Shown: in pieces, positions 1-60,252 of the stretch
Layout of the letters: each line of letters opens with the position of its first letter
Position numbering within the stretch: position 1 is the first letter of the stretch
Origin: Sporolactobacillus laevolacticus DSM 442
GTDB lineage: Bacteria; Bacillota; Bacilli; Bacillales; Sporolactobacillaceae
Direction: 5' to 3'
DNA length: 60,252 nucleotides
NCBI RefSeq assembly: GCF_000497245.1
Contig: NZ_AWTC01000021.1
Coordinates: 1-60,252 of the forward strand
Position numbers and translations under genes: made by a program
Notes under the pieces: generated by a model
What the model was told of the DNA's origin: nothing
The model's input: the letters and a program-made list of their open reading frames with translations, nothing else
Database searches by the model: none

Positions 1-69
1 GCCGTTAAGCTCTTCTGTGCCGATGGTAATTGGGGGCTGTCCCCCTGTGAGAGTAGGTCACTGCCAGGC
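1..69 (+). rRNA. rrf: 5S ribosomal RNA, 3' part
   Basis: The first 69 bases match the 3' half of Bacillus-type 5S rRNA as remembered: the GTTAAGCTCTTC stretch, GCCGATGGTA, a G/C hairpin around GGGGG..CCCCC and the end GTGAGAGTAGG followed by GCCAGGC. The 5' part lies outside the window. It marks the end of an rRNA operon read rightward; no tRNA gene follows before the terminator. Confidence 0.95.
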
Positions 70-74
70 AAATG

Positions 75-118
75 AACCCCGCGTACTTCTTGGAAACGAG
101 AGGTACGCGGGTTTATTA
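75..118 (+). terminator. Terminator of the rRNA operon
   Basis: AACCCCGCGTAC pairs with GTACGCGGGTT (one bulged C) around a 16-nt loop and is followed by TTATTATTTTA. It sits five bases after the 5S end, as expected for rrn termination. Confidence 0.85.
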
Positions 119-434
119 TTTTATACGTGCCAAGAGCACAGCGAGAGTTTCGATGGACAAGTAGGTCGAGGAAACAAGAGAGTAAGCACCGGATTTTCAG
201 ATTTATCGGACTGGTTAAACAGAAAAGCGGTTATTTAAGATGCTTACTGATTTTCTTCTCACGTTCGTGCATATTTCTATGAAAATTTCAGTTGGTAGTA
301 TAATTAAAAAACATTTTTAATGAAATCCGAGTATTTTTGCCCTTAAGATATACGGGTGAATATATATTTCCGATCAAATGAAAAACACACATATCTCAAT
401 AAAGAGTGATGCGTGTTTTATTTGCCATCTTCTA
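119..434. other. Intergenic, no gene seen
   Basis: Between the rRNA terminator and the 3' end of the ECF operon. I see no coding potential with a ribosome binding site, and no tRNA. The only structure is the hairpin at 381-421 listed separately. Confidence 0.6.
381..421 (-). terminator. Probable terminator of the ECF/nucleoside hydrolase operon
   Basis: AAAACACACAT pairs with ATGCGTGTTTT (one mismatch) with T/A tracts on both sides, just after the leftward ATPase gene. It could work in both directions. Confidence 0.6.
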
Positions 435-1259
435 TTAATTAATATTAGATTTAAGCTTTTTCTCCATGAGGAGGTCATTTACAAACTGCTCTGCAGTCAG
501 ATAGGTCTCGGAATAGCCAAGTCGATTGCCTAACTGAGTGATGTGCGGAGGTTCTAGGTATGCTTCGCGAAGCACATCAGTTTGGGAGAAAACCGATTTT
601 GTGTCGTCATCAATCATAACCCTACCATGCTGGAAAACAATCGTCCTTGTAAACGTTTCAGAGACGAAGTCCATATCGTGGAGTATAGAAATGACCAGTT
701 TTCCTTCGCTTTCGAGTTTTTTGATAAGGTCTTTGATTAATTGTTTACCTGGATCGTCCTGAGCAATCGTTGGTTCATCCAGAATTACAATACGCGGATC
801 CATGGCCAGTATTGAAGCGATACTGACAAGCTTACGCTCTGCGAAAGAAAGATCGTAGGGGTTGTGATTTATTTTGCTTCCAAGTCCGACAGCTTCAAGC
901 GCTCTTTTCGTCATGTTCTCCGCTTCGTCTGCAGGCATTCCAATGTTGCGCGGACCCACTATGATTTCATCATATACTTTGCTTTTAAAAATCTGATCAC
1001 CTGGATTTTGAAACACAAGGCCAATCTGAGCAGCGAGTTTTGCGACGCTTGTTTCTTTTGTGTTGATGCCGTTGACCAGAATATCCCCGGTAACAGGTTT
1101 CAGAAGGCCTTTGAGCAGCTTGACGAAGGTTGTTTTTCCGGCCCCATTCTGTCCAATAATGGCTGTGCTGCGGTGATCGAACGTCAGATCAATTCCTTTA
1201 AGCACGTCATGGTCATTCTGATATGAAAAATGCAAGTTTCTAACCTCAATGAGATTCAT
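435..1259 (-). CDS. ECF transporter ATPase, second subunit, with degenerate signature
   Basis: ATP-binding subunit (274 aa) of an energy-coupling-factor importer; it would hydrolyse ATP on the inner face of the membrane as a heterodimer with the ATPase encoded just upstream. Walker A is GQNGAGKTT, the Q-loop region reads FQNPGDQIF, and Walker B is IVILDEPT. The ABC signature, normally LSGGQ, reads LSFAERK. I place the start at ATG 1259 because GAGGTG lies 10 bases upstream; an ATG six codons earlier has no ribosome binding site. The start overlaps the preceding gene by 14 bases, indicating translational coupling. Last gene of a five-gene leftward operon. Confidence 0.9.
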   Translation of the reverse strand: MNLIEVRNLHFSYQNDHDVLKGIDLTFDHRSTAIIGQNGAGKTTFVKLLKGLLKPVTGDILVNGINTKETSVAKLAAQIGLVFQNPGDQIFKSKVYDEIIVGPRNIGMPADEAENMTKRALEAVGLGSKINHNPYDLSFAERKLVSIASILAMDPRIVILDEPTIAQDDPGKQLIKDLIKKLESEGKLVISILHDMDFVSETFTRTIVFQHGRVMIDDDTKSVFSQTDVLREAYLEPPHITQLGNRLGYSETYLTAEQFVNDLLMEKKLKSNIN

Positions 1260-2094
1260 AAACTTTTTGCACCTCATTTACTGTACTCTCAAGAGTAACC
1301 GGATAGAGTCCAACCTGGTCATGTATGTCCAAGCCTTTGGCAACCCTTGTAAAAACGGGTGGGCGTACACCACGTTCTTCAAGATTACTTAGAGAGAATA
1401 ATTTCGCTGGAGGATCAAAGGCGACAATTTGGCCTTGATCAAGAAGCATGACGCGATCAGCATATTCAGCGATTTTCTCAGTCTTATGCTCGACCATGAT
1501 GATCGTCATACCTTGATTGCTTAAACGTTTAATAGCTTTGAAAACTTCTTCTGTGCCTTGAGGATCAAGTTGCGATGTGGGTTCGTCAAGGACAATCACT
1601 TCCGGCAGCATCACAAGAATACTGGCTATTGCCACACGCTGCATCTGGCCCCCCGAAAGTTCAAAGGGATTTTTATCACGAAGGTTCTCGATTTCCAGAA
1701 GTCTCAGGGCATCGTCAATGCGCCTGACCATCTCTGTTTTGGGGATGGCGAGATTCTCCATTCCAAACGCCAGCTCTTCGGTTACTGAATCTTTAGCCCC
1801 GGTCATCTGGGTAAAGGGGTTTTGAAAGACGATACCGACTTTCCGAGCGATATCGCTTAGCTTGCTTTCCTTGACGTTGATCCCGTCTATAAGGATCGAG
1901 CCGCCATAAGCACCTTTGAAAAAATGGGGGACAAGTCCACTTAAGGCTGCGCAAAGTGTCGATTTTCCCGCGCCATTCCGGCCAATGATCCCGATAAACT
2001 CGCCGCGCTCAATCTGAAAGGTTAGCCCATTTAGTGCGAGTGCTTCAGTTAGGGGATACTTGTATTTCAGGCTTTTTACGATAATTTTACTCAT
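1246..2094 (-). CDS. ECF transporter ATPase, first subunit
   Basis: ATP-binding subunit (282 aa) of the ECF importer. Walker A GRNGAGKST (about residue 38), Q-loop FQNPFTQM, a canonical signature LSGGQMQR and Walker B VIVLDEPTSQLD followed by the H-loop histidine in VEHKTEK. TGGAGG precedes ATG 2094, which overlaps the stop of the T-component gene by four bases (ATGA). This subunit keeps the normal signature while its partner does not, so the two composite ATP sites are probably unequal. Confidence 0.93.
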   Translation of the reverse strand: MSKIIVKSLKYKYPLTEALALNGLTFQIERGEFIGIIGRNGAGKSTLCAALSGLVPHFFKGAYGGSILIDGINVKESKLSDIARKVGIVFQNPFTQMTGAKDSVTEELAFGMENLAIPKTEMVRRIDDALRLLEIENLRDKNPFELSGGQMQRVAIASILVMLPEVIVLDEPTSQLDPQGTEEVFKAIKRLSNQGMTIIMVEHKTEKIAEYADRVMLLDQGQIVAFDPPAKLFSLSNLEERGVRPPVFTRVAKGLDIHDQVGLYPVTLESTVNEVQKVYESH

Positions 2095-2855
2095 AGCAGC
2101 CTCCAGGCGATCGATACAATGAGCAGCAGAAGTAATATCAAGCGTACCGGTGTCTTGTACCGATAGACGGGCTCATCGCGAAAATAAGTATGTTTCACTT
2201 CAGCGCTGAAGGCTCTCGCTTCAAGTGCCATTGCCCGTTCACGGGTGCCGATTAGGGAGTTGATCACGACCGGTCCGATCAGTGGAAGAAACGCTTTGGC
2301 TCTGATGAAAATATTTCCTTCCGTTTCCAAGCCGCGTGACCGCTGAGCATCGGAAATAGTTTTCATTGTTTGAGCCATCTGCGGAATGATCTGAAAAACA
2401 GAAAGGATCACATAGCCGATGCGATGCGAAAGGCCTTTGCGCTGCAGCGTTTCTACCATATCCGCAGGATGCGTCGTCAGAACGATCAAAGAGAACGCAA
2501 GCAGAATATCTAGAAAACGTACAACAATGGATGAAGCATGGATCAATCCTTCTCGATAAAAATGAACCGGTCCGATTGTAAACAACACATCATGATAACC
2601 TTGAATAAATGCACTCTGGATGATGATAACGGATAAAAGAACAAACAGAGACAGTGCGGCAATCGGCATTAATTTTTTTAAAGCTCCTGCGCTGATGATC
2701 AAAATAAGGCTGACCAGAAACGAGAATGTGCCAAGGATTACTGCTCCCGTTATTATGGGGGCGACGATAAACACGCAGCAATAGATCAGCTTTGTTAAAA
2801 AGTCCACATCATGGACGATGGATTTTTTATCTACATACAACGAAATGGACGTCAA
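2091..2855 (-). CDS. ECF transporter T component (EcfT-type membrane protein)
   Basis: Membrane-embedded energy-coupling subunit (254 aa) that links the two ATPases to the substrate-binding S protein. Several hydrophobic segments fill the first half, and the cytoplasmic part carries two Ala-Arg-type coupling motifs (AQRSRGLE and ALEARAF), which in this family contact the ATPases. The start is TTG 2855, seven bases after GGTGG; no ATG is better placed. It lies 48 bases after the S-component gene and overlaps the next ATPase gene by four bases. Confidence 0.88.
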   Translation of the reverse strand: MTSISLYVDKKSIVHDVDFLTKLIYCCVFIVAPIITGAVILGTFSFLVSLILIISAGALKKLMPIAALSLFVLLSVIIIQSAFIQGYHDVLFTIGPVHFYREGLIHASSIVVRFLDILLAFSLIVLTTHPADMVETLQRKGLSHRIGYVILSVFQIIPQMAQTMKTISDAQRSRGLETEGNIFIRAKAFLPLIGPVVINSLIGTRERAMALEARAFSAEVKHTYFRDEPVYRYKTPVRLILLLLLIVSIAWRLL

Positions 2856-2903
2856 TTGAATACCACCTCATCATTTTTCAAAAAGAAAAGTCTGTTATTG
2901 TAT

Positions 2904-3512
2904 TCAATCAAGTGTTGTCGTCTCCTGACTATTATCAAAAAGAATAGTCAGTCTCTTCGGCAGAACGCGGTAGACGGCAAAGGCGACGATTGCACTAACA
3001 ACTTTATCAGGGGCATCCACCAATATGTTGTCAACAAACGAGGAGAGGATCACATTTACATGGTGAGCATTCAAAAACGCAAATGCGGCGTCACCCCAAA
3101 TATTGCCGGTTTGGCCTCCGTAATACACGTAATTTAACGGAACAGAAATAATTGAAGACACGAGGGCGACGATGATCCCGAAGACAATTACTTTCCATAA
3201 CTTACTAACCATGCCGTAATGAGCAAGGACTCCGGAAGCTACACCGATACCGATGCTCGCGATTCCGTAAACGGCTGAAGCTGGGCTTAAAGTAAGGCCG
3301 TAGATAATGTTATTGATCAAACCGGACAGTGCACCAAGAACCGGTCCACCGACAATGCCTGCAAAGATAGTCCCGATTGAATCCAGCCAGAGTGGAAGTT
3401 TTAGTGCTTCAGCGAATAATTTACCAATATAGTTGATGGCGACTGCGGCCGGTATTAAAACGATTGAAGCTGTATTCAGTTTCACACGCCATAAATTCCT
3501 TGCTTTGCTCAT
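2904..3512 (-). CDS. ECF transporter S component, possibly for nucleosides or bases
   Basis: Substrate-specific membrane subunit (202 aa, about six hydrophobic segments) of an ECF importer. The segment WLDSIGTIFAGIVGGP followed by GLINNIIYG is typical in style of ECF S proteins. I cannot name the substrate from sequence alone. The gene lies between a nucleoside hydrolase and the T component in one operon, so a nucleoside, nucleobase or related ribosyl compound is the best inference. ATG 3512 follows AAAGGAG by nine bases. Confidence 0.8.
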   Translation of the reverse strand: MSKARNLWRVKLNTASIVLIPAAVAINYIGKLFAEALKLPLWLDSIGTIFAGIVGGPVLGALSGLINNIIYGLTLSPASAVYGIASIGIGVASGVLAHYGMVSKLWKVIVFGIIVALVSSIISVPLNYVYYGGQTGNIWGDAAFAFLNAHHVNVILSSFVDNILVDAPDKVVSAIVAFAVYRVLPKRLTILFDNSQETTTLD

Positions 3513-3583
3513 GTAAAATTGCTCCTTTTATATGTAATGGGTATCGTATAAACAGGTTGTCTTATTGATTAATTTTTCATCAT

Positions 3584-4540
3584 TTAGTCCAAGTAACGCG
3601 CACAGCATAAGTAAAGAAAATTATTGAATGCCTGTCGATCGACTTGAGTGACAAAATCAACATTTTTGTTCTGTCCTGTCAGGTCATAGAAATCAACTAA
3701 CGTGCAACCATAAGAAGGACCGCCGCTTGTATCTACGTTAACACTGACTCTTTTAATTCCTGAAAATAGTTCGGGTTTCAGTTCATAGATGACGGTACAT
3801 GCATCATGAATCGCGACACCATTCAATCCCATGCGTTCAGAATAAGGCATATAGTGATTGAGGAGATCTCCAAGCATCCGGCTTGCCCTGTTCTTAAGGT
3901 TGCCTGTGATTTGTTGAATGTCCTGACGCGTGGTATAGGCTTTATAAGTGAGGTCAAGTCCGAACATTGTGATTGGGACTTCGGAATCAAATACAATTTT
4001 CGCAGCCTCAGGGTCAACAAACATGTTAAATTCGGAAACAGCTGTTATGTTTCCGCCGATACTGCTGCCACCCATCAACGAGATATGGTCGATTTTGTTC
4101 TTCAGATGCGGCCGCACACTGAGCAAATGGGCGATGTTGGTTAGAGGTGCCGTGGCAAGAATGGTTACTTTTTCATGAGCCTCTGTAAGAATTTTGGAGA
4201 TCAAATCGAAGGCGCTCAGTTTGCTGGGTTGAATATGCTCGGGTGTAATCTCCATGCCCTCGAGGCCAGTTTGACCATTGACATCATCGGCAAGGGTCAG
4301 TGGTTTAATCAATGGCCTTTCAGCACCCCGGGCAACCGGAACTTCGATATTTAGATGTTTAGCAATTCTTAGCGCATTAGTGAATGTTTTCTCTATAGTC
4401 TGATTGCCTGCCACGCAAGTGATGCCTCTGATATCAAGCAGATCCCGCCATCCAAAGGCAACCATTAACGCAATGGCATCATCAAGACCGGGGTCGCAGT
4501 CAATGATGATTGGTTTTGCTTGGTTTTTGTAGGAATCCAA
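3584..4540 (-). CDS. Nucleoside hydrolase (inosine-uridine preferring family)
   Basis: Cleaves the N-glycosidic bond of ribonucleosides, giving free base and ribose (318 aa, cytoplasmic). The metal- and ribose-binding motif IIIDCDPGLDD is at residues 11-21, MGG(S/G) and the later NMFVDPEAA and HDACTV blocks are also present, which fits the family. Start at TTG 4540, preceded by AGAAAGG about ten bases upstream. First gene of the leftward ECF operon, with a good promoter at 4605-4633. Rih-type subclass (purine, pyrimidine or mixed) is not decided. Confidence 0.9.
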   Translation of the reverse strand: MDSYKNQAKPIIIDCDPGLDDAIALMVAFGWRDLLDIRGITCVAGNQTIEKTFTNALRIAKHLNIEVPVARGAERPLIKPLTLADDVNGQTGLEGMEITPEHIQPSKLSAFDLISKILTEAHEKVTILATAPLTNIAHLLSVRPHLKNKIDHISLMGGSSIGGNITAVSEFNMFVDPEAAKIVFDSEVPITMFGLDLTYKAYTTRQDIQQITGNLKNRASRMLGDLLNHYMPYSERMGLNGVAIHDACTVIYELKPELFSGIKRVSVNVDTSGGPSYGCTLVDFYDLTGQNKNVDFVTQVDRQAFNNFLYLCCARYLD

Positions 4541-4596
4541 AGAATCATAGCCTTTCTCAATGTGGTATTAGTCATGAATTAACTTTACAACTGTCT

Positions 4597-4613
4597 TGAC
4601 ACGTATTATGTCA
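4597..4613. promoter_or_regulatory. Candidate operator, TGACA-N7-TGTCA
   Basis: Perfect inverted repeat TGACA CGTATTA TGTCA lying over the -10 of the operon promoter, a position suited to repression. A related TTGACA-N3-TGTCAA palindrome lies upstream of codB (16284-16298). Confidence 0.4.
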
Positions 4614-4633
4614 TGTTTTGTGTTTAATAGCAA
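4605..4633 (-). promoter_or_regulatory. Promoter of the nucleoside hydrolase-ECF operon
   Basis: Read leftward: -35 TTGCTA (4633-4628), a 17-base spacer, -10 CATAAT (4610-4605). The spacing is ideal, and it is 65 bases upstream of the first start codon. Confidence 0.6.
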
Positions 4634-4754
4634 GAGTCGTTACGTTATTAATAGATTTGATTATGGAAAAATTGAAAAGCACAATTTTATGAACATCTTA
4701 ACTATGAATAGTGTCCGAGAACATTGGGAAATTTACGATTGGGAGGTGTTTGAT

Positions 4755-5009
4755 GTGCCAAAAATTGGCGTTGAAGAGTCATTAACCAATGTTGCGGATG
4801 CTTTGAAACGGAAAGGCCACGAGATCATCGCATTGAAACAGGAGTCTGACGTTAAAGGCTGCGATTGTTGTGTGATCTCAGGTCTGGATACGAATATGTT
4901 GGGCATTCATGAGACATCAATAGATGGTCCAATCATTGAAGCCAGCGGATTATCTGCGGATGATGTTTGTCTGATCGTTGAAAGCCGGTTGCAACAACTA
5001 CAGCACTAA
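4755..5009 (+). CDS. ykuS: UPF0180 family protein, YkuS-like
   Basis: Small protein (84 aa) resembling B. subtilis YkuS: PKIGVEESLTNV at the N-terminus, then the block DVKGCDCCVISGLDTN and a conserved ETSIDGPIIEASG stretch. Function is unknown in the family. The start is GTG 4755, six bases after GGGAGGTG; the long upstream reading frame has no ribosome binding site and does not match the family. Single gene with its own terminator at 5015-5050. Confidence 0.85.
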   Translation: MPKIGVEESLTNVADALKRKGHEIIALKQESDVKGCDCCVISGLDTNMLGIHETSIDGPIIEASGLSADDVCLIVESRLQQLQH

Positions 5010-5014
5010 TGAAC

Positions 5015-5050
5015 AAAGGGTGAGTTCGAAATAAGGGCTCACCCTTTTAT
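5015..5050 (+). terminator. Terminator after ykuS-like gene
   Basis: AAAGGGTGAG pairs with CTCACCCTTT, followed by TTATT. Confidence 0.8.
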
Positions 5051-5297
5051 TATGTGTTAGAGATTACAAATTTTTACGGAAAATAGTATTAGCCCAGCTT
5101 TGGTTCCGCAAGCACCAAAGGCTTGGTGAAGTCGACATCGAACAATTGTTTGCGCATCATGATCGACTGTTGCCTTTGCATTATTCATTCCGGTCAAATT
5201 CAGAACAGCACCATTGCATGGTGCACCCTTTGAAAGGGAATACTCTTTCTTTGGAAAGACTGGTTTTATTGAAATTATTGATATGCGGAGGTTGACG

Positions 5298-6223
5298 ATG
5301 TTGAAAGGTGTGAACAACAAGAGCAATTGGTTGGAACTCCTTGCAAAATCTATATTATCCTTTATTGGGGTGGCCATCCTTGCTTTGGGGGCTACGCTTT
5401 GCAAACAGGGGCATATCGGACTTGATCCATTTACAGCCCTCAATATTGGTGTTTCAAAAAAGATACATTTGAGTTTAGGTATTTATCAGCTTCTTGTTAA
5501 CGTGTTCATCATTATCTTCGTCATCCTGCTTGATCGAAAAAAGATAGGGATTGGGACGATTATCAATATGGTATTTGCCGGGTTCATGATCGATTGGTTT
5601 TCCAGCTTTTACAGTGCCATCTTTCATTACCATCCCACACTTCTGACTGGAATGGTTAATGGGATTCTAGGTTTGTTGTTTTTACTTTGGGCACTTCATT
5701 ATACATGTCCGCTGATCTTGGGGTCGCTCCATATGACGCAATTGCGCCGATCGCATCTAATAGATTACATATCAGATATAAATTTTGTCGAATTGTTCAA
5801 GATCTTGGCTTTATGATCGCGGCATTGATCGCAAGGGGACCAATCGGCCTTGCGACAATTATCATCTCCTTTTTTGCTGGTCCATTAATCACATTCTGGG
5901 ATAATACGCTAAGCAGACGCCTTGTTTCTAGCGTAGTAGAGTTCTGCAGTCATCCCTCTGGCAGAAGCATTGGCCATGGCTTTACTGGTGCCGGCAGATA
6001 TACCTATTATTTGGTGAAGCACAGTTATGATCTAACGGTGGAGACACAAGAGAAGCTCTCTCATTACTCGGATGAACAATTACAGTTGAAGCAAAAACAA
6101 GCACGCGTAACGTTAAAGGATGCAAAAACCGTCATCCAAAACACATTGATTCAATACGGATTATTGAAAAAAGAAGAGCAGCGTCGGGAAAGGGAAGAGA
6201 GGAACGGGAACAAACGAGAATAA
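5298..6223 (+). pseudogene. YczE/YitT-type membrane protein, split by a one-base frameshift
   Basis: The N-terminal half (from ATG 5298, six bases after GCGGAGG) carries hydrophobic segments and KQGHIGLDPFTALNIG, typical of the YczE family. At about 5679-5689 the frame is lost: frame one ends at 5816 in unrelated sequence, while the family-like continuation GTSLYMSADLGVAPYDA follows in another frame to 6223. Adding one T to the T5 run 5679-5683 restores a single reading frame of about 308 residues. The C-terminal 70 residues are charged (many E, K, R, Q) and not typical of the family. The break may be a genuine mutation or a homopolymer base-call error. Confidence 0.7.
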
Positions 6224-6377
6224 ATGAGCCATCGAGAATCTATGGAAATGAAAACTCAGGTACTGAAAACGAGATACAGTTTGTCAATTAGTTGAGGTAC
6301 AATGGAACAAAGAGAAGAATCGCGAAAAATAATGAATCTCTATTGAAATCACCCTTAACTGAATGGAGCAGAACTAA

Positions 6378-7409
6378 GTGAATCCTCGGATAAAATTTGT
6401 TGCATCCCCAGTATTTGAACTACTTGCGGCTATGTTTCGGATTTCAACGTATGATGAACACATGAAGAACGTGCACGACGAACGGTCGGAAGAATTAGAT
6501 AAACTGAAGAAATGGATTGAAGAAAAAAGCGCACAGTTTTCTGCAGAAATGAAAAAGGATTTGGCACTTTTTTTTAACTATGAGAGCTTCTTTGGGCTTT
6601 CGTTGATTCGGTTCGCTTGGGAAAATGACGTTTACTCAGATGTGGATGATTTTCTAAGAAAATTAGAAACGTTGCCTAGCCTTCAGCTCTTCAGCTACTT
6701 TTTGAAAACCGGTTTTGCGAATGAAAAATTCATCGATCTCAATAATTTCAATGAAACGACGGATTATATCGACCAGAGCAATTTGCCGGATGTTGAAAAA
6801 TGGAAAGCACTCTACTTGTTTGTGCATAAAGAAGAGGCGAAGCAGAATATACTTCGGCTTCTGAAATTTTTCTATCATTGTGCGGCGTATGATTTGGATG
6901 GGTTCCTTGAGAAACAAAAAAAGAGTATTCAAGATGTTAAAGCGTTTATTTCAGAAAAAGGTGAAGATGAATTCATCAAGATTCTCTCAACAAAGTTGTT
7001 GCAGCCGGTTGAAGAGATGGATGATATTACACTCGCTCCTTCAGTTTCGTATTATGAGTGGGTGTTTTCTTCAGGCAGAGATAAGCATCCTTTTTTTATG
7101 TATGGGACGCAATTTTTCAACTTTAATCGAGATTCTGTTCCAGATAAAGAACAGATGATTCAAGCGGTTAAAGCGTTTGCAGATGAACATCGGATCGCGA
7201 TTATTCAGCTGCTTTCCAAAGAACCGCTCTATGGCTATGAATTGGCGCAACGGCTAAACCTTTCTAGTTCAACCACCTCTCACCATCTGGCGACGCTCTC
7301 ATCATTTGGTTTTGTTCATGCGGTTAGGAGAGAAAACAAGGTCTATTATGAAGTACAGAATGCTGAAATTGAACGGTTTATGAAGCATCTGAAGGATTTC
7401 TTAATTTAA
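6378..7409 (+). CDS. ArsR/HTH-type transcriptional regulator with long N-terminal domain
   Basis: 343 aa. The C-terminal 80 residues form a winged helix-turn-helix of the ArsR type: HRIAIIQLLSKEPLYGYELA, then LNLSSSTTSHHLATL as recognition helix and a wing with VYYEV. The first 250 residues are largely helical and acidic, and I recognise no named domain; they may sense a ligand or dimerise. Start GTG 6378 with GGAG nine bases upstream. It directly precedes an acetyltransferase gene (37 bases), a possible target or operon partner. Confidence 0.8.
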   Translation: MNPRIKFVASPVFELLAAMFRISTYDEHMKNVHDERSEELDKLKKWIEEKSAQFSAEMKKDLALFFNYESFFGLSLIRFAWENDVYSDVDDFLRKLETLPSLQLFSYFLKTGFANEKFIDLNNFNETTDYIDQSNLPDVEKWKALYLFVHKEEAKQNILRLLKFFYHCAAYDLDGFLEKQKKSIQDVKAFISEKGEDEFIKILSTKLLQPVEEMDDITLAPSVSYYEWVFSSGRDKHPFFMYGTQFFNFNRDSVPDKEQMIQAVKAFADEHRIAIIQLLSKEPLYGYELAQRLNLSSSTTSHHLATLSSFGFVHAVRRENKVYYEVQNAEIERFMKHLKDFLI

Positions 7410-7445
7410 GTAGATTTAAAGAAACTTTCGGGAGGAATGGTGGAG

Positions 7446-7880
7446 ATGAAATGGGAAGTGAAAGAGTTTTCCCAACTGACAGCGAGAGAGGTCTTTGACA
7501 TCTTTCAAACACGTGAGTCTGTTTTTATAGTGGAACAAGAATGTCCATATCATGAAATTGATGAACATGATCTGAGCAGTATTCACGTCTATGCTCATGA
7601 GGAAGGTCAAATTCTTGCTTATGCCAGAATTTTTAATGAGGAGAGCACGGTTACTTTTGGAAGAGTGCTCGTGCATCCTGACTTTAGAGGAAAAGGGATA
7701 AGCAAATCGCTGATTATGAAGGTAATGCAGGTGATTGGCGAGAAGATGCCGAACAAATCAATCGTTATTGAAGCCCAGGACTATATTCAAGCGCTTTATG
7801 CTCATTTTGGCTTTAAGAGAACATCAGAGGTTTTCCTGATTGATAACATTCCACATGTCCGGATGGAGAAAGAATGCTAG
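7446..7880 (+). CDS. GNAT acetyltransferase, ElaA-like
   Basis: 144 aa. The start MKWEVKEFSQLTAREVF and the segment VFIVEQECPYHEIDEHD match the ElaA type of GNAT protein, and the acetyl-CoA loop is VHPDFRGKGISKSL. Substrate unknown. ATG 7446 is chosen because GGAGG (7431-7435) lies ten bases upstream; the ATG at 7437 is too close to it. Follows the HTH regulator gene and may be cotranscribed with it. Confidence 0.85.
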   Translation: MKWEVKEFSQLTAREVFDIFQTRESVFIVEQECPYHEIDEHDLSSIHVYAHEEGQILAYARIFNEESTVTFGRVLVHPDFRGKGISKSLIMKVMQVIGEKMPNKSIVIEAQDYIQALYAHFGFKRTSEVFLIDNIPHVRMEKEC

Positions 7881-7933
7881 TTTTCGCACTAGTTACTGTA
7901 AAATTAGATGTCTATATGTGAAGCAAAAAGAAA

Positions 7934-8030
7934 GGACTGGAAGTCACGTTATCGGAAAGTAGAGACTAAACTGCGGCAACGGCTTGCCCGCAGAATGCCG
8001 GTTCTTTAAGGCGTTACTTCCAGTCTTCTC
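7934..8030 (-). terminator. Structured 3' end of the methyltransferase gene
   Basis: Read leftward, GACTGGAAGT inside the last codons of the methyltransferase is complementary to ACTTCCAGTC downstream, which is followed by CTTTCTTTTT. Between them is a smaller hairpin CTGCGG..CCGCAG. This looks like a branched terminator that uses the coding end. Confidence 0.45.
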
Positions 8031-8614
8031 AAAATAGTGCCAAATAGCTGTTTGTCTTTTTCGATGGTCAGACCGGCACGGGCGATATTTTCCATCGTAC
8101 GACGGTTGATGTTCGCACCCCACAGTCTGACGGTTAATGGATTCAGAAGATCCATCAGGATGCCAGCAACGGGATTCTCGCTTCGCATGTGTTCCAGCAT
8201 CAGGATTTTTCCATCCGATTTGCATACGCGGCGCAACTCATGCAATCCTTGAACCGGGTCGGGTACCGAACAGAAGACACAGGTGGACACAATGTAATCA
8301 AATGAATCATCAGGGAACGTCATCTGTTGCACATCCATCTCCAGCAGAGTCATGCGATCCTCGGTACGAAGCTGTTGTACCATGTTGCGAGCATACTGAA
8401 GCATGCGGGAACTGAAATCAACTCCGGTCACCCGAACATTTCTCGGATAAAAGGGTAGATTCGCACCTGTCCCAACGCCTACTTCAAGTACATGTCCACT
8501 AAGAGAGGACAAGAGTTCCTGTCGCCATTCGGGCTTGATCATTCGGTCCATCTGATTATAGATCCCAGAAATTCGGTTATAGCGTTTTTGAATGGTTTTA
8601 TTGAGATCGCGCAT
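8006..8614 (-). CDS. SAM-dependent class I methyltransferase
   Basis: 202 aa. Motif I VLEVGVGTGANLPFYP (about residues 43-58), an acidic residue after beta-2 (VTGVDFSS), motif post I FDYIVSTCVFC and motif III LRRVCKSDGKILMLEH, as in the UbiE/PmtA-like group. Substrate not recognisable. ATG 8614 follows GGAG by eight bases; a GTG three codons upstream overlaps that site. Stands alone on the minus strand. Confidence 0.85.
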   Translation of the reverse strand: MRDLNKTIQKRYNRISGIYNQMDRMIKPEWRQELLSSLSGHVLEVGVGTGANLPFYPRNVRVTGVDFSSRMLQYARNMVQQLRTEDRMTLLEMDVQQMTFPDDSFDYIVSTCVFCSVPDPVQGLHELRRVCKSDGKILMLEHMRSENPVAGILMDLLNPLTVRLWGANINRRTMENIARAGLTIEKDKQLFGTILRRLEVTP

Positions 8615-9001
8615 AGAAATCACTCCTTCTAGTAAAAGTGCTCATTTATTCAAAAGACTTGTAAATTATTCATTGATGATGCTCATCGTTCTACACATGT
8701 TTCATGTGCCCCCTAAATTTTAATAGAAGAAGAGTGATGTGTAAAATAATGCTAATGGTCTCTTAAATTTTGATGACATCTTTCTCTATGGGTCCGGATG
8801 CGATAGGTGTAACGTATCTTCCTTTTGTGTAAATCTAACTAATTCTCATTTTCTTCATAGTCCTCAATACCATTGCCGTTTCTTCTATTTGATCCATATA
8901 GCTGAGTCTGTTCGAAGAGGAGGACTAAAAGGATAGTTTTACAGGTTAAAAACGCAACATCATGTTGCAACGTTCATCAGGTGTTTATTGATTAACTGGG
9001 T
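8615..9001. other. Intergenic, mostly featureless
   Basis: Holds the upstream region of the methyltransferase gene and the 3' flank of the glycosyltransferase gene. Apart from the hairpin at 8946-8970 and the 13-mer GAGTCTGTTCGAA at 8904-8916 (also at 28507) I see no gene or clear promoter. Confidence 0.5.
8946..8970 (-). terminator. Candidate terminator of the glycosyltransferase gene
   Basis: Leftward GCAACATGATGTTGC hairpin followed by GTTTTTAA, 30 bases after the stop codon. Confidence 0.55.
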
Positions 9002-10153
9002 TCATCCATTAGCCTTGGATAGTTCTACATATTGGTGTGCAAGCACGTCGGCATACTTGTCGACTAATCGCGCAAAAATATTGTCCCAGCTTTGCGATAA
9101 GGCGTAGTGTCTAGCAGCAATACCCATTCTCTGACGTGCGTCTTGATCCTCGAGTAGAGAATGAATTGCATTGGCAAATTCATGAGGACATTTTGACGTA
9201 CAGAGCAAGCCATTTTTAGTATTGCTAATGATATTTTTGACGCCACCGGCATTGGCTCCGATGACCGGCGTTCCGCAGGCCATTGATTCCAGCACAACAT
9301 TGCCAAAGGTTTCAGTTGCGGAAGGAAACACCATCAGATCTGAAGCGGCGTAGACGTGCGCCAGTCGTTCCGGCTTTATGTATCCAGTAAAGGTGACATT
9401 CTTGTTGAATCGCGCTTTCATTTCCTTTGCAAGTGGGCCATCTCCGGCAATCAACCAATGTACATCGTTTGCTCCGTTTTCATTTACCATAGCGATGACA
9501 GATTGTAACGTTTCGATGTCTTTTTCCGGTGCCAAGCGTTCGGCATAAGTCAGGATATGTTTCGCTGTAATCGAATAGTTCTGGCGGATACCTGCATCAT
9601 TTCCTTTCGCATTGAACAGATTACAGTCAACGCCTCTGCTCCAGACATTTAGATGATGAAATTGTTTTTCCTTCAACTGTTTGAATGTTTCAAGTGAGGG
9701 AACAAAAGTCTTTTGGAGTGAATTGTGGAACCAACGCAAATAATTCCAAAGTACAGGTGAGAGAAATTCCATCTTGTAATAGCTTAAATATGCGTCGAAA
9801 TCTGTGTGATAAGAGCCGACCAGAGGAATATTAAGTTTTGTGGCATAATATTTTCCGAGCAAGCCCATCGTGAACGGTGTTGCCACATGGATAAGATCCG
9901 GCTGGAAATGCTCAAGCTTCTTTTTGACAAAATGGAGATTAGGCAAGGCGAGACGGCATTCCGGATAAACGGCGAGTGGAATGCTTTTCATTTTCTGTAC
10001 GTGGTTATTCTCATTATTGTCCTTAACATTTTGCGGGGCAAATAACGTATAGTCGATGCCTTTTCGATGGAGATAGTTTGTCAGACGTTCCAAGGTTTTT
10101 GCTACGCCATTCACCTGAGGAGTGTAGGTATCTGTAAAAATGGCGATTTTCAT
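9002..10153 (-). CDS. Family 4 glycosyltransferase
   Basis: 383 aa GT-B retaining glycosyltransferase. The N-terminus MKIAIFTDTYTPQVNG is typical of the mannosyl/sulfoquinovosyl/diglucosyl lipid transferases, and the C-terminal domain has LIAGDGP and the EX7E motif in SATETFGNVVLESMACG. The likely role is transfer of a sugar to a membrane lipid or polysaccharide; acceptor and donor are not decided. ATG 10153 lies seven bases after GGGAGG. Monocistronic. Confidence 0.88.
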   Translation of the reverse strand: MKIAIFTDTYTPQVNGVAKTLERLTNYLHRKGIDYTLFAPQNVKDNNENNHVQKMKSIPLAVYPECRLALPNLHFVKKKLEHFQPDLIHVATPFTMGLLGKYYATKLNIPLVGSYHTDFDAYLSYYKMEFLSPVLWNYLRWFHNSLQKTFVPSLETFKQLKEKQFHHLNVWSRGVDCNLFNAKGNDAGIRQNYSITAKHILTYAERLAPEKDIETLQSVIAMVNENGANDVHWLIAGDGPLAKEMKARFNKNVTFTGYIKPERLAHVYAASDLMVFPSATETFGNVVLESMACGTPVIGANAGGVKNIISNTKNGLLCTSKCPHEFANAIHSLLEDQDARQRMGIAARHYALSQSWDNIFARLVDKYADVLAHQYVELSKANG

Positions 10154-10462
10154 CGAGAAACCTCCCTTTTAATATGACCTCCTCAGATCGGGGAGTGTCA
10201 TAGATCCGGCATCCACGTACTTAAGACAACACAAAACAACATCTTTATTTTAATAAGCCAACGTTAAGTTTGTTATGGACTTTGTAAACCTGAATCAAAA
10301 GAAATGTAAAAGATCACTGACTCATTTGTGATAAATTCGCTGTTATAATTAATAGTGAAAAGAAAAATGCATACCAGGTGTGGCATTAATTCCATTTACG
10401 GAACGAGAGGAAAATCAACTGATCTAGATTCTCTTTAATGGGAAGATGAGGGAGGAAAATTC
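10154..10462. other. Divergent intergenic region
   Basis: Separates the leftward glycosyltransferase gene from the rightward acetyltransferase gene. It contains an extended -10 (10341-10349) reading right. I see no other structure. Confidence 0.5.
10341..10349 (+). promoter_or_regulatory. Extended -10 promoter element
   Basis: TGTTATAAT, a perfect TGnTATAAT, 114 bases upstream of the acetyltransferase start. No convincing -35 hexamer, which extended -10 promoters can do without. Confidence 0.5.
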
Positions 10463-11050
10463 ATGCTTGTCTACGAAAATAAAGACAAGGCAATAAAAGC
10501 CTATGCTTTGGATCTCGCACATTGGCAAGATTTTACCGATTTATTTGGCGAAAGAGGCGCTTGCGGTGGATGCTGGTGTATGAGCTGGAGGCTGAGAAAA
10601 GCGGAATTCGATGCACAGAAAGGCGAGCAGAACAAACAAGCTATGCTTCAGCTTGTGAAAAACGGCGAACCAATAGGTGTCCTGATGTACGTTGATGGTC
10701 AGTCGGTTGGCTGGTGTGCTGCAGCGCCAAGAGATAAATATGTCCGACTAGAACGGTCGCGTGTATTCAAGCGGATTGATGATCTACCTGTTTGGTCGAT
10801 CAGTTGTTTCTTTATTGACAAATCGTACCGTCGGCAAGGATTATCGTTGGCGTTGATTCAAGCTGCCGTGCAATTCTGCAAACTACAAGGTGCCTCAATG
10901 ATTGAAGCGTATCCGGAGGTACCTTACAATGCGAATGTTCCTGGAGCATTTTTATGGACGGGTATTCCGTCTGTCTTTGAAAAAGCGGGTTTTGTAGAAA
11001 CGGTCAGGCGTTCGAAATGGAAAAAGATGATGAGGTATCAAATTAAGTAA
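10463..11050 (+). CDS. GNAT family N-acetyltransferase with CGGCWC motif
   Basis: 195 aa. N-terminal ACGGCWCMSW cluster, then a GNAT core with VWSISCFFIDKSYRRQGLS (acetyl-CoA loop RRQGLS) and a C-terminal AFLWTGIPSVFEKAGF segment. This arrangement is widespread in Firmicutes and actinobacteria, but the substrate is unknown. GGGAGG lies seven bases upstream of ATG 10463. Confidence 0.85.
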   Translation: MLVYENKDKAIKAYALDLAHWQDFTDLFGERGACGGCWCMSWRLRKAEFDAQKGEQNKQAMLQLVKNGEPIGVLMYVDGQSVGWCAAAPRDKYVRLERSRVFKRIDDLPVWSISCFFIDKSYRRQGLSLALIQAAVQFCKLQGASMIEAYPEVPYNANVPGAFLWTGIPSVFEKAGFVETVRRSKWKKMMRYQIK

Positions 11051-11112
11051 GCGATAATACGAATAGTAACGGATTCTCTTTAGTTTTGCTGAAGATGGGG
11101 AGTGGGGAAGCT

Positions 11113-11449
11113 GTGTCCTTTGATCTCATTATCTTTTGTTTTCTGAGTCTTGTTTTTGCTTTTTTTTATTGTGAATAATCTATGTTCGTGGTTTACCAGG
11201 GTGCTGAAGTTTGAAATTCGTTGGCGGCTAGATAAACTTGCAGTGGCGTATTGTGAAAACAAACGAATCAGGAGACTGCTTTTATATGATGATCTGATTA
11301 CATTTTTCCTTTTTTGTGTGTTTTATATATTAGAGGCGACTGGTGTATCTAGCAACATTTGGATCGTTTTTCTTTTAATAATTATGCTGCAGTTTGCGAA
11401 ACAAATCGTTTTGCTCAAGATCTTAGAATCTTTGAAAGCTGGTGAGTGA
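11113..11449 (+). pseudogene. Small membrane protein broken in a T8 tract
   Basis: GTG 11113, preceded by GGGGAGTGGGGAA, opens MSFDLIIFCFLSLVFAFF and then stops within 20 codons. Skipping one T of the T8 run 11160-11167 joins it to the reading frame that continues IVNNLCSWFTRVLKF to 11449. The downstream frame alone has only a TTG start without a ribosome binding site. The joined product is about 111 aa with two or three hydrophobic segments. I do not recognise the family. It overlaps the next gene by eight bases, so the pair is likely coexpressed. Either a sequencing slip, a mutation or a slippage switch. Confidence 0.6.
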
Positions 11450-11747
11450 GTTGATTAGAGGATCGCTAGAATTGCTACGTGTGGTTCTAATTGTTTTTAT
11501 TCTGAACGCGGTGCTTACATATGTAATTTCTGTCGTATACCATTTGCTTGGAATACCCATTAGTCTTATTGGTTCTACTCTTGTTTTTGTTGCGACACTG
11601 ATTGTGGCCTTTATGCTATACCGGAATAAATTCCAGTTTCATGGCTTTTATCGCGGAAAAAGTTTAGTGAAATTATCGGAGAAGACGACTCGAGTGTTAA
11701 TCATCATTGTGGCTGCACTACTGATTGTCGCTCCGTTTCTAAAATAA
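11442..11747 (+). CDS. Small membrane protein of unknown function
   Basis: 101 aa, three predicted membrane segments (about residues 10-30, 38-58 and 83-99) separated by a basic loop YRNKFQFHGFYRGKSLVK. Start GTG 11442 inside the overlap GTGAGTGA with the preceding gene; TTG 11451 is an alternative. No family recognised. Translationally coupled with the frameshifted gene before it. Confidence 0.6.
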   Translation: MSELIRGSLELLRVVLIVFILNAVLTYVISVVYHLLGIPISLIGSTLVFVATLIVAFMLYRNKFQFHGFYRGKSLVKLSEKTTRVLIIIVAALLIVAPFLK

Positions 11748-11809
11748 TATATAATATTTATAGACGATTAAGAAACACAACATATTCACAAAGATAGGGG
11801 ATTCCTCAC

Positions 11810-13390
11810 TTGAATACAAAATTGACAGTCCGAGAGATTTTGGAACGCCCTTATTTTCACAATTCAAAAGTGTATGCAAGTGAGCGAGCATTGGAACGTA
11901 CAATTAAATGGACACATGTTCTTGAGGTTGATGACGTCGGTGATTTGCTTAATGGAAATGAACTCATTCTAACGACAGGTTTAACATGGAACGGATCCGA
12001 GCAAAAATGCTTGAAATTTTTGCAACAAATCATGGATAGCAATGCAGCGGGACTGGTTATTGATATGGGAAGGGTAGTTGACGAAATACCCGAGCGGATG
12101 ATTCGTCTCGCTCAATCAGAAGATTTTCCGCTGATCTTGATCTACTCTGATATTCGCTACATAGATGTAACTCACGATATTCATGCGTTTGTGATTAATC
12201 GACAGAAGAAAATGATGGAGGATTTGGAACACTTTTCGGTCCAGCTCAATGAATTGCTGTTAATGGGAGAGGGAATAAAGGCACTGCTCACTCTTTTTTT
12301 CACGTTTACAGGACATGCAATCGCGTATGTACCTGTAAAAGGGCGCACACTCTGCATTCCTCACTCGGGTTACTTCCAAAAGTGGTCGGAAAGTCTGCAT
12401 GTTACAAACAGTTCATCGAATAGAAGCTCTGTTTTTCCAGTTATGGTCATGAATCAGCTGTTTGGCTATTTAATGGTTCACGCGTACGATGATGAGGATC
12501 ATTTTATTGTGCTCGCCTTAGACCGATGCGCCACCGCTGTCGCTCAAGAGATCATGCGCTCGATGTATTGGGAAGAAAGGCAGCTAAACAGGGAGAACCA
12601 ATGGATCTCCCGATGGCTAGACGGACAGCTTGATGAAAATACCATCAAAGAAAAGCTATGGCGTATAAAACCTAACATGACCTTTACATGGTGTGGTGTA
12701 GCAGCCTTTGAACAGGTCAACAATAAAGCAGATGCTGGTACGGTTCAGATTCACAAAAATATTGTGTTGCGCACAGTTTTCGGTAATGAATCCTTTTTTG
12801 TCCTGCCGATCTACCGCGATCATCAGCTCATCTGTATTTTGCTTGATTTAATCGGGTCACGTGATGAGAAGGAGATCGAAAAAGCCGTTATCAGGGCAAT
12901 GGAGCAGCTTGCCCATTACATAAGCAACGAGATGTTTTTTATATGGGGTGTTTCTGGTTCTGTTCAACCGCTTGATGAACTAGGATCGTGTGTCTCAGAA
13001 GCAGTGGAAGTGATTGATATTCAAAGACATATTGGAAGGATGGCAACTCCTTTTTTTCGTTTGCTTCATATTTATCATATCATTCATGAAATGGATAAGA
13101 ACGGTAGCCTTGAGCCCTTTATCAGGCAACAGATTGGCGGGCTACTTGACTCGGGAGACGGGAAGAGGAGTGAGCTTCTTTTTACACTCAAAATTTATCT
13201 TGAATGTGCCGGGAGTAAAAAAGAAGCGGCGCAAAAGCTGTACATATCCAGGCAATCCTTATACAAACGGCTTGAGAAAATCAATGAGCGGCTTGGTGGG
13301 CACTTCGAAGATTCACCGAAGCGGCTGGCGATTGAACTGGCTTTGGCAGGTCATGCTTATTTGCTGAATGATCGCGTCACCGAGGATTAA
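11810..13390 (+). CDS. PucR-type transcriptional regulator
   Basis: 526 aa. The N-terminal purine-catabolism regulator domain begins LTVREILERPYF and contains LLNGNELILTTGLTW; the C-terminal HTH is LKIYLECAGSKKEAAQKLYISRQSLYKRLEKI. PucR proteins control use of purines, pyrimidines or other nitrogen sources. TTG 11810 follows AGGGG by nine bases. It converges on codA and codB, sharing a terminator, and is their most likely regulator; this is inference from position. Confidence 0.85.
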   Translation: MNTKLTVREILERPYFHNSKVYASERALERTIKWTHVLEVDDVGDLLNGNELILTTGLTWNGSEQKCLKFLQQIMDSNAAGLVIDMGRVVDEIPERMIRLAQSEDFPLILIYSDIRYIDVTHDIHAFVINRQKKMMEDLEHFSVQLNELLLMGEGIKALLTLFFTFTGHAIAYVPVKGRTLCIPHSGYFQKWSESLHVTNSSSNRSSVFPVMVMNQLFGYLMVHAYDDEDHFIVLALDRCATAVAQEIMRSMYWEERQLNRENQWISRWLDGQLDENTIKEKLWRIKPNMTFTWCGVAAFEQVNNKADAGTVQIHKNIVLRTVFGNESFFVLPIYRDHQLICILLDLIGSRDEKEIEKAVIRAMEQLAHYISNEMFFIWGVSGSVQPLDELGSCVSEAVEVIDIQRHIGRMATPFFRLLHIYHIIHEMDKNGSLEPFIRQQIGGLLDSGDGKRSELLFTLKIYLECAGSKKEAAQKLYISRQSLYKRLEKINERLGGHFEDSPKRLAIELALAGHAYLLNDRVTED

Positions 13391-13426
13391 CTGAGCAGAT
13401 CAGTTTTCGTGATTGGAAAATTAATG

Positions 13427-13460
13427 AAAAAAGAACCGCCGAAGTTCGGCGGTTCTTTTT
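13427..13460. terminator. Bidirectional terminator between pucR-like gene and codA
   Basis: AAAGAACCGCCGAA pairs with TTCGGCGGTTCTTT, with A and T tracts outside both arms. It serves both convergent units. Confidence 0.9.
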
Positions 13461-13470
13461 ATCTCGATGG

Positions 13471-14742
13471 TCATTTAAAGTTGATGGCAATCTTTTCTTG
13501 ATTCAGATATAGGTTTGTCATGCTTGGAACGGTTTCGGAGAGTATTTTTCCTTTGTGAATCGAATAGCGAATTGATGCTATCTTGCGAATCACATCATAA
13601 CTGCTCTGTTCTGGCATGATCAGGAAGTTTGCCGGTTTTCCTTCCTCAATTCCATACTGATCAGATACGTACAATGCTTTTGCACTATTTGTTGTAATCA
13701 GATCCAGACCTTTAGAGATCTGATCGTAGCCCATGAGTTGGCAGACATGCAGGCCCATAAACAGAACATGTAGCATATTCCCTGTACCGAGCGGATACCA
13801 TGGATCAAATATATCATCATGCCCGAAGCAAACATTGATTCCGGACTCGAGCAATTCTTTGACTCTTGTTACACCGCGACGCTTCGGATAGGTGTCAAAC
13901 CGACCTTGCAAATGTGTGTTCACAAGTGGGTTTGAGACAAAGTTAATCCCGGACATTTTAAGAACTCGGAACAGTTTCGCAGCGTAAGCACCGTTATAAG
14001 AGTGCATAGCCGTTGTGTGGCTTGCCGTTACGCGTTCGCCCATGTTTCGTTTATAAGCTTCCGCAGCAATCACTTCAATAAATCGGGATTGTTCATCATC
14101 AATTTCATCACAATGCACATCAATCAGTCGGTCATATTTTTCGGCCAGATCAAAAATGAATTTCATAGAAGCAACGCCGTCTTCACGAGTTAATTCATAA
14201 TGCGGAATACCGCCTATTGCATCAGCACCTAGAAGGACCGCTTCTTTGATCAGTTCTTTCCCTTTTGGAAAGCCAAGGATGCTCTCCTGCGGAAAGGCAA
14301 CAATCTGAAGATCCATCCATTCCGATACATCTTCTTTCAGTTCGAGTAATGCATTCAAAGCCGTCAGTTCCGGATCATCCACGTCTACGTGCGTGCGAAC
14401 ATATTGAATGCCTTGGGCTGCTTGCCACATCAGCGCCTTCTTAGCACGTGAAAGCACATCTTTTCGTGTCAGTTGTTCCTTCCTCAATGCCCATGTCTCA
14501 ATTCCTTCAAACAGCGTTCCGCTAATATTCCACTTCGGCTCTCCGGCGGTCAGCACCGTATCCAAATGAACATGAGGTTCGATAAAAGGTGGAATCACTA
14601 ATCCGCCTTCCGCATCAAGACTTCCAGCAGGGCTTTCAGAAACCTGCTGATCCATCTTTTCGATCTTCTTTATAAGACCATTAGCAACCTGAATGTGCCA
14701 CAGCCCCTCATGATTCAGTAATCTTGCATTACGTACGAACAT
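13471..14742 (-). CDS. codA: Cytosine deaminase
   Basis: Hydrolytic deamination of cytosine to uracil and ammonia (423 aa, amidohydrolase superfamily). Metal ligands are visible: HxH in EPHVHLD, histidine in DVHCDEIDD, histidine in TASHTTAMH and aspartate in [10 protein letters not shown], the last being typical of CodA. Start at ATG 14742 with GGTGG seven bases upstream; TTG two codons earlier is too close. It follows codB after 19 bases, so the pair forms a cytosine uptake and use operon. Confidence 0.92.
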
Positions 14743-14761
14743 AGACAAACCACCTAACCGA

Positions 14762-16171
14762 TTATTTGCGAATTTTTACGAGAATCCAGTAGACAAGACC
14801 CGAAAGGATCAGAACTGGGTATGTCGCACCGATACTCGCTTTAAAGAATTCCATCGTGTGAAGCAAAAGAAATGCCGCAACACCAAATGCCCAAGAAACA
14901 ATCGCCGGCCAATGAAAACCGCCGGTAAACCAATATTTGCCGTTCACCTCTTCAAAGGCAGGTACATCATAATCTCTTTTCTTAATGAAGAAAAAGTCGG
15001 TGATCATGATACCGATAAGCGGTCCGAGCACCATTCCGATATAATCAAGGAAAGCGATAAATGAATCGAGGAAGCTTCCGAATAAGAGTGGCACGAAAGT
15101 GAGCAAAACGGCGAACACGGTAACTGTCCAAAGGGCAGGCATCGCCTTGATTTTCTTTGTAAGATTGGTCAGGGAGATTCCCGCTGCCATCAGATTGATC
15201 GCATTTGCGGTAGTGCTGGTCAGAACGATGACAACAAGTGCCAGCCAACCGAGTCCAAGCTTGCTTGCGATTGTGCTCGGATCTGAGTTATTTGGATCAT
15301 AAGTTCCGGTTGTGATCGCCGCAGCAATCGTTGCGATAATACCGACAAAGGCAAACCAGAATAAGCCAACGTTCGCCCCAATCATTGGTGCAACCGTTGC
15401 GCTCGATTTATTCTTAGTATATCGTGTGAATTCGGCGATCGCAGGGATCCAAGCCAAGCTGAAAGCAGCCATTGTGTCCATGGCGGTTCCAAATGGAAGA
15501 GACAATGAAGCTGATGGATGCCAGTGAATAATCTGGCTGAATGAGACGTTTTGCAGAACGACGATTGTTTCCCAAATTCCTAGAATCCCGACAAGAATCA
15601 TTCCTATGCGCTCAATTAGTTTGACGGAACGATGGCCGAGCGAAATTGATGCAAGGTGTAAGATACTCATGATTAAAATGCCGACAATCATTGATTTCGC
15701 GCTTCCTTTTTCACCAAAAGCGGCCCATCCAACGCTGTCCTTGAGCAAAAAGCTGATCGATATGGCGGCAATGAACGTATTCACGGCTGTCCAACCAATA
15801 AATGAGGTTAGGTTGACTAAGGTAGGTAGAGAACTACCACGTACACCAAACGAAGGACGTGTCAAAGCCATGGTTGATGTTCCTGCTTTATAGCCCATAT
15901 ACCCAACCATTGCCATAATCAGATAAGCAATCGGATTGGCAATCAGTGTGACGGCGATCGCGCCTCCAAATGCGCAGCCTGCAACCACACCACCCATATA
16001 CCAAGTACCATTGTTTGCGTTCGCACCGATCCACGTCGCAAGCATATCCATAAAGGACATATTTCGCGCCTGGGAATGCGGTACTTTCTCTGTAGCGCCG
16101 TATTCCTTCGCAAGATCAGTTTCTGGTTCAGTTGTCGTGATTGTTTTCTCCCGTGACAGATTATATGACAC
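14762..16171 (-). CDS. codB: Cytosine permease (NCS1 family)
   Basis: About 469 aa with twelve hydrophobic segments. Hallmarks of CodB-like NCS1 carriers are [19 protein letters not shown] near the N-terminus, [11 protein letters not shown], and [12 protein letters not shown] near the C-terminus. Proton- or sodium-coupled import of cytosine is the known role. GGAGGG lies directly against ATG 16177; GTG 16171 has the better six-base spacing, so I use it, but both are possible. First gene of codBA. Confidence 0.9.
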
Positions 16172-16204
16172 AACCATCCCTCCAAAAATAAAATGTAATA
16201 TAAG

Positions 16205-16233
16205 ATAACATAATATGTTTTAATATATCTCAA
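16205..16233 (-). promoter_or_regulatory. Promoter of codBA
   Basis: Leftward -35 TTGAGA (16233-16228), 17-base spacer, -10 TGTTAT (16210-16205), about 35 bases upstream of codB. Confidence 0.45.
16207..16219. promoter_or_regulatory. Palindrome over the codB -10, candidate operator
   Basis: AACATA-A-TATGTT, a perfect 6+1+6 inverted repeat placed between -35 and -10 of the codB promoter. It may be a repressor site. Confidence 0.4.
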
Positions 16234-16283
16234 TTAGTTGGGAATGGGAAAGAGACAGGGTGGCTGATTACAGAACATTTTGA

Positions 16284-16298
16284 TTGACACTATGTCAA
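16284..16298. promoter_or_regulatory. Palindrome TTGACA-CTA-TGTCAA
   Basis: Perfect 6+3+6 inverted repeat in the divergent region. Each arm also looks like a -35 hexamer but neither direction has a good -10 at 16-18 bases. Its half sites resemble the operator candidate at 4597-4613. Confidence 0.4.
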
Positions 16299-16396
16299 CT
16301 CTTATCATACCGTTCGCAGATGTACCTATGGAAAACTAAGAGAGTGAAAGAAGATAAGATGCGGAAAAAATTTTTTCCTATCATCCCAATATCGTG

Positions 16397-16402
16397 TATA
16401 AT
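16397..16402 (+). promoter_or_regulatory. -10 TATAAT for the YeiH-like gene
   Basis: TATAAT preceded directly by TG, 140 bases upstream of the start; the -35 region is weak. Confidence 0.35.
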
Positions 16403-16542
16403 CAACCAATGAACAGAATCCGCTTAATGTAAACGTAACGATAATTATGTAAACTTAGTGATTCTCTATGAAAATAGTCTATTTAGTAGTCATGACTTAC
16501 TAAGATTTATTTTGCTTTAGGCAACATGAGGAGGAAGATTTT

Positions 16543-17526
16543 TTGAATTCAGTAACAACAAAGATTCCAGGGATCGCACTTGCCGCAGTACTCGCTTTTC
16601 CGGCATGGCTAATTGGTCTCTATCTGCCGATCATCGGTAGCCCGGTGCTTGGTATTTTATTTGGCATTATTCTTTCTTTTTGGACAAGACCTGCGTCACT
16701 TCAAGCGGGAATTACCTTTACAGGAAAGAAAGTCTTACAGTATTCCATAATCTTAATGGGTTTTGGACTTAATTTGTTCAACATTATCCGTGCGGGCGGA
16801 CAGACGCTGCTGCTGATGGTTTTTACACTCACAGCAGCATTTCTTACGGCTTATATTACTGGCAAATTGCTTAGAACCGAAAGCCGGACGACGACGTTAA
16901 TTGGTGTCGGGACTGCGATTTGTGGAGGATCAGCGATTGCTGCAGCAGTACCGGTTATTCAAGCTAAGGATGAAGAAGTTGCACATTCGATTTCAACGAT
17001 TTTTCTATTTAACGTCATTGCTGCATTTCTATTCCCATTTCTCGGCCACCTTTTTGATATGAGTAATGACCAGTTTGGGCTTTGGGCAGGTACCGCGATT
17101 AACGATACGTCTTCTGTGGTTGCAGCAGGCTACACATTCAGCCATGATGCCGGAAACCTTGCTGTTATTGTTAAACTGACACGTACGCTGATGATTGTTC
17201 CGGTCACGATCGCTCTAGCTTTAATCTTTTCGAGAAAAGATAAAGAAGGTAAAGGAAGCTATCGCTTTTCGAAAATTTTTCCTTGGTTCGTACTCTGGTT
17301 TGCGGCAGCTTCTGTTATCAGCACCTTTATTTCTGTACCACAAGCATTGCTTGGGTTTCTTGTTAATGTTGGCAAATATATGATCGTGATGGCTATGGTT
17401 TGCATTGGCTTGAATACGAATCTTGTCAAACTCTTGAAAAATGGTATTCGTCCAATTTTGCTTGGCCTGATCTGCTGGTTTGTTTTGGCAATCGTCTCGA
17501 TCTTTGTCCAATATTGGATACTCTGA
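16543..17526 (+). CDS. YeiH/UPF0324 family membrane protein, putative sulfate exporter
   Basis: 327 aa with about ten hydrophobic segments. Family marks: PVLGILFGII early, LIGVGTAICGGSAIAAAVPVI in the middle, GTAINDTSSVVAAGYT and GLNTNLVKLLKNGIRP near the end. The family is annotated as a putative sulfate exporter; the real substrate is poorly established. TTG 16543 lies eight bases after GAGGAGG. Confidence 0.85.
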   Translation: MNSVTTKIPGIALAAVLAFPAWLIGLYLPIIGSPVLGILFGIILSFWTRPASLQAGITFTGKKVLQYSIILMGFGLNLFNIIRAGGQTLLLMVFTLTAAFLTAYITGKLLRTESRTTTLIGVGTAICGGSAIAAAVPVIQAKDEEVAHSISTIFLFNVIAAFLFPFLGHLFDMSNDQFGLWAGTAINDTSSVVAAGYTFSHDAGNLAVIVKLTRTLMIVPVTIALALIFSRKDKEGKGSYRFSKIFPWFVLWFAAASVISTFISVPQALLGFLVNVGKYMIVMAMVCIGLNTNLVKLLKNGIRPILLGLICWFVLAIVSIFVQYWIL

Positions 17527-17641
17527 GCTGATCTCGTCGATTAATCTTTTCGGCAAGACTCCAATTGCAGGTAGGAATTCACAACTTGAATGTTTAATTG
17601 TATAAGTAGCTTATACACATAAAGAATCAGGGAGTGAAAAA

Positions 17642-18157
17642 ATGCGAGCGGATGAAGAGACGATTGGCTTATTTACGAAACTAGCTTCCGAGAAATTGAA
17701 CATTACAAAGAGTAAACTCAGGCACTTAACGATGGCACTCGAGAAAAATGGGTATCAGTTCACGCGAAATAAAAGTAATCAAAGAATCTTCTTTAAAGAA
17801 GATATGGAAACCATTAGTCAATTACTTGAAAAGTTGAATACCGGTCTGACAATCGATGACGCGGCAAAGCGCATATGTGACAAAACAGATTTGGACCATT
17901 TGCCAGCCGCCGTTGAATATGGATTAAACGTCTCAAGATCCGAGGTCACATTGGCTGCCGATCAATTTCGAGCAATGGTTGAACAGGTCGCCGCCTCTGC
18001 GGCGCAACAAGCAGCTGATCGGGTGGTAGAAAATTTCAGTACTGAGTTTGAACGGCGTATTGAACTCCGGGATAAACAATTGATGAGCAGGTTGAGAGAA
18101 ATAGCTGAGTCCAAAAAACAAAAAAAAGGGCTAGTTGCACGTCTGTTTGGTTATTGA
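17642..18157 (+). CDS. MerR-like HTH protein with coiled-coil tail (DUF3967/RacA-like)
   Basis: 171 aa. The first 70 residues form a MerR-type DNA-binding fold (KSKLRHLTMALEKNGYQF, then RIFFKEDMETI), followed by a long helical stretch rich in Ala and Gln (QVAASAAQQAADRVVE) and a charged tail ending KKQKKGLVARLFGY. This layout occurs in RacA-like and DUF3967 proteins of Bacillales, which bind DNA and may anchor it; the specific role here is not known. ATG 17642 follows GGGAGTG. Confidence 0.7.
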   Translation: MRADEETIGLFTKLASEKLNITKSKLRHLTMALEKNGYQFTRNKSNQRIFFKEDMETISQLLEKLNTGLTIDDAAKRICDKTDLDHLPAAVEYGLNVSRSEVTLAADQFRAMVEQVAASAAQQAADRVVENFSTEFERRIELRDKQLMSRLREIAESKKQKKGLVARLFGY

Positions 18158-18188
18158 AACCATCTGCAAACGATGCTTAGAGAATAAC

Positions 18189-18229
18189 AAAAGACTCGCT
18201 TTGATGATGAATCAAATAGCGAGTCTTTT
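18189..18229. terminator. Bidirectional terminator
   Basis: AAAAGACTCGCT pairs with AGCGAGTCTTTT, with an inner TTTGAT/ATCAAA pairing. Shared by two convergent genes. Confidence 0.9.
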
Positions 18230-18238
18230 GTTGGGGGG

Positions 18239-18520
18239 TTATGAAGGTTTGTATTCAAGTTTCTGGTATTCCTTATTTCTCTCAAAGAGCACTTTAGCAT
18301 AGGAACAAACCGGGATAATTGTCTTTTGTTCCTCTGTCGCCATGTTAACTACTGCCTGAATTAATTGTTGGGCAATGTGTTGACCGCGATAACTAGGGTC
18401 AACAAAAGTGTGGTCAATACTGAGCACAGACGGTCCTTGATCAGTATATGTGATTTCGCCGATTTCTTTATCAGATCCGTCCACCATGTAAAAACGATGA
18501 TTTCCCTTTTTTAATTCCAT
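18239..18520 (-). CDS. Small GNAT acetyltransferase, YjdJ-like
   Basis: 93 aa single-domain protein of the short GNAT type: SIDHTFVDPSYRGQHIAQQLI carries the acetyl-CoA loop (RGQHIA), and the end VCSYAKVLFERNKEYQKL is the conserved C-terminal motif of this group. Substrate unknown. GAGGGA lies seven bases before ATG 18520. Confidence 0.88.
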   Translation of the reverse strand: MELKKGNHRFYMVDGSDKEIGEITYTDQGPSVLSIDHTFVDPSYRGQHIAQQLIQAVVNMATEEQKTIIPVCSYAKVLFERNKEYQKLEYKPS

Positions 18521-18813
18521 CTTTGATCCCTCGATTCTTTTTTTTCTTTATCTAAGACATATGTTCATAACAATGATGGCACTCGATCACAAGAGGTTAG
18601 TAACTGAAATCAAACGATGTCTTTCTTACTTAATTTAACCATAAATGTAAGCGGTTTATCAAGGGGGGATCAATCAGGATCACACGAAAAACAGCGTTGA
18701 TCTGCATTCATGAAAATACATGAATGAACCGGATGCTTTGTCCATAACCAAAACGCATAAGTCTCATACCCTGTTAATGTAAGATGAATAATGGAAACAA
18801 GGAGGAGTTATGA
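18521..18813. other. Divergent intergenic region
   Basis: Contains the inverted repeat ATTCATG-AAAATA-CATGAAT (18706-18725) and CATACCCT at 18765, which resembles a sporulation sigma -10 (sigma-E/K type) upstream of the Cys-rich protein gene; the -35 match is weak. Confidence 0.35.
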
Positions 18814-19188
18814 ATGGGTTGGAATGACTTTGTATATGGTCAGCAATCCGGCTCCGGCTGCGGCTGTGGTGGTCAAAACATTGGCGGCAATTACAACAAC
18901 AACAGTAATTACAACACCAGTAATTTCAGTAATCGTTGTGATGGGCGGGATTTGTTGAGAGGTATTTCCAAGAACGATTTCATCAAAGTATTTCTGAAGA
19001 GTTCAAGACCGGTTAGTGGTTTCTTTGCCGGAGTATCAAGAAATGTGCTGACACTCTTCAATTGTGAGAAACGTAGAGTTTCCACAATCGACATTTGCCT
19101 TGAAGATATCGTTGCTATTAAATCGTTTGGTGAGCGATTCGATGATGACCGTCATGATGATCATCACGATGACTGTGGCTGCGACTGA
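18814..19188 (+). CDS. Cys/Gly/Asn-rich small protein with Asp/His/Cys tail, coat-protein-like
   Basis: 124 aa in three parts: a Gly/Cys/Asn-rich head (GSGCGCGGQN, then runs of Asn), a compact middle domain of about 60 residues (DFIKVFLKSSRPVSGFFAG...VSTIDICLEDIVAIKSF) that looks like a small beta-barrel, and a tail DDDRHDDHHDDCGCD likely to bind metal. I do not recognise a named family. Composition resembles spore coat or exosporium proteins, which is inference. ATG 18814 lies six bases after GGAGGAG. Monocistronic, with a terminator at 19248. Confidence 0.75.
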   Translation: MGWNDFVYGQQSGSGCGCGGQNIGGNYNNNSNYNTSNFSNRCDGRDLLRGISKNDFIKVFLKSSRPVSGFFAGVSRNVLTLFNCEKRRVSTIDICLEDIVAIKSFGERFDDDRHDDHHDDCGCD

Positions 19189-19247
19189 GCGTAACCGGTT
19201 TGAACAAAATAAATACAAATTGAATTTAAATTATTCATGTAAGTCGC

Positions 19248-19281
19248 GAACTTAAGGAACCCCCTTAAGTTCTCTTTTTTT
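19248..19281 (+). terminator. Terminator of the Cys-rich protein gene
   Basis: GAACTTAAGG pairs with CCTTAAGTTC, followed by TCTTTTTTT. Confidence 0.9.
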
Positions 19282-19445
19282 GCCAGATTTGTTGAAAAAA
19301 ATATTGGGATCACAGGTTATTCTGATCGTATTCACGCAATATACTTGAAAAGGTCGAAAGAAACCTAACTTTGACCAGTCTTTCAGAGAGTAGGTGATAA
19401 CTGATCAATCGGATCAAGGTTTCTTTATGTTTGTTTCTAAATAAA

Positions 19446-19459
19446 TGACAACGCTTACA
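19446..19459. promoter_or_regulatory. cre-like CcpA binding site
   Basis: TGACAACGCTTACA matches the Bacillus catabolite responsive element TGWAARCGYTWNCA at 13 of 14 positions. It lies 46 bases upstream of the sugar-binding protein gene, consistent with glucose repression. Confidence 0.6.
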
Positions 19460-19505
19460 AAAAGGCCACTTACGTCTAAAATGTCTGCATATCAATCGGG
19501 GGTGT

Positions 19506-20789
19506 ATGGATTTGAAAAAGAAATGGTTAGTTATTTTTGTTAGTGTTCTTCTCCTAGTTGCCATGACGGGTTGTGGAGGAAAAAGCGCTACTAATGGAAA
19601 AACAACGGTCGATATCTTTCAGTTTAAAGTAGAATTTAAAAATCAATTTAAGCAACTTGCAGACAAATATATGAAAGAGCATCCCAATGTTCAAATTAAT
19701 ATTACAACTGTGGGAGGCGGGAGTGATTATGGCGCTGCATTGAAATCCAAATTCGCTTCTGGGAATGAGCCTGCAATTTACAATATTGGCGGACCTCAAG
19801 ATGTAAAGGACTGGACCGGAAAACTCGCTGACCTGAAAGATACGAAAGCTGCGCAAGCCGCATTGCCCGGAACTTTGAAAGGTGTAACGAAAGGGAGCGA
19901 AGTATTCGGACTTCCCTATAATCAGGAAGGATACGGCCTACTCTATAATAAAAAAGTGTTGAAAAAAGCCGGAATTGATCCTGCTTCAATCCATACATTT
20001 GCGGATCTGACAAATGCCGCGAAGTTTTTAGATAAACAAAAAGCGTCTCTAGGGTTGAAAGCCGTTTTTGCTTATGCCGGAAAAGAGACTTGGGTGTCAG
20101 GACTTCACTCCTCGAACATCTTTTTGTCTCCGGAATTTGACCAAGACGTAACAAAGGCATATCAGTCAAAAACAGTCTCTTTTAAATATGGGAAACAATT
20201 GAAAGCATATCTTGATTTGCAGCAAAAGTACTCTGTGAAGCCTACAGCAAGCCTTGATTATTCACAACAAGTTGAAGAGCTGTTTTCGAATGGAAAAGTG
20301 GCCATGATTCAGCAAGGTAACTGGGTTTCACCAACAATTGTAGGTATTAATGCAGATTTTGCAAAAAATGGTATTGGTATTCTCCCTATTCCAGTGGACG
20401 GCTTTAAAACAGACAGCATCCCAGTGGGAGTGCCAATGTATTGGGCAGTAAATGCTCATAAGGATACAAAGACGATTAAGGCAGCAAAAGATTTTCTTGA
20501 TTGGATGTACACTTCTTCGGAAGGCAAGAAAATTGTCATTAACGATTTTCAATTTATCCCTGCCTATAAGGGCTATGATGTTTCTGGATTAAAGGACCCT
20601 ATTTCTAGATCAATTTATCAGTATTCAAAAGAAAATAAGACGATCGGCTGGGTATTTAACGGTTATCCTACCGGCTGGGGATTAAATACACTTGGTTCGG
20701 ACATTCAGCAATACATGAGCGGGAAATTAAGTTGGAACAACTTATTAAAGGATGTTGAGCAGAAGTGGAAGGATGCAAGATCTCAATAA
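19506..20789 (+). CDS. Sugar ABC transporter substrate-binding lipoprotein
   Basis: 427 aa extracellular solute-binding protein of the CUT1 (maltose/oligosaccharide) type. A lipoprotein signal peptide ends in the lipobox MTGC (Cys about residue 23); then come the family stretches FKQLADKYMKEHPNVQ, LPYNQEGYGLLYNKKVLKKAG and FSNGKVAMIQQGNW. Captures an unidentified sugar outside the membrane for the two permeases downstream. ATG 19506 is close to GGGGG; TTG 19512 is a possible alternative. A 293-base gap with a repeat-like block separates it from the permease genes. Confidence 0.9.
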   Translation: MDLKKKWLVIFVSVLLLVAMTGCGGKSATNGKTTVDIFQFKVEFKNQFKQLADKYMKEHPNVQINITTVGGGSDYGAALKSKFASGNEPAIYNIGGPQDVKDWTGKLADLKDTKAAQAALPGTLKGVTKGSEVFGLPYNQEGYGLLYNKKVLKKAGIDPASIHTFADLTNAAKFLDKQKASLGLKAVFAYAGKETWVSGLHSSNIFLSPEFDQDVTKAYQSKTVSFKYGKQLKAYLDLQQKYSVKPTASLDYSQQVEELFSNGKVAMIQQGNWVSPTIVGINADFAKNGIGILPIPVDGFKTDSIPVGVPMYWAVNAHKDTKTIKAAKDFLDWMYTSSEGKKIVINDFQFIPAYKGYDVSGLKDPISRSIYQYSKENKTIGWVFNGYPTGWGLNTLGSDIQQYMSGKLSWNNLLKDVEQKWKDARSQ

Positions 20790-20870
20790 TTACAATATGT
20801 ATGCAAATATAACTGTTTATAAAGTAGGCTATGTTAAAGCTCACTATTGAATTTGCTACTGTGTTAATTG

Positions 20871-21060
20871 GAGCGGATGGGTGAGACTCCTCAGCAAAGT
20901 ATTGGGCGAGGAGCCTAGCGGAGCGACCGTGGCCGTACCTATTGATGCGCGCATATGGAGTGAAAATCAAAATGTAAGTTTTTACAGAGCCATAGAGTTA
21001 ACTAAGAAGCGACCATTGCGGAGGACGAGGCAGCACACTGCTTTGGCCTCCATATTCTTT
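20871..21060. repeat. Repeat-like structured block inside the operon
   Basis: Between the binding-protein and permease genes lies a GC-richer block with TGAGACTCCTC...GAGGAGCC (hairpin near 20883-20918), two AGCGACC segments (20924 and 21008 region), and ATATGGAG (20953-20960) complementary to CTCCATAT (21048-21055). It resembles in style the dispersed intergenic repeats of Bacillaceae beginning GTGAGACTCC. Only one copy is in the window, so repeat status is unproven. Confidence 0.4.
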
Positions 21061-21082
21061 AATTTAACAGGAGGTGGAACGG

Positions 21083-21943
21083 ATGAAAAGAAAGAATAGC
21101 TGGTTTTACTTTTTTATCGCACCCATTTTCATTGCCCTAGTCATGGTTATAATCGTTCCTCTTATATTAGGCATCTATTACTCATTTACCAACTGGAATG
21201 GCATTCAGTCAACTAAGATGGTAGGTTTTGCAAATTATGTCGCGATTTTTCATGATAAAGGATTTATTGATTCTCTTTGGTTTACGGTTAAATTTTCCAT
21301 TGTCTCAATTGTGTTAACAAATCTGATTGGCTTATCGCTTGCTTTGATTGTCACGCAAAAATTCAAAGGCAATCATTTTCTGCGTACTGTATTTTTTATG
21401 CCGAACCTGATTGGTGGACTGATTCTTGGTTTTATCTGGCAGTTTATCTTTATTAAGGCTTTTTCTTCTGTTGGTGATTTAATTGGTATGGCTTCATTAA
21501 AAGATTGGCTGGCGACACCGGATACGGGATTTTGGGGGTTGGTCATTTTAATGAGCTGGCAATATTCGGGGTATATCATGGTGATTTATATTGCTTATCT
21601 AGAAGGGATGGATCGCGAGCTGCTCGAAGCCGCAGAGATTGATGGTGCAAATATCTGGCAACGCTTCCGGCATATTATTGTACCCTTAATTGCCCCCGCT
21701 TTTACAGTGAACTTGTTTCTCACATTGTCCAATTCCTTTAAAATGTATGATCAGAACCTTTCGCTGACGGCAGGCGGTCCTTATAATTCTACACAAATGG
21801 TCGCAATGAATATCTTTAATACGGCCTTCGGACAAAACCAGATGGCGCTTGGACAGGCAAAGGCGGTCGTTTTCTTCGTAGTTATCGCAGCTGTATCGTT
21901 AACACAGGTTTATTACAGTAAGAAGCGGGAGGTGGAGCTGTAA
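21083..21943 (+). CDS. Sugar ABC transporter permease, MalF-type
   Basis: 286 aa, six membrane segments. The cytoplasmic EAA loop EAAEIDGANIWQRFRHIIVP, which docks on the ATPase, is at about residues 185-205. Start ATG 21083, eight bases after AGGAGG. Stop overlaps the next start (TAATG). Forms the transmembrane pore together with the following gene product. Confidence 0.92.
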   Translation: MKRKNSWFYFFIAPIFIALVMVIIVPLILGIYYSFTNWNGIQSTKMVGFANYVAIFHDKGFIDSLWFTVKFSIVSIVLTNLIGLSLALIVTQKFKGNHFLRTVFFMPNLIGGLILGFIWQFIFIKAFSSVGDLIGMASLKDWLATPDTGFWGLVILMSWQYSGYIMVIYIAYLEGMDRELLEAAEIDGANIWQRFRHIIVPLIAPAFTVNLFLTLSNSFKMYDQNLSLTAGGPYNSTQMVAMNIFNTAFGQNQMALGQAKAVVFFVVIAAVSLTQVYYSKKREVEL

Positions 21944-22764
21944 TGAAGTCGAGAAACAATTGGCGTTACTTATTTGCTGGAATCGGTTTTTTCCTTGCCA
22001 TTGTCTGGATTTTACCTTTCTATTTGATGCTCTCAAATTCATTTAAAACAAAAGCGGAAATTTTTCTCAATGCACTTGGACTGCCTCACCGATTCACAGC
22101 TGAAAATTATCCAACCGCTATGCAACAGCTTGACTTTTTCCGCTCGTTTCTTAACTCAATAATCATTACGGTGTGCAGTATCACAATCATCATCATTTTT
22201 TCTTCTATGGCTGCTTACGCGCTCGTTCGCACGAAACGTAAAGTCAGCAGTGTCATATTTATGATCTTTATTGCTGCGATGCTGATTCCTTTTCAAACAG
22301 TGATGATACCACTGATCTCAGTTTTTGGTGCTGCGGAGATGCTGAATCGGGTAGGGCTAATGTTTATGTACCTGGGGTTCGGTTCAAGCTTATCAATCTT
22401 CTTATATCACGGATCGATCAAATCTATTTCTGTTTCACTTGATGAAGCCGCAAGAATCGATGGGTGCAACCGCTGGCAAACATTTTGGTATGTGATTTTT
22501 CCAATACTCAAGCCGATGACTGTAACGGTAATGATTTTAAATGCAGTCTGGATCTGGAATGATTATCTTTTACCGTCACTCGTCATTAATAGTCCGGGAA
22601 AAGAGACCATTCCGCTCAAAATGTTCTTCTTTTTCGGCGAATATACCAAACAATGGCATCTTGCGCTTGCCGGACTGACTTTGTCGATTATTCCGATTAT
22701 CCTCGTCTATTTCTTTGCTCAAAGACAAATAATAAAAGGGATGACACAGGGCTCCGTAAAATAA
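21943..22764 (+). CDS. Sugar ABC transporter permease, MalG-type
   Basis: 273 aa, six membrane segments, with the EAA loop DEAARIDGCNRWQTFWYVIF at about residues 166-186. Its start codon shares the A of the preceding stop. No ATPase gene follows; the operon ends at a terminator. In Firmicutes such CUT1 systems commonly use a shared ATPase of the MsmX type encoded elsewhere, which is inferred here. Confidence 0.92.
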   Translation: MKSRNNWRYLFAGIGFFLAIVWILPFYLMLSNSFKTKAEIFLNALGLPHRFTAENYPTAMQQLDFFRSFLNSIIITVCSITIIIIFSSMAAYALVRTKRKVSSVIFMIFIAAMLIPFQTVMIPLISVFGAAEMLNRVGLMFMYLGFGSSLSIFLYHGSIKSISVSLDEAARIDGCNRWQTFWYVIFPILKPMTVTVMILNAVWIWNDYLLPSLVINSPGKETIPLKMFFFFGEYTKQWHLALAGLTLSIIPIILVYFFAQRQIIKGMTQGSVK

Positions 22765-22790
22765 TAACAAATTGTTAAAAGAAGAAACGA

Positions 22791-22815
22791 GTCGGCAATC
22801 GCCGGCTTTTTTATT
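22791..22815 (+). terminator. Terminator of the sugar ABC operon
   Basis: GTCGGC-AATC-GCCGGC stem (one G-T pair) followed by TTTTTT. Confidence 0.85.
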
Positions 22816-22904
22816 TATTGAAGCATGTTTGCAGTTTCTTGATGTTCCTTGTAAGATAATAGTTAAATTAAATGCTATGAATCGAGTCTATTGGAGTGAG
22901 CCAA

Positions 22905-24452
22905 ATGTCTAAAAAGAAAAAGTTCGCTTTTGCGGCTGCGTTGACCGGTGCGGCTGCAGCTGCACTGACAGCCGGCATGTATATCCGCCAGGAAGCGGCG
23001 AAACGCAAGCCATTTGAAATTGAAGAAATGACAATCACCGGAATGCAGAAAGCACTCAAACTTGGACAAGTGACTTCGAAAGACTTGGTCCAGATGTATC
23101 TAGATCGCATTGATCTGTTTGACAAAAAAGGTCCCCAGCTGAATGCGGTCATCGAAATCAATCCTGATGCATTGCATGAAGCAGAGGCATGTGACGTCAG
23201 GCGTACTGTGACGCCGGAAATCGGCCCATTATTCGGTATTCCTGTAATTGTTAAAGATAATATAAATACAGCTGGGAAAATGCATACGACCGCGGGCTCG
23301 GTCGCACTGGCAAATCATAGAGCGGTTGAAGACGCCTTCGTAATAAAACAGTTAAAGAAAGCAGGCGCGATTATTCTAGCGAAAGCGAATCTGACAGAAT
23401 TCGCGAATTTTATTACCGAAGGCATGCCGAACGGCTACAGCTCTTTGGGAGGACAAGTCCTAAATCCTTACGGTGCATCATTTGATGTCGGCGGATCAAG
23501 CAGCGGGACAGCTGCTGCAATTGCCGCCAATCTTGGAGCGGTCGGCGTCGGAACCGAAACCTCAGGTTCAATCATCTGTCCTGCCGCATATAATTCACTT
23601 GTGGGCATCAAACCGACAATTGGCGTAGTTAGTAGACGTGGTATCGTTCCGATTTCCCACAGCCAAGACACGGCTGGCCCAATTGCGCGTACAGTTCAGG
23701 ACGCAGTTTTACTGCTGAATGCAATAACCGGTATGGATGAAGACGATGAAGAGACCATCTGGAGCCAGGGGGATGTGGCAAAGGATTATACGGTCTATTT
23801 AAAACGTGGAGAATTAAAGAATGCGCGACTAGGCATTGACCGCCGTTATTTAGACTCTGTTAGTGACGAGAAAGCGGTGATTATTAATCGTGCGCTGGAT
23901 CTGATGCGCGAGAAAGGTGCAATAATTGTTGATCCTGCAATCATTCCATCTACGGATTCGTTAGAAGGACGTGAATCATCGGTCATGATTCAAGAATTCA
24001 AATATGACCTAAATCAATACCTTGAAAAACTCCCTGAGGACGTCCCTGTCCATAATCTCTCTGAATTAATTGCTTATAATGAGGCTCATGCAGACAAGGC
24101 GTTAAAATATGGACAAACGTTGCTTGAAAAGGCCGAGAAATTAAGCGGTGATTTAGGCAGCCGCGATTATTTAGCCGATCGTGCGGAAGACTTACGATTA
24201 TCACAAAAGGAAGGCATTGATGCAGTCATTAAGACACGCAAACTGGATGCACTTATTTTTGCGGATTATCAAGGTTCCGATATTGCGGCAAAGGCAGGAT
24301 ATCCTTCAATTACGGTACCTGCTGGCTATACAAGCGATGGCGAACCGATCGGCATTACCTTTGTTGGCATGGCGTTTAGTGAACCTCGATTGATTGAACT
24401 TGCTTATTCGTTTGAACAGACCACACAGCATCGCGTCAAGCCTTCGCTGTAA
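22905..24452 (+). CDS. Amidase signature enzyme with N-terminal membrane anchor
   Basis: 515 aa. The Ser-cisSer-Lys triad of the family is visible: lysine in PVIVKDN, cis-serine in GGSSSGTAAA and the nucleophile in ETSGSI. The N-terminal 25 residues are an Ala-rich hydrophobic stretch after KKKK, so the enzyme is probably membrane-anchored or exported and not the GatA subunit of the tRNA amidotransferase. Substrate unknown. ATG 22905 lies eight bases after GGAG; a GTG at 22896 is too close. Monocistronic. Confidence 0.88.
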   Translation: MSKKKKFAFAAALTGAAAAALTAGMYIRQEAAKRKPFEIEEMTITGMQKALKLGQVTSKDLVQMYLDRIDLFDKKGPQLNAVIEINPDALHEAEACDVRRTVTPEIGPLFGIPVIVKDNINTAGKMHTTAGSVALANHRAVEDAFVIKQLKKAGAIILAKANLTEFANFITEGMPNGYSSLGGQVLNPYGASFDVGGSSSGTAAAIAANLGAVGVGTETSGSIICPAAYNSLVGIKPTIGVVSRRGIVPISHSQDTAGPIARTVQDAVLLLNAITGMDEDDEETIWSQGDVAKDYTVYLKRGELKNARLGIDRRYLDSVSDEKAVIINRALDLMREKGAIIVDPAIIPSTDSLEGRESSVMIQEFKYDLNQYLEKLPEDVPVHNLSELIAYNEAHADKALKYGQTLLEKAEKLSGDLGSRDYLADRAEDLRLSQKEGIDAVIKTRKLDALIFADYQGSDIAAKAGYPSITVPAGYTSDGEPIGITFVGMAFSEPRLIELAYSFEQTTQHRVKPSL

Positions 24453-24500
24453 TATATACGACTCAGAGTTTCATATAGCAAAGGAACATATCGGCTTAGC

Positions 24501-24535
24501 AAGGTGTCCATTTTAAAAAATGGGCACCTTTCTCA
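24501..24535 (+). terminator. Terminator after the amidase gene
   Basis: AAGGTGTCCATTTT pairs imperfectly with AATGGGCACCTT, followed by TCTCATCTT. Confidence 0.75.
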
Positions 24536-24581
24536 TCTTATCGAATACACATAAATTAGGATAAGTGGGGAGGCCGAGCAT

Positions 24582-25019
24582 ATGTCCTATGAATACGAGT
24601 ACCAAGCGCACCTAGACACGAATGAGCAAACACTTGAACGACTCCAAGCCGCGATCAATCGGGAACGACATGCGGTCAATTGTTACGAAGCGCTGATGAA
24701 GCAGGCAAAAACAGATAGGGAGCAAAGACAAATTGCTGATATACGTGATGATGAGATTCAACATGAACAGCAATTTTTAGCGCTATATCGAAATTTATCT
24801 GAAGATCCGATCCAAGATACTCCATTTAATTCTTGCCCGAGTACCTATCTCGAAAGCCTTCGTCACAGCATTGAGGATGAACAGCACTCTGTTGACTTCT
24901 ATCTTAAATCAGGAGATGCAACTCTTGATTTGGATGTGAAACGTTGCTTTTATCGGATGGCAAAAGATGAACAAAAACACGCCATATGGTTTCTCTATTT
25001 TTACTCCTTGTACAAATAA
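24582..25019 (+). CDS. Ferritin-like (rubrerythrin-type) four-helix protein
   Basis: 145 aa. Helices carry paired metal-ligand motifs: NRERHAVNCYE, RDDEIQHEQQF, IEDEQHSVDFY and AKDEQKHAIWF, that is four Glu-containing helices with two ExxH pairs as in the ferritin-like superfamily. Such proteins act in iron or peroxide handling or on spores; the exact role is unknown. The preceding GGGGAGG is well spaced from ATG 24582. Confidence 0.8.
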   Translation: MSYEYEYQAHLDTNEQTLERLQAAINRERHAVNCYEALMKQAKTDREQRQIADIRDDEIQHEQQFLALYRNLSEDPIQDTPFNSCPSTYLESLRHSIEDEQHSVDFYLKSGDATLDLDVKRCFYRMAKDEQKHAIWFLYFYSLYK

Positions 25020-25027
25020 ATTCATGT

Positions 25028-25066
25028 AAAAAGGCATGCCTATGATCGTTCGCAGGCATGCCTTTT
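25028..25066. terminator. Bidirectional terminator
   Basis: AAAAGGCATGCCT pairs with AGGCATGCCTTTT. Serves two convergent genes. Confidence 0.9.
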
Positions 25067-25074
25067 ATGATTGT

Positions 25075-26007
25075 TTAATTGTTTTTTGAATCAGCAGTTC
25101 TTAACATAACGGATTGTTTTTTCACAAAGAGTGTTGCCGACAATGTGAAGACAATCAGTCCCAGCCAGATGAACGAGAAGGAAACAAGCTGGGTGAGATG
25201 AAACGGTTCTCTGTAGATTGCGATGCCGATAATCAGCTGCATCGTCGGTGTAATGTATTGAAAAAAACCGACCATTGTCAATGAAATGCGTTGTGCGCCC
25301 TCGGCAAAAAAGAGGAGCGGCACCGCTGTAACGACACCGGTGCCAACCAAAAGTAAAGTCGTCAGCCATGATTCAGTGCCGAATGATGCAACGCCCGCCT
25401 GCTGCAAATAGATCAGATAAATAAGTGCAGCGGGAACAACAAATAGGGTTTCAAACGTGAGTTCCATTGATGGCGCGATATGAATCAGTTTTTTCGCTAA
25501 ACCATAAAAACCGAACGTTAAAGCTAGTGACAAAGCGATCCAAGGCACTTGTCCAAAATTTATCGTTTGAATCAGTACACCTGCGGCAGCAAGCAGAAAA
25601 GCGACCAACTGCCAAACGGTCAATTTCTCCTTAAGAAAAACAATCCCCAGAAGAATGCTCACAAGAGGATTGACGTAATACCCCATGCTCGATTCAATCA
25701 CATGCCCATTGTTTACCGCCCATATGTAGACCAACCAATTAACACTAATCAGGACCGAAGCTATAAACACAAAGAACAGTAGTTTTGGCTGAACCAGTAA
25801 ACTCTTTAATTGCTGAATGAAGCTACCCAGCGTTTTGGAAGCCATTAATAGCACGAACATAAAAATAAGGGACCAAAAAATGCGATGTGCCAAAATTTCT
25901 AACGCCGGCACTTGGTTAAATAAAATCCAATACAGTGGAAATAGGCCCCACATAAAATAAGCCGACAGAGCGTAAGTAGCGCCTATTTTCGTTTCTCGGT
26001 TGTTCAT
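25075..26007 (-). CDS. rarD: EamA/RarD family permease
   Basis: 310 aa with ten hydrophobic segments in two EamA repeats. The N-terminus ATYALSAYFMWGLFPLYW and ILAHRIFWSL are characteristic of RarD-type proteins (once named for chloramphenicol sensitivity), and ESSMGYYVNPL follows. Substrate unknown. ATG 26007 lacks a clear Shine-Dalgarno sequence, which is unusual beside its neighbours. No in-frame alternative looks better. Confidence 0.85.
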   Translation of the reverse strand: MNNRETKIGATYALSAYFMWGLFPLYWILFNQVPALEILAHRIFWSLIFMFVLLMASKTLGSFIQQLKSLLVQPKLLFFVFIASVLISVNWLVYIWAVNNGHVIESSMGYYVNPLVSILLGIVFLKEKLTVWQLVAFLLAAAGVLIQTINFGQVPWIALSLALTFGFYGLAKKLIHIAPSMELTFETLFVVPAALIYLIYLQQAGVASFGTESWLTTLLLVGTGVVTAVPLLFFAEGAQRISLTMVGFFQYITPTMQLIIGIAIYREPFHLTQLVSFSFIWLGLIVFTLSATLFVKKQSVMLRTADSKNN

Positions 26008-26187
26008 AGGGATGTTAAGCAGAAAGCCGAAGCCTTTGCTGAACCGTCACTTCCTTTCTTGTTGCGATATTTTGACAAATAACAGGCTGAAAAGAACCAT
26101 TCATTCATTGTATCGGCTTTCTGCACGGCTGACTAGAGGAATGTTCAGGCTTATAGATAGCAAAATTGTGATACGGTTAACGTTTTT

Positions 26188-27114
26188 TTACTGTTGTTTA
26201 TCTGTTTTTGTTGACTGTTCCGTTTGTTGGGAAGAAGCCTTCGCCTGCCAATCCGCCGTTTCGACATCATTTTTTGCAAAACCTTCACCAAAAACTTCAT
26301 GAACATCATTCACAGTAACAAATGCATCGGGATCAAGCTCATGAATCAAACTTTTTAACCTGAATACTTCATTGCGACTGACAACGCAATAAAGCACATT
26401 CATTTTTCGCCTTGTGTATCCGCCTTGACCGTCAATAAGCGTCACACTCCGGTCGAGAAGCTTGATGATTTGCTCCGCCAAAACGTGGCTCTTCCTAGAG
26501 AAAATCATGATTGCCTTTGCGGAATAAGCACCTTTCTGAATGATGTCAATCATTTTCGCACCGACAAAGACACCGACAAGTGTATACATCATTTGGCGAT
26601 AGTCCAAATAACAAATGGACAAGATGATCACCGCGGCATCGATAATAAGCATCGTCTTGCTCATTGCCCAACCATATTTTTTATGTGTTATTCGAGCAAC
26701 GATATCCGAGCCGCCGGTCGTGCCTCCATAACGGAAAATGATCCCGAGTCCGCCGCCAATAAATGCGCCTGCGAAAAGCGCCGCAAGAAACAAGTCGTGC
26801 CTCAATGAGAAGTCAAAGGTGATCCAGTGCTGGAAAATGTATAGAAAGAAAGAGAGCGAGAATGTCCCAACCAAGGTATAGATAAATTCATTTCGCCGGA
26901 AGAATCGCCAGCCGGCAAAGAAAAGGGGAATATTGAGCACAATGTTACTGACCGCCGGATCAATTTTGAGCAGGTTATACAAAATCAGCGTTAAGCCCGT
27001 GACTCCGCCTTCCGCCAGTGTATTCTTCATATTAAAATTAACGAGTCCGAAAGCATAGATTGCTGCACCCAGCAAAATAAACAGCATGTTTTTTGTTTGT
27101 AAATTCAGTTTCAT
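26188..27114 (-). CDS. ypjC: YitT/DUF2179 family membrane protein, YpjC-like
   Basis: 308 aa: five hydrophobic segments (YitT part, including GAAIYAFGLVNFNMKN and FRYGGTTGGSDIVA) followed by a C-terminal soluble DUF2179 domain (RRKMNVLYCVVSRNEVFRLK, ending in DVHEVFGEGF). Function unknown. In B. subtilis ypjC neighbours ypjD and dapB; here it is next to them but in the opposite direction. AAAGG lies twelve bases before ATG 27114, a weak site. Confidence 0.85.
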   Translation of the reverse strand: MKLNLQTKNMLFILLGAAIYAFGLVNFNMKNTLAEGGVTGLTLILYNLLKIDPAVSNIVLNIPLFFAGWRFFRRNEFIYTLVGTFSLSFFLYIFQHWITFDFSLRHDLFLAALFAGAFIGGGLGIIFRYGGTTGGSDIVARITHKKYGWAMSKTMLIIDAAVIILSICYLDYRQMMYTLVGVFVGAKMIDIIQKGAYSAKAIMIFSRKSHVLAEQIIKLLDRSVTLIDGQGGYTRRKMNVLYCVVSRNEVFRLKSLIHELDPDAFVTVNDVHEVFGEGFAKNDVETADWQAKASSQQTEQSTKTDKQQ

Positions 27115-27324
27115 TCAGAACAACAACCTTTCCGATTCACTTCGCAATCTATATCATACGGTTAACTTGTGCAACCTTCAATAAGAGATCACACAATTCA
27201 TGGATATTTCTCTTGCGAAACGTTTTCATGAGTTGAAAACAATGATATAATCCAACTGCATTCGGATCACATGTACTTTGGCATTATGCCTTTTTTCCGT
27301 TAAAATAGGGGAAGAGAGGTAGAG

Positions 27325-27681
27325 GTGATCAAGTTGGAGCAAAAGACAATCGATCAGTTTCAAAAAGAAGTAGACACTTATATCGGCCAATTTAAGGAAG
27401 GTTACTTTTCGCCGCTCGCATTGACCGCGCGTCTGACTGAAGAACTGGGAGAACTTGCCAGAGAAATCAACCATTATTATGGAGAGAAAAAGAAGAAGCC
27501 CACAGAACTGGAAAAAACCGTTGAAGAGGAACTGGGCGATCTTCTTTTTGTTGTGATTTGCATGGCGAATAGTTTACATATTAATCTGGGACAGGCCTTA
27601 GAGACTGTTCTAGATAAATTTCAAACCCGGGATAAAGACCGGTGGACGAAAAAGACCGATGAAGGGAAGGAAAACTTATGA
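27325..27681 (+). CDS. ypjD: MazG-like nucleotide pyrophosphohydrolase, YpjD
   Basis: 118 aa all-alpha NTP pyrophosphatase. The metal-binding pattern is EELGELAREI followed by EEELGDLLF, as in MazG/dUTPase-like proteins. Expected to hydrolyse a nucleoside triphosphate to its monophosphate; target not known. The start may be GTG 27325 or TTG 27334, both near GAGAGGTAGAGGTG. Stop overlaps the dapB start by four bases. Confidence 0.88.
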   Translation: MIKLEQKTIDQFQKEVDTYIGQFKEGYFSPLALTARLTEELGELAREINHYYGEKKKKPTELEKTVEEELGDLLFVVICMANSLHINLGQALETVLDKFQTRDKDRWTKKTDEGKENL

Positions 27682-28487
27682 CAGAAAAAGAACAAATTCG
27701 TGTGGTCGTTTCAGGACCTAGAGGAAGAATGGGTTCAGAGACGATCCGTATGATCGCTCAATCACCTGATCTTGATCTTGTAGCGGCAATTGATCATGGA
27801 CATGATGGTGCACGCATTGAAGATCTACTTGGCATTACTGGCCTGAGCGGTCAAGTTTATACGGAAATTGATGCCTGCTTCTCGCAAGAAGACGTGGATG
27901 TGCTGATTGATTTTACCAATCCGGAGGCAGGAAAAAGAAACCTGCAAAAAGCGATCGATTATGGTGTACGGCCGGTGATTGGCACCTCAGGTTTTTCAAA
28001 CGAGGAAGTGGAAAGTTACAAACAGCAGATGGACGAGAAAAAGCTTGGTGGTATTATCGCACCAAATTTTGCGATCGGCGCCGTACTGGTTATGAAATTC
28101 AGCCAAATGGCCGCCAAATACTTTCCAGATGCGGAAATCATCGAGTTGCATCACGATAAGAAGAAAGATGCGCCGTCGGGTACAGCAATTAAAACGGCTG
28201 AACTGATGGCAAAATCTCGTCAGCCAAAAAAGCAAGGTGCTGAGGATGAAAAGGAGACGCTCGTCGGAGCACGCGGCGCCGACTTCGACGGGATGAGGAT
28301 ACACAGTGTACGGCTCCCTGGATTGATTGCTCATCAGGAAGTGCTGTTTGGCGGCAAGGGTGAATTATTGACGCTGCGTCACGATTCAATGGATCGCGCT
28401 TCATTTATGACAGGCGTTCATTACGCTGCAAAGACTGTTATGGATCTTGATACTCTTGTTTATGGTTTGGAGAATATACTTGACTAA
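27678..28487 (+). CDS. dapB: 4-hydroxy-tetrahydrodipicolinate reductase
   Basis: 269 aa, NAD(P)H-dependent reduction step of lysine and diaminopimelate synthesis, needed for peptidoglycan and, in sporeformers, near the branch to dipicolinic acid. N-terminal Rossmann motif VVSGPRGRMG (residues 9-18), GTSGFSNEEV and the substrate-binding block IIELHHDKKKDAPSGTA with the catalytic His-His and Lys. Overlaps ypjD by ATGA; order ypjD-dapB-mgsA is as in B. subtilis. Confidence 0.96.
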   Translation: MTEKEQIRVVVSGPRGRMGSETIRMIAQSPDLDLVAAIDHGHDGARIEDLLGITGLSGQVYTEIDACFSQEDVDVLIDFTNPEAGKRNLQKAIDYGVRPVIGTSGFSNEEVESYKQQMDEKKLGGIIAPNFAIGAVLVMKFSQMAAKYFPDAEIIELHHDKKKDAPSGTAIKTAELMAKSRQPKKQGAEDEKETLVGARGADFDGMRIHSVRLPGLIAHQEVLFGGKGELLTLRHDSMDRASFMTGVHYAAKTVMDLDTLVYGLENILD

Positions 28488-28506
28488 ACAGCTGATTGAC
28501 GAATAA

Positions 28507-28566
28507 GAGTCTGTTCGAAAAGAGACGGAAGTGTTTCGACGCTTATCATTTGTTTGCTTTTCGAAC
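28507..28566. repeat. Inverted repeat between dapB and mgsA
   Basis: GTTCGAAAAG (28513-28522) is complementary to CTTTTCGAAC (28556-28565). The loop contains GAAGTGTTTCGACGCTT, which can fold again. It may be an attenuator-like or processing hairpin; there is no T run after it. The motif GAGTCTGTTCGAA at its left end also occurs at 8904. Confidence 0.5.
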
Positions 28567-28594
28567 ACCCTCTAAATAAGGGGTGACTAGGATT

Positions 28595-29008
28595 ATGAAG
28601 ATCGCTTTGATTGCTCATGATAAGAAGAAGCCTGAAATGGTAGAATTCGCACTCGCTTATAAGTCTGTATTAAAAAATCATGAATTGTATGCGACCGGGA
28701 CGACCGGCTTGAAAGTCAAGGAGGCAACCGGTTTGCCAGTGCATCGATTCCAATCTGGACCGCTTGGCGGCGATCAGCAAATCGGCGCGATGATTGCATC
28801 GAATGATATGGATATGGTGGTTTTTCTTAGGGATCCGCTTACGGCGCAGCCGCATGAACCTGATGTCAATGCACTTCTAAGGCTGAGTGACGTTTATCGG
28901 ATCCCACTTGCAACGAATCTCGCATCAGCGGAACTTCTAATGCATGCGTTGAAACGCGGTGAAATGCATTGGCGTGAACTAATTCACTCGCGGAAAGATG
29001 ACGCTTAA
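28595..29008 (+). CDS. mgsA: Methylglyoxal synthase
   Basis: 137 aa. Converts dihydroxyacetone phosphate into methylglyoxal and phosphate, a bypass of lower glycolysis. Motifs: [15 protein letters not shown] at the start, GTTGLKV for phosphate binding, [11 protein letters not shown] and the catalytic stretch [17 protein letters not shown] 28595 has AAGGGG nine bases upstream; the GTG four codons earlier abuts that site. In B. subtilis bshB1 and bshA follow; here cca follows directly. Confidence 0.96.
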
Positions 29009-29064
29009 TTTGTTCGCCTACGAATGAGCCGCTATGAAGTTAATGAAAAAATGGGGTGTCCCCT

Positions 29065-30282
29065 GTGAATTTTCCTTTTAAGCAAGCAGCATGTATTCTT
29101 GATCAATTGATCAGCCATGGCTTTGAAGCTTATGTTGTTGGCGGTGCAGTACGCGATTATTTGCTTGACCGTCCAATTCATGATATTGATGTCGCAACGT
29201 CGGCACATCCTGCTGACGTTGTCTCTTTATTTAAAAGAACCATACCCGTTGGCGTCCAGCACGGCACAGTTGCTGTTTTGTTCGGTGGAAAGCCCTTTGA
29301 AGTTACGACTTTTCGATCGGAGACAGGATACGATGATTTCCGCCATCCGAACAAGGTTGATTTTGTATTGACTCTTGATCAGGATTTGATGCGCCGCGAT
29401 TTCACAATCAATGCACTTGCCATGGATCGAACCGGCAAGATTATCGACTTATTCGAAGGAAGGGCGGATATCGCCCACCGGCAAATTCGGACAGTCGGTC
29501 GCGCAGAGGAACGTATTTCAGAAGATCCTTTACGCATCATGCGTGGCATACGTTTCACATCCGAACTTTGTTTTACACTCGGCAATCAAGAACGTGCTGC
29601 ATTTCTTGAAAAATCTGCGCTTCTGAAAAACATATCGGTTGAGCGCGTCAATCAAGAAATGGTTCGATTGCTTGCTGGTAGAGGAGTACAAGAGGCAATT
29701 GGGATTCTTTTTGAGACAAAATGTATCCATGCATTGCCGCTTCTTGAGAACGCTGAGCTTCATTCCGGGCTATCTGGGGTTCGATTCTCCATCCTTCAAT
29801 CAGTTGAGGAGCGCTGGGCAGCCTTTCTGATCGGGTTGGGCATTAAGAATACGCACGAATTCGCCAAAGCTTGGAAGTGGTCAAGAGAAACTGAAAGAAA
29901 AGTTACCCGGCTGATCGAACTGCAGAACGTCCGCAGATTAGCAGATTGGACGCCTGAATCCGTTTATTTTGCAGGTGAGGATGATGCTAAGGCGGCGGAT
30001 CGTCTGCTTGCCGCAAGTGGAGTTGTGAATGAGGCATATCTTTCTCTATTAGAACAACAAGTGATCGAACTATGGCGCTCCTGTCCAATTCATTCGCGTT
30101 CGGAACTCGCGGCAACCGGGAACCATTTTTTACACTGGTCAGGATTAAAACCTGGGCCATGGCTGGCCAAAGTCATCAGCCAGCTTGAAAAAGATATCGT
30201 GAATGGAAACGTTGAAAATGATTTGGAGGTGATTGAGTCATGGTTCAAAAGATGGCAAATCACTCAAAAAAAGCAATCTTAA
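29065..30282 (+). CDS. cca: CCA-adding tRNA nucleotidyltransferase
   Basis: 405 aa class II nucleotidyltransferase that builds or repairs the 3' CCA of tRNAs. Motifs: YVVGGAVRDYLL, DIDVATSA (catalytic aspartates), RRDFTINALAMD and EDPLRIMRGIRFTSEL. I prefer GTG 29065, eight bases after GGGG, over GTG 29056. The 3' end overlaps birA by 43 bases. Confidence 0.94.
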   Translation: MNFPFKQAACILDQLISHGFEAYVVGGAVRDYLLDRPIHDIDVATSAHPADVVSLFKRTIPVGVQHGTVAVLFGGKPFEVTTFRSETGYDDFRHPNKVDFVLTLDQDLMRRDFTINALAMDRTGKIIDLFEGRADIAHRQIRTVGRAEERISEDPLRIMRGIRFTSELCFTLGNQERAAFLEKSALLKNISVERVNQEMVRLLAGRGVQEAIGILFETKCIHALPLLENAELHSGLSGVRFSILQSVEERWAAFLIGLGIKNTHEFAKAWKWSRETERKVTRLIELQNVRRLADWTPESVYFAGEDDAKAADRLLAASGVVNEAYLSLLEQQVIELWRSCPIHSRSELAATGNHFLHWSGLKPGPWLAKVISQLEKDIVNGNVENDLEVIESWFKRWQITQKKQS

Positions 30283-31235
30283 CGCTACTCTACGAACACA
30301 AAGACCAATTTCTGTCCGGACAAAAAATTTCGGAGCTGATCGGCTGCTCGCGAACAGCGGTTTGGAAACACATTAAAACACTGACTGAAGAAGGCTTTAA
30401 AATCGAGTCCGTCCAGAAAAAAGGCTATAAACTAATGGACGCGCCTGACGGATTAAACGAAGTCTCAGTCTCTGCAGGACTACAAACAAAGACATTGGGA
30501 CGAAAGATCTGTTTTTATGAATCAATGGGTTCGACGCAGAAAGAAGCATTGCGTTTGGCGGACGAGGGTGCTGCTGACGGTACCGTTGTACTGACGAATG
30601 AGCAGACGAACGGACGTGGACGACTCGGACACACGTGGCAATCATATCGTGGTACAAATATTGCCATGAGCCTGATTTTAAGGCCAGATCTACCTATTGA
30701 GAAAACGCCTCAACTCACATTGCTAACAGCGGTTGCAGCAGCTGATACGATTGAAAACGAAACAGGTCTTTCATGTGGCATCAAGTGGCCGAACGACATT
30801 CTATTTGATGGGAAGAAACTCGTCGGTATTTTGACAGAACTTCAGGCGGAAGCCACCTATGTAAAAGCTGTTATTATTGGTATCGGATTTAATGTGAATA
30901 CAGAATCTTCCGCTTTTCCTGAACCGATTAAAAGTGTCGCAGCATCTCTGCGTTCCATTACCGGGAAACAGTATGAACTCGCATCTTTTGTTCAATCTTT
31001 TTTGGCTAAGTTTGAATTCCTTTATGAATTGTATCTTCATAACGGTTTTAAAAGCATCCGTCCGTTGTGGGAACAACGTGCACTGAACCTTGGTAAGCAA
31101 ATCAAAGTTAGGCAGCCGGGCGGAAGGATTCTGGAGGGCTTTGCTCGCGGTATCAATGACGATGGGGTATTGCTGTTGGAAAAGGCGGATGGCACCCCGG
31201 TTCGTGTGTATTCTGCAGACATCGAATGGGAATAA
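30240..31235 (+). CDS. birA: Bifunctional biotin-protein ligase / biotin repressor
   Basis: 331 aa. N-terminal winged HTH (LSGQKISELIGCSRTAVWKHIKTL), central ligase domain with the biotinyl-AMP loop GRGRLGHTW, KWPNDI and the C-terminal SH3-like part (LNLGKQIKVRQPGGRILEG). Attaches biotin to carboxylases and represses biotin genes. ATG 30240 follows GGAGGTG by eight bases and lies inside the cca 3' end. Confidence 0.95.
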   Translation: MVQKMANHSKKAILTLLYEHKDQFLSGQKISELIGCSRTAVWKHIKTLTEEGFKIESVQKKGYKLMDAPDGLNEVSVSAGLQTKTLGRKICFYESMGSTQKEALRLADEGAADGTVVLTNEQTNGRGRLGHTWQSYRGTNIAMSLILRPDLPIEKTPQLTLLTAVAAADTIENETGLSCGIKWPNDILFDGKKLVGILTELQAEATYVKAVIIGIGFNVNTESSAFPEPIKSVAASLRSITGKQYELASFVQSFLAKFEFLYELYLHNGFKSIRPLWEQRALNLGKQIKVRQPGGRILEGFARGINDDGVLLLEKADGTPVRVYSADIEWE

Positions 31236-31280
31236 ACGAAATAATTTAAGTCGTTGACTGACGAAAAAAGGGTCGTCTTT

Positions 31281-31289
31281 TGCTATAAT
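31281..31289 (+). promoter_or_regulatory. Extended -10 promoter of panC-panD
   Basis: TGCTATAAT is a perfect extended -10 (TGnTATAAT). A start point near 31296 would begin the transcript exactly at the first leader hairpin. The -35 region is poor. Confidence 0.6.
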
Positions 31290-31295
31290 GAATTT

Positions 31296-31501
31296 GCCGA
31301 ATGGGTAGGGCTAGGATCTATCGGCTGCATTTCTTTGGAAAGCGGTACGTTGGCCCGGCTATTTACGCAAATCAGATAAAAGTCTGCTATGATCCGGATT
31401 CCGGACATGGACGGAGGAGCGGGCTACACCAAATTTGGGTGAGATGCTCAAATTTGCAGTTCCGTACCCAAACCTCCTCAGGACAAGAGGAGGAACAAGT
31501 G
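31296..31501 (+). ncRNA. Structured panC leader, candidate pan-type riboswitch
   Basis: About 205 nt before panC. Hairpin 1: GCCGA, bulged A31301, TGGGT / ATCTA-TCGGC (31296-31325). Hairpin 2 (31383-31415): TCTG-CTATG, bulged A31392, TCCGG-ATT-CCGGA, CATGG, bulged A31411, CGGA. A long hairpin then pairs GAGGAG (31414-31419) with CTCCTC (31474-31479), with inner pairs GGG(C)TAC/GTACCC and CAAATTTG/CAAATTTG. The same CCTCCTC (31473-31479) can instead pair with the panC Shine-Dalgarno GAGGAGG (31487-31493). Two exclusive folds that hide or expose the ribosome binding site are the layout of a translational riboswitch. Hairpins with bulged adenosines upstream of pantothenate genes are the description of the 'pan' RNA motif; identity is inferred. 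Confidence 0.6.
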
Positions 31502-32392
31502 ATGAAAGTGGCAGTAGCGAAGCGCATGCTTTGCATCTCGTCTCCCGCTGAAATGACGCAATATGTGCGGGAACAGAAGAAACTAGGAAAAACAATAGGA
31601 TTTATTCCAACAATGGGGTATCTCCATGAAGGCCATGCATCGCTCTTTGCAAAAGCGGCTGAGTCGTCGGATTGCGTGATCGCCAGCTGTTTTGTGAACC
31701 CAACGCAGTTTGGTGAGCGAGATGATTACGTTAATTATCCAAAGGACCAGGCGCATGATATTCAACTCGCAGAGAAATCAGGAATTCATGCATTGTTTCT
31801 TCCCTCTGCAGAAACCATCTATCCGAATGGTGAGCAGATCACGGTGAAGGTCAATGCGAAGACCAATGTGCTTTGTGGTAAGAGCCGTCCGGGACATTTT
31901 GACGGAGTGGCTACAGTTCTTACAAAACTTTTTACCATCATCCAGCCTGACCATGTTTATTTTGGCATGAAGGATGCGCAGCAAGTAGCAATTGTAGGCA
32001 GCCTGATCACTTCGTTTCATTTTCCGATTAAGCTGATCGCCTGCCCGATTGTACGTGAAGAAGACGGCCTTGCGAAAAGCTCGCGCAATGTCCGGCTCTC
32101 GTCTCAGGAACGAGCGGAAGCTCCGGAATTATTTAAAGGCCTTCAGAGCGGATTAACAAAACTAAAAACAGGTGAACGTGATTTCGCTCAAGTCATTGAA
32201 ACAGTTGAAACGTACTACAAAACACATCTGAAGCTTGGTATTGTGGATTATGTAGATGTTCTGAATTATCCGGATCTGAAAAGAAACGCCCCGGTGATTA
32301 GTGGCCGGGTGATTATTGCCTGTGCAGTACGATTCGATCAAGCCCGCTTAATCGACAACGTGACAATGGATTGTGAGGTGTCGGCCAAATGA
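31502..32392 (+). CDS. panC: Pantothenate synthetase
   Basis: 296 aa. ATP-dependent condensation of pantoate and beta-alanine to pantothenate. Motifs: [16 protein letters not shown] (ATP-binding HxGH), [36 protein letters not shown] and the KSSRNVRL loop. The reading frame extends 67 codons further upstream, but ATG 31502, nine bases after GAGGAGG, is the family start; the extension is leader RNA. panD overlaps its stop by ATGA. panB, usually next door, is absent. Confidence 0.96.
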
Positions 32393-32772
32393 TGCGTCCC
32401 TTTCTGAGATGTAAAATACATCGGGCAACTGTTACAGATGCTAACTTAAATTATGTGGGAAGCATAACCATCGATGCATCAATTTTGCAAGCTATTGATC
32501 TTCTGCCTTATGAAAAAGTGCAGGTTGTAAATAATAATAACGGTGCCCGTTTGGAAACGTATGTCATTCCAGGCAAACAGGGCTCAGGTGTTATTTGCTT
32601 GAATGGTGCCGCTGCTCGGCTCGCACAAAAGGGCGACATACTGATCATTATGGCTTATGCGTTAATGAATGAAACTGAGTGCAAGAATGTGACACCCGCT
32701 GTTGCTGTTCTTGATCAAAATAATCGGATTGAAAAGCTCCTAAGCGGCGAACAACCGATGCAGATCCTCTAA
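32389..32772 (+). CDS. panD: Aspartate 1-decarboxylase proenzyme
   Basis: 127 aa. Makes beta-alanine from aspartate for pantothenate synthesis. The self-cleavage site Gly-Ser that produces the pyruvoyl group is in NYVGSITID (about residues 21-29); [12 protein letters not shown] before it and [15 protein letters not shown] after it are typical. Two adjacent ATGs (32389 and 32392) are possible starts. Translationally coupled to panC. Confidence 0.96.
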
Positions 32773-32856
32773 AGAGGGTATTCAAAAGTTCGGCATAATT
32801 TATCCTTGCATTTCTCTGATGAAATAGATACGATTAATTTGCCTTAAAAACAACTG

Positions 32857-32882
32857 AAAAACCCAAATTTGCCGGGTTTTTC
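32857..32882 (+). terminator. Terminator of panC-panD
   Basis: AAAAACCC pairs with GGGTTTTT around an AAATTTGCC loop. Confidence 0.75.
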
Positions 32883-32944
32883 AGGAGATGCATGAAGATT
32901 GTCGGGTCAGGAGCATTTTTCCCTCTACGGGTAATTATAGTTTG

Positions 32945-33016
32945 GGCGGGATGACCAACAGTCATTCTCGCCAGAATTTGCTAGCGGAAGCAGCAAGAAG
33001 TACATGCTGTTTCCGC
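32945..33016 (+). promoter_or_regulatory. Two consecutive hairpins upstream of ypmB
   Basis: Hairpin one (32945-32972): GGCGGGATGAC / GTCATTCTCGCC with small bulges. Hairpin two (32984-33016): GCGGAAGCAGC / GCTGTTTCCGC with one G-T pair. No T run follows and no T-box consensus is present. Function unknown. Confidence 0.45.
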
Positions 33017-33045
33017 ACTATACATATACTGATTCAGGTGATTTT

Positions 33046-33537
33046 TTGAGAAGAATAAAGGCGTGGTTGATCACGGCTGCAATAGCCGTATTCATATTGT
33101 TTTGCTTTGGCTCTTGGAAGCTTTATTTTAGCAATATGCATTTTCAGGATCATTCGGCTGTTTCTGCGATCAATAAAGCGAAGAAGTGGTACCATTTCGA
33201 TCATGTTAAGTCAGTCACTGCTTATCATGGAACTGATGCGTATCAAGTGATTCAAGCGAAACAAAAAGGTAAAATGATGTATTTTTGGGTTCCTGATCAT
33301 CCAAAAAAAGCTCCTTATATTGAGCGTCAAGCAAGCAAGGGAATCACAAAAAAACAGGCAATCCAGCGTTTATTTGGTGAGCGACTGGATATCAAAAGCA
33401 TTATTTCTGTGCGCCTTGGTGCAATTCATGGCCATCCGGTATGGGAAATCACCTTTATGAATTCGAAAAACAATTATAATTATGTATCCCTTTATTTTGA
33501 TAATGGCAAAGAAGCGCAGCGCATCTTAAACCTGTAA
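33046..33537 (+). CDS. ypmB: YpmB-like membrane-anchored protein
   Basis: 163 aa: basic N-terminus RRIKAW, one membrane segment (LITAAIAVFILFCFGSWKLYF), then an extracytoplasmic domain resembling the PepSY-like fold of YpmB (DUF5590), with VTAYHGTDAYQVIQAKQ and HPVWEITFMN. Position just before aspB and asnS matches B. subtilis ypmB. Start TTG 33046 after AGGTG; the upstream ATG 33004 is within hairpin two and lacks a ribosome binding site. dinG and ypmA, upstream of ypmB in B. subtilis, are not here. Confidence 0.8.
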   Translation: MRRIKAWLITAAIAVFILFCFGSWKLYFSNMHFQDHSAVSAINKAKKWYHFDHVKSVTAYHGTDAYQVIQAKQKGKMMYFWVPDHPKKAPYIERQASKGITKKQAIQRLFGERLDIKSIISVRLGAIHGHPVWEITFMNSKNNYNYVSLYFDNGKEAQRILNL

Positions 33538-33582
33538 TTCATGAAAGGAATATGATCGAAGCTTTATTAGGAGGAACAAATG

Positions 33583-34767
33583 ATGCAGCTTGCAAAGAGA
33601 GTAGAAACAATTACCCCATCTAGTACGTTAGCCATTACGGCGAAGGCAGGGGAACTGAAGGCCCAAGGATTTGACGTAATTGGGCTTGGCGCGGGTCAAC
33701 CGGATTTTAATACACCAGACTTTATTATCGATGCCGCTATGGAGGCTGTTAAAGCCGGACACACAAAATATACGCCGACCGCCGGACTTCCTGAACTGAA
33801 AGAGGCAATCATCAATAAATTGAAGCGTGATCAAGGATTTGATTACGATAAATCTCAGATTATCGTTGGCAACGGAGCAAAACATGTGCTCTACTTGTTA
33901 TTTCAGGCTTTACTTAATCCTGGAGAAGAAGTGATTATTCCGGCGCCATATTGGGTCAGCTATCCGGAACAAGTGAAGCTGGCGGGTGGTGTACCGGTTT
34001 CAATAATCACCACACAAGAAAAGCACTTTAAAATCACCGTTGAAGATCTCGAAAAGATTGCGACATCAAAGACAAAGGCACTAATTTTGAATTCGCCGAG
34101 CAATCCGACTGGTATGATCTATTCGAAAGAAGAGCTTGAGCCTATCGCTGAATTTTGCCTCGCGCACGATATTCTAATTATTTCGGACGAGATCTATGAG
34201 AAACTCGTTTATAATGGCAATCAATTTTATTCCATCGCGCAAATTTCTGATGCGGTGAAAGCGAAGACAGTCGTGATTAATGGTGTATCCAAATCTCATT
34301 CGATGACTGGTTGGCGTATCGGCTATGCGGCTGCTGATGCTTCGCTCATCAAAGCAATGACTAACGTCGCAAGCCACAGCACATCTAATCCAGCTTCCGT
34401 TTCTCAATACGCGGCCATTGCAGCGTATAATGGACCTCAGGAAAGCATTGAATCAATGCGCCAGGCGTTTGAAGAACGTTTGAATACTGTTTATGCTCGT
34501 CTGACAGAACTTCCCGGTGTGTCCTGTGTGAAACCGCAGGGAGCGTTTTACCTGTTTCCGAATATCCAGAAAACAAGTGATGCTTGCGGCTTTGCTCAAG
34601 TGACTGATTGGGTTGCTGCTCTACTTGAGGAAGAAAAAGTGGCGGTTGTACCCGGCGCAGGATTCGGTATGTCTGAATACATTCGCCTATCCTATGCGAC
34701 TTCATTAGAAAATCTTGAAAATGCTTTAGACAGAATTGAACACTTTATAAAAAAACATATTCAGTAA
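33583..34767 (+). CDS. aspB: Aspartate aminotransferase, class I
   Basis: 394 aa PLP enzyme interconverting aspartate and oxaloacetate with glutamate. Starts MQLAKRVETITPSSTLAI like Bacillus AspB; LGAGQPDFNTPDF, NSPSNPTGMIYS, the PLP-binding lysine in VSKSHSMTGWRIGY and the terminal Arg in YIRLSYATS are present. ATG 33583 is preferred over 33580 by spacing to AGGAGG. It supplies aspartate just before asnS in the same run of genes. Confidence 0.95.
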   Translation: MQLAKRVETITPSSTLAITAKAGELKAQGFDVIGLGAGQPDFNTPDFIIDAAMEAVKAGHTKYTPTAGLPELKEAIINKLKRDQGFDYDKSQIIVGNGAKHVLYLLFQALLNPGEEVIIPAPYWVSYPEQVKLAGGVPVSIITTQEKHFKITVEDLEKIATSKTKALILNSPSNPTGMIYSKEELEPIAEFCLAHDILIISDEIYEKLVYNGNQFYSIAQISDAVKAKTVVINGVSKSHSMTGWRIGYAAADASLIKAMTNVASHSTSNPASVSQYAAIAAYNGPQESIESMRQAFEERLNTVYARLTELPGVSCVKPQGAFYLFPNIQKTSDACGFAQVTDWVAALLEEEKVAVVPGAGFGMSEYIRLSYATSLENLENALDRIEHFIKKHIQ

Positions 34768-34805
34768 TCTTGATTGATTAGTTAATCGGGGGGTCACGAG
34801 AAGAA

Positions 34806-36098
34806 ATGAAAGCAACTATATCTGAAGTAAAAAATTATGTCGGTGCGGAAGTTACGATCGGTGCCTGGCTCGCAAACAAACGTTCAAGCGGAAAAATCCA
34901 ATTTCTCGAATTGCGTGACGGTACAGGTTATATCCAAGGAGTTGTACTCAAAAATGAGGTCAGCGAAGAGAGCTGGGAAAAAGCGAAAGAACTGACTCAG
35001 GAAAGCTCACTTTATGTAACGGGGACGGTTCGGGAAGATAAACGCGCACCGAGCGGTTTTGAACTGACTGTAACCTCCCTGGAAGTTATCCAAATTGCGC
35101 AAGATTATCCGATCACACCTAAAGATCATGGTGTTGAATTCTTGATGGATCATCGTCATCTATGGCTGCGTTCAAGCAGGCAGCATGCGATTCTGCGCAT
35201 TCGTGATGAAATAATCAAGGCAACTTATGACTTTTTCCATGACAACGGCTTTACAAAGGTTGATCCGCCGATCTTGACCGGCAGCTCCGCTGAAGGCACG
35301 ACAGACTTGTTTCACACGAAATATTTTGATCGGGATGCGTATCTGTCACAAAGTGGTCAGTTATACATGGAAGCTGCAGCAATGGCTCTAGGAAAGGTAT
35401 ATTCTTTCGGACCTGCTTTTCGTGCTGAAAAATCGAAAACAAGACGTCACTTGATTGAATTCTGGATGATTGAACCTGAAATGGCATTCTGTGATCATGA
35501 AGAAAGTTTGAACGTTCAGGAAAACTATGTGGCTTATCTTGTCGAGGAAGTCCTGAAGAATTGCCAGACAGAGCTCAAGACAATTGGCCGTGACACGAGC
35601 AAGCTGGAGAAAATTAAAGCACCATTTCCGCGCATGACTTATGATGATGCGATTGAATTTCTTAAAAGCGAAGGTTTTGATGACATCGAATGGGGCGACG
35701 ATTTTGGATCCCCACATGAAACAGCGATCGCAGAACATTTTGATGTGCCGGTCTTTGTAACGGAATATCCGACCAAAGTGAAAGCATTCTATATGAAGCC
35801 GGTACCTGGACGTGATGAAGTTGTGCTATGTGCAGATCTTCTTGCCCCTGAAGGCTACGGTGAAATCATCGGAGGAAGCCAGCGTATCGATGATTTGGAA
35901 TTGATGAAGGAACGTTACGAACAGTTCCATCTGACGGATCCGTCTTATAAATGGTATCTTGAACTTCGCCAATATGGTTCCGTTCCGCATTCAGGGTTCG
36001 GGCTTGGACTTGAACGTGCAGTAGCCTGGATCTGCGGTCTTGATCATATTCGAGAAACAATTCCATTCCCAAGATTGCTGAACCGTATTTATCCATGA
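34806..36098 (+). CDS. asnS: Asparaginyl-tRNA synthetase
   Basis: 430 aa class II synthetase. N-terminal OB-fold anticodon domain ([23 protein letters not shown]), motif 2 [12 protein letters not shown] and motif 3 [12 protein letters not shown]. Gene order aspB-asnS-dnaD is conserved. No T-box leader precedes it: the gap to aspB is only 38 bases, so it is read from upstream. Confidence 0.97.
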
Positions 36099-36129
36099 TG
36101 TATTGATATGAGTATAGATAAGTTTTCTC

Positions 36130-36159
36130 AAGGTCCGGGAGCATACTTCCCGGACCTTT
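36130..36159 (+). terminator. Terminator after asnS
   Basis: AAGGTCCGGGA-GCATAC-TTCCCGGACCTTT hairpin. dnaD therefore probably has its own promoter. Confidence 0.85.
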
Positions 36160-36245
36160 ACTCGTATATTTTCGTATGATGGTGCACGTACGCGATTCAT
36201 CCGAATTAAGAGATCCATGCTATAATGGACGATGAGGTGTCAATT

Positions 36246-36941
36246 ATGGATATGAGATTCATGCTTAATTTAATCGCAAACGGCAGTGTCAACGTGCCGT
36301 CCCTGCTTCTCGAACACTATCCGGAGATTGGTTTAAATGAACAAGAATGTATGATGCTGATTCAGGTGCACTCGTTCTTGAGTAAGGGTGATGATTTTCC
36401 CACATTTGACAATCTGGCTGATCGGATGACCTTGGATGAAACGGCATGTGCCGATCTATTGCGGCGCTTGATTCAGCGCGGTTATCTTTCGATTGTTCAA
36501 AAAAGTGATAACGATTTTTATTCAGAATCCTACTCTTTGCAGCCTTTATGGGAAAAATTATTGCGTACATCCTACGGAAAAACTGTGGAGACAACATCAA
36601 AAAACAATGAAAATACACTCTATACTTTATTTGAAACCGAATTTGGCCGTCCTCTATCTCCAATTGAATGCGAGACACTCGCTATGTGGATGGATCAGGA
36701 TAGACATTCACCGATGTTAATTAAAGGTGCTCTTCGTGAAGCAGTCGTTTCCGGTAAACTGAATTTCCGCTATATTGATCGTATTCTGTTCGAATGGAAG
36801 AAGAACGGAATTCGAACGCTGGATCAGGCAAAGACCCATGGAGAAAAAATCAGGAATCATCAGCAACGATCGACTGGAGGATCCCGCGCGCAACAAAGTG
36901 CACCGGAGATGCCTTCTTACAATTGGCTGGACAAACGGTAA
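36246..36941 (+). CDS. dnaD: DNA replication initiation protein DnaD
   Basis: 231 aa. N-terminal winged-helix domain (LIQVHSFLSKGDDFPTF, LADRMTLDE), C-terminal DnaD domain with the YxxxIL..W motif in YIDRILFEWKKNGIR, and a disordered basic tail ending YNWLDKR. Works with DnaB and DnaI in loading the replicative helicase in Bacillales. ATG 36246 lies six bases after GAGGTG; the ATG 36225 upstream has none. Confidence 0.94.
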   Translation: MDMRFMLNLIANGSVNVPSLLLEHYPEIGLNEQECMMLIQVHSFLSKGDDFPTFDNLADRMTLDETACADLLRRLIQRGYLSIVQKSDNDFYSESYSLQPLWEKLLRTSYGKTVETTSKNNENTLYTLFETEFGRPLSPIECETLAMWMDQDRHSPMLIKGALREAVVSGKLNFRYIDRILFEWKKNGIRTLDQAKTHGEKIRNHQQRSTGGSRAQQSAPEMPSYNWLDKR

Positions 36942-36955
36942 AGGAGGGAACGACT

Positions 36956-37633
36956 CTGAACCAGACACAATTTGACTTTATCATGGAGAAAATCACTGAG
37001 ATGTTTCCAAATGCGCATTGCGAATTAGTGCACAGCAATCCGTTCGAGCTTGCAATCGCTGTGATGCTGTCCGCGCAATGCACAGATGCACTTGTCAATC
37101 GTGTGACTCCAGCGCTTTTTCAGAAATATCATGTGCCTGAAGATTACTTAGCGGTGTCTATTGAGGAACTTCAACACGACATTCGCTCTATAGGTTTGTA
37201 TCGAAATAAAGCGAAACACATTCGGCAGATGTGCCAGATGCTTATCGACAACTATGGCGGTGTTCTTCCGGATAATCGCGATGAATTGATCAAGCTTCCG
37301 GGTATCGGTCGTAAGACGGCGAACGTGATTGTTTCCGTTGCATTCGGAGAACCTGCGCTTGCTGTTGATACACATGTTGAACGAGTGACGAAGCGACTGG
37401 GCATTTGTCGGTGGAAGGACAGTGTCCTAGAAGTAGAAAAGACATTGACAAAGAGGTTGCCTCGGGAAAAATGGTCGGAGACACATCATCGACTGATTTT
37501 TTTCGGACGCTATCATTGCAAGGCTCAGAATCCAAATTGTCCGGAATGTCCGCTGCTCGATGTATGCAGAGAAGGGAAGAAACGGATGAATAGAGGAGAC
37601 GTTCGTATTGGAACAGCCTTACCTAAAGCTTGA
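36956..37633 (+). CDS. nth: Endonuclease III, apparently with a CTG start
   Basis: 225 aa DNA glycosylase/AP lyase of base excision repair. Helix-hairpin-helix LPGIGRKTANVI with the catalytic lysine, catalytic aspartate in VDTHVERV, and the 4Fe-4S cysteines C-x6-C-x2-C-x5-C (CKAQNPNCPECPLLDVC). AAAGGAGGG right after the dnaD stop is seven bases before CTG 36956, where family similarity also begins (LNQTQFDFIMEKI). The first ATG in frame is 36983 and has no ribosome binding site. The open frame before CTG runs inside dnaD. Confidence 0.93.
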   Translation: MNQTQFDFIMEKITEMFPNAHCELVHSNPFELAIAVMLSAQCTDALVNRVTPALFQKYHVPEDYLAVSIEELQHDIRSIGLYRNKAKHIRQMCQMLIDNYGGVLPDNRDELIKLPGIGRKTANVIVSVAFGEPALAVDTHVERVTKRLGICRWKDSVLEVEKTLTKRLPREKWSETHHRLIFFGRYHCKAQNPNCPECPLLDVCREGKKRMNRGDVRIGTALPKA

Positions 37634-38144
37634 GATACCTTCTTGTTTTCATGTCGCTCCTTTTTACGTGGATAATCAAGTTCTTGAACTGAGTTCTATT
37701 CCTGATCATATCGCATTCCACACTCCTTTTTTCTATGATCTACTTTATCTTGAAAAACCGGATTATCAAATCATTTGGCCATGGATACAAGAAGACAACT
37801 TTTTCCATACGTTTTGGACAAGCCATAAAGATCAAATTCGTGATCTCTTTCATAAACGGAATCAGGAACAAGCAAGGGGACCGATGATTCAGTCGGTCGC
37901 TGCATTTATTGATCAGATGTATTGGTCGTCGGGCAAACCGGTTTCGACGTTGAATTATAAAAAACAAATTCAGGATATGAAGGAAATGAGATATGCACCT
38001 CTGAATTGTGATGAACGATTGAGCTATGTCCTGAATCAACCGGATCGCTATCTTTCTTTTATCCAGCTCGATGAACTTGAGCAGGAACTGACAAAGAAAT
38101 TAGCAGTTCGCCGGAGGTTGCAAGTAAAAGATACAAATGAATAA
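37608..38144 (+). CDS. ypoC: YpoC-like protein of unknown function
   Basis: 178 aa soluble protein. Recognised by position (dnaD-nth-ypoC, then convergent ponA-recU) and by aromatic-rich segments such as FHTPFFYDLLYLEKP and a C-terminal NCDERLSYVLNQPDRYLSFIQLDEL. No catalytic motif seen. Starts at TTG 37608, nine bases after GAGGAG and inside the 3' end of nth (26-base overlap), so it is translationally coupled. Confidence 0.8.
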   Translation: MEQPYLKLEIPSCFHVAPFYVDNQVLELSSIPDHIAFHTPFFYDLLYLEKPDYQIIWPWIQEDNFFHTFWTSHKDQIRDLFHKRNQEQARGPMIQSVAAFIDQMYWSSGKPVSTLNYKKQIQDMKEMRYAPLNCDERLSYVLNQPDRYLSFIQLDELEQELTKKLAVRRRLQVKDTNE

Positions 38145-38177
38145 GCTAATTATCGAATTTTGTAAGATTAGACCATA

Positions 38178-38222
38178 GAAAAAAGTGGCCAGCGACGTTT
38201 CTGTCGCTGACCACTTTTTTCT
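38178..38222. terminator. Bidirectional terminator ypoC / ponA
   Basis: AAAAAAGTGGCCAGCGAC pairs with GTCGCTGACCACTTTTTT (one mismatch). Long and flanked by A and T runs; serves both convergent operons. Confidence 0.92.
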
Positions 38223-38229
38223 ATCTTTT

Positions 38230-40614
38230 TTATGGATTTGAGCTTCCGTTACCATTTCCATTTCCATTGCCCTGACCACCATTACCGTTCCCATTACCGT
38301 TCCCATTACCGTTGTTCCCTTGATCTCCGTTCACAGGTGGAGCGGCAGGTGAAGATGGAGGTGCAACAGATGATGATGAAGCAGGTGGAACCGAACCTGA
38401 GCTACTATCCGGCGGCAAGCTTGAACTACTGCTATCCGGCGGCATCGAACTGCTGCTGTCTGAGCTGCTACTTGAAGAATCGCTGCTGCTTGCGTCAGTA
38501 GGCTTGTTTTCTTGAAAATGATTGGTGATCGTCGAATTCCGTACGCCGAGTTCTCCATTACTGAGATCGATCACTGAGTTCGGCCTTGTGAAGTCCTGTG
38601 CACCTGGTAAGAATCGAGCCATAATATTTTTAAATATTGCTTTTGCATAATTTTGTTCATTTGGACCCAAATAGGAACCATAGTTCTTATTGCCAATTTT
38701 ACTTTTATCAGCATTATATCCGGTCCATACAGCAGTAGTTAGTCGCGTATTGTAACCAACAAACCAAGCATCTAAAGCTCCGTGGTCCTGTCCATATTTT
38801 GGAATCTTGAACATCTGTGCATAATCTGGAGGTATGTTCTGTGTACCGGTTTTACCTGCAAGATTTGCCCCTGGTATATTCGCACCAACTCCGGTTCCTT
38901 TCGTCATGACATCCTTCAGCATATCCGAAATCATGTAGGCGGTATAATCATGCATGGCGACACGGCGTGTATGGTCGAGCTGGATGACTTCTCCGTCCGG
39001 TTTGACAATTTTCCGAACAGCATATGGTTGGTTATAGATCCCGTTGTTTCCGAATGCTGCATAGGCTCCTGACATTTGAAGAGGATTGGATTGAAAACTT
39101 CCTATTGAATACGATTCATTGAAACTTTTTTGTACTTGGTTAATCCCCAATTTACCTGCAAATGTCTGAATGCTTTTCGGGTTGCCAAGTGCATGATCGA
39201 CTTCTTGCATAGTTCTTAGCGCAGGAATATTACGCGATAGGTAAAGAGCCTTTCGCATCGTCATTTTCCCAAGATATTTGCCGTCCCAGTCCCCAATTTC
39301 CGGACCGCCGTTACTATATTTTGCGCCTTTTGTATCGTCTACTTGATAATCCGTCGGCCATTTCAAGTAGTCAATCGCCGGACCGTAATCCATGATCGGC
39401 TTAGCAGTAGAGCCAACCTGCCCCTTAGATGTGTAGGCATAATTTAGATCCAAATATTTATAATTTCTTCCGCCGCCGAGTGCACGGATCGCACCGGTTT
39501 GTGTGTCGATAACTGAAACAGCTGCCTGGAAGTTACTTTGGACATTCGGATAATTGCTCTTATTGTTCAATACATTTTGTGTTTGGGTCTGGATATCAGG
39601 ATCCAATGTAGTATAGATCTTGAGTCCTCCGGAAGTAAATTCCTGTTCGGTGATTACCTTTTTGTCCTTAACCAGTTCATTCCGAACATAGTCCAAAAAA
39701 GCGCCATATTTCCGATTACTGATCGGTATATTACGGTGCCCCATGGTCATTTCTTTCATAGAGACGGCTTTTGCTTTCGCAGCCTCATCCGCAGAAATTG
39801 CCTTATTCTGAACCATCAGGTCAAGTACGAGATCACGGCGTGCCTTGGCCTGTACCGGATGGCGAATCGGATCGTAATATCCAGGATTTCTGGTCATTGC
39901 CGCCAGCATGGCCGCTTGTTCTAGAGTTACATTTTTAATGTTTTTTCCAAAATAACGCTCAGAAGCCGCTGCGACGCCATATGTTGGACCACCGCCTAAG
40001 TAAATCTGATTTAAGTACATTTCCAGAATCTGTTTCTTCGTGTATTTTTTCTCAAGCTGGATTGCAAGGTACATTTCTTGAATCTTACGCGTAAACGTTT
40101 TGTTCTGCGTCAACATCGCATTACGAACAACCTGCTGGGTAATGGTGCTGGCACCTTCGGATTTATAACCTTTTGTAAATTGAGCAACTCCCGCACCCAT
40201 AATTCGAATCGGGTCAATACCGATATGCTTATAAAATCGAACATCCTCTGTCGAAATATAAGCATCCTGAACATCCATGGGAATATCATTGATGCTTGTA
40301 TACATTCGGTGTAGACCAGAATCTACTGAGGTTACTTTTTTTCCATTTTGGTCATAAATTACTGATGAGACTTGATTGTGCAGGGCATTTTCATTCAATG
40401 CAGGTGCATTTTTGATCACCGCAAACACGAAAATAGTTCCTGCCAGAATTAAAAATAATAGAACGAGAAAGAAGATGAAAACTATCCGTTTAAACCAGTG
40501 CTTTTTTTTGCCACTCGATACTTTCTTTTTCTTTGGTGCGTTATTATTCGTATTTTTTTGTTTTTCCTGTTCGGCTGCGCGCCGTCTTTCCATTCGTGTA
40601 TGGTATTCAACCAT
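38230..40614 (-). CDS. ponA: Class A penicillin-binding protein 1 (glycosyltransferase/transpeptidase)
   Basis: 794 aa bifunctional peptidoglycan synthase. Basic cytoplasmic head, one membrane segment (about residues 43-68), GT51 domain with EDVRFYKHIGID, GASTITQQ and KKQILEMYLNQIYLGG, transpeptidase domain with SxxK (STAKP), SxN (SRN) and KTGT. After about residue 690 the tail is low complexity: Ser/Pro blocks (DSSSSS, PPDSSS), then NGNGNG repeats, presumably an extended wall-side tail. Follows recU on the same strand as in B. subtilis. GGTAGGA precedes ATG 40614. Confidence 0.96.
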   Translation of the reverse strand: MVEYHTRMERRRAAEQEKQKNTNNNAPKKKKVSSGKKKHWFKRIVFIFFLVLLFLILAGTIFVFAVIKNAPALNENALHNQVSSVIYDQNGKKVTSVDSGLHRMYTSINDIPMDVQDAYISTEDVRFYKHIGIDPIRIMGAGVAQFTKGYKSEGASTITQQVVRNAMLTQNKTFTRKIQEMYLAIQLEKKYTKKQILEMYLNQIYLGGGPTYGVAAASERYFGKNIKNVTLEQAAMLAAMTRNPGYYDPIRHPVQAKARRDLVLDLMVQNKAISADEAAKAKAVSMKEMTMGHRNIPISNRKYGAFLDYVRNELVKDKKVITEQEFTSGGLKIYTTLDPDIQTQTQNVLNNKSNYPNVQSNFQAAVSVIDTQTGAIRALGGGRNYKYLDLNYAYTSKGQVGSTAKPIMDYGPAIDYLKWPTDYQVDDTKGAKYSNGGPEIGDWDGKYLGKMTMRKALYLSRNIPALRTMQEVDHALGNPKSIQTFAGKLGINQVQKSFNESYSIGSFQSNPLQMSGAYAAFGNNGIYNQPYAVRKIVKPDGEVIQLDHTRRVAMHDYTAYMISDMLKDVMTKGTGVGANIPGANLAGKTGTQNIPPDYAQMFKIPKYGQDHGALDAWFVGYNTRLTTAVWTGYNADKSKIGNKNYGSYLGPNEQNYAKAIFKNIMARFLPGAQDFTRPNSVIDLSNGELGVRNSTITNHFQENKPTDASSSDSSSSSSDSSSSMPPDSSSSSLPPDSSSGSVPPASSSSVAPPSSPAAPPVNGDQGNNGNGNGNGNGNGGQGNGNGNGNGSSNP
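38281..38315. repeat. 12-bp tandem repeat in the ponA tail
   Basis: ATTACCGTTCCC repeated about 2.8 times, coding for the Asn-Gly run at the end of PBP1. Length is divisible by three, so copy-number change keeps the frame. Confidence 0.7.
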
Positions 40615-40696
40615 GACTGATCCTACCTTTCCAAAAAAAGCCTATCCCATGGTTTACGTTTTATAGTATTCGATTGTTCCCATGGATTATGACCAG

Positions 40697-41299
40697 CTAA
40701 AAGTATACCTTATTTACAACGCGAAGGTAATCAATGCGAGGCAGATAATTTTGGGGAATCAGATGTCCATGGTCCATGAAAAGCTGTTTGGGCATTGATT
40801 TTCTGCCACCTTTCATCGATGCAACCCAATAATTCGCGAGGTAATCTGAGTCGAGCAAAAAGATTTCAGCGGTTTGCGTGAATTTAACGATAATAAATCC
40901 AATACCACCATGGCGTTTGATGCGTTTCATATGCTCGACTTGATGGGCATGGAAATTCTTTAGGGGAATATAGTGGGCATGGGTTGTTTCCTTCGCCTCA
41001 AAATCTATGTATCTTCCTCTATATATACCATTGTAATCCGTAGTCGATGCTTTACGAAAATAAGCTTCAGTGATCTTTGCCGCACTCCGCTTTGGGTAAT
41101 CTACATGGACAATCTGGATCGGGGTGGGCTTCTTATAAATAACCGCTTGATCCGTCTCAATATAATAGCGGTTACTCACATTCAGATCTTCTTCCAGGGT
41201 CATGCCGCGATGTCCATAGACCACTCCGGAATCCGATGCTTTTCCCACGGACGTAAAGGAGTTTTTAAAAGGTTGACCGTTCGGGTAATAGACCGTCAT
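40697..41299 (-). CDS. recU: Holliday junction resolvase RecU
   Basis: 200 aa. Cleaves four-way junctions in recombination and chromosome segregation. Matches Bacillus RecU: HRGMTLEEDLN, TPIQIVHVDYPKRSAAKI, STTDYNGIYRGRYIDFEAKET (catalytic Asp/Glu/Lys cluster) and PRIDYL near the end. ATG 41299 is twelve bases after AAAGGAG, a long spacing. Upstream of ponA in the usual recU-ponA arrangement. Confidence 0.95.
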   Translation of the reverse strand: MTVYYPNGQPFKNSFTSVGKASDSGVVYGHRGMTLEEDLNVSNRYYIETDQAVIYKKPTPIQIVHVDYPKRSAAKITEAYFRKASTTDYNGIYRGRYIDFEAKETTHAHYIPLKNFHAHQVEHMKRIKRHGGIGFIIVKFTQTAEIFLLDSDYLANYWVASMKGGRKSMPKQLFMDHGHLIPQNYLPRIDYLRVVNKVYF

Positions 41300-41369
41300 T
41301 TAGTAGGAGTGCTCCTTTCATGGTAGTAAGAAACTGCCGGATTACGTACACAGAGTAGATTCATACAAC

Positions 41370-41378
41370 AGTATACCA
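41370..41378 (-). promoter_or_regulatory. Extended -10 promoter of recU-ponA
   Basis: Leftward TGGTATACT (TGnTATACT), 71 bases upstream of recU. Confidence 0.5.
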
Positions 41379-41546
41379 AAGTCAGCATTAAAGAGGTTAA
41401 TTTTCTTTCTTTTCTAGTTGAGCCTTACAATCATCGCATGCGATATTTCACTAGTTTTGAGGGAACGCTACGAGTTTTGTCGACCATGAAGGGTTTGTCC
41501 TAAATGTATGGAAATCCTATAAAAAAGGCGAGAGAAGGGAATAACT

Positions 41547-41873
41547 ATGGACACTGTGAAGTGCAATGGTATGTCCGCGAAAGAACTGGATTTCAAAGTA
41601 GATTATTTAACCATGCAGTTGGAGCAAATTGAAAATAAGCTGGTTCGAAAAAATGAAGAGTTGATTGACAGTCATCTTTCGGTTTGTCGCACAAAACTCG
41701 CAAAGACCGGACGAAATCTTCAGCAAGTCAATCACTTGATGATAAAAGCCGCCAGAGGTACAGATATCTTCTATTCACGGCAATTGGAAGCAGTCATGTT
41801 TCGTGAAAATCATGTTCCATCATCGGTTGAGAAGCAGTCATGGCATCATCATCCATCCGGTGCGCTTGGTTAA
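41547..41873 (+). CDS. Small protein of unknown function
   Basis: 108 aa, soluble, probably helical: LDFKVDYLTMQLEQIENKL suggests a short coiled coil, and the C-terminus is His-rich (SWHHHPSG). AGAAGGGA precedes ATG 41547 by six bases. I do not recognise it. It sits between recU and yppE, where B. subtilis has the yppC/yppD genes, but I see no clear match. Confidence 0.55.
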   Translation: MDTVKCNGMSAKELDFKVDYLTMQLEQIENKLVRKNEELIDSHLSVCRTKLAKTGRNLQQVNHLMIKAARGTDIFYSRQLEAVMFRENHVPSSVEKQSWHHHPSGALG

Positions 41874-41985
41874 TCCAGCAACCATCTACGTTCTGTTTTC
41901 ATACTCCAATCGTTGAGCATGTTCGGTTTGCTATTTGATAGAACGTGTTAAACTGGAAAAAACAGAGCTATTGGAGTGAATGGAT

Positions 41986-42372
41986 GTGTCTGAAGAAGCA
42001 GAAGTGAAGCTGAAAGAACTCACGCTTCAAATAAGTCGGTTGAACAAAAAAGCATTTCGTCAATTTTCCGAGCGAACACAACTGACTGACTATCAAACCG
42101 ATTTCTATGGTGAGGTAAAACCTTTTGCCGATAAAATGCAGTTACTTATAGATGCTTGGCGTCCTTTAGCAGAAGAATGGGTAAGAAGCAACCGGCCTAA
42201 ATACGTTTTCCCCATTCAGATTAAAGATACGTATGACAACCTATCGATCGTATGTGTGACCGCATTCCAGAAAGATACGAGAAGAAGACGTTTTCTTGAA
42301 ACGATAAAATCTATCGATTACGTACTCGATCATATTTTGTTACAAGCAGGACGTGATGGCGAACAAGGTTAA
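41986..42372 (+). CDS. yppE: YppE-like DUF1798 protein
   Basis: 128 aa predicted four-helix bundle; YppE of B. subtilis has this fold. Segments LKELTLQISRLNKKAFRQF, DFYGEVKPFADKM and WVRSNRPKYVFPIQIKDTYDNL fit the family. Function unknown. GTG 41986 is nine bases after GGAG, better than ATG 41980. Its stop codon overlaps the stop of the convergent small gene on the other strand. Confidence 0.8.
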   Translation: MSEEAEVKLKELTLQISRLNKKAFRQFSERTQLTDYQTDFYGEVKPFADKMQLLIDAWRPLAEEWVRSNRPKYVFPIQIKDTYDNLSIVCVTAFQKDTRRRRFLETIKSIDYVLDHILLQAGRDGEQG

Positions 42373-42572
42373 CTCGCCATTCGAATGAAAGAGAAGAGAA
42401 CAAATAAAAAATAGGGAATGCCTAAGAAAAGAATTGCTCGATACATGATTTTTGTGATCCACTCAAAACATTCCTCAGCAGAGAGGTGTTCCACTTTATG
42501 TGCAATCTGCTGGACCTTTTCATCGAGGCGAGTTTGTTTTTTTGAGAATGTGGTTGTGTTTGTTTTTTCCAT
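42369..42572 (-). CDS. Small membrane protein of unknown function
   Basis: 67 aa: charged N-terminal half (KKQTRLDEKVQQIAHKVEHL), then one membrane segment (YRAILFLGIPYFLFVLFSFI). Strong GGAGGG seven bases before ATG 42572 supports expression. No family recognised. Stop codon overlaps that of yppE (shared TTAA). Confidence 0.65.
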   Translation of the reverse strand: MEKTNTTTFSKKQTRLDEKVQQIAHKVEHLSAEECFEWITKIMYRAILFLGIPYFLFVLFSFIRMAS

Positions 42573-42660
42573 GCCATGTCCCTCCTGATTCGTTGCTTTC
42601 TATCAGACTATATGACCTGTCCTGTAGAAATATACCAACAGATCATTCTAGTTCTACTTT

Positions 42661-43215
42661 TTATTGATCATGGAGGCGCTTGCTCAAGTCGGGTACGGTT
42701 AGACCTTCAAACTCTTTAAACCCTTGGTCCAAAGCAATCATTTTGCCGGAGACAACAGGATAGACCGCGGTGAAACCGCCATTAAGAATAAAGTGCTGAG
42801 CGTCATGGAAGCTCTTTAGAAACAAAATATAATCACCGTCAGCGAGCGGCCCGGTATAGACATTGTTCAGAGGATCTTGCGGAGGAGGAAGAGGATCAAC
42901 ACCCGTAGTTACAAGTAACGGGTTGACCGGTGATCGCCCTTTCAATGTCTGGCGGATGTGAAGATGTTGCGCAGCGTTTATCAATTTGGCTCCTGAAGCA
43001 AGCCGGCGGCCGGTATCCCATTTCGTAACGTGTTCATCAAGGTGAGCGTAGACAATAAGATCGGAAATCTGGATCATCTGTTTGCTGAATGCCGGCGGCT
43101 CAGATTTGATGATTTGATTCAAATCAGAAGGTTGCGCACTAGTAATTCTTATTGAGAAAAATAGGCAGATCAGGATCAGAAGCAATGGCAGGTACTTTCG
43201 CATAACACTAGACAT
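42661..43215 (-). CDS. Secreted protein of unknown function
   Basis: 184 aa. Clear signal peptide (RKYLPLLLILICLFFSIRITSAQ, cut expected after TSA), then a soluble domain with LIVYAHLDEHVTKWD, LLVTTGVDPLPPPQDPL and DGDYILFLKSF. No family recognised. I use ATG 43215 because GGAG lies nine bases upstream; an ATG five codons earlier lacks a site. Monocistronic, divergent from ykoE. Confidence 0.7.
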   Translation of the reverse strand: MSSVMRKYLPLLLILICLFFSIRITSAQPSDLNQIIKSEPPAFSKQMIQISDLIVYAHLDEHVTKWDTGRRLASGAKLINAAQHLHIRQTLKGRSPVNPLLVTTGVDPLPPPQDPLNNVYTGPLADGDYILFLKSFHDAQHFILNGGFTAVYPVVSGKMIALDQGFKEFEGLTVPDLSKRLHDQ

Positions 43216-43368
43216 AGACAAAATCTCCATCTTTTTTTATTAGATTGATACAGTGAATCGAAATCTATACATCTGCGAGACGTGCAGGAGTTGATGAGGA
43301 CATTAGCCTTGCTCAAATGAATATGATGTAGTATGTTTATCTTGTCAAATGAATAATGAATTGTTCGT

Positions 43369-43447
43369 CCACTAGGGGTGCTTCTGCTGAGAGGGACTTG
43401 TCCCGACCCTTGGACCTGATCTGGGTAATACCAGCGTAGGAAAGTGG
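43369..43447 (+). ncRNA. TPP riboswitch (THI element)
   Basis: Contains the hallmarks GGGGTGC, GCTGAGA, GACCCTTGGACCTGATCTGG and TAATACCAGCGTAGGAAA, closed by CCACT/AGTGG. Binds thiamine pyrophosphate and shuts off the ykoEDC operon through the terminator at 43465. Confidence 0.96.
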
Positions 43448-43464
43448 TTATTGTGACTAGGTTC

Positions 43465-43506
43465 ACCGCTTTCTTGTGTCATCATGAAAGCGGTTTTTTA
43501 TTTTTT
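43465..43506 (+). terminator. Riboswitch-controlled terminator
   Basis: ACCGCTTTC pairs with GAAAGCGGT, followed by TTTTTATTTTTT; expression platform of the TPP riboswitch. Confidence 0.88.
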
Positions 43507-43572
43507 CATGTCACCGCCTTTATCAGGTTTCACAGGACAGATAGTTCAAAAAAATGACGAGGGGGAATTGAA

Positions 43573-44166
43573 ATGAGTGAAGGTAAAAAAAGTTTGAAGC
43601 TTAATTTGACCGACATTCTGGTAACGATTGTTATCGCACTTGTATTTGGATTAGTATTTCGTCTGATGGGGCCGGTCTATGATCTTTTGCAGCCGCTGGG
43701 TCTTCATTTAGACGCATTATTGTATGGGATCTGGTTTATTGCGGCACCTTTTGCGGCTCTGCTGATTCGCAAACCAGGCGTTGCATTTATAGCAGAAACA
43801 GCAGCAGCACTTGCTGAAATGCTGTTTGCAGGAAGCGGCGGAGTTGTCAATTTATACTACGGGCTTGTCCAAGGCTTACTCTCAGAAGCAATTTTTGCTG
43901 CATGGCGTTATAAGAAATTTTCGCTAGGTATTGCTTCATTGTCCGCATTTGCTGCTTTGGTTGGTTCGGTGATAATTGATGCATATTACAGTTATTTACC
44001 GATGCTCGCCGGATGGAATCTAACCTTGTATCTCGTATTCCGAGTTCTGGGTGCCATTCTTCTTTCAGGACTGCTTCCGTTTGTTCTCGTTAAAGGATTG
44101 GAAAAAACGGGTGTAACGCAGTCGATCCGTCCAGTCTCCAAGGAAGATTACGATGTCCTCAAATAA
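43573..44166 (+). CDS. ykoE: ECF substrate-binding component YkoE (thiamine precursor)
   Basis: 197 aa, five or six membrane segments. Family blocks GPVYDLLQPLG, ALLYGIWFIAAPFAALLIRKPG and AEMLFAGSGGVVNLYYGLVQG. In B. subtilis YkoEDC-F takes up hydroxymethylpyrimidine-type thiamine precursors. ATG 43573 follows GAGGGGGA. The TPP riboswitch just upstream supports the assignment. ykoF, the thiamine-binding partner, is absent. Confidence 0.93.
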   Translation: MSEGKKSLKLNLTDILVTIVIALVFGLVFRLMGPVYDLLQPLGLHLDALLYGIWFIAAPFAALLIRKPGVAFIAETAAALAEMLFAGSGGVVNLYYGLVQGLLSEAIFAAWRYKKFSLGIASLSAFAALVGSVIIDAYYSYLPMLAGWNLTLYLVFRVLGAILLSGLLPFVLVKGLEKTGVTQSIRPVSKEDYDVLK

Positions 44167-45628
44167 TAAGGAGGAGTGGGGGGTAACGAATCTTCGCCTC
44201 GCTTTTCCTAAAAAGAAGACTATGCATTTTAAAGATCTGTCTTTTCATTATGTGAAAGGAGAAAAGATCTTGCTCCTTGGCCCATCCGGATGCGGTAAAT
44301 CAACGCTCCTGCAAGTGTTGTCCGGTCTTATTCCAAAAAGTGTCGAATTGCCGATGCGAACGGAAAGCCAAGATATTCCTGAAAGCTGGGGATTTATTTT
44401 TCAGGATCCGGAAACGCAATTTTGCATGCCTTATGCAGATGAAGAAATCGCATTTGTTCTCGAAAACAGGAGAACAAAATGTGAGGATATGCCATCGCTC
44501 ATTCAGCACTATTTAGATATGGTGGGATTGAAGCTGGAGAAGAATCACCAGCTGATCCGGACACTATCCGGTGGAATGAAACAACGCCTAGCAGTTGCCA
44601 GTATCCTCGCGTTGGAACCGGAAGTGCTGTTTTTAGATGAGCCAACCGCGCTGCTTGACCCGAAAGGAACCGAGCAGCTCTGGCAAACCGTGCAGCGAAT
44701 CGGAAAAGATCGAACTTTACTCATTGTCGAGCATAAGATCGATCATGTGCTCGATTTTATCGACCGTGTCATTCTGTTTAATCAAAATGGCGAAATCTTT
44801 GCCGATGGGCCCAAGGCAGAAACACTTAGACGCTATCAAGATAAATTGGATGAATTCGGTATTTGGCATCCAGGTATTTGGGACGATTATGAAAAAAATC
44901 ATCCAGGGAATCAGATCACTGCCAATTCAAAAGAGCCAGTGCTGGAACTTGATCATTTTATGGTCATGCGACAAAAAAAGGTGAAATTCACTGCCGACAA
45001 GCTCTGTATTCATCGCGGCGAATGGGTAACTGTGATCGGTGAGAACGGCGCGGGAAAAAGCACGATGATTGAAGGAATAATGAACCTTCTTCGTACAAGG
45101 GGCAAAATCAGATGGGTGTTTGATCATCCTGAGGATCATGTTCAATTTGTGTTTCAGAATCCTGAATACCAGTTCGTTACTGATCAAGTAGACGCTGAAC
45201 TTGGTTTCAGCTTAAAGGTGAACAACCTGACTGAAGAAGAGATCTATAAACGGGTGAATGAACAGCTTCTTCGCTACGCTCTTGAAGAACAAAAGCACCA
45301 GCACCCATTTCAGCTCTCTGTCGGACAAAAAAGACGGCTCAGTGTTGCCTCGGCACTTATTACGTACCCGGATGTATTGATTCTTGATGAACCAACCTAT
45401 GGGCAAGATGCAAGAAATACGTTCGCTCTGCTCGATCTTTTTCAGCAGTTAAGGGAAGAAGGCACAACGATTATTATGGTCACACACGAAATGGAAATCG
45501 TCCGCCATTACGCGACCCGTGTGTTGAAAATTAAAGATGGCCGTATCGTTGATGACTCCGTGAATAACAGTGGGGAGGAGAAGAAGAGTGGACAACGTGT
45601 GGACCAGCACGAACAAATTATTTTTTAA
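44153..45628 (+). CDS. ykoD: ECF ATPase YkoD, two fused ATP-binding domains
   Basis: 491 aa with two ABC domains in one chain. Domain 1: Walker A GPSGCGKST, signature LSGGMKQR, Walker B VLFLDEPTALLD. Domain 2: Walker A GENGAGKST, signature LSVGQKRR, Walker B VLILDEPTYGQD. Powers the thiamine-precursor importer. ATG 44153 follows AAGGAAG and overlaps the ykoE stop by 14 bases. Confidence 0.94.
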   Translation: MSSNNKEEWGVTNLRLAFPKKKTMHFKDLSFHYVKGEKILLLGPSGCGKSTLLQVLSGLIPKSVELPMRTESQDIPESWGFIFQDPETQFCMPYADEEIAFVLENRRTKCEDMPSLIQHYLDMVGLKLEKNHQLIRTLSGGMKQRLAVASILALEPEVLFLDEPTALLDPKGTEQLWQTVQRIGKDRTLLIVEHKIDHVLDFIDRVILFNQNGEIFADGPKAETLRRYQDKLDEFGIWHPGIWDDYEKNHPGNQITANSKEPVLELDHFMVMRQKKVKFTADKLCIHRGEWVTVIGENGAGKSTMIEGIMNLLRTRGKIRWVFDHPEDHVQFVFQNPEYQFVTDQVDAELGFSLKVNNLTEEEIYKRVNEQLLRYALEEQKHQHPFQLSVGQKRRLSVASALITYPDVLILDEPTYGQDARNTFALLDLFQQLREEGTTIIMVTHEMEIVRHYATRVLKIKDGRIVDDSVNNSGEEKKSGQRVDQHEQIIF

Positions 45629-46388
45629 AATCAATCCAAGTCTGAAGTTCGTCATCATCTCGTCATTATTTATTGTCTATCTGTTTGTCCATAATCTGAA
45701 CACGATGATCTGGGCGTCCCTTCTCTTCCTTATTCTTTACTATTTGGTGAGCGGACTAACGGGGAAATGGTCCTTCTGGTTTGTTTTTCTAACATTGATT
45801 GTGTCTTTGTTCAGTGCATCAGCGATGATTATGTTCGGCAAAGGTGATCACATTATTTATCAAAAGTATCTTATTTTAATTACTCAGGAGAGCTTAGCAA
45901 GAGGTATTCTGCTTGGCCTTCGAACCTTTACTTTCAGCCTGGTTGGCATGATCTTTGCGACAACAACGCTTCCTGTACCCTTCTTTTATTCGCTGATGCA
46001 GCAGTTAAAGGTTCCAGTCCGCTACGCATATGGTTGCATGGCCGCATTTCGGATGATTCCGATCATGGCGGAAGAATTGATGCATATCCGCCAGGCGATG
46101 ATTGTCCGCGGCATGGCACGGCAAAAAGGCGCAAAAGCGCTTTATGAGCGAATGAACCGGTACATGTTGACCATGCTGGCGCAATCCATCAGACGCGCGC
46201 AGCGTACAGCAATCGCCATGGAAGCGAAACGCTTTTCAATGACTGAGGAACGCACGTATTATTATGAAATCGGCTGGAGTCGTTACGATCTTTTCTTTGT
46301 CGTCATTATCCTGTTAACCGTCACACTTGGTTTTGTCTGCTCCGCTTATTTCCCACTGACACCGTTCACCAATGTACTGGATCATTGA
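45588..46388 (+). CDS. ykoC: ECF T component YkoC
   Basis: 266 aa membrane coupling protein. Hydrophobic N-terminal half, then the two coupling-helix motifs RQAMIVRGMARQKG and RTAIAMEAKRFSM. I place the start at GTG 45588, seven bases after GGGAGGAG, giving a 41-base overlap with ykoD. Completes the ykoEDC transporter. Confidence 0.92.
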   Translation: MDNVWTSTNKLFFKINPSLKFVIISSLFIVYLFVHNLNTMIWASLLFLILYYLVSGLTGKWSFWFVFLTLIVSLFSASAMIMFGKGDHIIYQKYLILITQESLARGILLGLRTFTFSLVGMIFATTTLPVPFFYSLMQQLKVPVRYAYGCMAAFRMIPIMAEELMHIRQAMIVRGMARQKGAKALYERMNRYMLTMLAQSIRRAQRTAIAMEAKRFSMTEERTYYYEIGWSRYDLFFVVIILLTVTLGFVCSAYFPLTPFTNVLDH

Positions 46389-46439
46389 CCTTCGCGTGTC
46401 CGGAGTGTACGTTAGAGGAAACAGAATGGAGGAGAACAG

Positions 46440-47207
46440 ATGGGGAAAACCGCACTAGTAACAGGGGCAACGAGTGGGATCGGCTACGCGTTAACACAAC
46501 TGCTTGCTGCAGATGGCTATGACTTGATTCTTGTTTCGCGAAATGAAGAAAAAATGCGAAGCATAAAGGATGCTCTGCCCGAAAGATCTGTGGCCATTAT
46601 TCAAAAGGATTTAAGCAAACAAGGCGCTGCTAAAGAAGTTTTTGACGAAGTAAAACAGGATGGACGATCTGTCAATGTACTGATTAATAATGCAGGTTTC
46701 GGGTTGGTTGGTGCCTTTGATTCGCTGGATACCGATCTTCAAAATGAAATGATTCAGTTAAATGTTACCGCGCTTACGAATCTAACTTCCTATTTTCTTC
46801 CTGAACTAAAGCAGCATGCGGGGAAAATTCTTAATGTTGCAAGCACAGCTGCATATCAGCCCGGTCCATTTATGGCGGTCTATTTTGCGACGAAAGCTTA
46901 TGTGCTTTCTTTTTCCGAAGCACTAGCTGAGGAGTTATCGGGAAGCGGGGTATCCGTCACCGTACTTTGCCCAGGACCAACCCACACAAACTTTGGTGCT
47001 GTTGCTCATGCGGAGGATATCAAAATGTTCAGCAAAACGATGGATGTAAACCGTGTCGCCCAAATTGGTTACCAGGCAATGATAAAAGGGAGAAGAGTTG
47101 CGATTCCCGGAAATATCAACCACGCAGGTGTGATCGCAGCTAAGGTGCTGCCAAGGTCTTGGGGAGCTAAAGCCGTCCGTTTTGTAACCGGTGAAAAGAA
47201 AAAGTGA
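46440..47207 (+). CDS. Short-chain dehydrogenase/reductase, YqjQ-like
   Basis: 255 aa NAD(P)-dependent oxidoreductase. Cofactor motif TGATSGIG (residues 8-15), NNAG, catalytic Ser in VASTAAYQ and YxxxK in YFATKAY. The classical SDR acting on hydrophobic substrates such as acyl or keto compounds is likely; substrate unknown. GGAGGAG precedes ATG 46440. 51 bases after ykoC, possibly separate. Confidence 0.9.
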   Translation: MGKTALVTGATSGIGYALTQLLAADGYDLILVSRNEEKMRSIKDALPERSVAIIQKDLSKQGAAKEVFDEVKQDGRSVNVLINNAGFGLVGAFDSLDTDLQNEMIQLNVTALTNLTSYFLPELKQHAGKILNVASTAAYQPGPFMAVYFATKAYVLSFSEALAEELSGSGVSVTVLCPGPTHTNFGAVAHAEDIKMFSKTMDVNRVAQIGYQAMIKGRRVAIPGNINHAGVIAAKVLPRSWGAKAVRFVTGEKKK

Positions 47208-47217
47208 ACGAGACAAA

Positions 47218-47262
47218 GAAAACCCGGAATGATTGATAAAATTCAATCGTTCCGGGTTTTTT
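47218..47262. terminator. Bidirectional terminator
   Basis: AAACCCGGAATGATTGA pairs with TCAATCGTTCCGGGTTT (one mismatch). Between two convergent genes. Confidence 0.9.
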
Positions 47263-47278
47263 AATCTTCAAATTCAAA

Positions 47279-48868
47279 TTAGTTCTTTTTTTCACTAGCA
47301 CGACGGATTTCCAGATCGCGAAGTGTAGAGCGCATGATCTTGCCGGATACCGTTTTTGGAAGCTCCGACACGAATTCGATCGCGCGTGGATACTTATAAG
47401 GTGCCGTCTGCTTCTTCACAAACTTTTGAAGTTCTGGAACTCGGGAAGCATCTGGAGCATAGCCTTCTTTCAATACGACAAATGCTTTAACAATATTACC
47501 ACGGATCGCATCAGGACTAGCGACGACTGCACAGTCCTTAACGGATTCATGTTTCAGAAGTGCGTCCTCAACCTCAGTTGGTCCGATCGTATAGCCCGAG
47601 CTGATAATAACATCATCGCGCCTGCCCTGGAACCAGAAATAATTATCTTTATCTCTCGACGCACGGTCCCCCGTCAGGAAATAATCGCCGATTACTACCT
47701 CTTTATAGCGATCCGGCTGCTGGTAATAGGTTTTGAAGAGAGCGGGGAAGTCCCGACGTACGGCAATGTTGCCAACGACACCCTCTGGAACGGGATGACC
47801 GTCCTCATCGATAATTGTAATAAATTCATCAAGAATTGGCTGCCCCATTGAGCCAATCCGGATATCTCTGCCGACAAGTGTACCGATCAGCAGTGTACTT
47901 TCGGTTTGGCCATAACCATCTTTGAGCTGAATGTCAAAAGTGTCTTTAAAAATATCAATGACGCCTCGATTCAGCGCTTCGCCAGCTGAGCAGGCAGTAT
48001 GCAGATGGGAGAGGTCATACTTGCCCAAGTGATCCACTTTTGACATGAGTCGATACTCTGTTGGTGTACAGCAAAGCACGTTCACTTTGTAGTCTTGAAG
48101 CAGTTGAAGCTGTTTTTCAGGATGGAAGCGACCGCAATAAACCAAACCCGTTACACCTTTTCCAAGAACAGAAAGGAAGGGGCTCCAAATCCATTTTTGC
48201 CAGCCGGGACCTGCTGTTGCCCAAACTGTATCGCCTTCCTTAATATTGAGCCAGCGCTTAGGCGCAATCCTAAGATGCGCGTACGCCCATGCATGAGTAT
48301 GGACAACACCCTTTGGCGTGCCTGAAGTTCCTGAAGTATAGGTCAGAAAAGCCATATCATCTTTATTAGTGTCAACCGTAGTAAAAGAATCAGAGGATTC
48401 ACTCATGAGTTGATCCATGGACATCCAGCCATTTGTTTCACCCGCGACGGAAATTTTGTATTGAAGAGAAGGCATGTCTTCCTGTATCGCGTCAACCTGT
48501 TCCGTGTAGTCTTTAAAGGTAATAATCGCTTTTGCTTCACCTTGATTGATCCGGAAGCTGATATCGCCTGAACGCAGCATCTCAGAACCTGGAATGACGG
48601 CAACGCCTGCTCTCAGAGCGCCCATATAGATGACATAGGCATCAATGATCCTCGGGACGATCGTCATAATTTTATCGCCTTTTTTGATGCCAAGTTTGTT
48701 CAAGACGTTCGCGAAACGTTTCCCTTTTTGAATCAGTTCATGATATGTGACGGTTTTCTTTTCGCCATCTTCGCTTTCCCAAAGCAATGCGATCCGGTCA
48801 GAATCAAACCGATCAATTTCACTTGTTAAATTATATTTCTGTGGTGCAACGAGGTCCATAAGTTCCAT
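47279..48868 (-). CDS. Acyl-CoA synthetase (AMP-forming), MbcS/YtcI-like
   Basis: 529 aa. Activates a short or medium carboxylate to its CoA thioester through an acyl-AMP. Motifs: P-loop TYTSGTSGTPKG, GYGQTE, TGDRAS, GRRDDVI and the C-terminal catalytic lysine in KTVSGKIMRS. Resembles the Bacillus group described as acetate/methylbutyryl-CoA ligases, including AGPGWQKWIWSPF. Start ATG 48868 with GGGAG about fourteen bases upstream, a long spacing. Confidence 0.88.
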   Translation of the reverse strand: MELMDLVAPQKYNLTSEIDRFDSDRIALLWESEDGEKKTVTYHELIQKGKRFANVLNKLGIKKGDKIMTIVPRIIDAYVIYMGALRAGVAVIPGSEMLRSGDISFRINQGEAKAIITFKDYTEQVDAIQEDMPSLQYKISVAGETNGWMSMDQLMSESSDSFTTVDTNKDDMAFLTYTSGTSGTPKGVVHTHAWAYAHLRIAPKRWLNIKEGDTVWATAGPGWQKWIWSPFLSVLGKGVTGLVYCGRFHPEKQLQLLQDYKVNVLCCTPTEYRLMSKVDHLGKYDLSHLHTACSAGEALNRGVIDIFKDTFDIQLKDGYGQTESTLLIGTLVGRDIRIGSMGQPILDEFITIIDEDGHPVPEGVVGNIAVRRDFPALFKTYYQQPDRYKEVVIGDYFLTGDRASRDKDNYFWFQGRRDDVIISSGYTIGPTEVEDALLKHESVKDCAVVASPDAIRGNIVKAFVVLKEGYAPDASRVPELQKFVKKQTAPYKYPRAIEFVSELPKTVSGKIMRSTLRDLEIRRASEKKN

Positions 48869-48971
48869 AAGCTGCCACTCATCTCCCTAAATTGGTTTCG
48901 GCTGGGTATAGACTCAGCAATACGATTTATAACTTAATATTAATACCAGGTGCTAATTTTTACAACTCTTT

Positions 48972-50063
48972 TCATTTATTTTGTTTAATGACTTGTGCGA
49001 GCGCTTCGCCAAAGGCTTTTGAGCTGCGCGTAATTTCCTGCAGGTTATTATCCACGCCGCCGATTTCAACGAGAATCGCGTTCTTTGACAAATCCTGATT
49101 ATAGATTCCGTTTCCTTCAAGCTTGGTCTTGCCAACAATGCCGCGCACAAGATCCGGATATTTTTTGTCGATCTGATTTTTGACTTGTTTGGCTAAATAG
49201 AGATTAGCCGAATAATTCGGATTTGCTTCCCCAATAATGATGCTGATCCGCGCATAAGATGTGCTGCCAATGTTCATGGTCGTAACGCTCCTGCCTGATG
49301 AATCTCTGTGGATATCGATCAAATAATTAAGTGTTGGCGTCTGCTTGAGCGCATCCTGGACAATGATTCTAGATTTCGCGTACGCTTCATTGTACCCCCA
49401 GCCCTGTTTGTACTTGTGTATATAGCCCACACCATTTTCACTCAACGTTTTCCCTATTATGTCAGCATCTTTTGCGACACTTTTCAATGGGTCGGTATAG
49501 GTCGAATCCTGGCCGCTGTTCATTGGCTTATAGGATTCCCAAGGGTGCGTATGGTAGAGAAGCACTACTTTTTTCAACTTCTGATCAGGTACATCTTTAG
49601 CATTTTCTTGAGGAGTTTTTTCCTTTGGTGGTTCAATATTAATTTCAGGAGACGGCGGATTATCTTTAGGCAGATTTGTATAATTCAATCCTTTTCCGGC
49701 TATGAAAATCCTTGTGTTGTAAATGGTAAAACCGGGCAATTCCGAACCGAAAAGACTGCGGTTATCGTCAAATCGGAGTTCAGTCATTGCTTCAAATAAG
49801 AGATGATAGACAGTCTTTGGGCGATCTTGTTTTTTTATCGCCTGATTAAAGAGAACATTTTCATTTCCGAACGTTTCGGTAAGTAAAACTTTTGCAGGCC
49901 AATCCGCTTTTTGTAAAGTGTCCTCTATGAAACCTATTTTTACTTGGCTGACCGTAACAAGGATGGCTAGCCCGTAAATCAGGATCAGGACAAAGAGATA
50001 GTGGAACAACAGACTATGGTTGATCGATGATTGTGTTGAATGTGGCGATTTTAATTTCTTCAT
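48972..50063 (-). CDS. spoIIP: Stage II sporulation protein P (SpoIIP)
   Basis: 363 aa peptidoglycan amidase/endopeptidase that works with SpoIID and SpoIIM during engulfment. N-terminal membrane anchor (about residues 20-42), a Pro-rich linker, then the catalytic domain: LLYHTHPWESY (Zn His), LIDIHRDSSGR and VEIGGVDNN with the catalytic Glu. Direct evidence that the organism sporulates. GGGGAGGG precedes ATG 50063. It is not next to gpr, its usual neighbour, so it may be a displaced copy or a paralogue. Confidence 0.92.
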   Translation of the reverse strand: MKKLKSPHSTQSSINHSLLFHYLFVLILIYGLAILVTVSQVKIGFIEDTLQKADWPAKVLLTETFGNENVLFNQAIKKQDRPKTVYHLLFEAMTELRFDDNRSLFGSELPGFTIYNTRIFIAGKGLNYTNLPKDNPPSPEINIEPPKEKTPQENAKDVPDQKLKKVVLLYHTHPWESYKPMNSGQDSTYTDPLKSVAKDADIIGKTLSENGVGYIHKYKQGWGYNEAYAKSRIIVQDALKQTPTLNYLIDIHRDSSGRSVTTMNIGSTSYARISIIIGEANPNYSANLYLAKQVKNQIDKKYPDLVRGIVGKTKLEGNGIYNQDLSKNAILVEIGGVDNNLQEITRSSKAFGEALAQVIKQNK

Positions 50064-50204
50064 ACTTGTCCCTCCCCATCATCTGAAAGATTCATGCTGC
50101 TCTATTAATCTATGAGAGAGAGGGCGGAAGATAGACTTATTTTTTTAGTGAGCCATCTTTTTTCTGTACGATCATTGGCATCTGGTTTTAGAATCATGAC
50201 TGGT

Positions 50205-50226
50205 ATTGTAAATTTGAATTTACAAT
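50205..50226. promoter_or_regulatory. Palindrome upstream of the chemoreceptor gene
   Basis: ATTGTAAATT-TG-AATTTACAAT, a perfect 10+2+10 inverted repeat about 90 bases upstream of the chemoreceptor start. Candidate operator; no known regulator matched. Confidence 0.4.
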
Positions 50227-50316
50227 TCTTTTACATTGCGCGTCTTGTTCCAAAGCTGTAATCCTTTAATACTTAAAATGTAGGAAAGAACGTATACGAC
50301 TATCGGAGGGTTACGT

Positions 50317-52038
50317 TTGAAGAACAACTTTAGAAAATGGTCAAGCTGGCGGCATCTGACCATAAGCCAGAAGTTTTCACTCAGTTTATGGATTGTTTTG
50401 CTACTGATGCTTGTTTCCGCAATCATCTCCACACTTCTGCTTTATCTCACGCTACAGCGGGCGGAGGATGCACGGGTAGAAGGAGAGCGTGCTGCTCAGA
50501 TTACAGAGGTCGGTTCATTATTTCGTTCTAAAGACTCACGCGTTGTAGATTACTTGCTAAATCCAGGTGATCAGGCTGTAAAGCTTTACTCACAAGATCA
50601 GTTGAAACTGACACAGGCAGAAAAGAAATTAAAGCCTTATATGAAAACGAAGCAACAGAAAGAATGGTTTTCGCAGATTATGAGTTACGACGCGCGCACA
50701 TTCAATCTTTTTCAAACTGAATTTGTGCCGGCAGTACTGATGAATGACAAACAAAAGACAATGGATATTCGCAAGGAGCAGAACCTGATTCAAGAGAAGA
50801 CGATAAAATTAGTAGAGCATTTGAGGAATTCTGTGATTCGTGAAGAACAGCAGGCGATGGAAAACGTCCAAAAGCAAGTGTGGGGAGCCATACTCTTCTT
50901 AGCAGCGAGTGTGGTCTTGTCCATTATGCTGAGCGCAGGAATTACCTGGATGATTAGGCGTCAGATCAAAGGTTCTTTCCAGCGCGTCATTGCCACAACC
51001 AACATGATTGCATCCGGTGATTTGCGCGGAAATGAGCAAGCCATACATAACAAAGATGAACTTGGATTGATTGCAGAATCTATCGAAAAAATGAAGATTA
51101 ATCTACTCAATATGATTCAAGCGATTGTCCAAGCAGCTGAAATGACAAAAAAAAGCGGAGGGACACTAATCCGATCAACACAATCCATCTCCAAGGAAAG
51201 CGAAGAGATGGTACATGTGATGAATCAGCTTTCTACTGGCCTGGAAACGCAAGCGGACAATACGAGCCATATTTCACAATTTACTGAAGAGTTCATGATA
51301 CGGCTTGAACAAGAAGTGTCCACGCTAGCAAGTGTTCTCCAGAACGTATTATTCGCATCCGAACTGACAGAAAAAGGCAAAGCACAAATTGACCAATCAA
51401 AGAAAAATATGAACCAAATTGAATCAAGCGTTCTAAATGCATCGGAAAATATGGCCAGATTTAAGAACCGAATGAGTGATCTGTCGCGATTGGTCGAAAT
51501 TATTGATCAGATCGCCAGTCAAACGAATCTTCTTGCCTTGAACGCGACTATTGAATCGGCTCGGTCCGGTGAAGCAGGAAAAGGATTCAGTATCATTGCC
51601 GAATCGATTCGGAAGCTCTCCATCCAAACGTCAAATTCTGCTAAAGATATGACAAATATGCTTCATGGTGTTCAAACAGGTTCTGAATCTGTTGAAAATG
51701 CTCTTTTAGAAAGTTGTGACCATGTGCGGACAGGCGTAAAGCAGATTTCACTCACCGGTGAAGCTTTTATTTCAATTAACAAGGAGGCACAGATGATTGG
51801 GGAAAGCATGAAGGAATTGTCAAATAGACTTCATGAGGTCAGCAGCATAGGCAATCAAATGAAGCAGTCCATTGACGCAGTTGCTGCAGTTTCTCAGGAA
51901 TCTTCTGCGAGTGTCGATCAAGTCAATCAATCAATGGGACGTGTCGAAGAGACAATGGATGGATTGCTGAATGAAGCACAAGAACTTGCAAATACATCCG
52001 ATAAATTTGAACAGCTGATTAAGCATTTTAAAATTTAA
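50317..52038 (+). CDS. Methyl-accepting chemotaxis protein
   Basis: 573 aa. First membrane segment about residues 21-45, an extracellular helical sensor of about 150 residues, second membrane segment about 192-214, HAMP domain, and a cytoplasmic coiled coil with the conserved hairpin tip [20 protein letters not shown]. Signals to CheA/CheW to steer motility, so the organism probably swims. Ligand unknown. TTG 50317 lies six bases after GGAGGG. No sigma-D promoter of standard form is visible. Confidence 0.94.
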
Positions 52039-52154
52039 ATCGATGTAGGATTACATGTTCTGGACATGCGCTATTATATTCGATTGCTAAGCTAGGAAAA
52101 AAACAGAGCTTAATTAAGTTTTGGTGTGAAGTTAATTATCACTCTCTTTGAAAA

Positions 52155-52193
52155 GAGAAAAAGCGTTCCGCAATGTTGGGAACGCTTTTTCTC
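52155..52193. terminator. Bidirectional terminator
   Basis: GAGAAAAAGCGTTCC pairs with GGAACGCTTTTTCTC, between the chemoreceptor gene and pepF. Confidence 0.9.
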
Positions 52194-52208
52194 TTATTCT
52201 TTTACTAC

Positions 52209-54011
52209 TTACTGAATCGCAGCTGCCTGCATATCGTCAACAAGCGTGCCCACATAAGCTACAGCTCGGCGGATTGTCACCGGATTTAAAATATCAACAT
52301 GTGCTTTTTCAATCAATTTTTGTGGTGTCAATCTGCCGCCTTCCTTAAGCACAGACAGCCACCGATCAACTGCTGGCTGTCCTTCCTCAGTAATTTGACC
52401 CGCGACCGCCGTCGCAACGGTCAAGCCAGCTGAGTAGGTGTAAGAATACAAGCCTGAATAATAGTGAGGCTGGCGCATCCAAGTTAATCCGTCACGATCT
52501 TCAAGCTGAACCGCGTCCCCCCAAAAACCAGCAAGTGTTTCGTTAAAGAGCTCCGTCAATTTTGAAGCGGTCAACGCTTCACCCGTTTCAGCCAGTCGAA
52601 AAACTTTACGCTGATAGACACCTTCAAGTAAATGTGTGACGAAGTTATGGTAATAGGTACTCAGCAATCGTTCTGTAACAGAGCGTTTTAATTCATCTGA
52701 AGTTGCATTTTTCTTCAAATACTGTGCAAGAATCAGTTCATTGATTGTCGAAGGAGCTTCGATAAAGAACAGGGAAGGGCGGTAATTAGCCATTTTCTGA
52801 TATTTTTGGGCGAGCATGAGATGGCCGGCGTGACCTAATTCATGGGCAAGCGTCAAAATGTTACGAATGTCACCTGTCCAGGTCATTAATATATAAGAAT
52901 GAATGCCGTAGGGCGAGGAACAGAATCCTCCGGTTGATTTGCCGATATTGTCACCATAGTCAACCCAACGGCTATTTAAGCCTTCTTCGATAATGGCATG
53001 ATATTCAGGTCCCATGATTTTCAATGCCTCGAGAATTGCAGCTTTACTTTCTTCAAAGGTCGTTTGTGGGCCGGTTGAATCGATAGGTGCGAGCAGATCG
53101 GCATAGGTCATGCGATCAAGTCCGAGCGCTTGACGTTTCAACTCAGCATAGCGCTGCATATGAGGAGCCAATTCCTTGTAGATAATATCAAGCTGATGAT
53201 TATACATCGTTTCGCTGACTTGCTGACGCTGAAGCAAGTATTCCGTTGCTGTACGGTAGCCACGCAACTTGGCTATTGCCACTGTTTTCGCAACCTCTGC
53301 TGCGTAAACGGATGCAAACGTGTTCTTATACGCGTCCAGTGTTTTTGTGAACGAGTCATATGCTTTTCGTCTTAGCTCAGTGTCTTGTGTTGACGCATAA
53401 CTATTCTCATAAAGCGTAAAGGACATTGGCAAGGTTTTACCGTTCCCATCCTTTACAGGAAGAAACTGCATGTCGGCAAGCTTGCTGCGTGCGTAAATCG
53501 TATATGGAGCATCAAGAACTTCGGACAAAGCTTTGATCGTTTTCTCAGCTTCCGGATGCAGACGGTAAGGTTTAAGCGCGAATAATTTGGTGAAATAAGG
53601 ACGGTATTCTGCAAGTTCCGTGGTCTCGCGCTCCAATGCATTCAACCGTTCTTCATCTAAATCCATAAACTCGTCCTCAAAGAAAGAGAGTGTTGTTTCG
53701 ATTTGAGCGCTTGCCGCATCCACTCGAGCGGCATCCGCCTGATTCTCGGGATCACTGCTGTCTGCTGATTGCTTCAAGCTCACGTAGGCGGATAAGCGCC
53801 ACAAACGGGCGGAAAAGTCAAAGTACTCTTCTAATGCATGGAAAAGGGACGGTCCGTTTGTTAATAATTTTCCTTTTTCATTCGCCAACTGATCTGCCAT
53901 TTTTAATAAATCGTCCAATTCTGCCAAGAAATCATCCCGTGTTTGAAATAGATCGACAAGATTCCATGTTTTTTCAGTCGGTACCTGGTTTCGTTGCAGT
54001 CTTTGATCCAT
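52209..54011 (-). CDS. pepF: Oligoendopeptidase F (M3B zinc peptidase)
   Basis: 600 aa cytoplasmic metallopeptidase cleaving oligopeptides. Zinc motif HELGHAGH with a downstream glutamate in FFIEAPSTINE, and YSYTYSAGL near the C-terminus as in PepF. ATG 54011 lies six bases after GGGGG; ATGs further upstream lack a usable spacing. Confidence 0.95.
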   Translation of the reverse strand: MDQRLQRNQVPTEKTWNLVDLFQTRDDFLAELDDLLKMADQLANEKGKLLTNGPSLFHALEEYFDFSARLWRLSAYVSLKQSADSSDPENQADAARVDAASAQIETTLSFFEDEFMDLDEERLNALERETTELAEYRPYFTKLFALKPYRLHPEAEKTIKALSEVLDAPYTIYARSKLADMQFLPVKDGNGKTLPMSFTLYENSYASTQDTELRRKAYDSFTKTLDAYKNTFASVYAAEVAKTVAIAKLRGYRTATEYLLQRQQVSETMYNHQLDIIYKELAPHMQRYAELKRQALGLDRMTYADLLAPIDSTGPQTTFEESKAAILEALKIMGPEYHAIIEEGLNSRWVDYGDNIGKSTGGFCSSPYGIHSYILMTWTGDIRNILTLAHELGHAGHLMLAQKYQKMANYRPSLFFIEAPSTINELILAQYLKKNATSDELKRSVTERLLSTYYHNFVTHLLEGVYQRKVFRLAETGEALTASKLTELFNETLAGFWGDAVQLEDRDGLTWMRQPHYYSGLYSYTYSAGLTVATAVAGQITEEGQPAVDRWLSVLKEGGRLTPQKLIEKAHVDILNPVTIRRAVAYVGTLVDDMQAAAIQ

Positions 54012-54113
54012 ATCCATCCCCCAATTCATTATGATTGATCTCATTTTACCATAATGTACCTTTTCTGATTCTTGAAAGGCATTAAGAAACCTAAAGTCCT
54101 GTGAGAAAGAATA

Positions 54114-54143
54114 TTAGACTTAAATAGCTTATCAATATATACT
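54114..54143 (+). promoter_or_regulatory. Promoter of the catE-like gene
   Basis: TTAGAC (54114-54119), 18-base spacer, TATACT (54138-54143). Confidence 0.4.
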
Positions 54144-54159
54144 TACTTACATAAAGTAA
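54143..54159. promoter_or_regulatory. Candidate operator TTACTT-N5-AAGTAA
   Basis: Perfect 6+5+6 inverted repeat starting at the end of the -10, covering the start point of transcription. Well placed for a MarR/DUF24-type repressor such as those that sense quinones and catechols, which is inference. Confidence 0.4.
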
Positions 54160-54213
54160 TAACCAATAAAAGCATATCTAAACTATAACTAAAACGAAAC
54201 AGGAGGGGTCATG

Positions 54214-55062
54214 ATGAATTTTCATGAATATCCAAATACCTATGTAGATCAAGTAAATGTTTATGTAAATAACTTGGAACGCTCTAAAGATTTTTACTCT
54301 GGGATGCTCGGGTTGCATGTGATAAAAGAAAATAAACGCGCCATTACATTTTCAGCAAATGGAAAAGATCCTTTGATCACGGTTGAACAGCCACAGGGCG
54401 TTTTGCCGCTTATCCGCCGAAGCGCAGGTCTTTATCATTTTGCCTTGTTACTCCCGTCTAGAAAAGACTTGGCTGCGGTTACCGCTCACTTAATGAAAGA
54501 AGGCTATCCACTTGTCGGGGGTGCGGATCACGCAGTCAGTGAAGCTCTTTATCTTGAAGATCCGGATGGAAACGGCATTGAAATCTACCGTGACCGGCCA
54601 TCAGATCAGTGGAAGTGGGAAAATGGCACGGTATTCATGCCAACCGAAGCAATGGATGAACATCTGTTAGACGAATTGGATGGAGAAGCATGGACTGGTC
54701 TCCCTGAAGGAACAATAATGGGACACCTTCATTTGCAAGTAGCTGATCTAAAAGCGACTGAGCAATTTTATGTCGAAGGACTTGGTTTTAATCTTGTAGC
54801 AAAATACGGTGCATATGCCGACTTTATTTCAACTGGAGGCTATCACCATCATATCGGGCTCAATGTCTGGAACAGCAGAGGCATCCCTGTCCAAGAAGGG
54901 GTACATGTCGGCATGAACTACTTCCGCCTCGTTTTTCCTAGTGAAGAGGAGAGAAAAGAAGTAATCGAACGTTTAGAAAAGATGGATGCTGTCGTGGAAG
55001 AAACTGATGACCGGTTATTTGCCAAAGATCCTTCCGGAATCAAATTTGAGCTAACTAATTAA
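54214..55062 (+). CDS. catE: Catechol-2,3-dioxygenase-like VOC protein (CatE-type)
   Basis: 282 aa with two vicinal-oxygen-chelate repeats. Metal ligand candidates are His in AGLYHFALL or GHLHLQV and Glu in GNGIEIYRDRP and IKFELTN; GHLHLQVADLKATEQFY starts the second repeat and GGYHHHIGLNVW follows. Bacillus CatE opens catechol rings as a detoxification step. Substrate is inferred from family resemblance. ATG 54214 preferred over 54211 by spacing from AGGAGGGG. Confidence 0.82.
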   Translation: MNFHEYPNTYVDQVNVYVNNLERSKDFYSGMLGLHVIKENKRAITFSANGKDPLITVEQPQGVLPLIRRSAGLYHFALLLPSRKDLAAVTAHLMKEGYPLVGGADHAVSEALYLEDPDGNGIEIYRDRPSDQWKWENGTVFMPTEAMDEHLLDELDGEAWTGLPEGTIMGHLHLQVADLKATEQFYVEGLGFNLVAKYGAYADFISTGGYHHHIGLNVWNSRGIPVQEGVHVGMNYFRLVFPSEEERKEVIERLEKMDAVVEETDDRLFAKDPSGIKFELTN

Positions 55063-55077
55063 TTAACACCCAATAGG

Positions 55078-55109
55078 AAAAAGCCGCCTGTATTAATGGG
55101 CGGCTTTTA
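55078..55109. terminator. Bidirectional terminator
   Basis: AAAAAGCCGCCT pairs with GGGCGGCTTTT. Confidence 0.88.
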
Positions 55110-55130
55110 TATGGTAAAAAAACTCATAAA

Positions 55131-55898
55131 TTATTGCAATTCCGTATCGGATTCTGCTGGGGTGTGAATGTCCACTAATCGTTGGTAAAACGTTGCATAA
55201 GAAGCATTGATGTATGGGATAAGCCATAGGTAAAACCACACGGTTCCTAATATTCCGAGGACAAGGAAAACAATGCTGATGACCGCCATTTGAAAAGTCA
55301 TTAGCAGTGCAAAAGCGATAATCCCTATGATAATTGGGGCAGCTGTAAGAAGCGCCCAGCCAATAAAGCTTAGTCCAAGTAGGAAGAATTTCCACTTATA
55401 ACCCTTCATCAATAACTTGCTTTCTTTAATCGCTTTTCCTGCTGAATACTCCGGATGATCCTTAAGTACAAAAAAAGTTTGAGAATAAGACAAGCCCTTT
55501 ATAATGCCCGGTACGATAAGCAAAAGTAACCATAAGAGAACTAAAATAAATTGAATGATAGACGTCCAAATCAATTTGAATACGAGTTTCCCTTTTTGAT
55601 AGATTGTGAAAATAGATGAAATTTTAGGTTCTTCTTCACGAATTAAATTGAGAAAAAACCAAGTTGAGGCAATGTTCAACGGAATCAATACGATGATATA
55701 AATGAATTGAAAGATAGAGGACGATATTGAGGTATCCGTCCGATCCAACCAGTTCGAGAAGCCCCCAGACAGCACAATGTCAGCAATATTAGGAGGCACC
55801 GCTGAGATCAACAACTGGATGAAGATAAAGAGCCCTGCTAAAACAGCATAGCCTTTGAGCGATGATCTTGCATCATCTTTAATTTCTGAAATTCGCAT
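55131..55898 (-). CDS. DUF975 family membrane protein
   Basis: 255 aa with about six membrane segments. Marks of DUF975: MRISEIKDDARSSLKGY at the start, LIVPGIIKGLSYSQTFFVLKD and AIKESKLLMKGYKWKFFLL in the middle, IPYINASYATFYQRL near the end. Function unknown. AGGAGGGG is eleven bases before ATG 55898. Confidence 0.88.
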   Translation of the reverse strand: MRISEIKDDARSSLKGYAVLAGLFIFIQLLISAVPPNIADIVLSGGFSNWLDRTDTSISSSIFQFIYIIVLIPLNIASTWFFLNLIREEEPKISSIFTIYQKGKLVFKLIWTSIIQFILVLLWLLLLIVPGIIKGLSYSQTFFVLKDHPEYSAGKAIKESKLLMKGYKWKFFLLGLSFIGWALLTAAPIIIGIIAFALLMTFQMAVISIVFLVLGILGTVWFYLWLIPYINASYATFYQRLVDIHTPAESDTELQ

Positions 55899-56325
55899 AA
55901 AAGTGAAAACCCCTCCTAGGAAAAATTATTTTTGTTTCATTGTACCATATTCATCCAGGAATCTAATTCAGTACACATATTTTTTACTGTTTATTTACTC
56001 ATGCTCAACGAGAAAACAGCAATGCAAAAGACGATGAACCGGTGATGGATGCCGCAAGCGTCCATTCTCTCACTTTTTTTGGAAGAAGACGAAAGAAGAG
56101 CGAAATTTTCAAAATGATATTGTTTTACTTGGCAGAAGTATGCTTCTACGGTCAAAAAACAAGGCAGCACTTTATTTAAACCGTACAAAAGTTACAAGAA
56201 GTGGGGTTCCAAAAAGTAATTTTTTGTATTAGTCTTTAAAAGACTCTATTTGTATTGATCAACGGAAAACAGAGTTTTGAGTCATTTAATATATTTAAAT
56301 AACACATGGAATAGGGGAGACATTC
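55899..56325. other. Divergent intergenic region, 427 bases
   Basis: AT-rich upstream region of the DUF975 and MFS genes. I see no ORF with a ribosome binding site and no strong hairpin or riboswitch signature. Confidence 0.5.
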
Positions 56326-57516
56326 ATGAAAAACAGATATTCCCTAACCGCATTGAGTCTATATATCAACTATCTCATACACGGTGTCGGATTAATTATA
56401 TTGGCCCAAAATATGGAGTTTCTGGCCAAACAGTGGCATACAAGCACACTGACAGCCGCAATCGTTGTGTCTGCACTCGGGATTGGCAAATTAATCGCTG
56501 TCACTGTTTCCGGAAAGCTGTCAGATATTTGGGGAAGAAAACGATCAATTATCTTAGGCATGATTCTCTATCTCGTTTTCTTTTGTGGAATATTAATCAG
56601 CCCAAATGCGCAAATTGCCTATCTGTTTGGATTTCTAGGTGGCGCCGCGAATTCTTTTCTAGATACAGGCACCTATCCGGCACTAATGGAAGCCTTTCCG
56701 AGGAACGCGGCATCAGCTACCATCATTGTTAAAGCGTTCATGCAAGCCGGACAATTTGTTTTACCTTTTTTTATCGGTTTTCTCATTGTCCATCAGTTAT
56801 GGTACGGATACAGTTTCATCGTTGTAGCGGTTGTATTACTGGTCAATCTCTTATTAATCTCTGTATGCAAATTTCCAGCATCGAGTGCATTAATGGAACA
56901 TCGTGATCGAAAACAGAGTGGGGAATTAACGAGAAAAAAATATACATTTTCTTCTGATGAACTATTACTGATTCTATTCGGAGCAATCGCACAAATTCTT
57001 CTCTACATATTAAATAACTGGCTTGCGGTGTATGGCACCGAAGTGGTTCATATGAGCAGTGATTTGGGAAGAAAATTGGTCAGCTACGCAAGTATTGGCG
57101 CAATCGTTTGTGTGCTGGTGACCTTTTGGTTTAGTAAGAGGGGTGTCAGTACAAGTAAAATCGTGATTGTTTATACTTTTTCTTCAACGGTGCTGTCCTT
57201 GTTATTATGGTTGATTCATCAGCCGGTGCTCACGATTGTCGGCTCTATCCTTCTAGGCTATTTTTCATGTGGGGGACTCATTCAACTCGGTTTGACGCTG
57301 CTGGCATTTGTATCTGATCGAGGAAAAGGGTTAATTACCAGTCTGTACAATATATCTGAAGCGATTGCGTACTTTCTCATTCCGTTTCTCGTCAGTTTTG
57401 CCGCAGAAAAAGGAGCACAAAATACCTTCTTGATCAATGCACTGTTTGCTTTCGCAGGTTGCATCATGGTACTCGTTGTTTACCGACGCTATAAGGGCAA
57501 AATCAAAGGAATATAA
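56326..57516 (+). CDS. MFS permease
   Basis: 396 aa with twelve membrane segments. The loop 2-3 signature is GKLSDIWGRKRSIILG and an acidic/Gly motif follows in FLDTGTYPALMEAFP. A charged loop (ASSALMEHRDRKQSGELTRKK) separates the two halves. Substrate unknown; the fold and the FLDTGTYPAL motif recall sugar or metabolite carriers. AGGGGA is six bases before ATG 56326. Confidence 0.85.
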   Translation: MKNRYSLTALSLYINYLIHGVGLIILAQNMEFLAKQWHTSTLTAAIVVSALGIGKLIAVTVSGKLSDIWGRKRSIILGMILYLVFFCGILISPNAQIAYLFGFLGGAANSFLDTGTYPALMEAFPRNAASATIIVKAFMQAGQFVLPFFIGFLIVHQLWYGYSFIVVAVVLLVNLLLISVCKFPASSALMEHRDRKQSGELTRKKYTFSSDELLLILFGAIAQILLYILNNWLAVYGTEVVHMSSDLGRKLVSYASIGAIVCVLVTFWFSKRGVSTSKIVIVYTFSSTVLSLLLWLIHQPVLTIVGSILLGYFSCGGLIQLGLTLLAFVSDRGKGLITSLYNISEAIAYFLIPFLVSFAAEKGAQNTFLINALFAFAGCIMVLVVYRRYKGKIKGI

Positions 57517-57708
57517 CGGAAACACGTTGGACCGTATTTAAGATTAAATGGAGTTAAAGAGATACATTTCATTCGGGCATTTCTTTTGTTGATGGTAAAT
57601 GATAGAATTTCATTATCATAGTGGAACGGAGTGATGCCATTGAAAAGTAGAAATGGGTCTGACACAGCTGAGGTGATTCTAAATTAAGCGAGGGAGATTG
57701 AAACAATC

Positions 57709-58272
57709 ATGCAAGGACATTTATTTACCGGACAATTAGTTAAGCTCACTGCCTATAAGGCGGAAGACATTGCTGTTATGGAAAAGTGGCATGAAGATGA
57801 TGTTTATCTTCGAAACGTGGATACAGACATCGCTTTTCCAAAATCAAAAAGTGAAATAGAATCAGATCTTAAGAGTCATTCGAACTCTTTTGAATTTGCA
57901 TTGAGAAATTTGGACAAAGATGAACTTATTGGTTTTGTCGCCATTCACAGTATCGAATGGAATAACCAGAAAGGACTTTTGGCGATCGGTATCGGAGAAG
58001 CAAAGAATCGCAATAAAGGCTATGGTTCGGATGCCTTAAAAGTCATCCTGCGTTATGCCTTTCATGAACTAAATTTGAATCGTGTCGGTCTAGATGTCAT
58101 CGAATATAACCCCGGTGGCGTTCGTGCTTATGAGAAAGCAGGATTTAAACACGAAGGGCGACTGCGTTCCGCTGTTAACCGTGACGGGAAGTTTTATGAT
58201 CTCTTAAACATGGGCATTTTGCGTTCAGAATGGACGGGCGCAGAATATAGTGAACTTGATGTTGTTAAGTAA
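57709..58272 (+). CDS. RimJ/RimL-type GNAT acetyltransferase
   Basis: 187 aa. GNAT core with acetyl-CoA loop EAKNRNKGYGSDAL, then LNRVGLDVIEYNPGGVRAYEKAGFKHEG, typical of the RimJ/RimL group that acetylates protein N-termini or small amines. Substrate unknown. GAGGGAG is twelve bases before ATG 57709. Confidence 0.9.
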   Translation: MQGHLFTGQLVKLTAYKAEDIAVMEKWHEDDVYLRNVDTDIAFPKSKSEIESDLKSHSNSFEFALRNLDKDELIGFVAIHSIEWNNQKGLLAIGIGEAKNRNKGYGSDALKVILRYAFHELNLNRVGLDVIEYNPGGVRAYEKAGFKHEGRLRSAVNRDGKFYDLLNMGILRSEWTGAEYSELDVVK

Positions 58273-58286
58273 AGATTATTAAAATA

Positions 58287-58334
58287 AAGAGGGTGTCTCA
58301 AAAGGCCATTTTTTGACTATGAGACACCCTTTCT
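58287..58334 (+). terminator. Terminator after the acetyltransferase gene
   Basis: GAGGGTGTCTCA pairs with TGAGACACCCTTT, followed by CT-rich sequence. Confidence 0.8.
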
Positions 58335-58730
58335 ATAAGCTAAGAAAGCACAACATCTGAAGCATAAGTTATGAATCAAGCGCGCAGGAAGAGTGATCTA
58401 TTTGTAATGGTTACGAACATTTTACCTGATCTGATCTTTAGAAAATCTCATTGTATTAATCACCATTTACTTGGTCACTTGCTCTTCCTGAGCAAATGTT
58501 TTGATTCTGTTTTCAATGTATGCCGTCACGCACTTTCTGAAACACTGTCCATGGTGAACCTGAAAATAATACGAATCAATTATTCTCATTATATAGAAGT
58601 CATTGGCTTTTTTTCATATAATGAGCAGTGGGGCAAAAGCAACTTCTTCCATTAAATCGGCAATATCATAATTACTAACGATTTATTCATGATACAATAA
58701 CTGTCTTTTTGCAAAGAGGGGGACATTCAT
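58335..58730. other. Intergenic, 396 bases, no supported gene
   Basis: A 94-codon open frame (58371-58655) has no ribosome binding site and unnatural composition; I do not call it. A short GAGGGGG before 58731 is the ribosome binding site of the next gene. Confidence 0.5.
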
Positions 58731-60011
58731 TTGGGTGATGTACATACTTTAAACAAGACCGAATTGGTTGAACTTTATTCGAGATTAGAAGAAAAATATG
58801 GTGAATTTAAGAACAAGAATCTTTCATTAGATATGTCTCGCGGAAAGCCAAGTCCAGATCAGCTTGATCTTTCATCAGGTCTTTTTGACATTTTGAACAC
58901 GCGCACGATGGACGTTGTTGATCACATTGACATTCGCAACTATGGAGGAGTAGACGGCATACAAGAAGCAAAAGACTTGTTTGCTGAAATCCTTCATGTT
59001 CGTCCTACGGAAGTCATTGTTGGCGGCAATTCAAGTCTGACAATCATGTATGACACGATTTCAAGGGCATTGCTTAAGGGTGTTATTGACAGTGATAGCC
59101 CATGGGAAAAATTGCCAAAAGTAAAATTTTTGTGCCCAAGTCCTGGTTATGATCGGCATTTTGCGATTTGCGAATCGCTTAATATTGAAATGATCACCAT
59201 TGATATGCTTGATGACGGACCGGATATGAATAAAATTGAAGAACTTGTCAGCAAGGATGATGCGATAAAAGGAATCTGGTGTGTTCCAAAATATAGCAAC
59301 CCTGAAGGAATTATATACAGTGACGAAGTCGTTAACCGCTTTGCAACAATGGAAACAAAAGCAAAAGATTTTAAAATTTTCTGGGATGACGCCTACACAG
59401 TACATCATTTAACGAATGAACAACCGCATTTAAAGAATATATTGCAAGCATGCAAGGATGCAGGGCACCCCAATCGGGTTTTTATCTTCGCATCGACATC
59501 AAAAATAACATTCCCAGGTTCCGGTGTAGCGGCAATGGCGGCAAGCGAAGAAAACATTCAATTTATCCTGAAACAACTTTCTGCGCAAACAATCGGGCCA
59601 GATAAGATTAATCAATTACGGCATGTTCGTTTTTTGAAAAATTTAGATCATATCAATGAACATATGAAAAAACACGCAGAATTAATTAAACCCAAGTTTG
59701 ATCTTGTTTTGCTTGAACTTGATTCACAATTACGCGATAATAATATTGCTTCATGGAGTAAGCCAAAAGGCGGCTATTTTATCAGTTTAAACACACTAGA
59801 TGGTTGTGCAGCCGAAGTGGTTAAGCGCGCAGCGGAAGCCGGAGTAAAATTAACAAAAGCAGGGGCGACTTTTCCGTATGGTAAAGATCCAAGAGATCGA
59901 AACATTCGAATTGCCCCAACATACCCGTCGATAGCAGAATTGAAAGTGGCAATTGACGTATTATGCTTGTGTGTACAAATGGTGAGTATAAAGAAACTGT
60001 TGAACGATTAA
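58731..60011 (+). CDS. PLP-dependent aminotransferase (fold type I, Asp-aminotransferase-like)
   Basis: 426 aa. Features of the bacterial aspartate-aminotransferase-like family: LSLDMSRGKPSPDQLDLS, RNYGGVDGIQEAKDLFAE, VPKYSNPEGIIYS, IFWDDAYTVHHL and the PLP lysine in FASTSKITFPGSG. C-terminal RNIRIAPTYPS holds the substrate-binding arginine. TTG 58731 lies seven to eight bases after GAGGGGG. The product and preferred amino acid are not certain; it is distinct from AspB at 33.6 kb. Confidence 0.9.
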   Translation: MGDVHTLNKTELVELYSRLEEKYGEFKNKNLSLDMSRGKPSPDQLDLSSGLFDILNTRTMDVVDHIDIRNYGGVDGIQEAKDLFAEILHVRPTEVIVGGNSSLTIMYDTISRALLKGVIDSDSPWEKLPKVKFLCPSPGYDRHFAICESLNIEMITIDMLDDGPDMNKIEELVSKDDAIKGIWCVPKYSNPEGIIYSDEVVNRFATMETKAKDFKIFWDDAYTVHHLTNEQPHLKNILQACKDAGHPNRVFIFASTSKITFPGSGVAAMAASEENIQFILKQLSAQTIGPDKINQLRHVRFLKNLDHINEHMKKHAELIKPKFDLVLLELDSQLRDNNIASWSKPKGGYFISLNTLDGCAAEVVKRAAEAGVKLTKAGATFPYGKDPRDRNIRIAPTYPSIAELKVAIDVLCLCVQMVSIKKLLND

Positions 60012-60138
60012 TGGATTCAGGAACTAAAGGCATAAATAGATGGCAAAATCGGATCAAGAAAAGGTAAATTTTTTCGCGTGATTCAAGTATTATTTATGAG
60101 TAAATTCTTGTTGGAAAATAATTACAAATAAAAAATTG

Positions 60139-60172
60139 GCCGACTTTTTAAAAGTCGGCTTATTATTTTATG
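60139..60172 (+). terminator. Terminator after the aminotransferase gene
   Basis: GCCGACTTTT pairs with AAAGTCGGC, followed by TTATTATTTTA. Confidence 0.85.
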
Positions 60173-60188
60173 GACTTTAGTCCGTTGA

Positions 60189-60252
60189 GCACGCGTAGCG
60201 TGCGAAACAAAAAACCACCCGCTATGCGGGTGGAAGACAAGTCGTTATACAG
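60189..60252. mobile_element. Candidate end of an IS200/IS605-type element
   Basis: Two perfect short hairpins, GCACGC-GTA-GCGTGC (60189-60203) and CCACCCGC-TAT-GCGGGTGG (60215-60233), follow each other and are followed by AAGACAAGTCGTTATACAG. Subterminal hairpins of this kind are the recognition sites of IS200/IS605 transposases. The transposase gene, if any, lies beyond the window, so this is tentative. Confidence 0.4.

Follow-up and report, generated by a model that had tools for sequence, protein, structure and literature searches.

Organization of the panC locus

We analyzed a stretch of 60,252 nucleotides from Sporolactobacillus laevolacticus DSM 442 (hereafter, the window), in which a leader of about 200 nt, located downstream of an extended -10 promoter element, separates birA from panC (Table 1). 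The upstream ORF, which we take to be birA on the grounds of sequence resemblance, lies outside the predicted switch, and birA-like frames are found upstream in relatives too. The ORF that follows panC is presumably panD, again named by resemblance, and served as the panD query in our gene-content survey of the phylum. For panC itself, a GTG at 31499 offers an alternative in-frame start besides ATG 31502.

The extended -10 element had been claimed ahead of the leader by an earlier inspection of the letters (hereafter, the sequence-only reading). It is present, with a TG at 31281-31282 and a TATAAT at 31284-31289, and is absent from the output of our sigma-70 scan; the alignment shows TTT-G-[CT]-TATAAT to be common to all 10 leaders of the genus. 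The panC transcript is expected to start near 31296. A terminator-like hairpin (31260-31281) lies after birA, directly ahead of this promoter. The region 31296-31520 folds with a z-score of -3.58, equaled by none of 200 dinucleotide shuffles, and the Shine-Dalgarno sequence (SD) is predicted to be paired with a probability near 1 in the free ensemble fold. The leader is also an open frame in phase with panC (31301-32392, 363 aa from ATG 31301), which we take as chance because the leader is conserved as RNA.

Table 1. Features of the panC leader and its neighboring genes in the window.
Feature	Position	Strand	Basis or remark
birA (putative), upstream neighbor outside the switch	30240-31235	+	frame list
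Extended -10 promoter element, TGcTATAAT	31281-31289	+	read from sequence
Outer stem around pan hairpin 1, GGGCUAG / UUGGCCC (predicted)	31308-31356	+	MFE fold of the window copy alone
pan hairpin 1, bulged A31329 and A31347	31322-31349	+	RF01749 match, genus alignment
pan hairpin 2, bulged A31392 and A31411	31383-31415	+	RF01749 match, genus alignment
S strand, GAGGAG: 3' base of hairpin 2 and anti-anti-SD	31414-31419	+	pairs with 31474-31479
Distal P3, GGG(C)UAC (31421-31427) with GUACCC (31464-31469)	31421-31469	+	fold, genus alignment
X strand, CCUCCUC, partner of S (P3) or SD (P4)	31473-31479	+	genus alignment, fold
P4 loop, AGGACAA	31480-31486	+	alignment
panC Shine-Dalgarno, GAGGAGG	31487-31493	+	8 nt upstream of ATG 31502; closed in P4
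panC (pantoate-beta-alanine ligase)	31502-32392	+	PF02569, E 4.3e-93
panD (aspartate decarboxylase, putative), overlapping the panC stop	32389-32772	+	frame list

The panC leader carries a pan motif RNA

A search of the window against all Rfam families (cmscan) matched 31321-31418 (+ strand) to the pan motif, RF01749, at a score of 37.3 bits, barely above the gathering score of 36.2, and this is the sole pan match found in the genome. The assignment to the pan class made in the sequence-only reading is upheld by this covariance search. The leader also shows the two traits that describe the family, namely a position upstream of panB, panC or panD (here, panC-panD) and a tandem pair of stems that each carry two conserved bulged adenosines. 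Judged from its sequence, the panC leader is a genuine member of the known orphan family pan.

Both hairpins are conserved in the 10 Sporolactobacillus genomes that carry panC, where A31329, A31347, A31392 and A31411 are invariant. In these leaders, hairpin 1 has 96.4% of cells paired and three pairs changed on both sides, and hairpin 2 has 99.1% and two, respectively. Taken together, the hairpins reach 97.7% of cells paired and a covariation score of 0.257, each as high in none of 500 shuffles, and their five pairs changed on both sides are matched by 18 of 500; as the genus shuffles ignore relatedness, these counts are not to be read as probabilities. The pairs C31384-G31414 and U31383-A31415 at the base of hairpin 2 are invariant in all 10 leaders.

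The hairpin with bulged A31392 and A31411 described in the sequence-only reading is thus pan hairpin 2. An earlier hairpin with A31301 bulged had been proposed as well; we rejected it as misplaced, since hairpin 1 lies at 31322-31349, its bulged bases being A31329 and A31347, in the Rfam match as well as in the genus alignment.

Within the family, pan matches at E <= 0.001 were obtained in 16 of 26 genomes, 12 of them above the cut-off. We found panC in 10 of 15 Sporolactobacillus genomes. The Rfam search recovered pan in eight of these 10, with five above the gathering score and three below it (G014, G015 and G018), and the leader alignment revealed it in the other two (G013 and G017); the same search gave no pan match in the five genomes without panC. 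Conversely, panB (PF02548) was above the cut-off in none of the 15 Sporolactobacillus genomes, three of which have weak partial matches below it, and in nine of the 11 other genomes of the family. Since pan is present in 10/10 panC-bearing and 0/5 panC-less genomes, it tracks panC and not panB. On this evidence, PanB was set aside as the sensing protein for the genus, and the Sporolactobacillus copy, kept in genomes where no panB was found, argues against PanB as the sensor.

As for the source of pantoate, ketopantoate reductase-like domains (PF08546; four to seven per genus genome) were uninformative. All 15 genus genomes have PanS-like matches (NF047939); we did not accept them as proof of pantoate import, as all fall under the curated cut-off and B. 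subtilis matches too. One family genome with both panB and panC (G003, locus L051) has no pan match, because its birA-like and panB frames are almost joined and leave no room for a leader.

Two alternative pairings of the CCUCCUC strand in Sporolactobacillus

Downstream of the pan motif, the X strand can pair in two ways. We define P3 as the helix of the S strand (31414-31419, extended by 31421-31427) with X (31474-31479, extended by 31464-31469), and P4 as the helix of X (31473-31479) with the SD at 31487-31493. All the letters named for these pairings in the sequence-only reading (GAGGAG, CCTCCTC, GGG(C)TAC/GTACCC and the ribosome binding site GAGGAGG) are in place, and the distal part of P3 encloses an inner AAAUUUG hairpin (CAAATTTG at 31430-31437 and 31449-31456).

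Across the 10 genus leaders, P3 has 81.2% of cells paired (as high in 0/500 shuffles) and a covariation score reached by 1/500; on two of five measures it is not beyond the shuffles, which match its both-side changes in 81/500 and its further pair types in 384/500. Its distal part has 77.2% of cells paired, with five of six pairs changed on both sides, and differs in shape between subgroups of the genus. P4 has 94.3% of cells paired and its covariation is not significant (58/500 shuffles as good). In the P4 loop, GAC (31482-31484) and A31485 are invariant in 10/10 leaders; the loop resembles the GGAC of the pan hairpins.

The claim that CCTCCTC has two exclusive partners therefore stands as regards the existence of both, with P3 co-varying on some measures and P4 kept without significant covariation. 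Likewise, the compensatory changes that it proposed to look for in relatives are present in both pan hairpins, and in P3 on some measures only. The sharing of bases 31414-31415 between the base of hairpin 2 and the anti-anti-SD arm holds across the genus. The comparison of relatives supports, at the level of sequence, a two-fold switch.

Folding of the growing transcript predicts P3 at 3' ends 31480 or 31486, where hairpin 2 is open at its base, and P4 once the RNA reaches 31493 and the SD is exposed. At equilibrium, the nearest-neighbor model favors the closed state of the window copy by about 10 kcal/mol (-79.9 vs. -69.5), so that P3 would act during transcription or need help. In this model, such a preference counts against a simple two-state switch in the window copy, and P3 may be a mere transient of transcription or depend on assistance.

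The S:X helix recurs across the order

Rfam pan matches were present in 319 of 397 genomes of the order. From these we assembled 94 loci, comprising 16 from the family, the 30 best-scoring (which include several from one genus) and 48 from other genera where possible, and analyzed 91 leaders after excluding L087 and L099 (no start found) and L122 (a direct form, see below). The starts of L016, L044 and L122 and the pan 3' anchors of L090, L119 and L120 were placed by eye. The S:X duplex was computed between 18 nt immediately downstream of hairpin 2 and 33 nt immediately upstream of the SD.

The 91 leaders form S:X duplexes with a mean of -15.9 kcal/mol when paired with their own strands, compared with -11.8 for re-paired leaders (0/10,000 re-pairings as good) and -8.7 for dinucleotide-shuffled linkers, where these were long enough. 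The result was the same for the 81 distinct S strands (0/10,000), and it did not depend on the fixed GAGG/CCUC core, since the distal part by itself gave a z-score of -13.8 (88 leaders, 0/10,000). Control duplexes gave z-scores of -1.6 for X reversed, -0.4 for an upstream stretch (49 leaders) and -1.0 for the pan linker in place of S. A co-varying S:X helix next to the SD is hence found in the 91 order leaders and, on three of five measures, in the genus. The Rfam pan model (92 positions) stops before this helix, and the passages of the literature available to us contain no description of it.

The competing pairing recurs as well. X:SD duplexes beat those of re-paired order leaders (z-score of -4.5, 0/10,000), and at least five Watson-Crick pairs between X and the SD are possible in 63 of 91 leaders, compared with 16.8 expected and a maximum of 26 in 200 shuffle sets. 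For the 83 leaders from outside the genus, ensemble folds predict X:SD (at least three expected pairs) in 75 and S:X (at least five) in 60, so that folding does not give an open state by default in these leaders. In the order, P4 leaves room for the distal part of P3; as the two can coexist, the choice falls to the GAGG end. The link between sensor and switch put forward in the sequence-only reading is borne out in the genus through bases 31414-31415, and the S:X pairing recurs in the order.

Most leaders outside the genus carry a terminator

A terminator-like hairpin was detected in 78 of the 83 order leaders from outside the genus. None of the eight Sporolactobacillus leaders scanned reached our limit of -5 kcal/mol (one is at -4.9), and the terminator scan found no intrinsic terminator within the panC leader of the window, for which transcription termination was accordingly rejected. 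An earlier scan with other limits, since superseded, had found hairpins of -7 kcal/mol or better in 72 of 91 leaders.

The 5' arm of the terminator (T) is complementary to S in the order (-12.8, vs. -7.6 for shuffled arms). Re-pairing the leaders gave -12.45, with 78/10,000 as good, which shows that in the order this pairing is conserved more than co-varying. We then anchored 108 of 123 loci from outside the Bacillales (15 were dropped) and, after setting aside four without a start codon, scored 104, of which 88 have a terminator. Here S:T covariation is clear (0/10,000; reversed control, 5,883/10,000), and S:X is present (-9.6 vs. -8.5 on re-pairing, 0/10,000), if more weakly than in the order. 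A superseded run with a poor pan 3' anchor had kept 63 loci and scored 58, giving a z-score of -3.0 and 21/10,000 for S:X and, on 50 loci, 0/10,000 for S:T. The S strand can consequently pair with any of three partners, namely the hairpin 2 base, the 5' arm of the terminator or X.

In a few direct forms, a gene starts right after the pan motif: panB in L122 and L099, and a PanT-like gene in L236, L239 and L240. The pan 3' tail of these forms is the SD itself (GGAGGG, AAGGAG, GGGAGG), an arrangement that favors a reading in which hairpin 2, when formed, would be the OFF state. None of L236, L239 and L240 has an ATG, GTG or TTG in the usual place of the PanT-like gene; all three have an ATA or ATT 8 nt after the SD, possibly rare start codons.

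The Sporolactobacillus form is, as far as these genomes tell, a terminator-less pan variant from genomes in which our search detected no panB. The sequence-only reading had foreseen neither the failure to find panB, nor that most relatives read carry a terminator, nor the wider regulon described below.

pan RNAs precede genes for the synthesis, uptake and phosphorylation of pantothenate

A search of the phylum found pan RNAs in 152 of 398 genomes. Downstream stretches of 1.6 to 3.4 kb were read for 128 loci, which do not include every locus of the 152 genomes and omit unlisted weak matches; five of the 128 are from Bacillales, and in 29 only about 1.6 kb was read, so that distal genes are undercounted. 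A CoA-supply gene lies downstream in 127 of the 128 (tblastn, references from the analysis). Synthesis genes are the most frequent, with panC in 90 loci, panB and panD in 78 each and a panG-like gene in 75; the latter encodes a DUF2520 protein, which we take to be PanG. Uptake genes comprise a PanT-like ECF S component (11 loci), panS (six) and an OPT transporter (three), and pantothenate kinases are represented by coaX (eight) and coaW (three). In addition, the biotin-related genes birA and bioY lie beside pan RNAs in 17 and four loci, respectively.

The identity of these products was examined on examples. The type III pantothenate kinase is above its HMM cut-off and the type II kinase, a partial protein, scores 233.8 against a cut-off of 234. 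PanS scores 300.6 against a cut-off of 400, the OPT transporter (a cut copy) is above its Pfam cut-off and below the NCBIfam cut-offs, and the BioY, ECF_trnsprt and DUF2520 examples are above their Pfam cut-offs. A profile of eight S components has its best PDB matches in 4rfs_S (2.4e-11) and 6zg3_C (4.8e-6), both of which are, we presume, pantothenate ECF transporters.

In the stretch read, 14 of the 128 loci contain only uptake, kinase or birA genes and none for pan synthesis. Four genomes (G412, G788, G597 and G776) have one pan copy before pan synthesis genes and another before uptake and kinase genes. In L171, L175 and L224, the pan RNA is followed by an operon for an OPT-family transporter and a type II pantothenate kinase. 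Yeast Opt1 is reported, in the part of the source available to us, to import CoA precursors (PMC12406275), so these OPT-coaW operons can be read as precursor salvage, and the three transporters are candidate importers of CoA precursors in bacteria.

The sole exception, L160, precedes an 86-aa zinc-ribbon-like frame with two CxxC/CxxH-like pairs; on its other strand are frames that we take to be thiolase-like and enoyl-CoA hydratase-like.

This gene content suggests that the pan family guards the supply of coenzyme A.

A model for the pan switch

We consider it probable, with appreciable room for doubt, that the panC leader is a pan switch acting on the translation of panC-panD only, through a choice between two folds of S and X, in response to CoA or a late precursor. 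In this model, the two tandem hairpins with their four bulged adenosines would be the sensor. When S, which continues the 3' base of hairpin 2, pairs with X, the ribosome binding site of panC would be free; if hairpin 2 stays closed as far as its base, S would lose its end, X would pair with the ribosome binding site and panC would go untranslated. In most relatives read, S would also pair with the 5' arm of the terminator, so that antitermination would come first and the opening of the ribosome site second. An effector that holds hairpin 2 shut would then first end transcription and next close the SD, both of them OFF, and in Sporolactobacillus only the second, SD-closing step would operate. 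We infer this order of events, termination and then SD closure, from the leaders of relatives, and the OFF direction and a CoA signal from architecture and gene content.

A high level of CoA, or of one of its late precursors, would be the signal, because pan RNAs precede genes for synthesis, for pantoate or pantothenate uptake and for type II and III pantothenate kinases. Turning off uptake and kinase together would make sense for a signal that arises after the kinase, and least for pantothenate or pantoate. CoA itself appears the simplest such signal beyond pantothenate, and phosphopantetheine or a reporting protein may serve as well. A link with biotin, indicated by the recurrence of birA and bioY beside pan RNAs, is conceivable.

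With a chance that we put close to even, the pan hairpins are instead bound by a dimeric RNA-binding protein signaling pantothenate or CoA status, in which case the RNA would bind no metabolite and the downstream switch would be the same. The hairpins are small and simple, and birA, whose product is a dimeric regulator, is a frequent neighbor of pan RNAs among the loci read. We know of no cognate pan-binding protein, and PanB is an unlikely one in Sporolactobacillus, where it is above the cut-off in 0/15 genomes while the RNA is kept in all 10 that bear panC. A dimeric protein site had already been suggested for this small tandem motif, according to the part of Weinberg et al. (2010; PMC2864571) available to us.

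That pantoate or pantothenate, and not CoA or a late precursor, is the signal seems to us rather unlikely. The commonest downstream genes do make pantothenate (panC, panB, panD and panG-like), and a genus without a detected panB keeps the RNA ahead of panC, whose enzyme uses pantoate; yet a kinase is downstream in 11 of 128 loci, 14 lack a synthesis gene in the stretch read, and an OFF response to pantothenate would turn off the very enzyme that consumes it. More doubtful still is a bolder proposal, that the missing class of CoA riboswitches is the pan RNAs, which would bind CoA or 4'-phosphopantetheine directly and shut all entries to CoA, i.e., pantothenate synthesis, pantoate and pantothenate import, OPT-mediated precursor import and the kinases without CoA feedback.

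Finally, it is very unlikely that the distal helices merely shield or stabilize the mRNA, or are remains of a lost terminator, with no regulated switch in the window copy: the eight genus leaders scanned have no terminator and the folding model strongly favors the closed state, but covariation persists within the genus in the hairpins and, on some measures, in P3, and pan is present in the 10 genomes with panC and gave no match in the five without.

If a single RNA class does govern the synthesis, uptake and phosphorylation of pantothenate, as our model of a CoA-responsive pan switch holds, the signal would most likely be CoA or a late precursor, which yields a short list of testable compounds, and the long-range S:X helix supplies the exact mutations for a reporter test. 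Of these results the regulon is the larger, and it makes the question of the ligand directly testable.

Comparison with known systems

The pan motif was first described by Weinberg et al. (2010; PMC2864571), and has been listed in RNA-seq studies of B. amyloliquefaciens (PMC4634765) and B. methanolicus (PMC4342826), according to the parts of these papers available to us. Our search of open-licence papers, which is weak evidence of absence, found no pan ligand and no CoA riboswitch, in agreement with the statement of the sequence-only reading that no ligand is established, and CoA is named as a conspicuously missing riboswitch ligand in the portions of two reviews that we could consult (PMC9971707, PMC10043782). 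The operons named in the accessible passage of Weinberg et al. (2010) are those of panB, panC and aspartate decarboxylase; the uptake and kinase targets found here are not named in that passage. The panC leader is like RF01749 in its tandem stems with bulged adenosines and its location upstream of pan genes. The usual pan form outside the genus carries a terminator between the motif and the start codon; the panC leader has none, nor have the eight genus leaders scanned, and panB was not found in the genus. With PanC and PanD and no detected pantoate synthesis, Sporolactobacillus resembles gut bacteria described in the excerpt of PMC6593275 available to us, where pantoate salvage is given as the known role of panD-panC-panS operons.

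The window contains another cis-acting vitamin leader, a TPP riboswitch (RF00059, 43364-43459, 75.7 bits; cmscan, all Rfam), which is alike in this respect and differs in belonging to another Rfam family with a known ligand. It precedes a likely ECF transporter operon, the riboswitch and operon together occupying 43364-46388, which we take to function in the import of thiamine precursors.

Small paired hairpins also act as the sensor in the Guanidine-II riboswitch, which has two of them; the likeness drawn here is one of architecture. In the trp leader of B. subtilis, TRAP controls both a terminator and a hairpin that closes the SD, so that, as proposed for most pan leaders, one sensor governs termination and ribosome access; the pan leaders differ in that their S strand has three possible partners.
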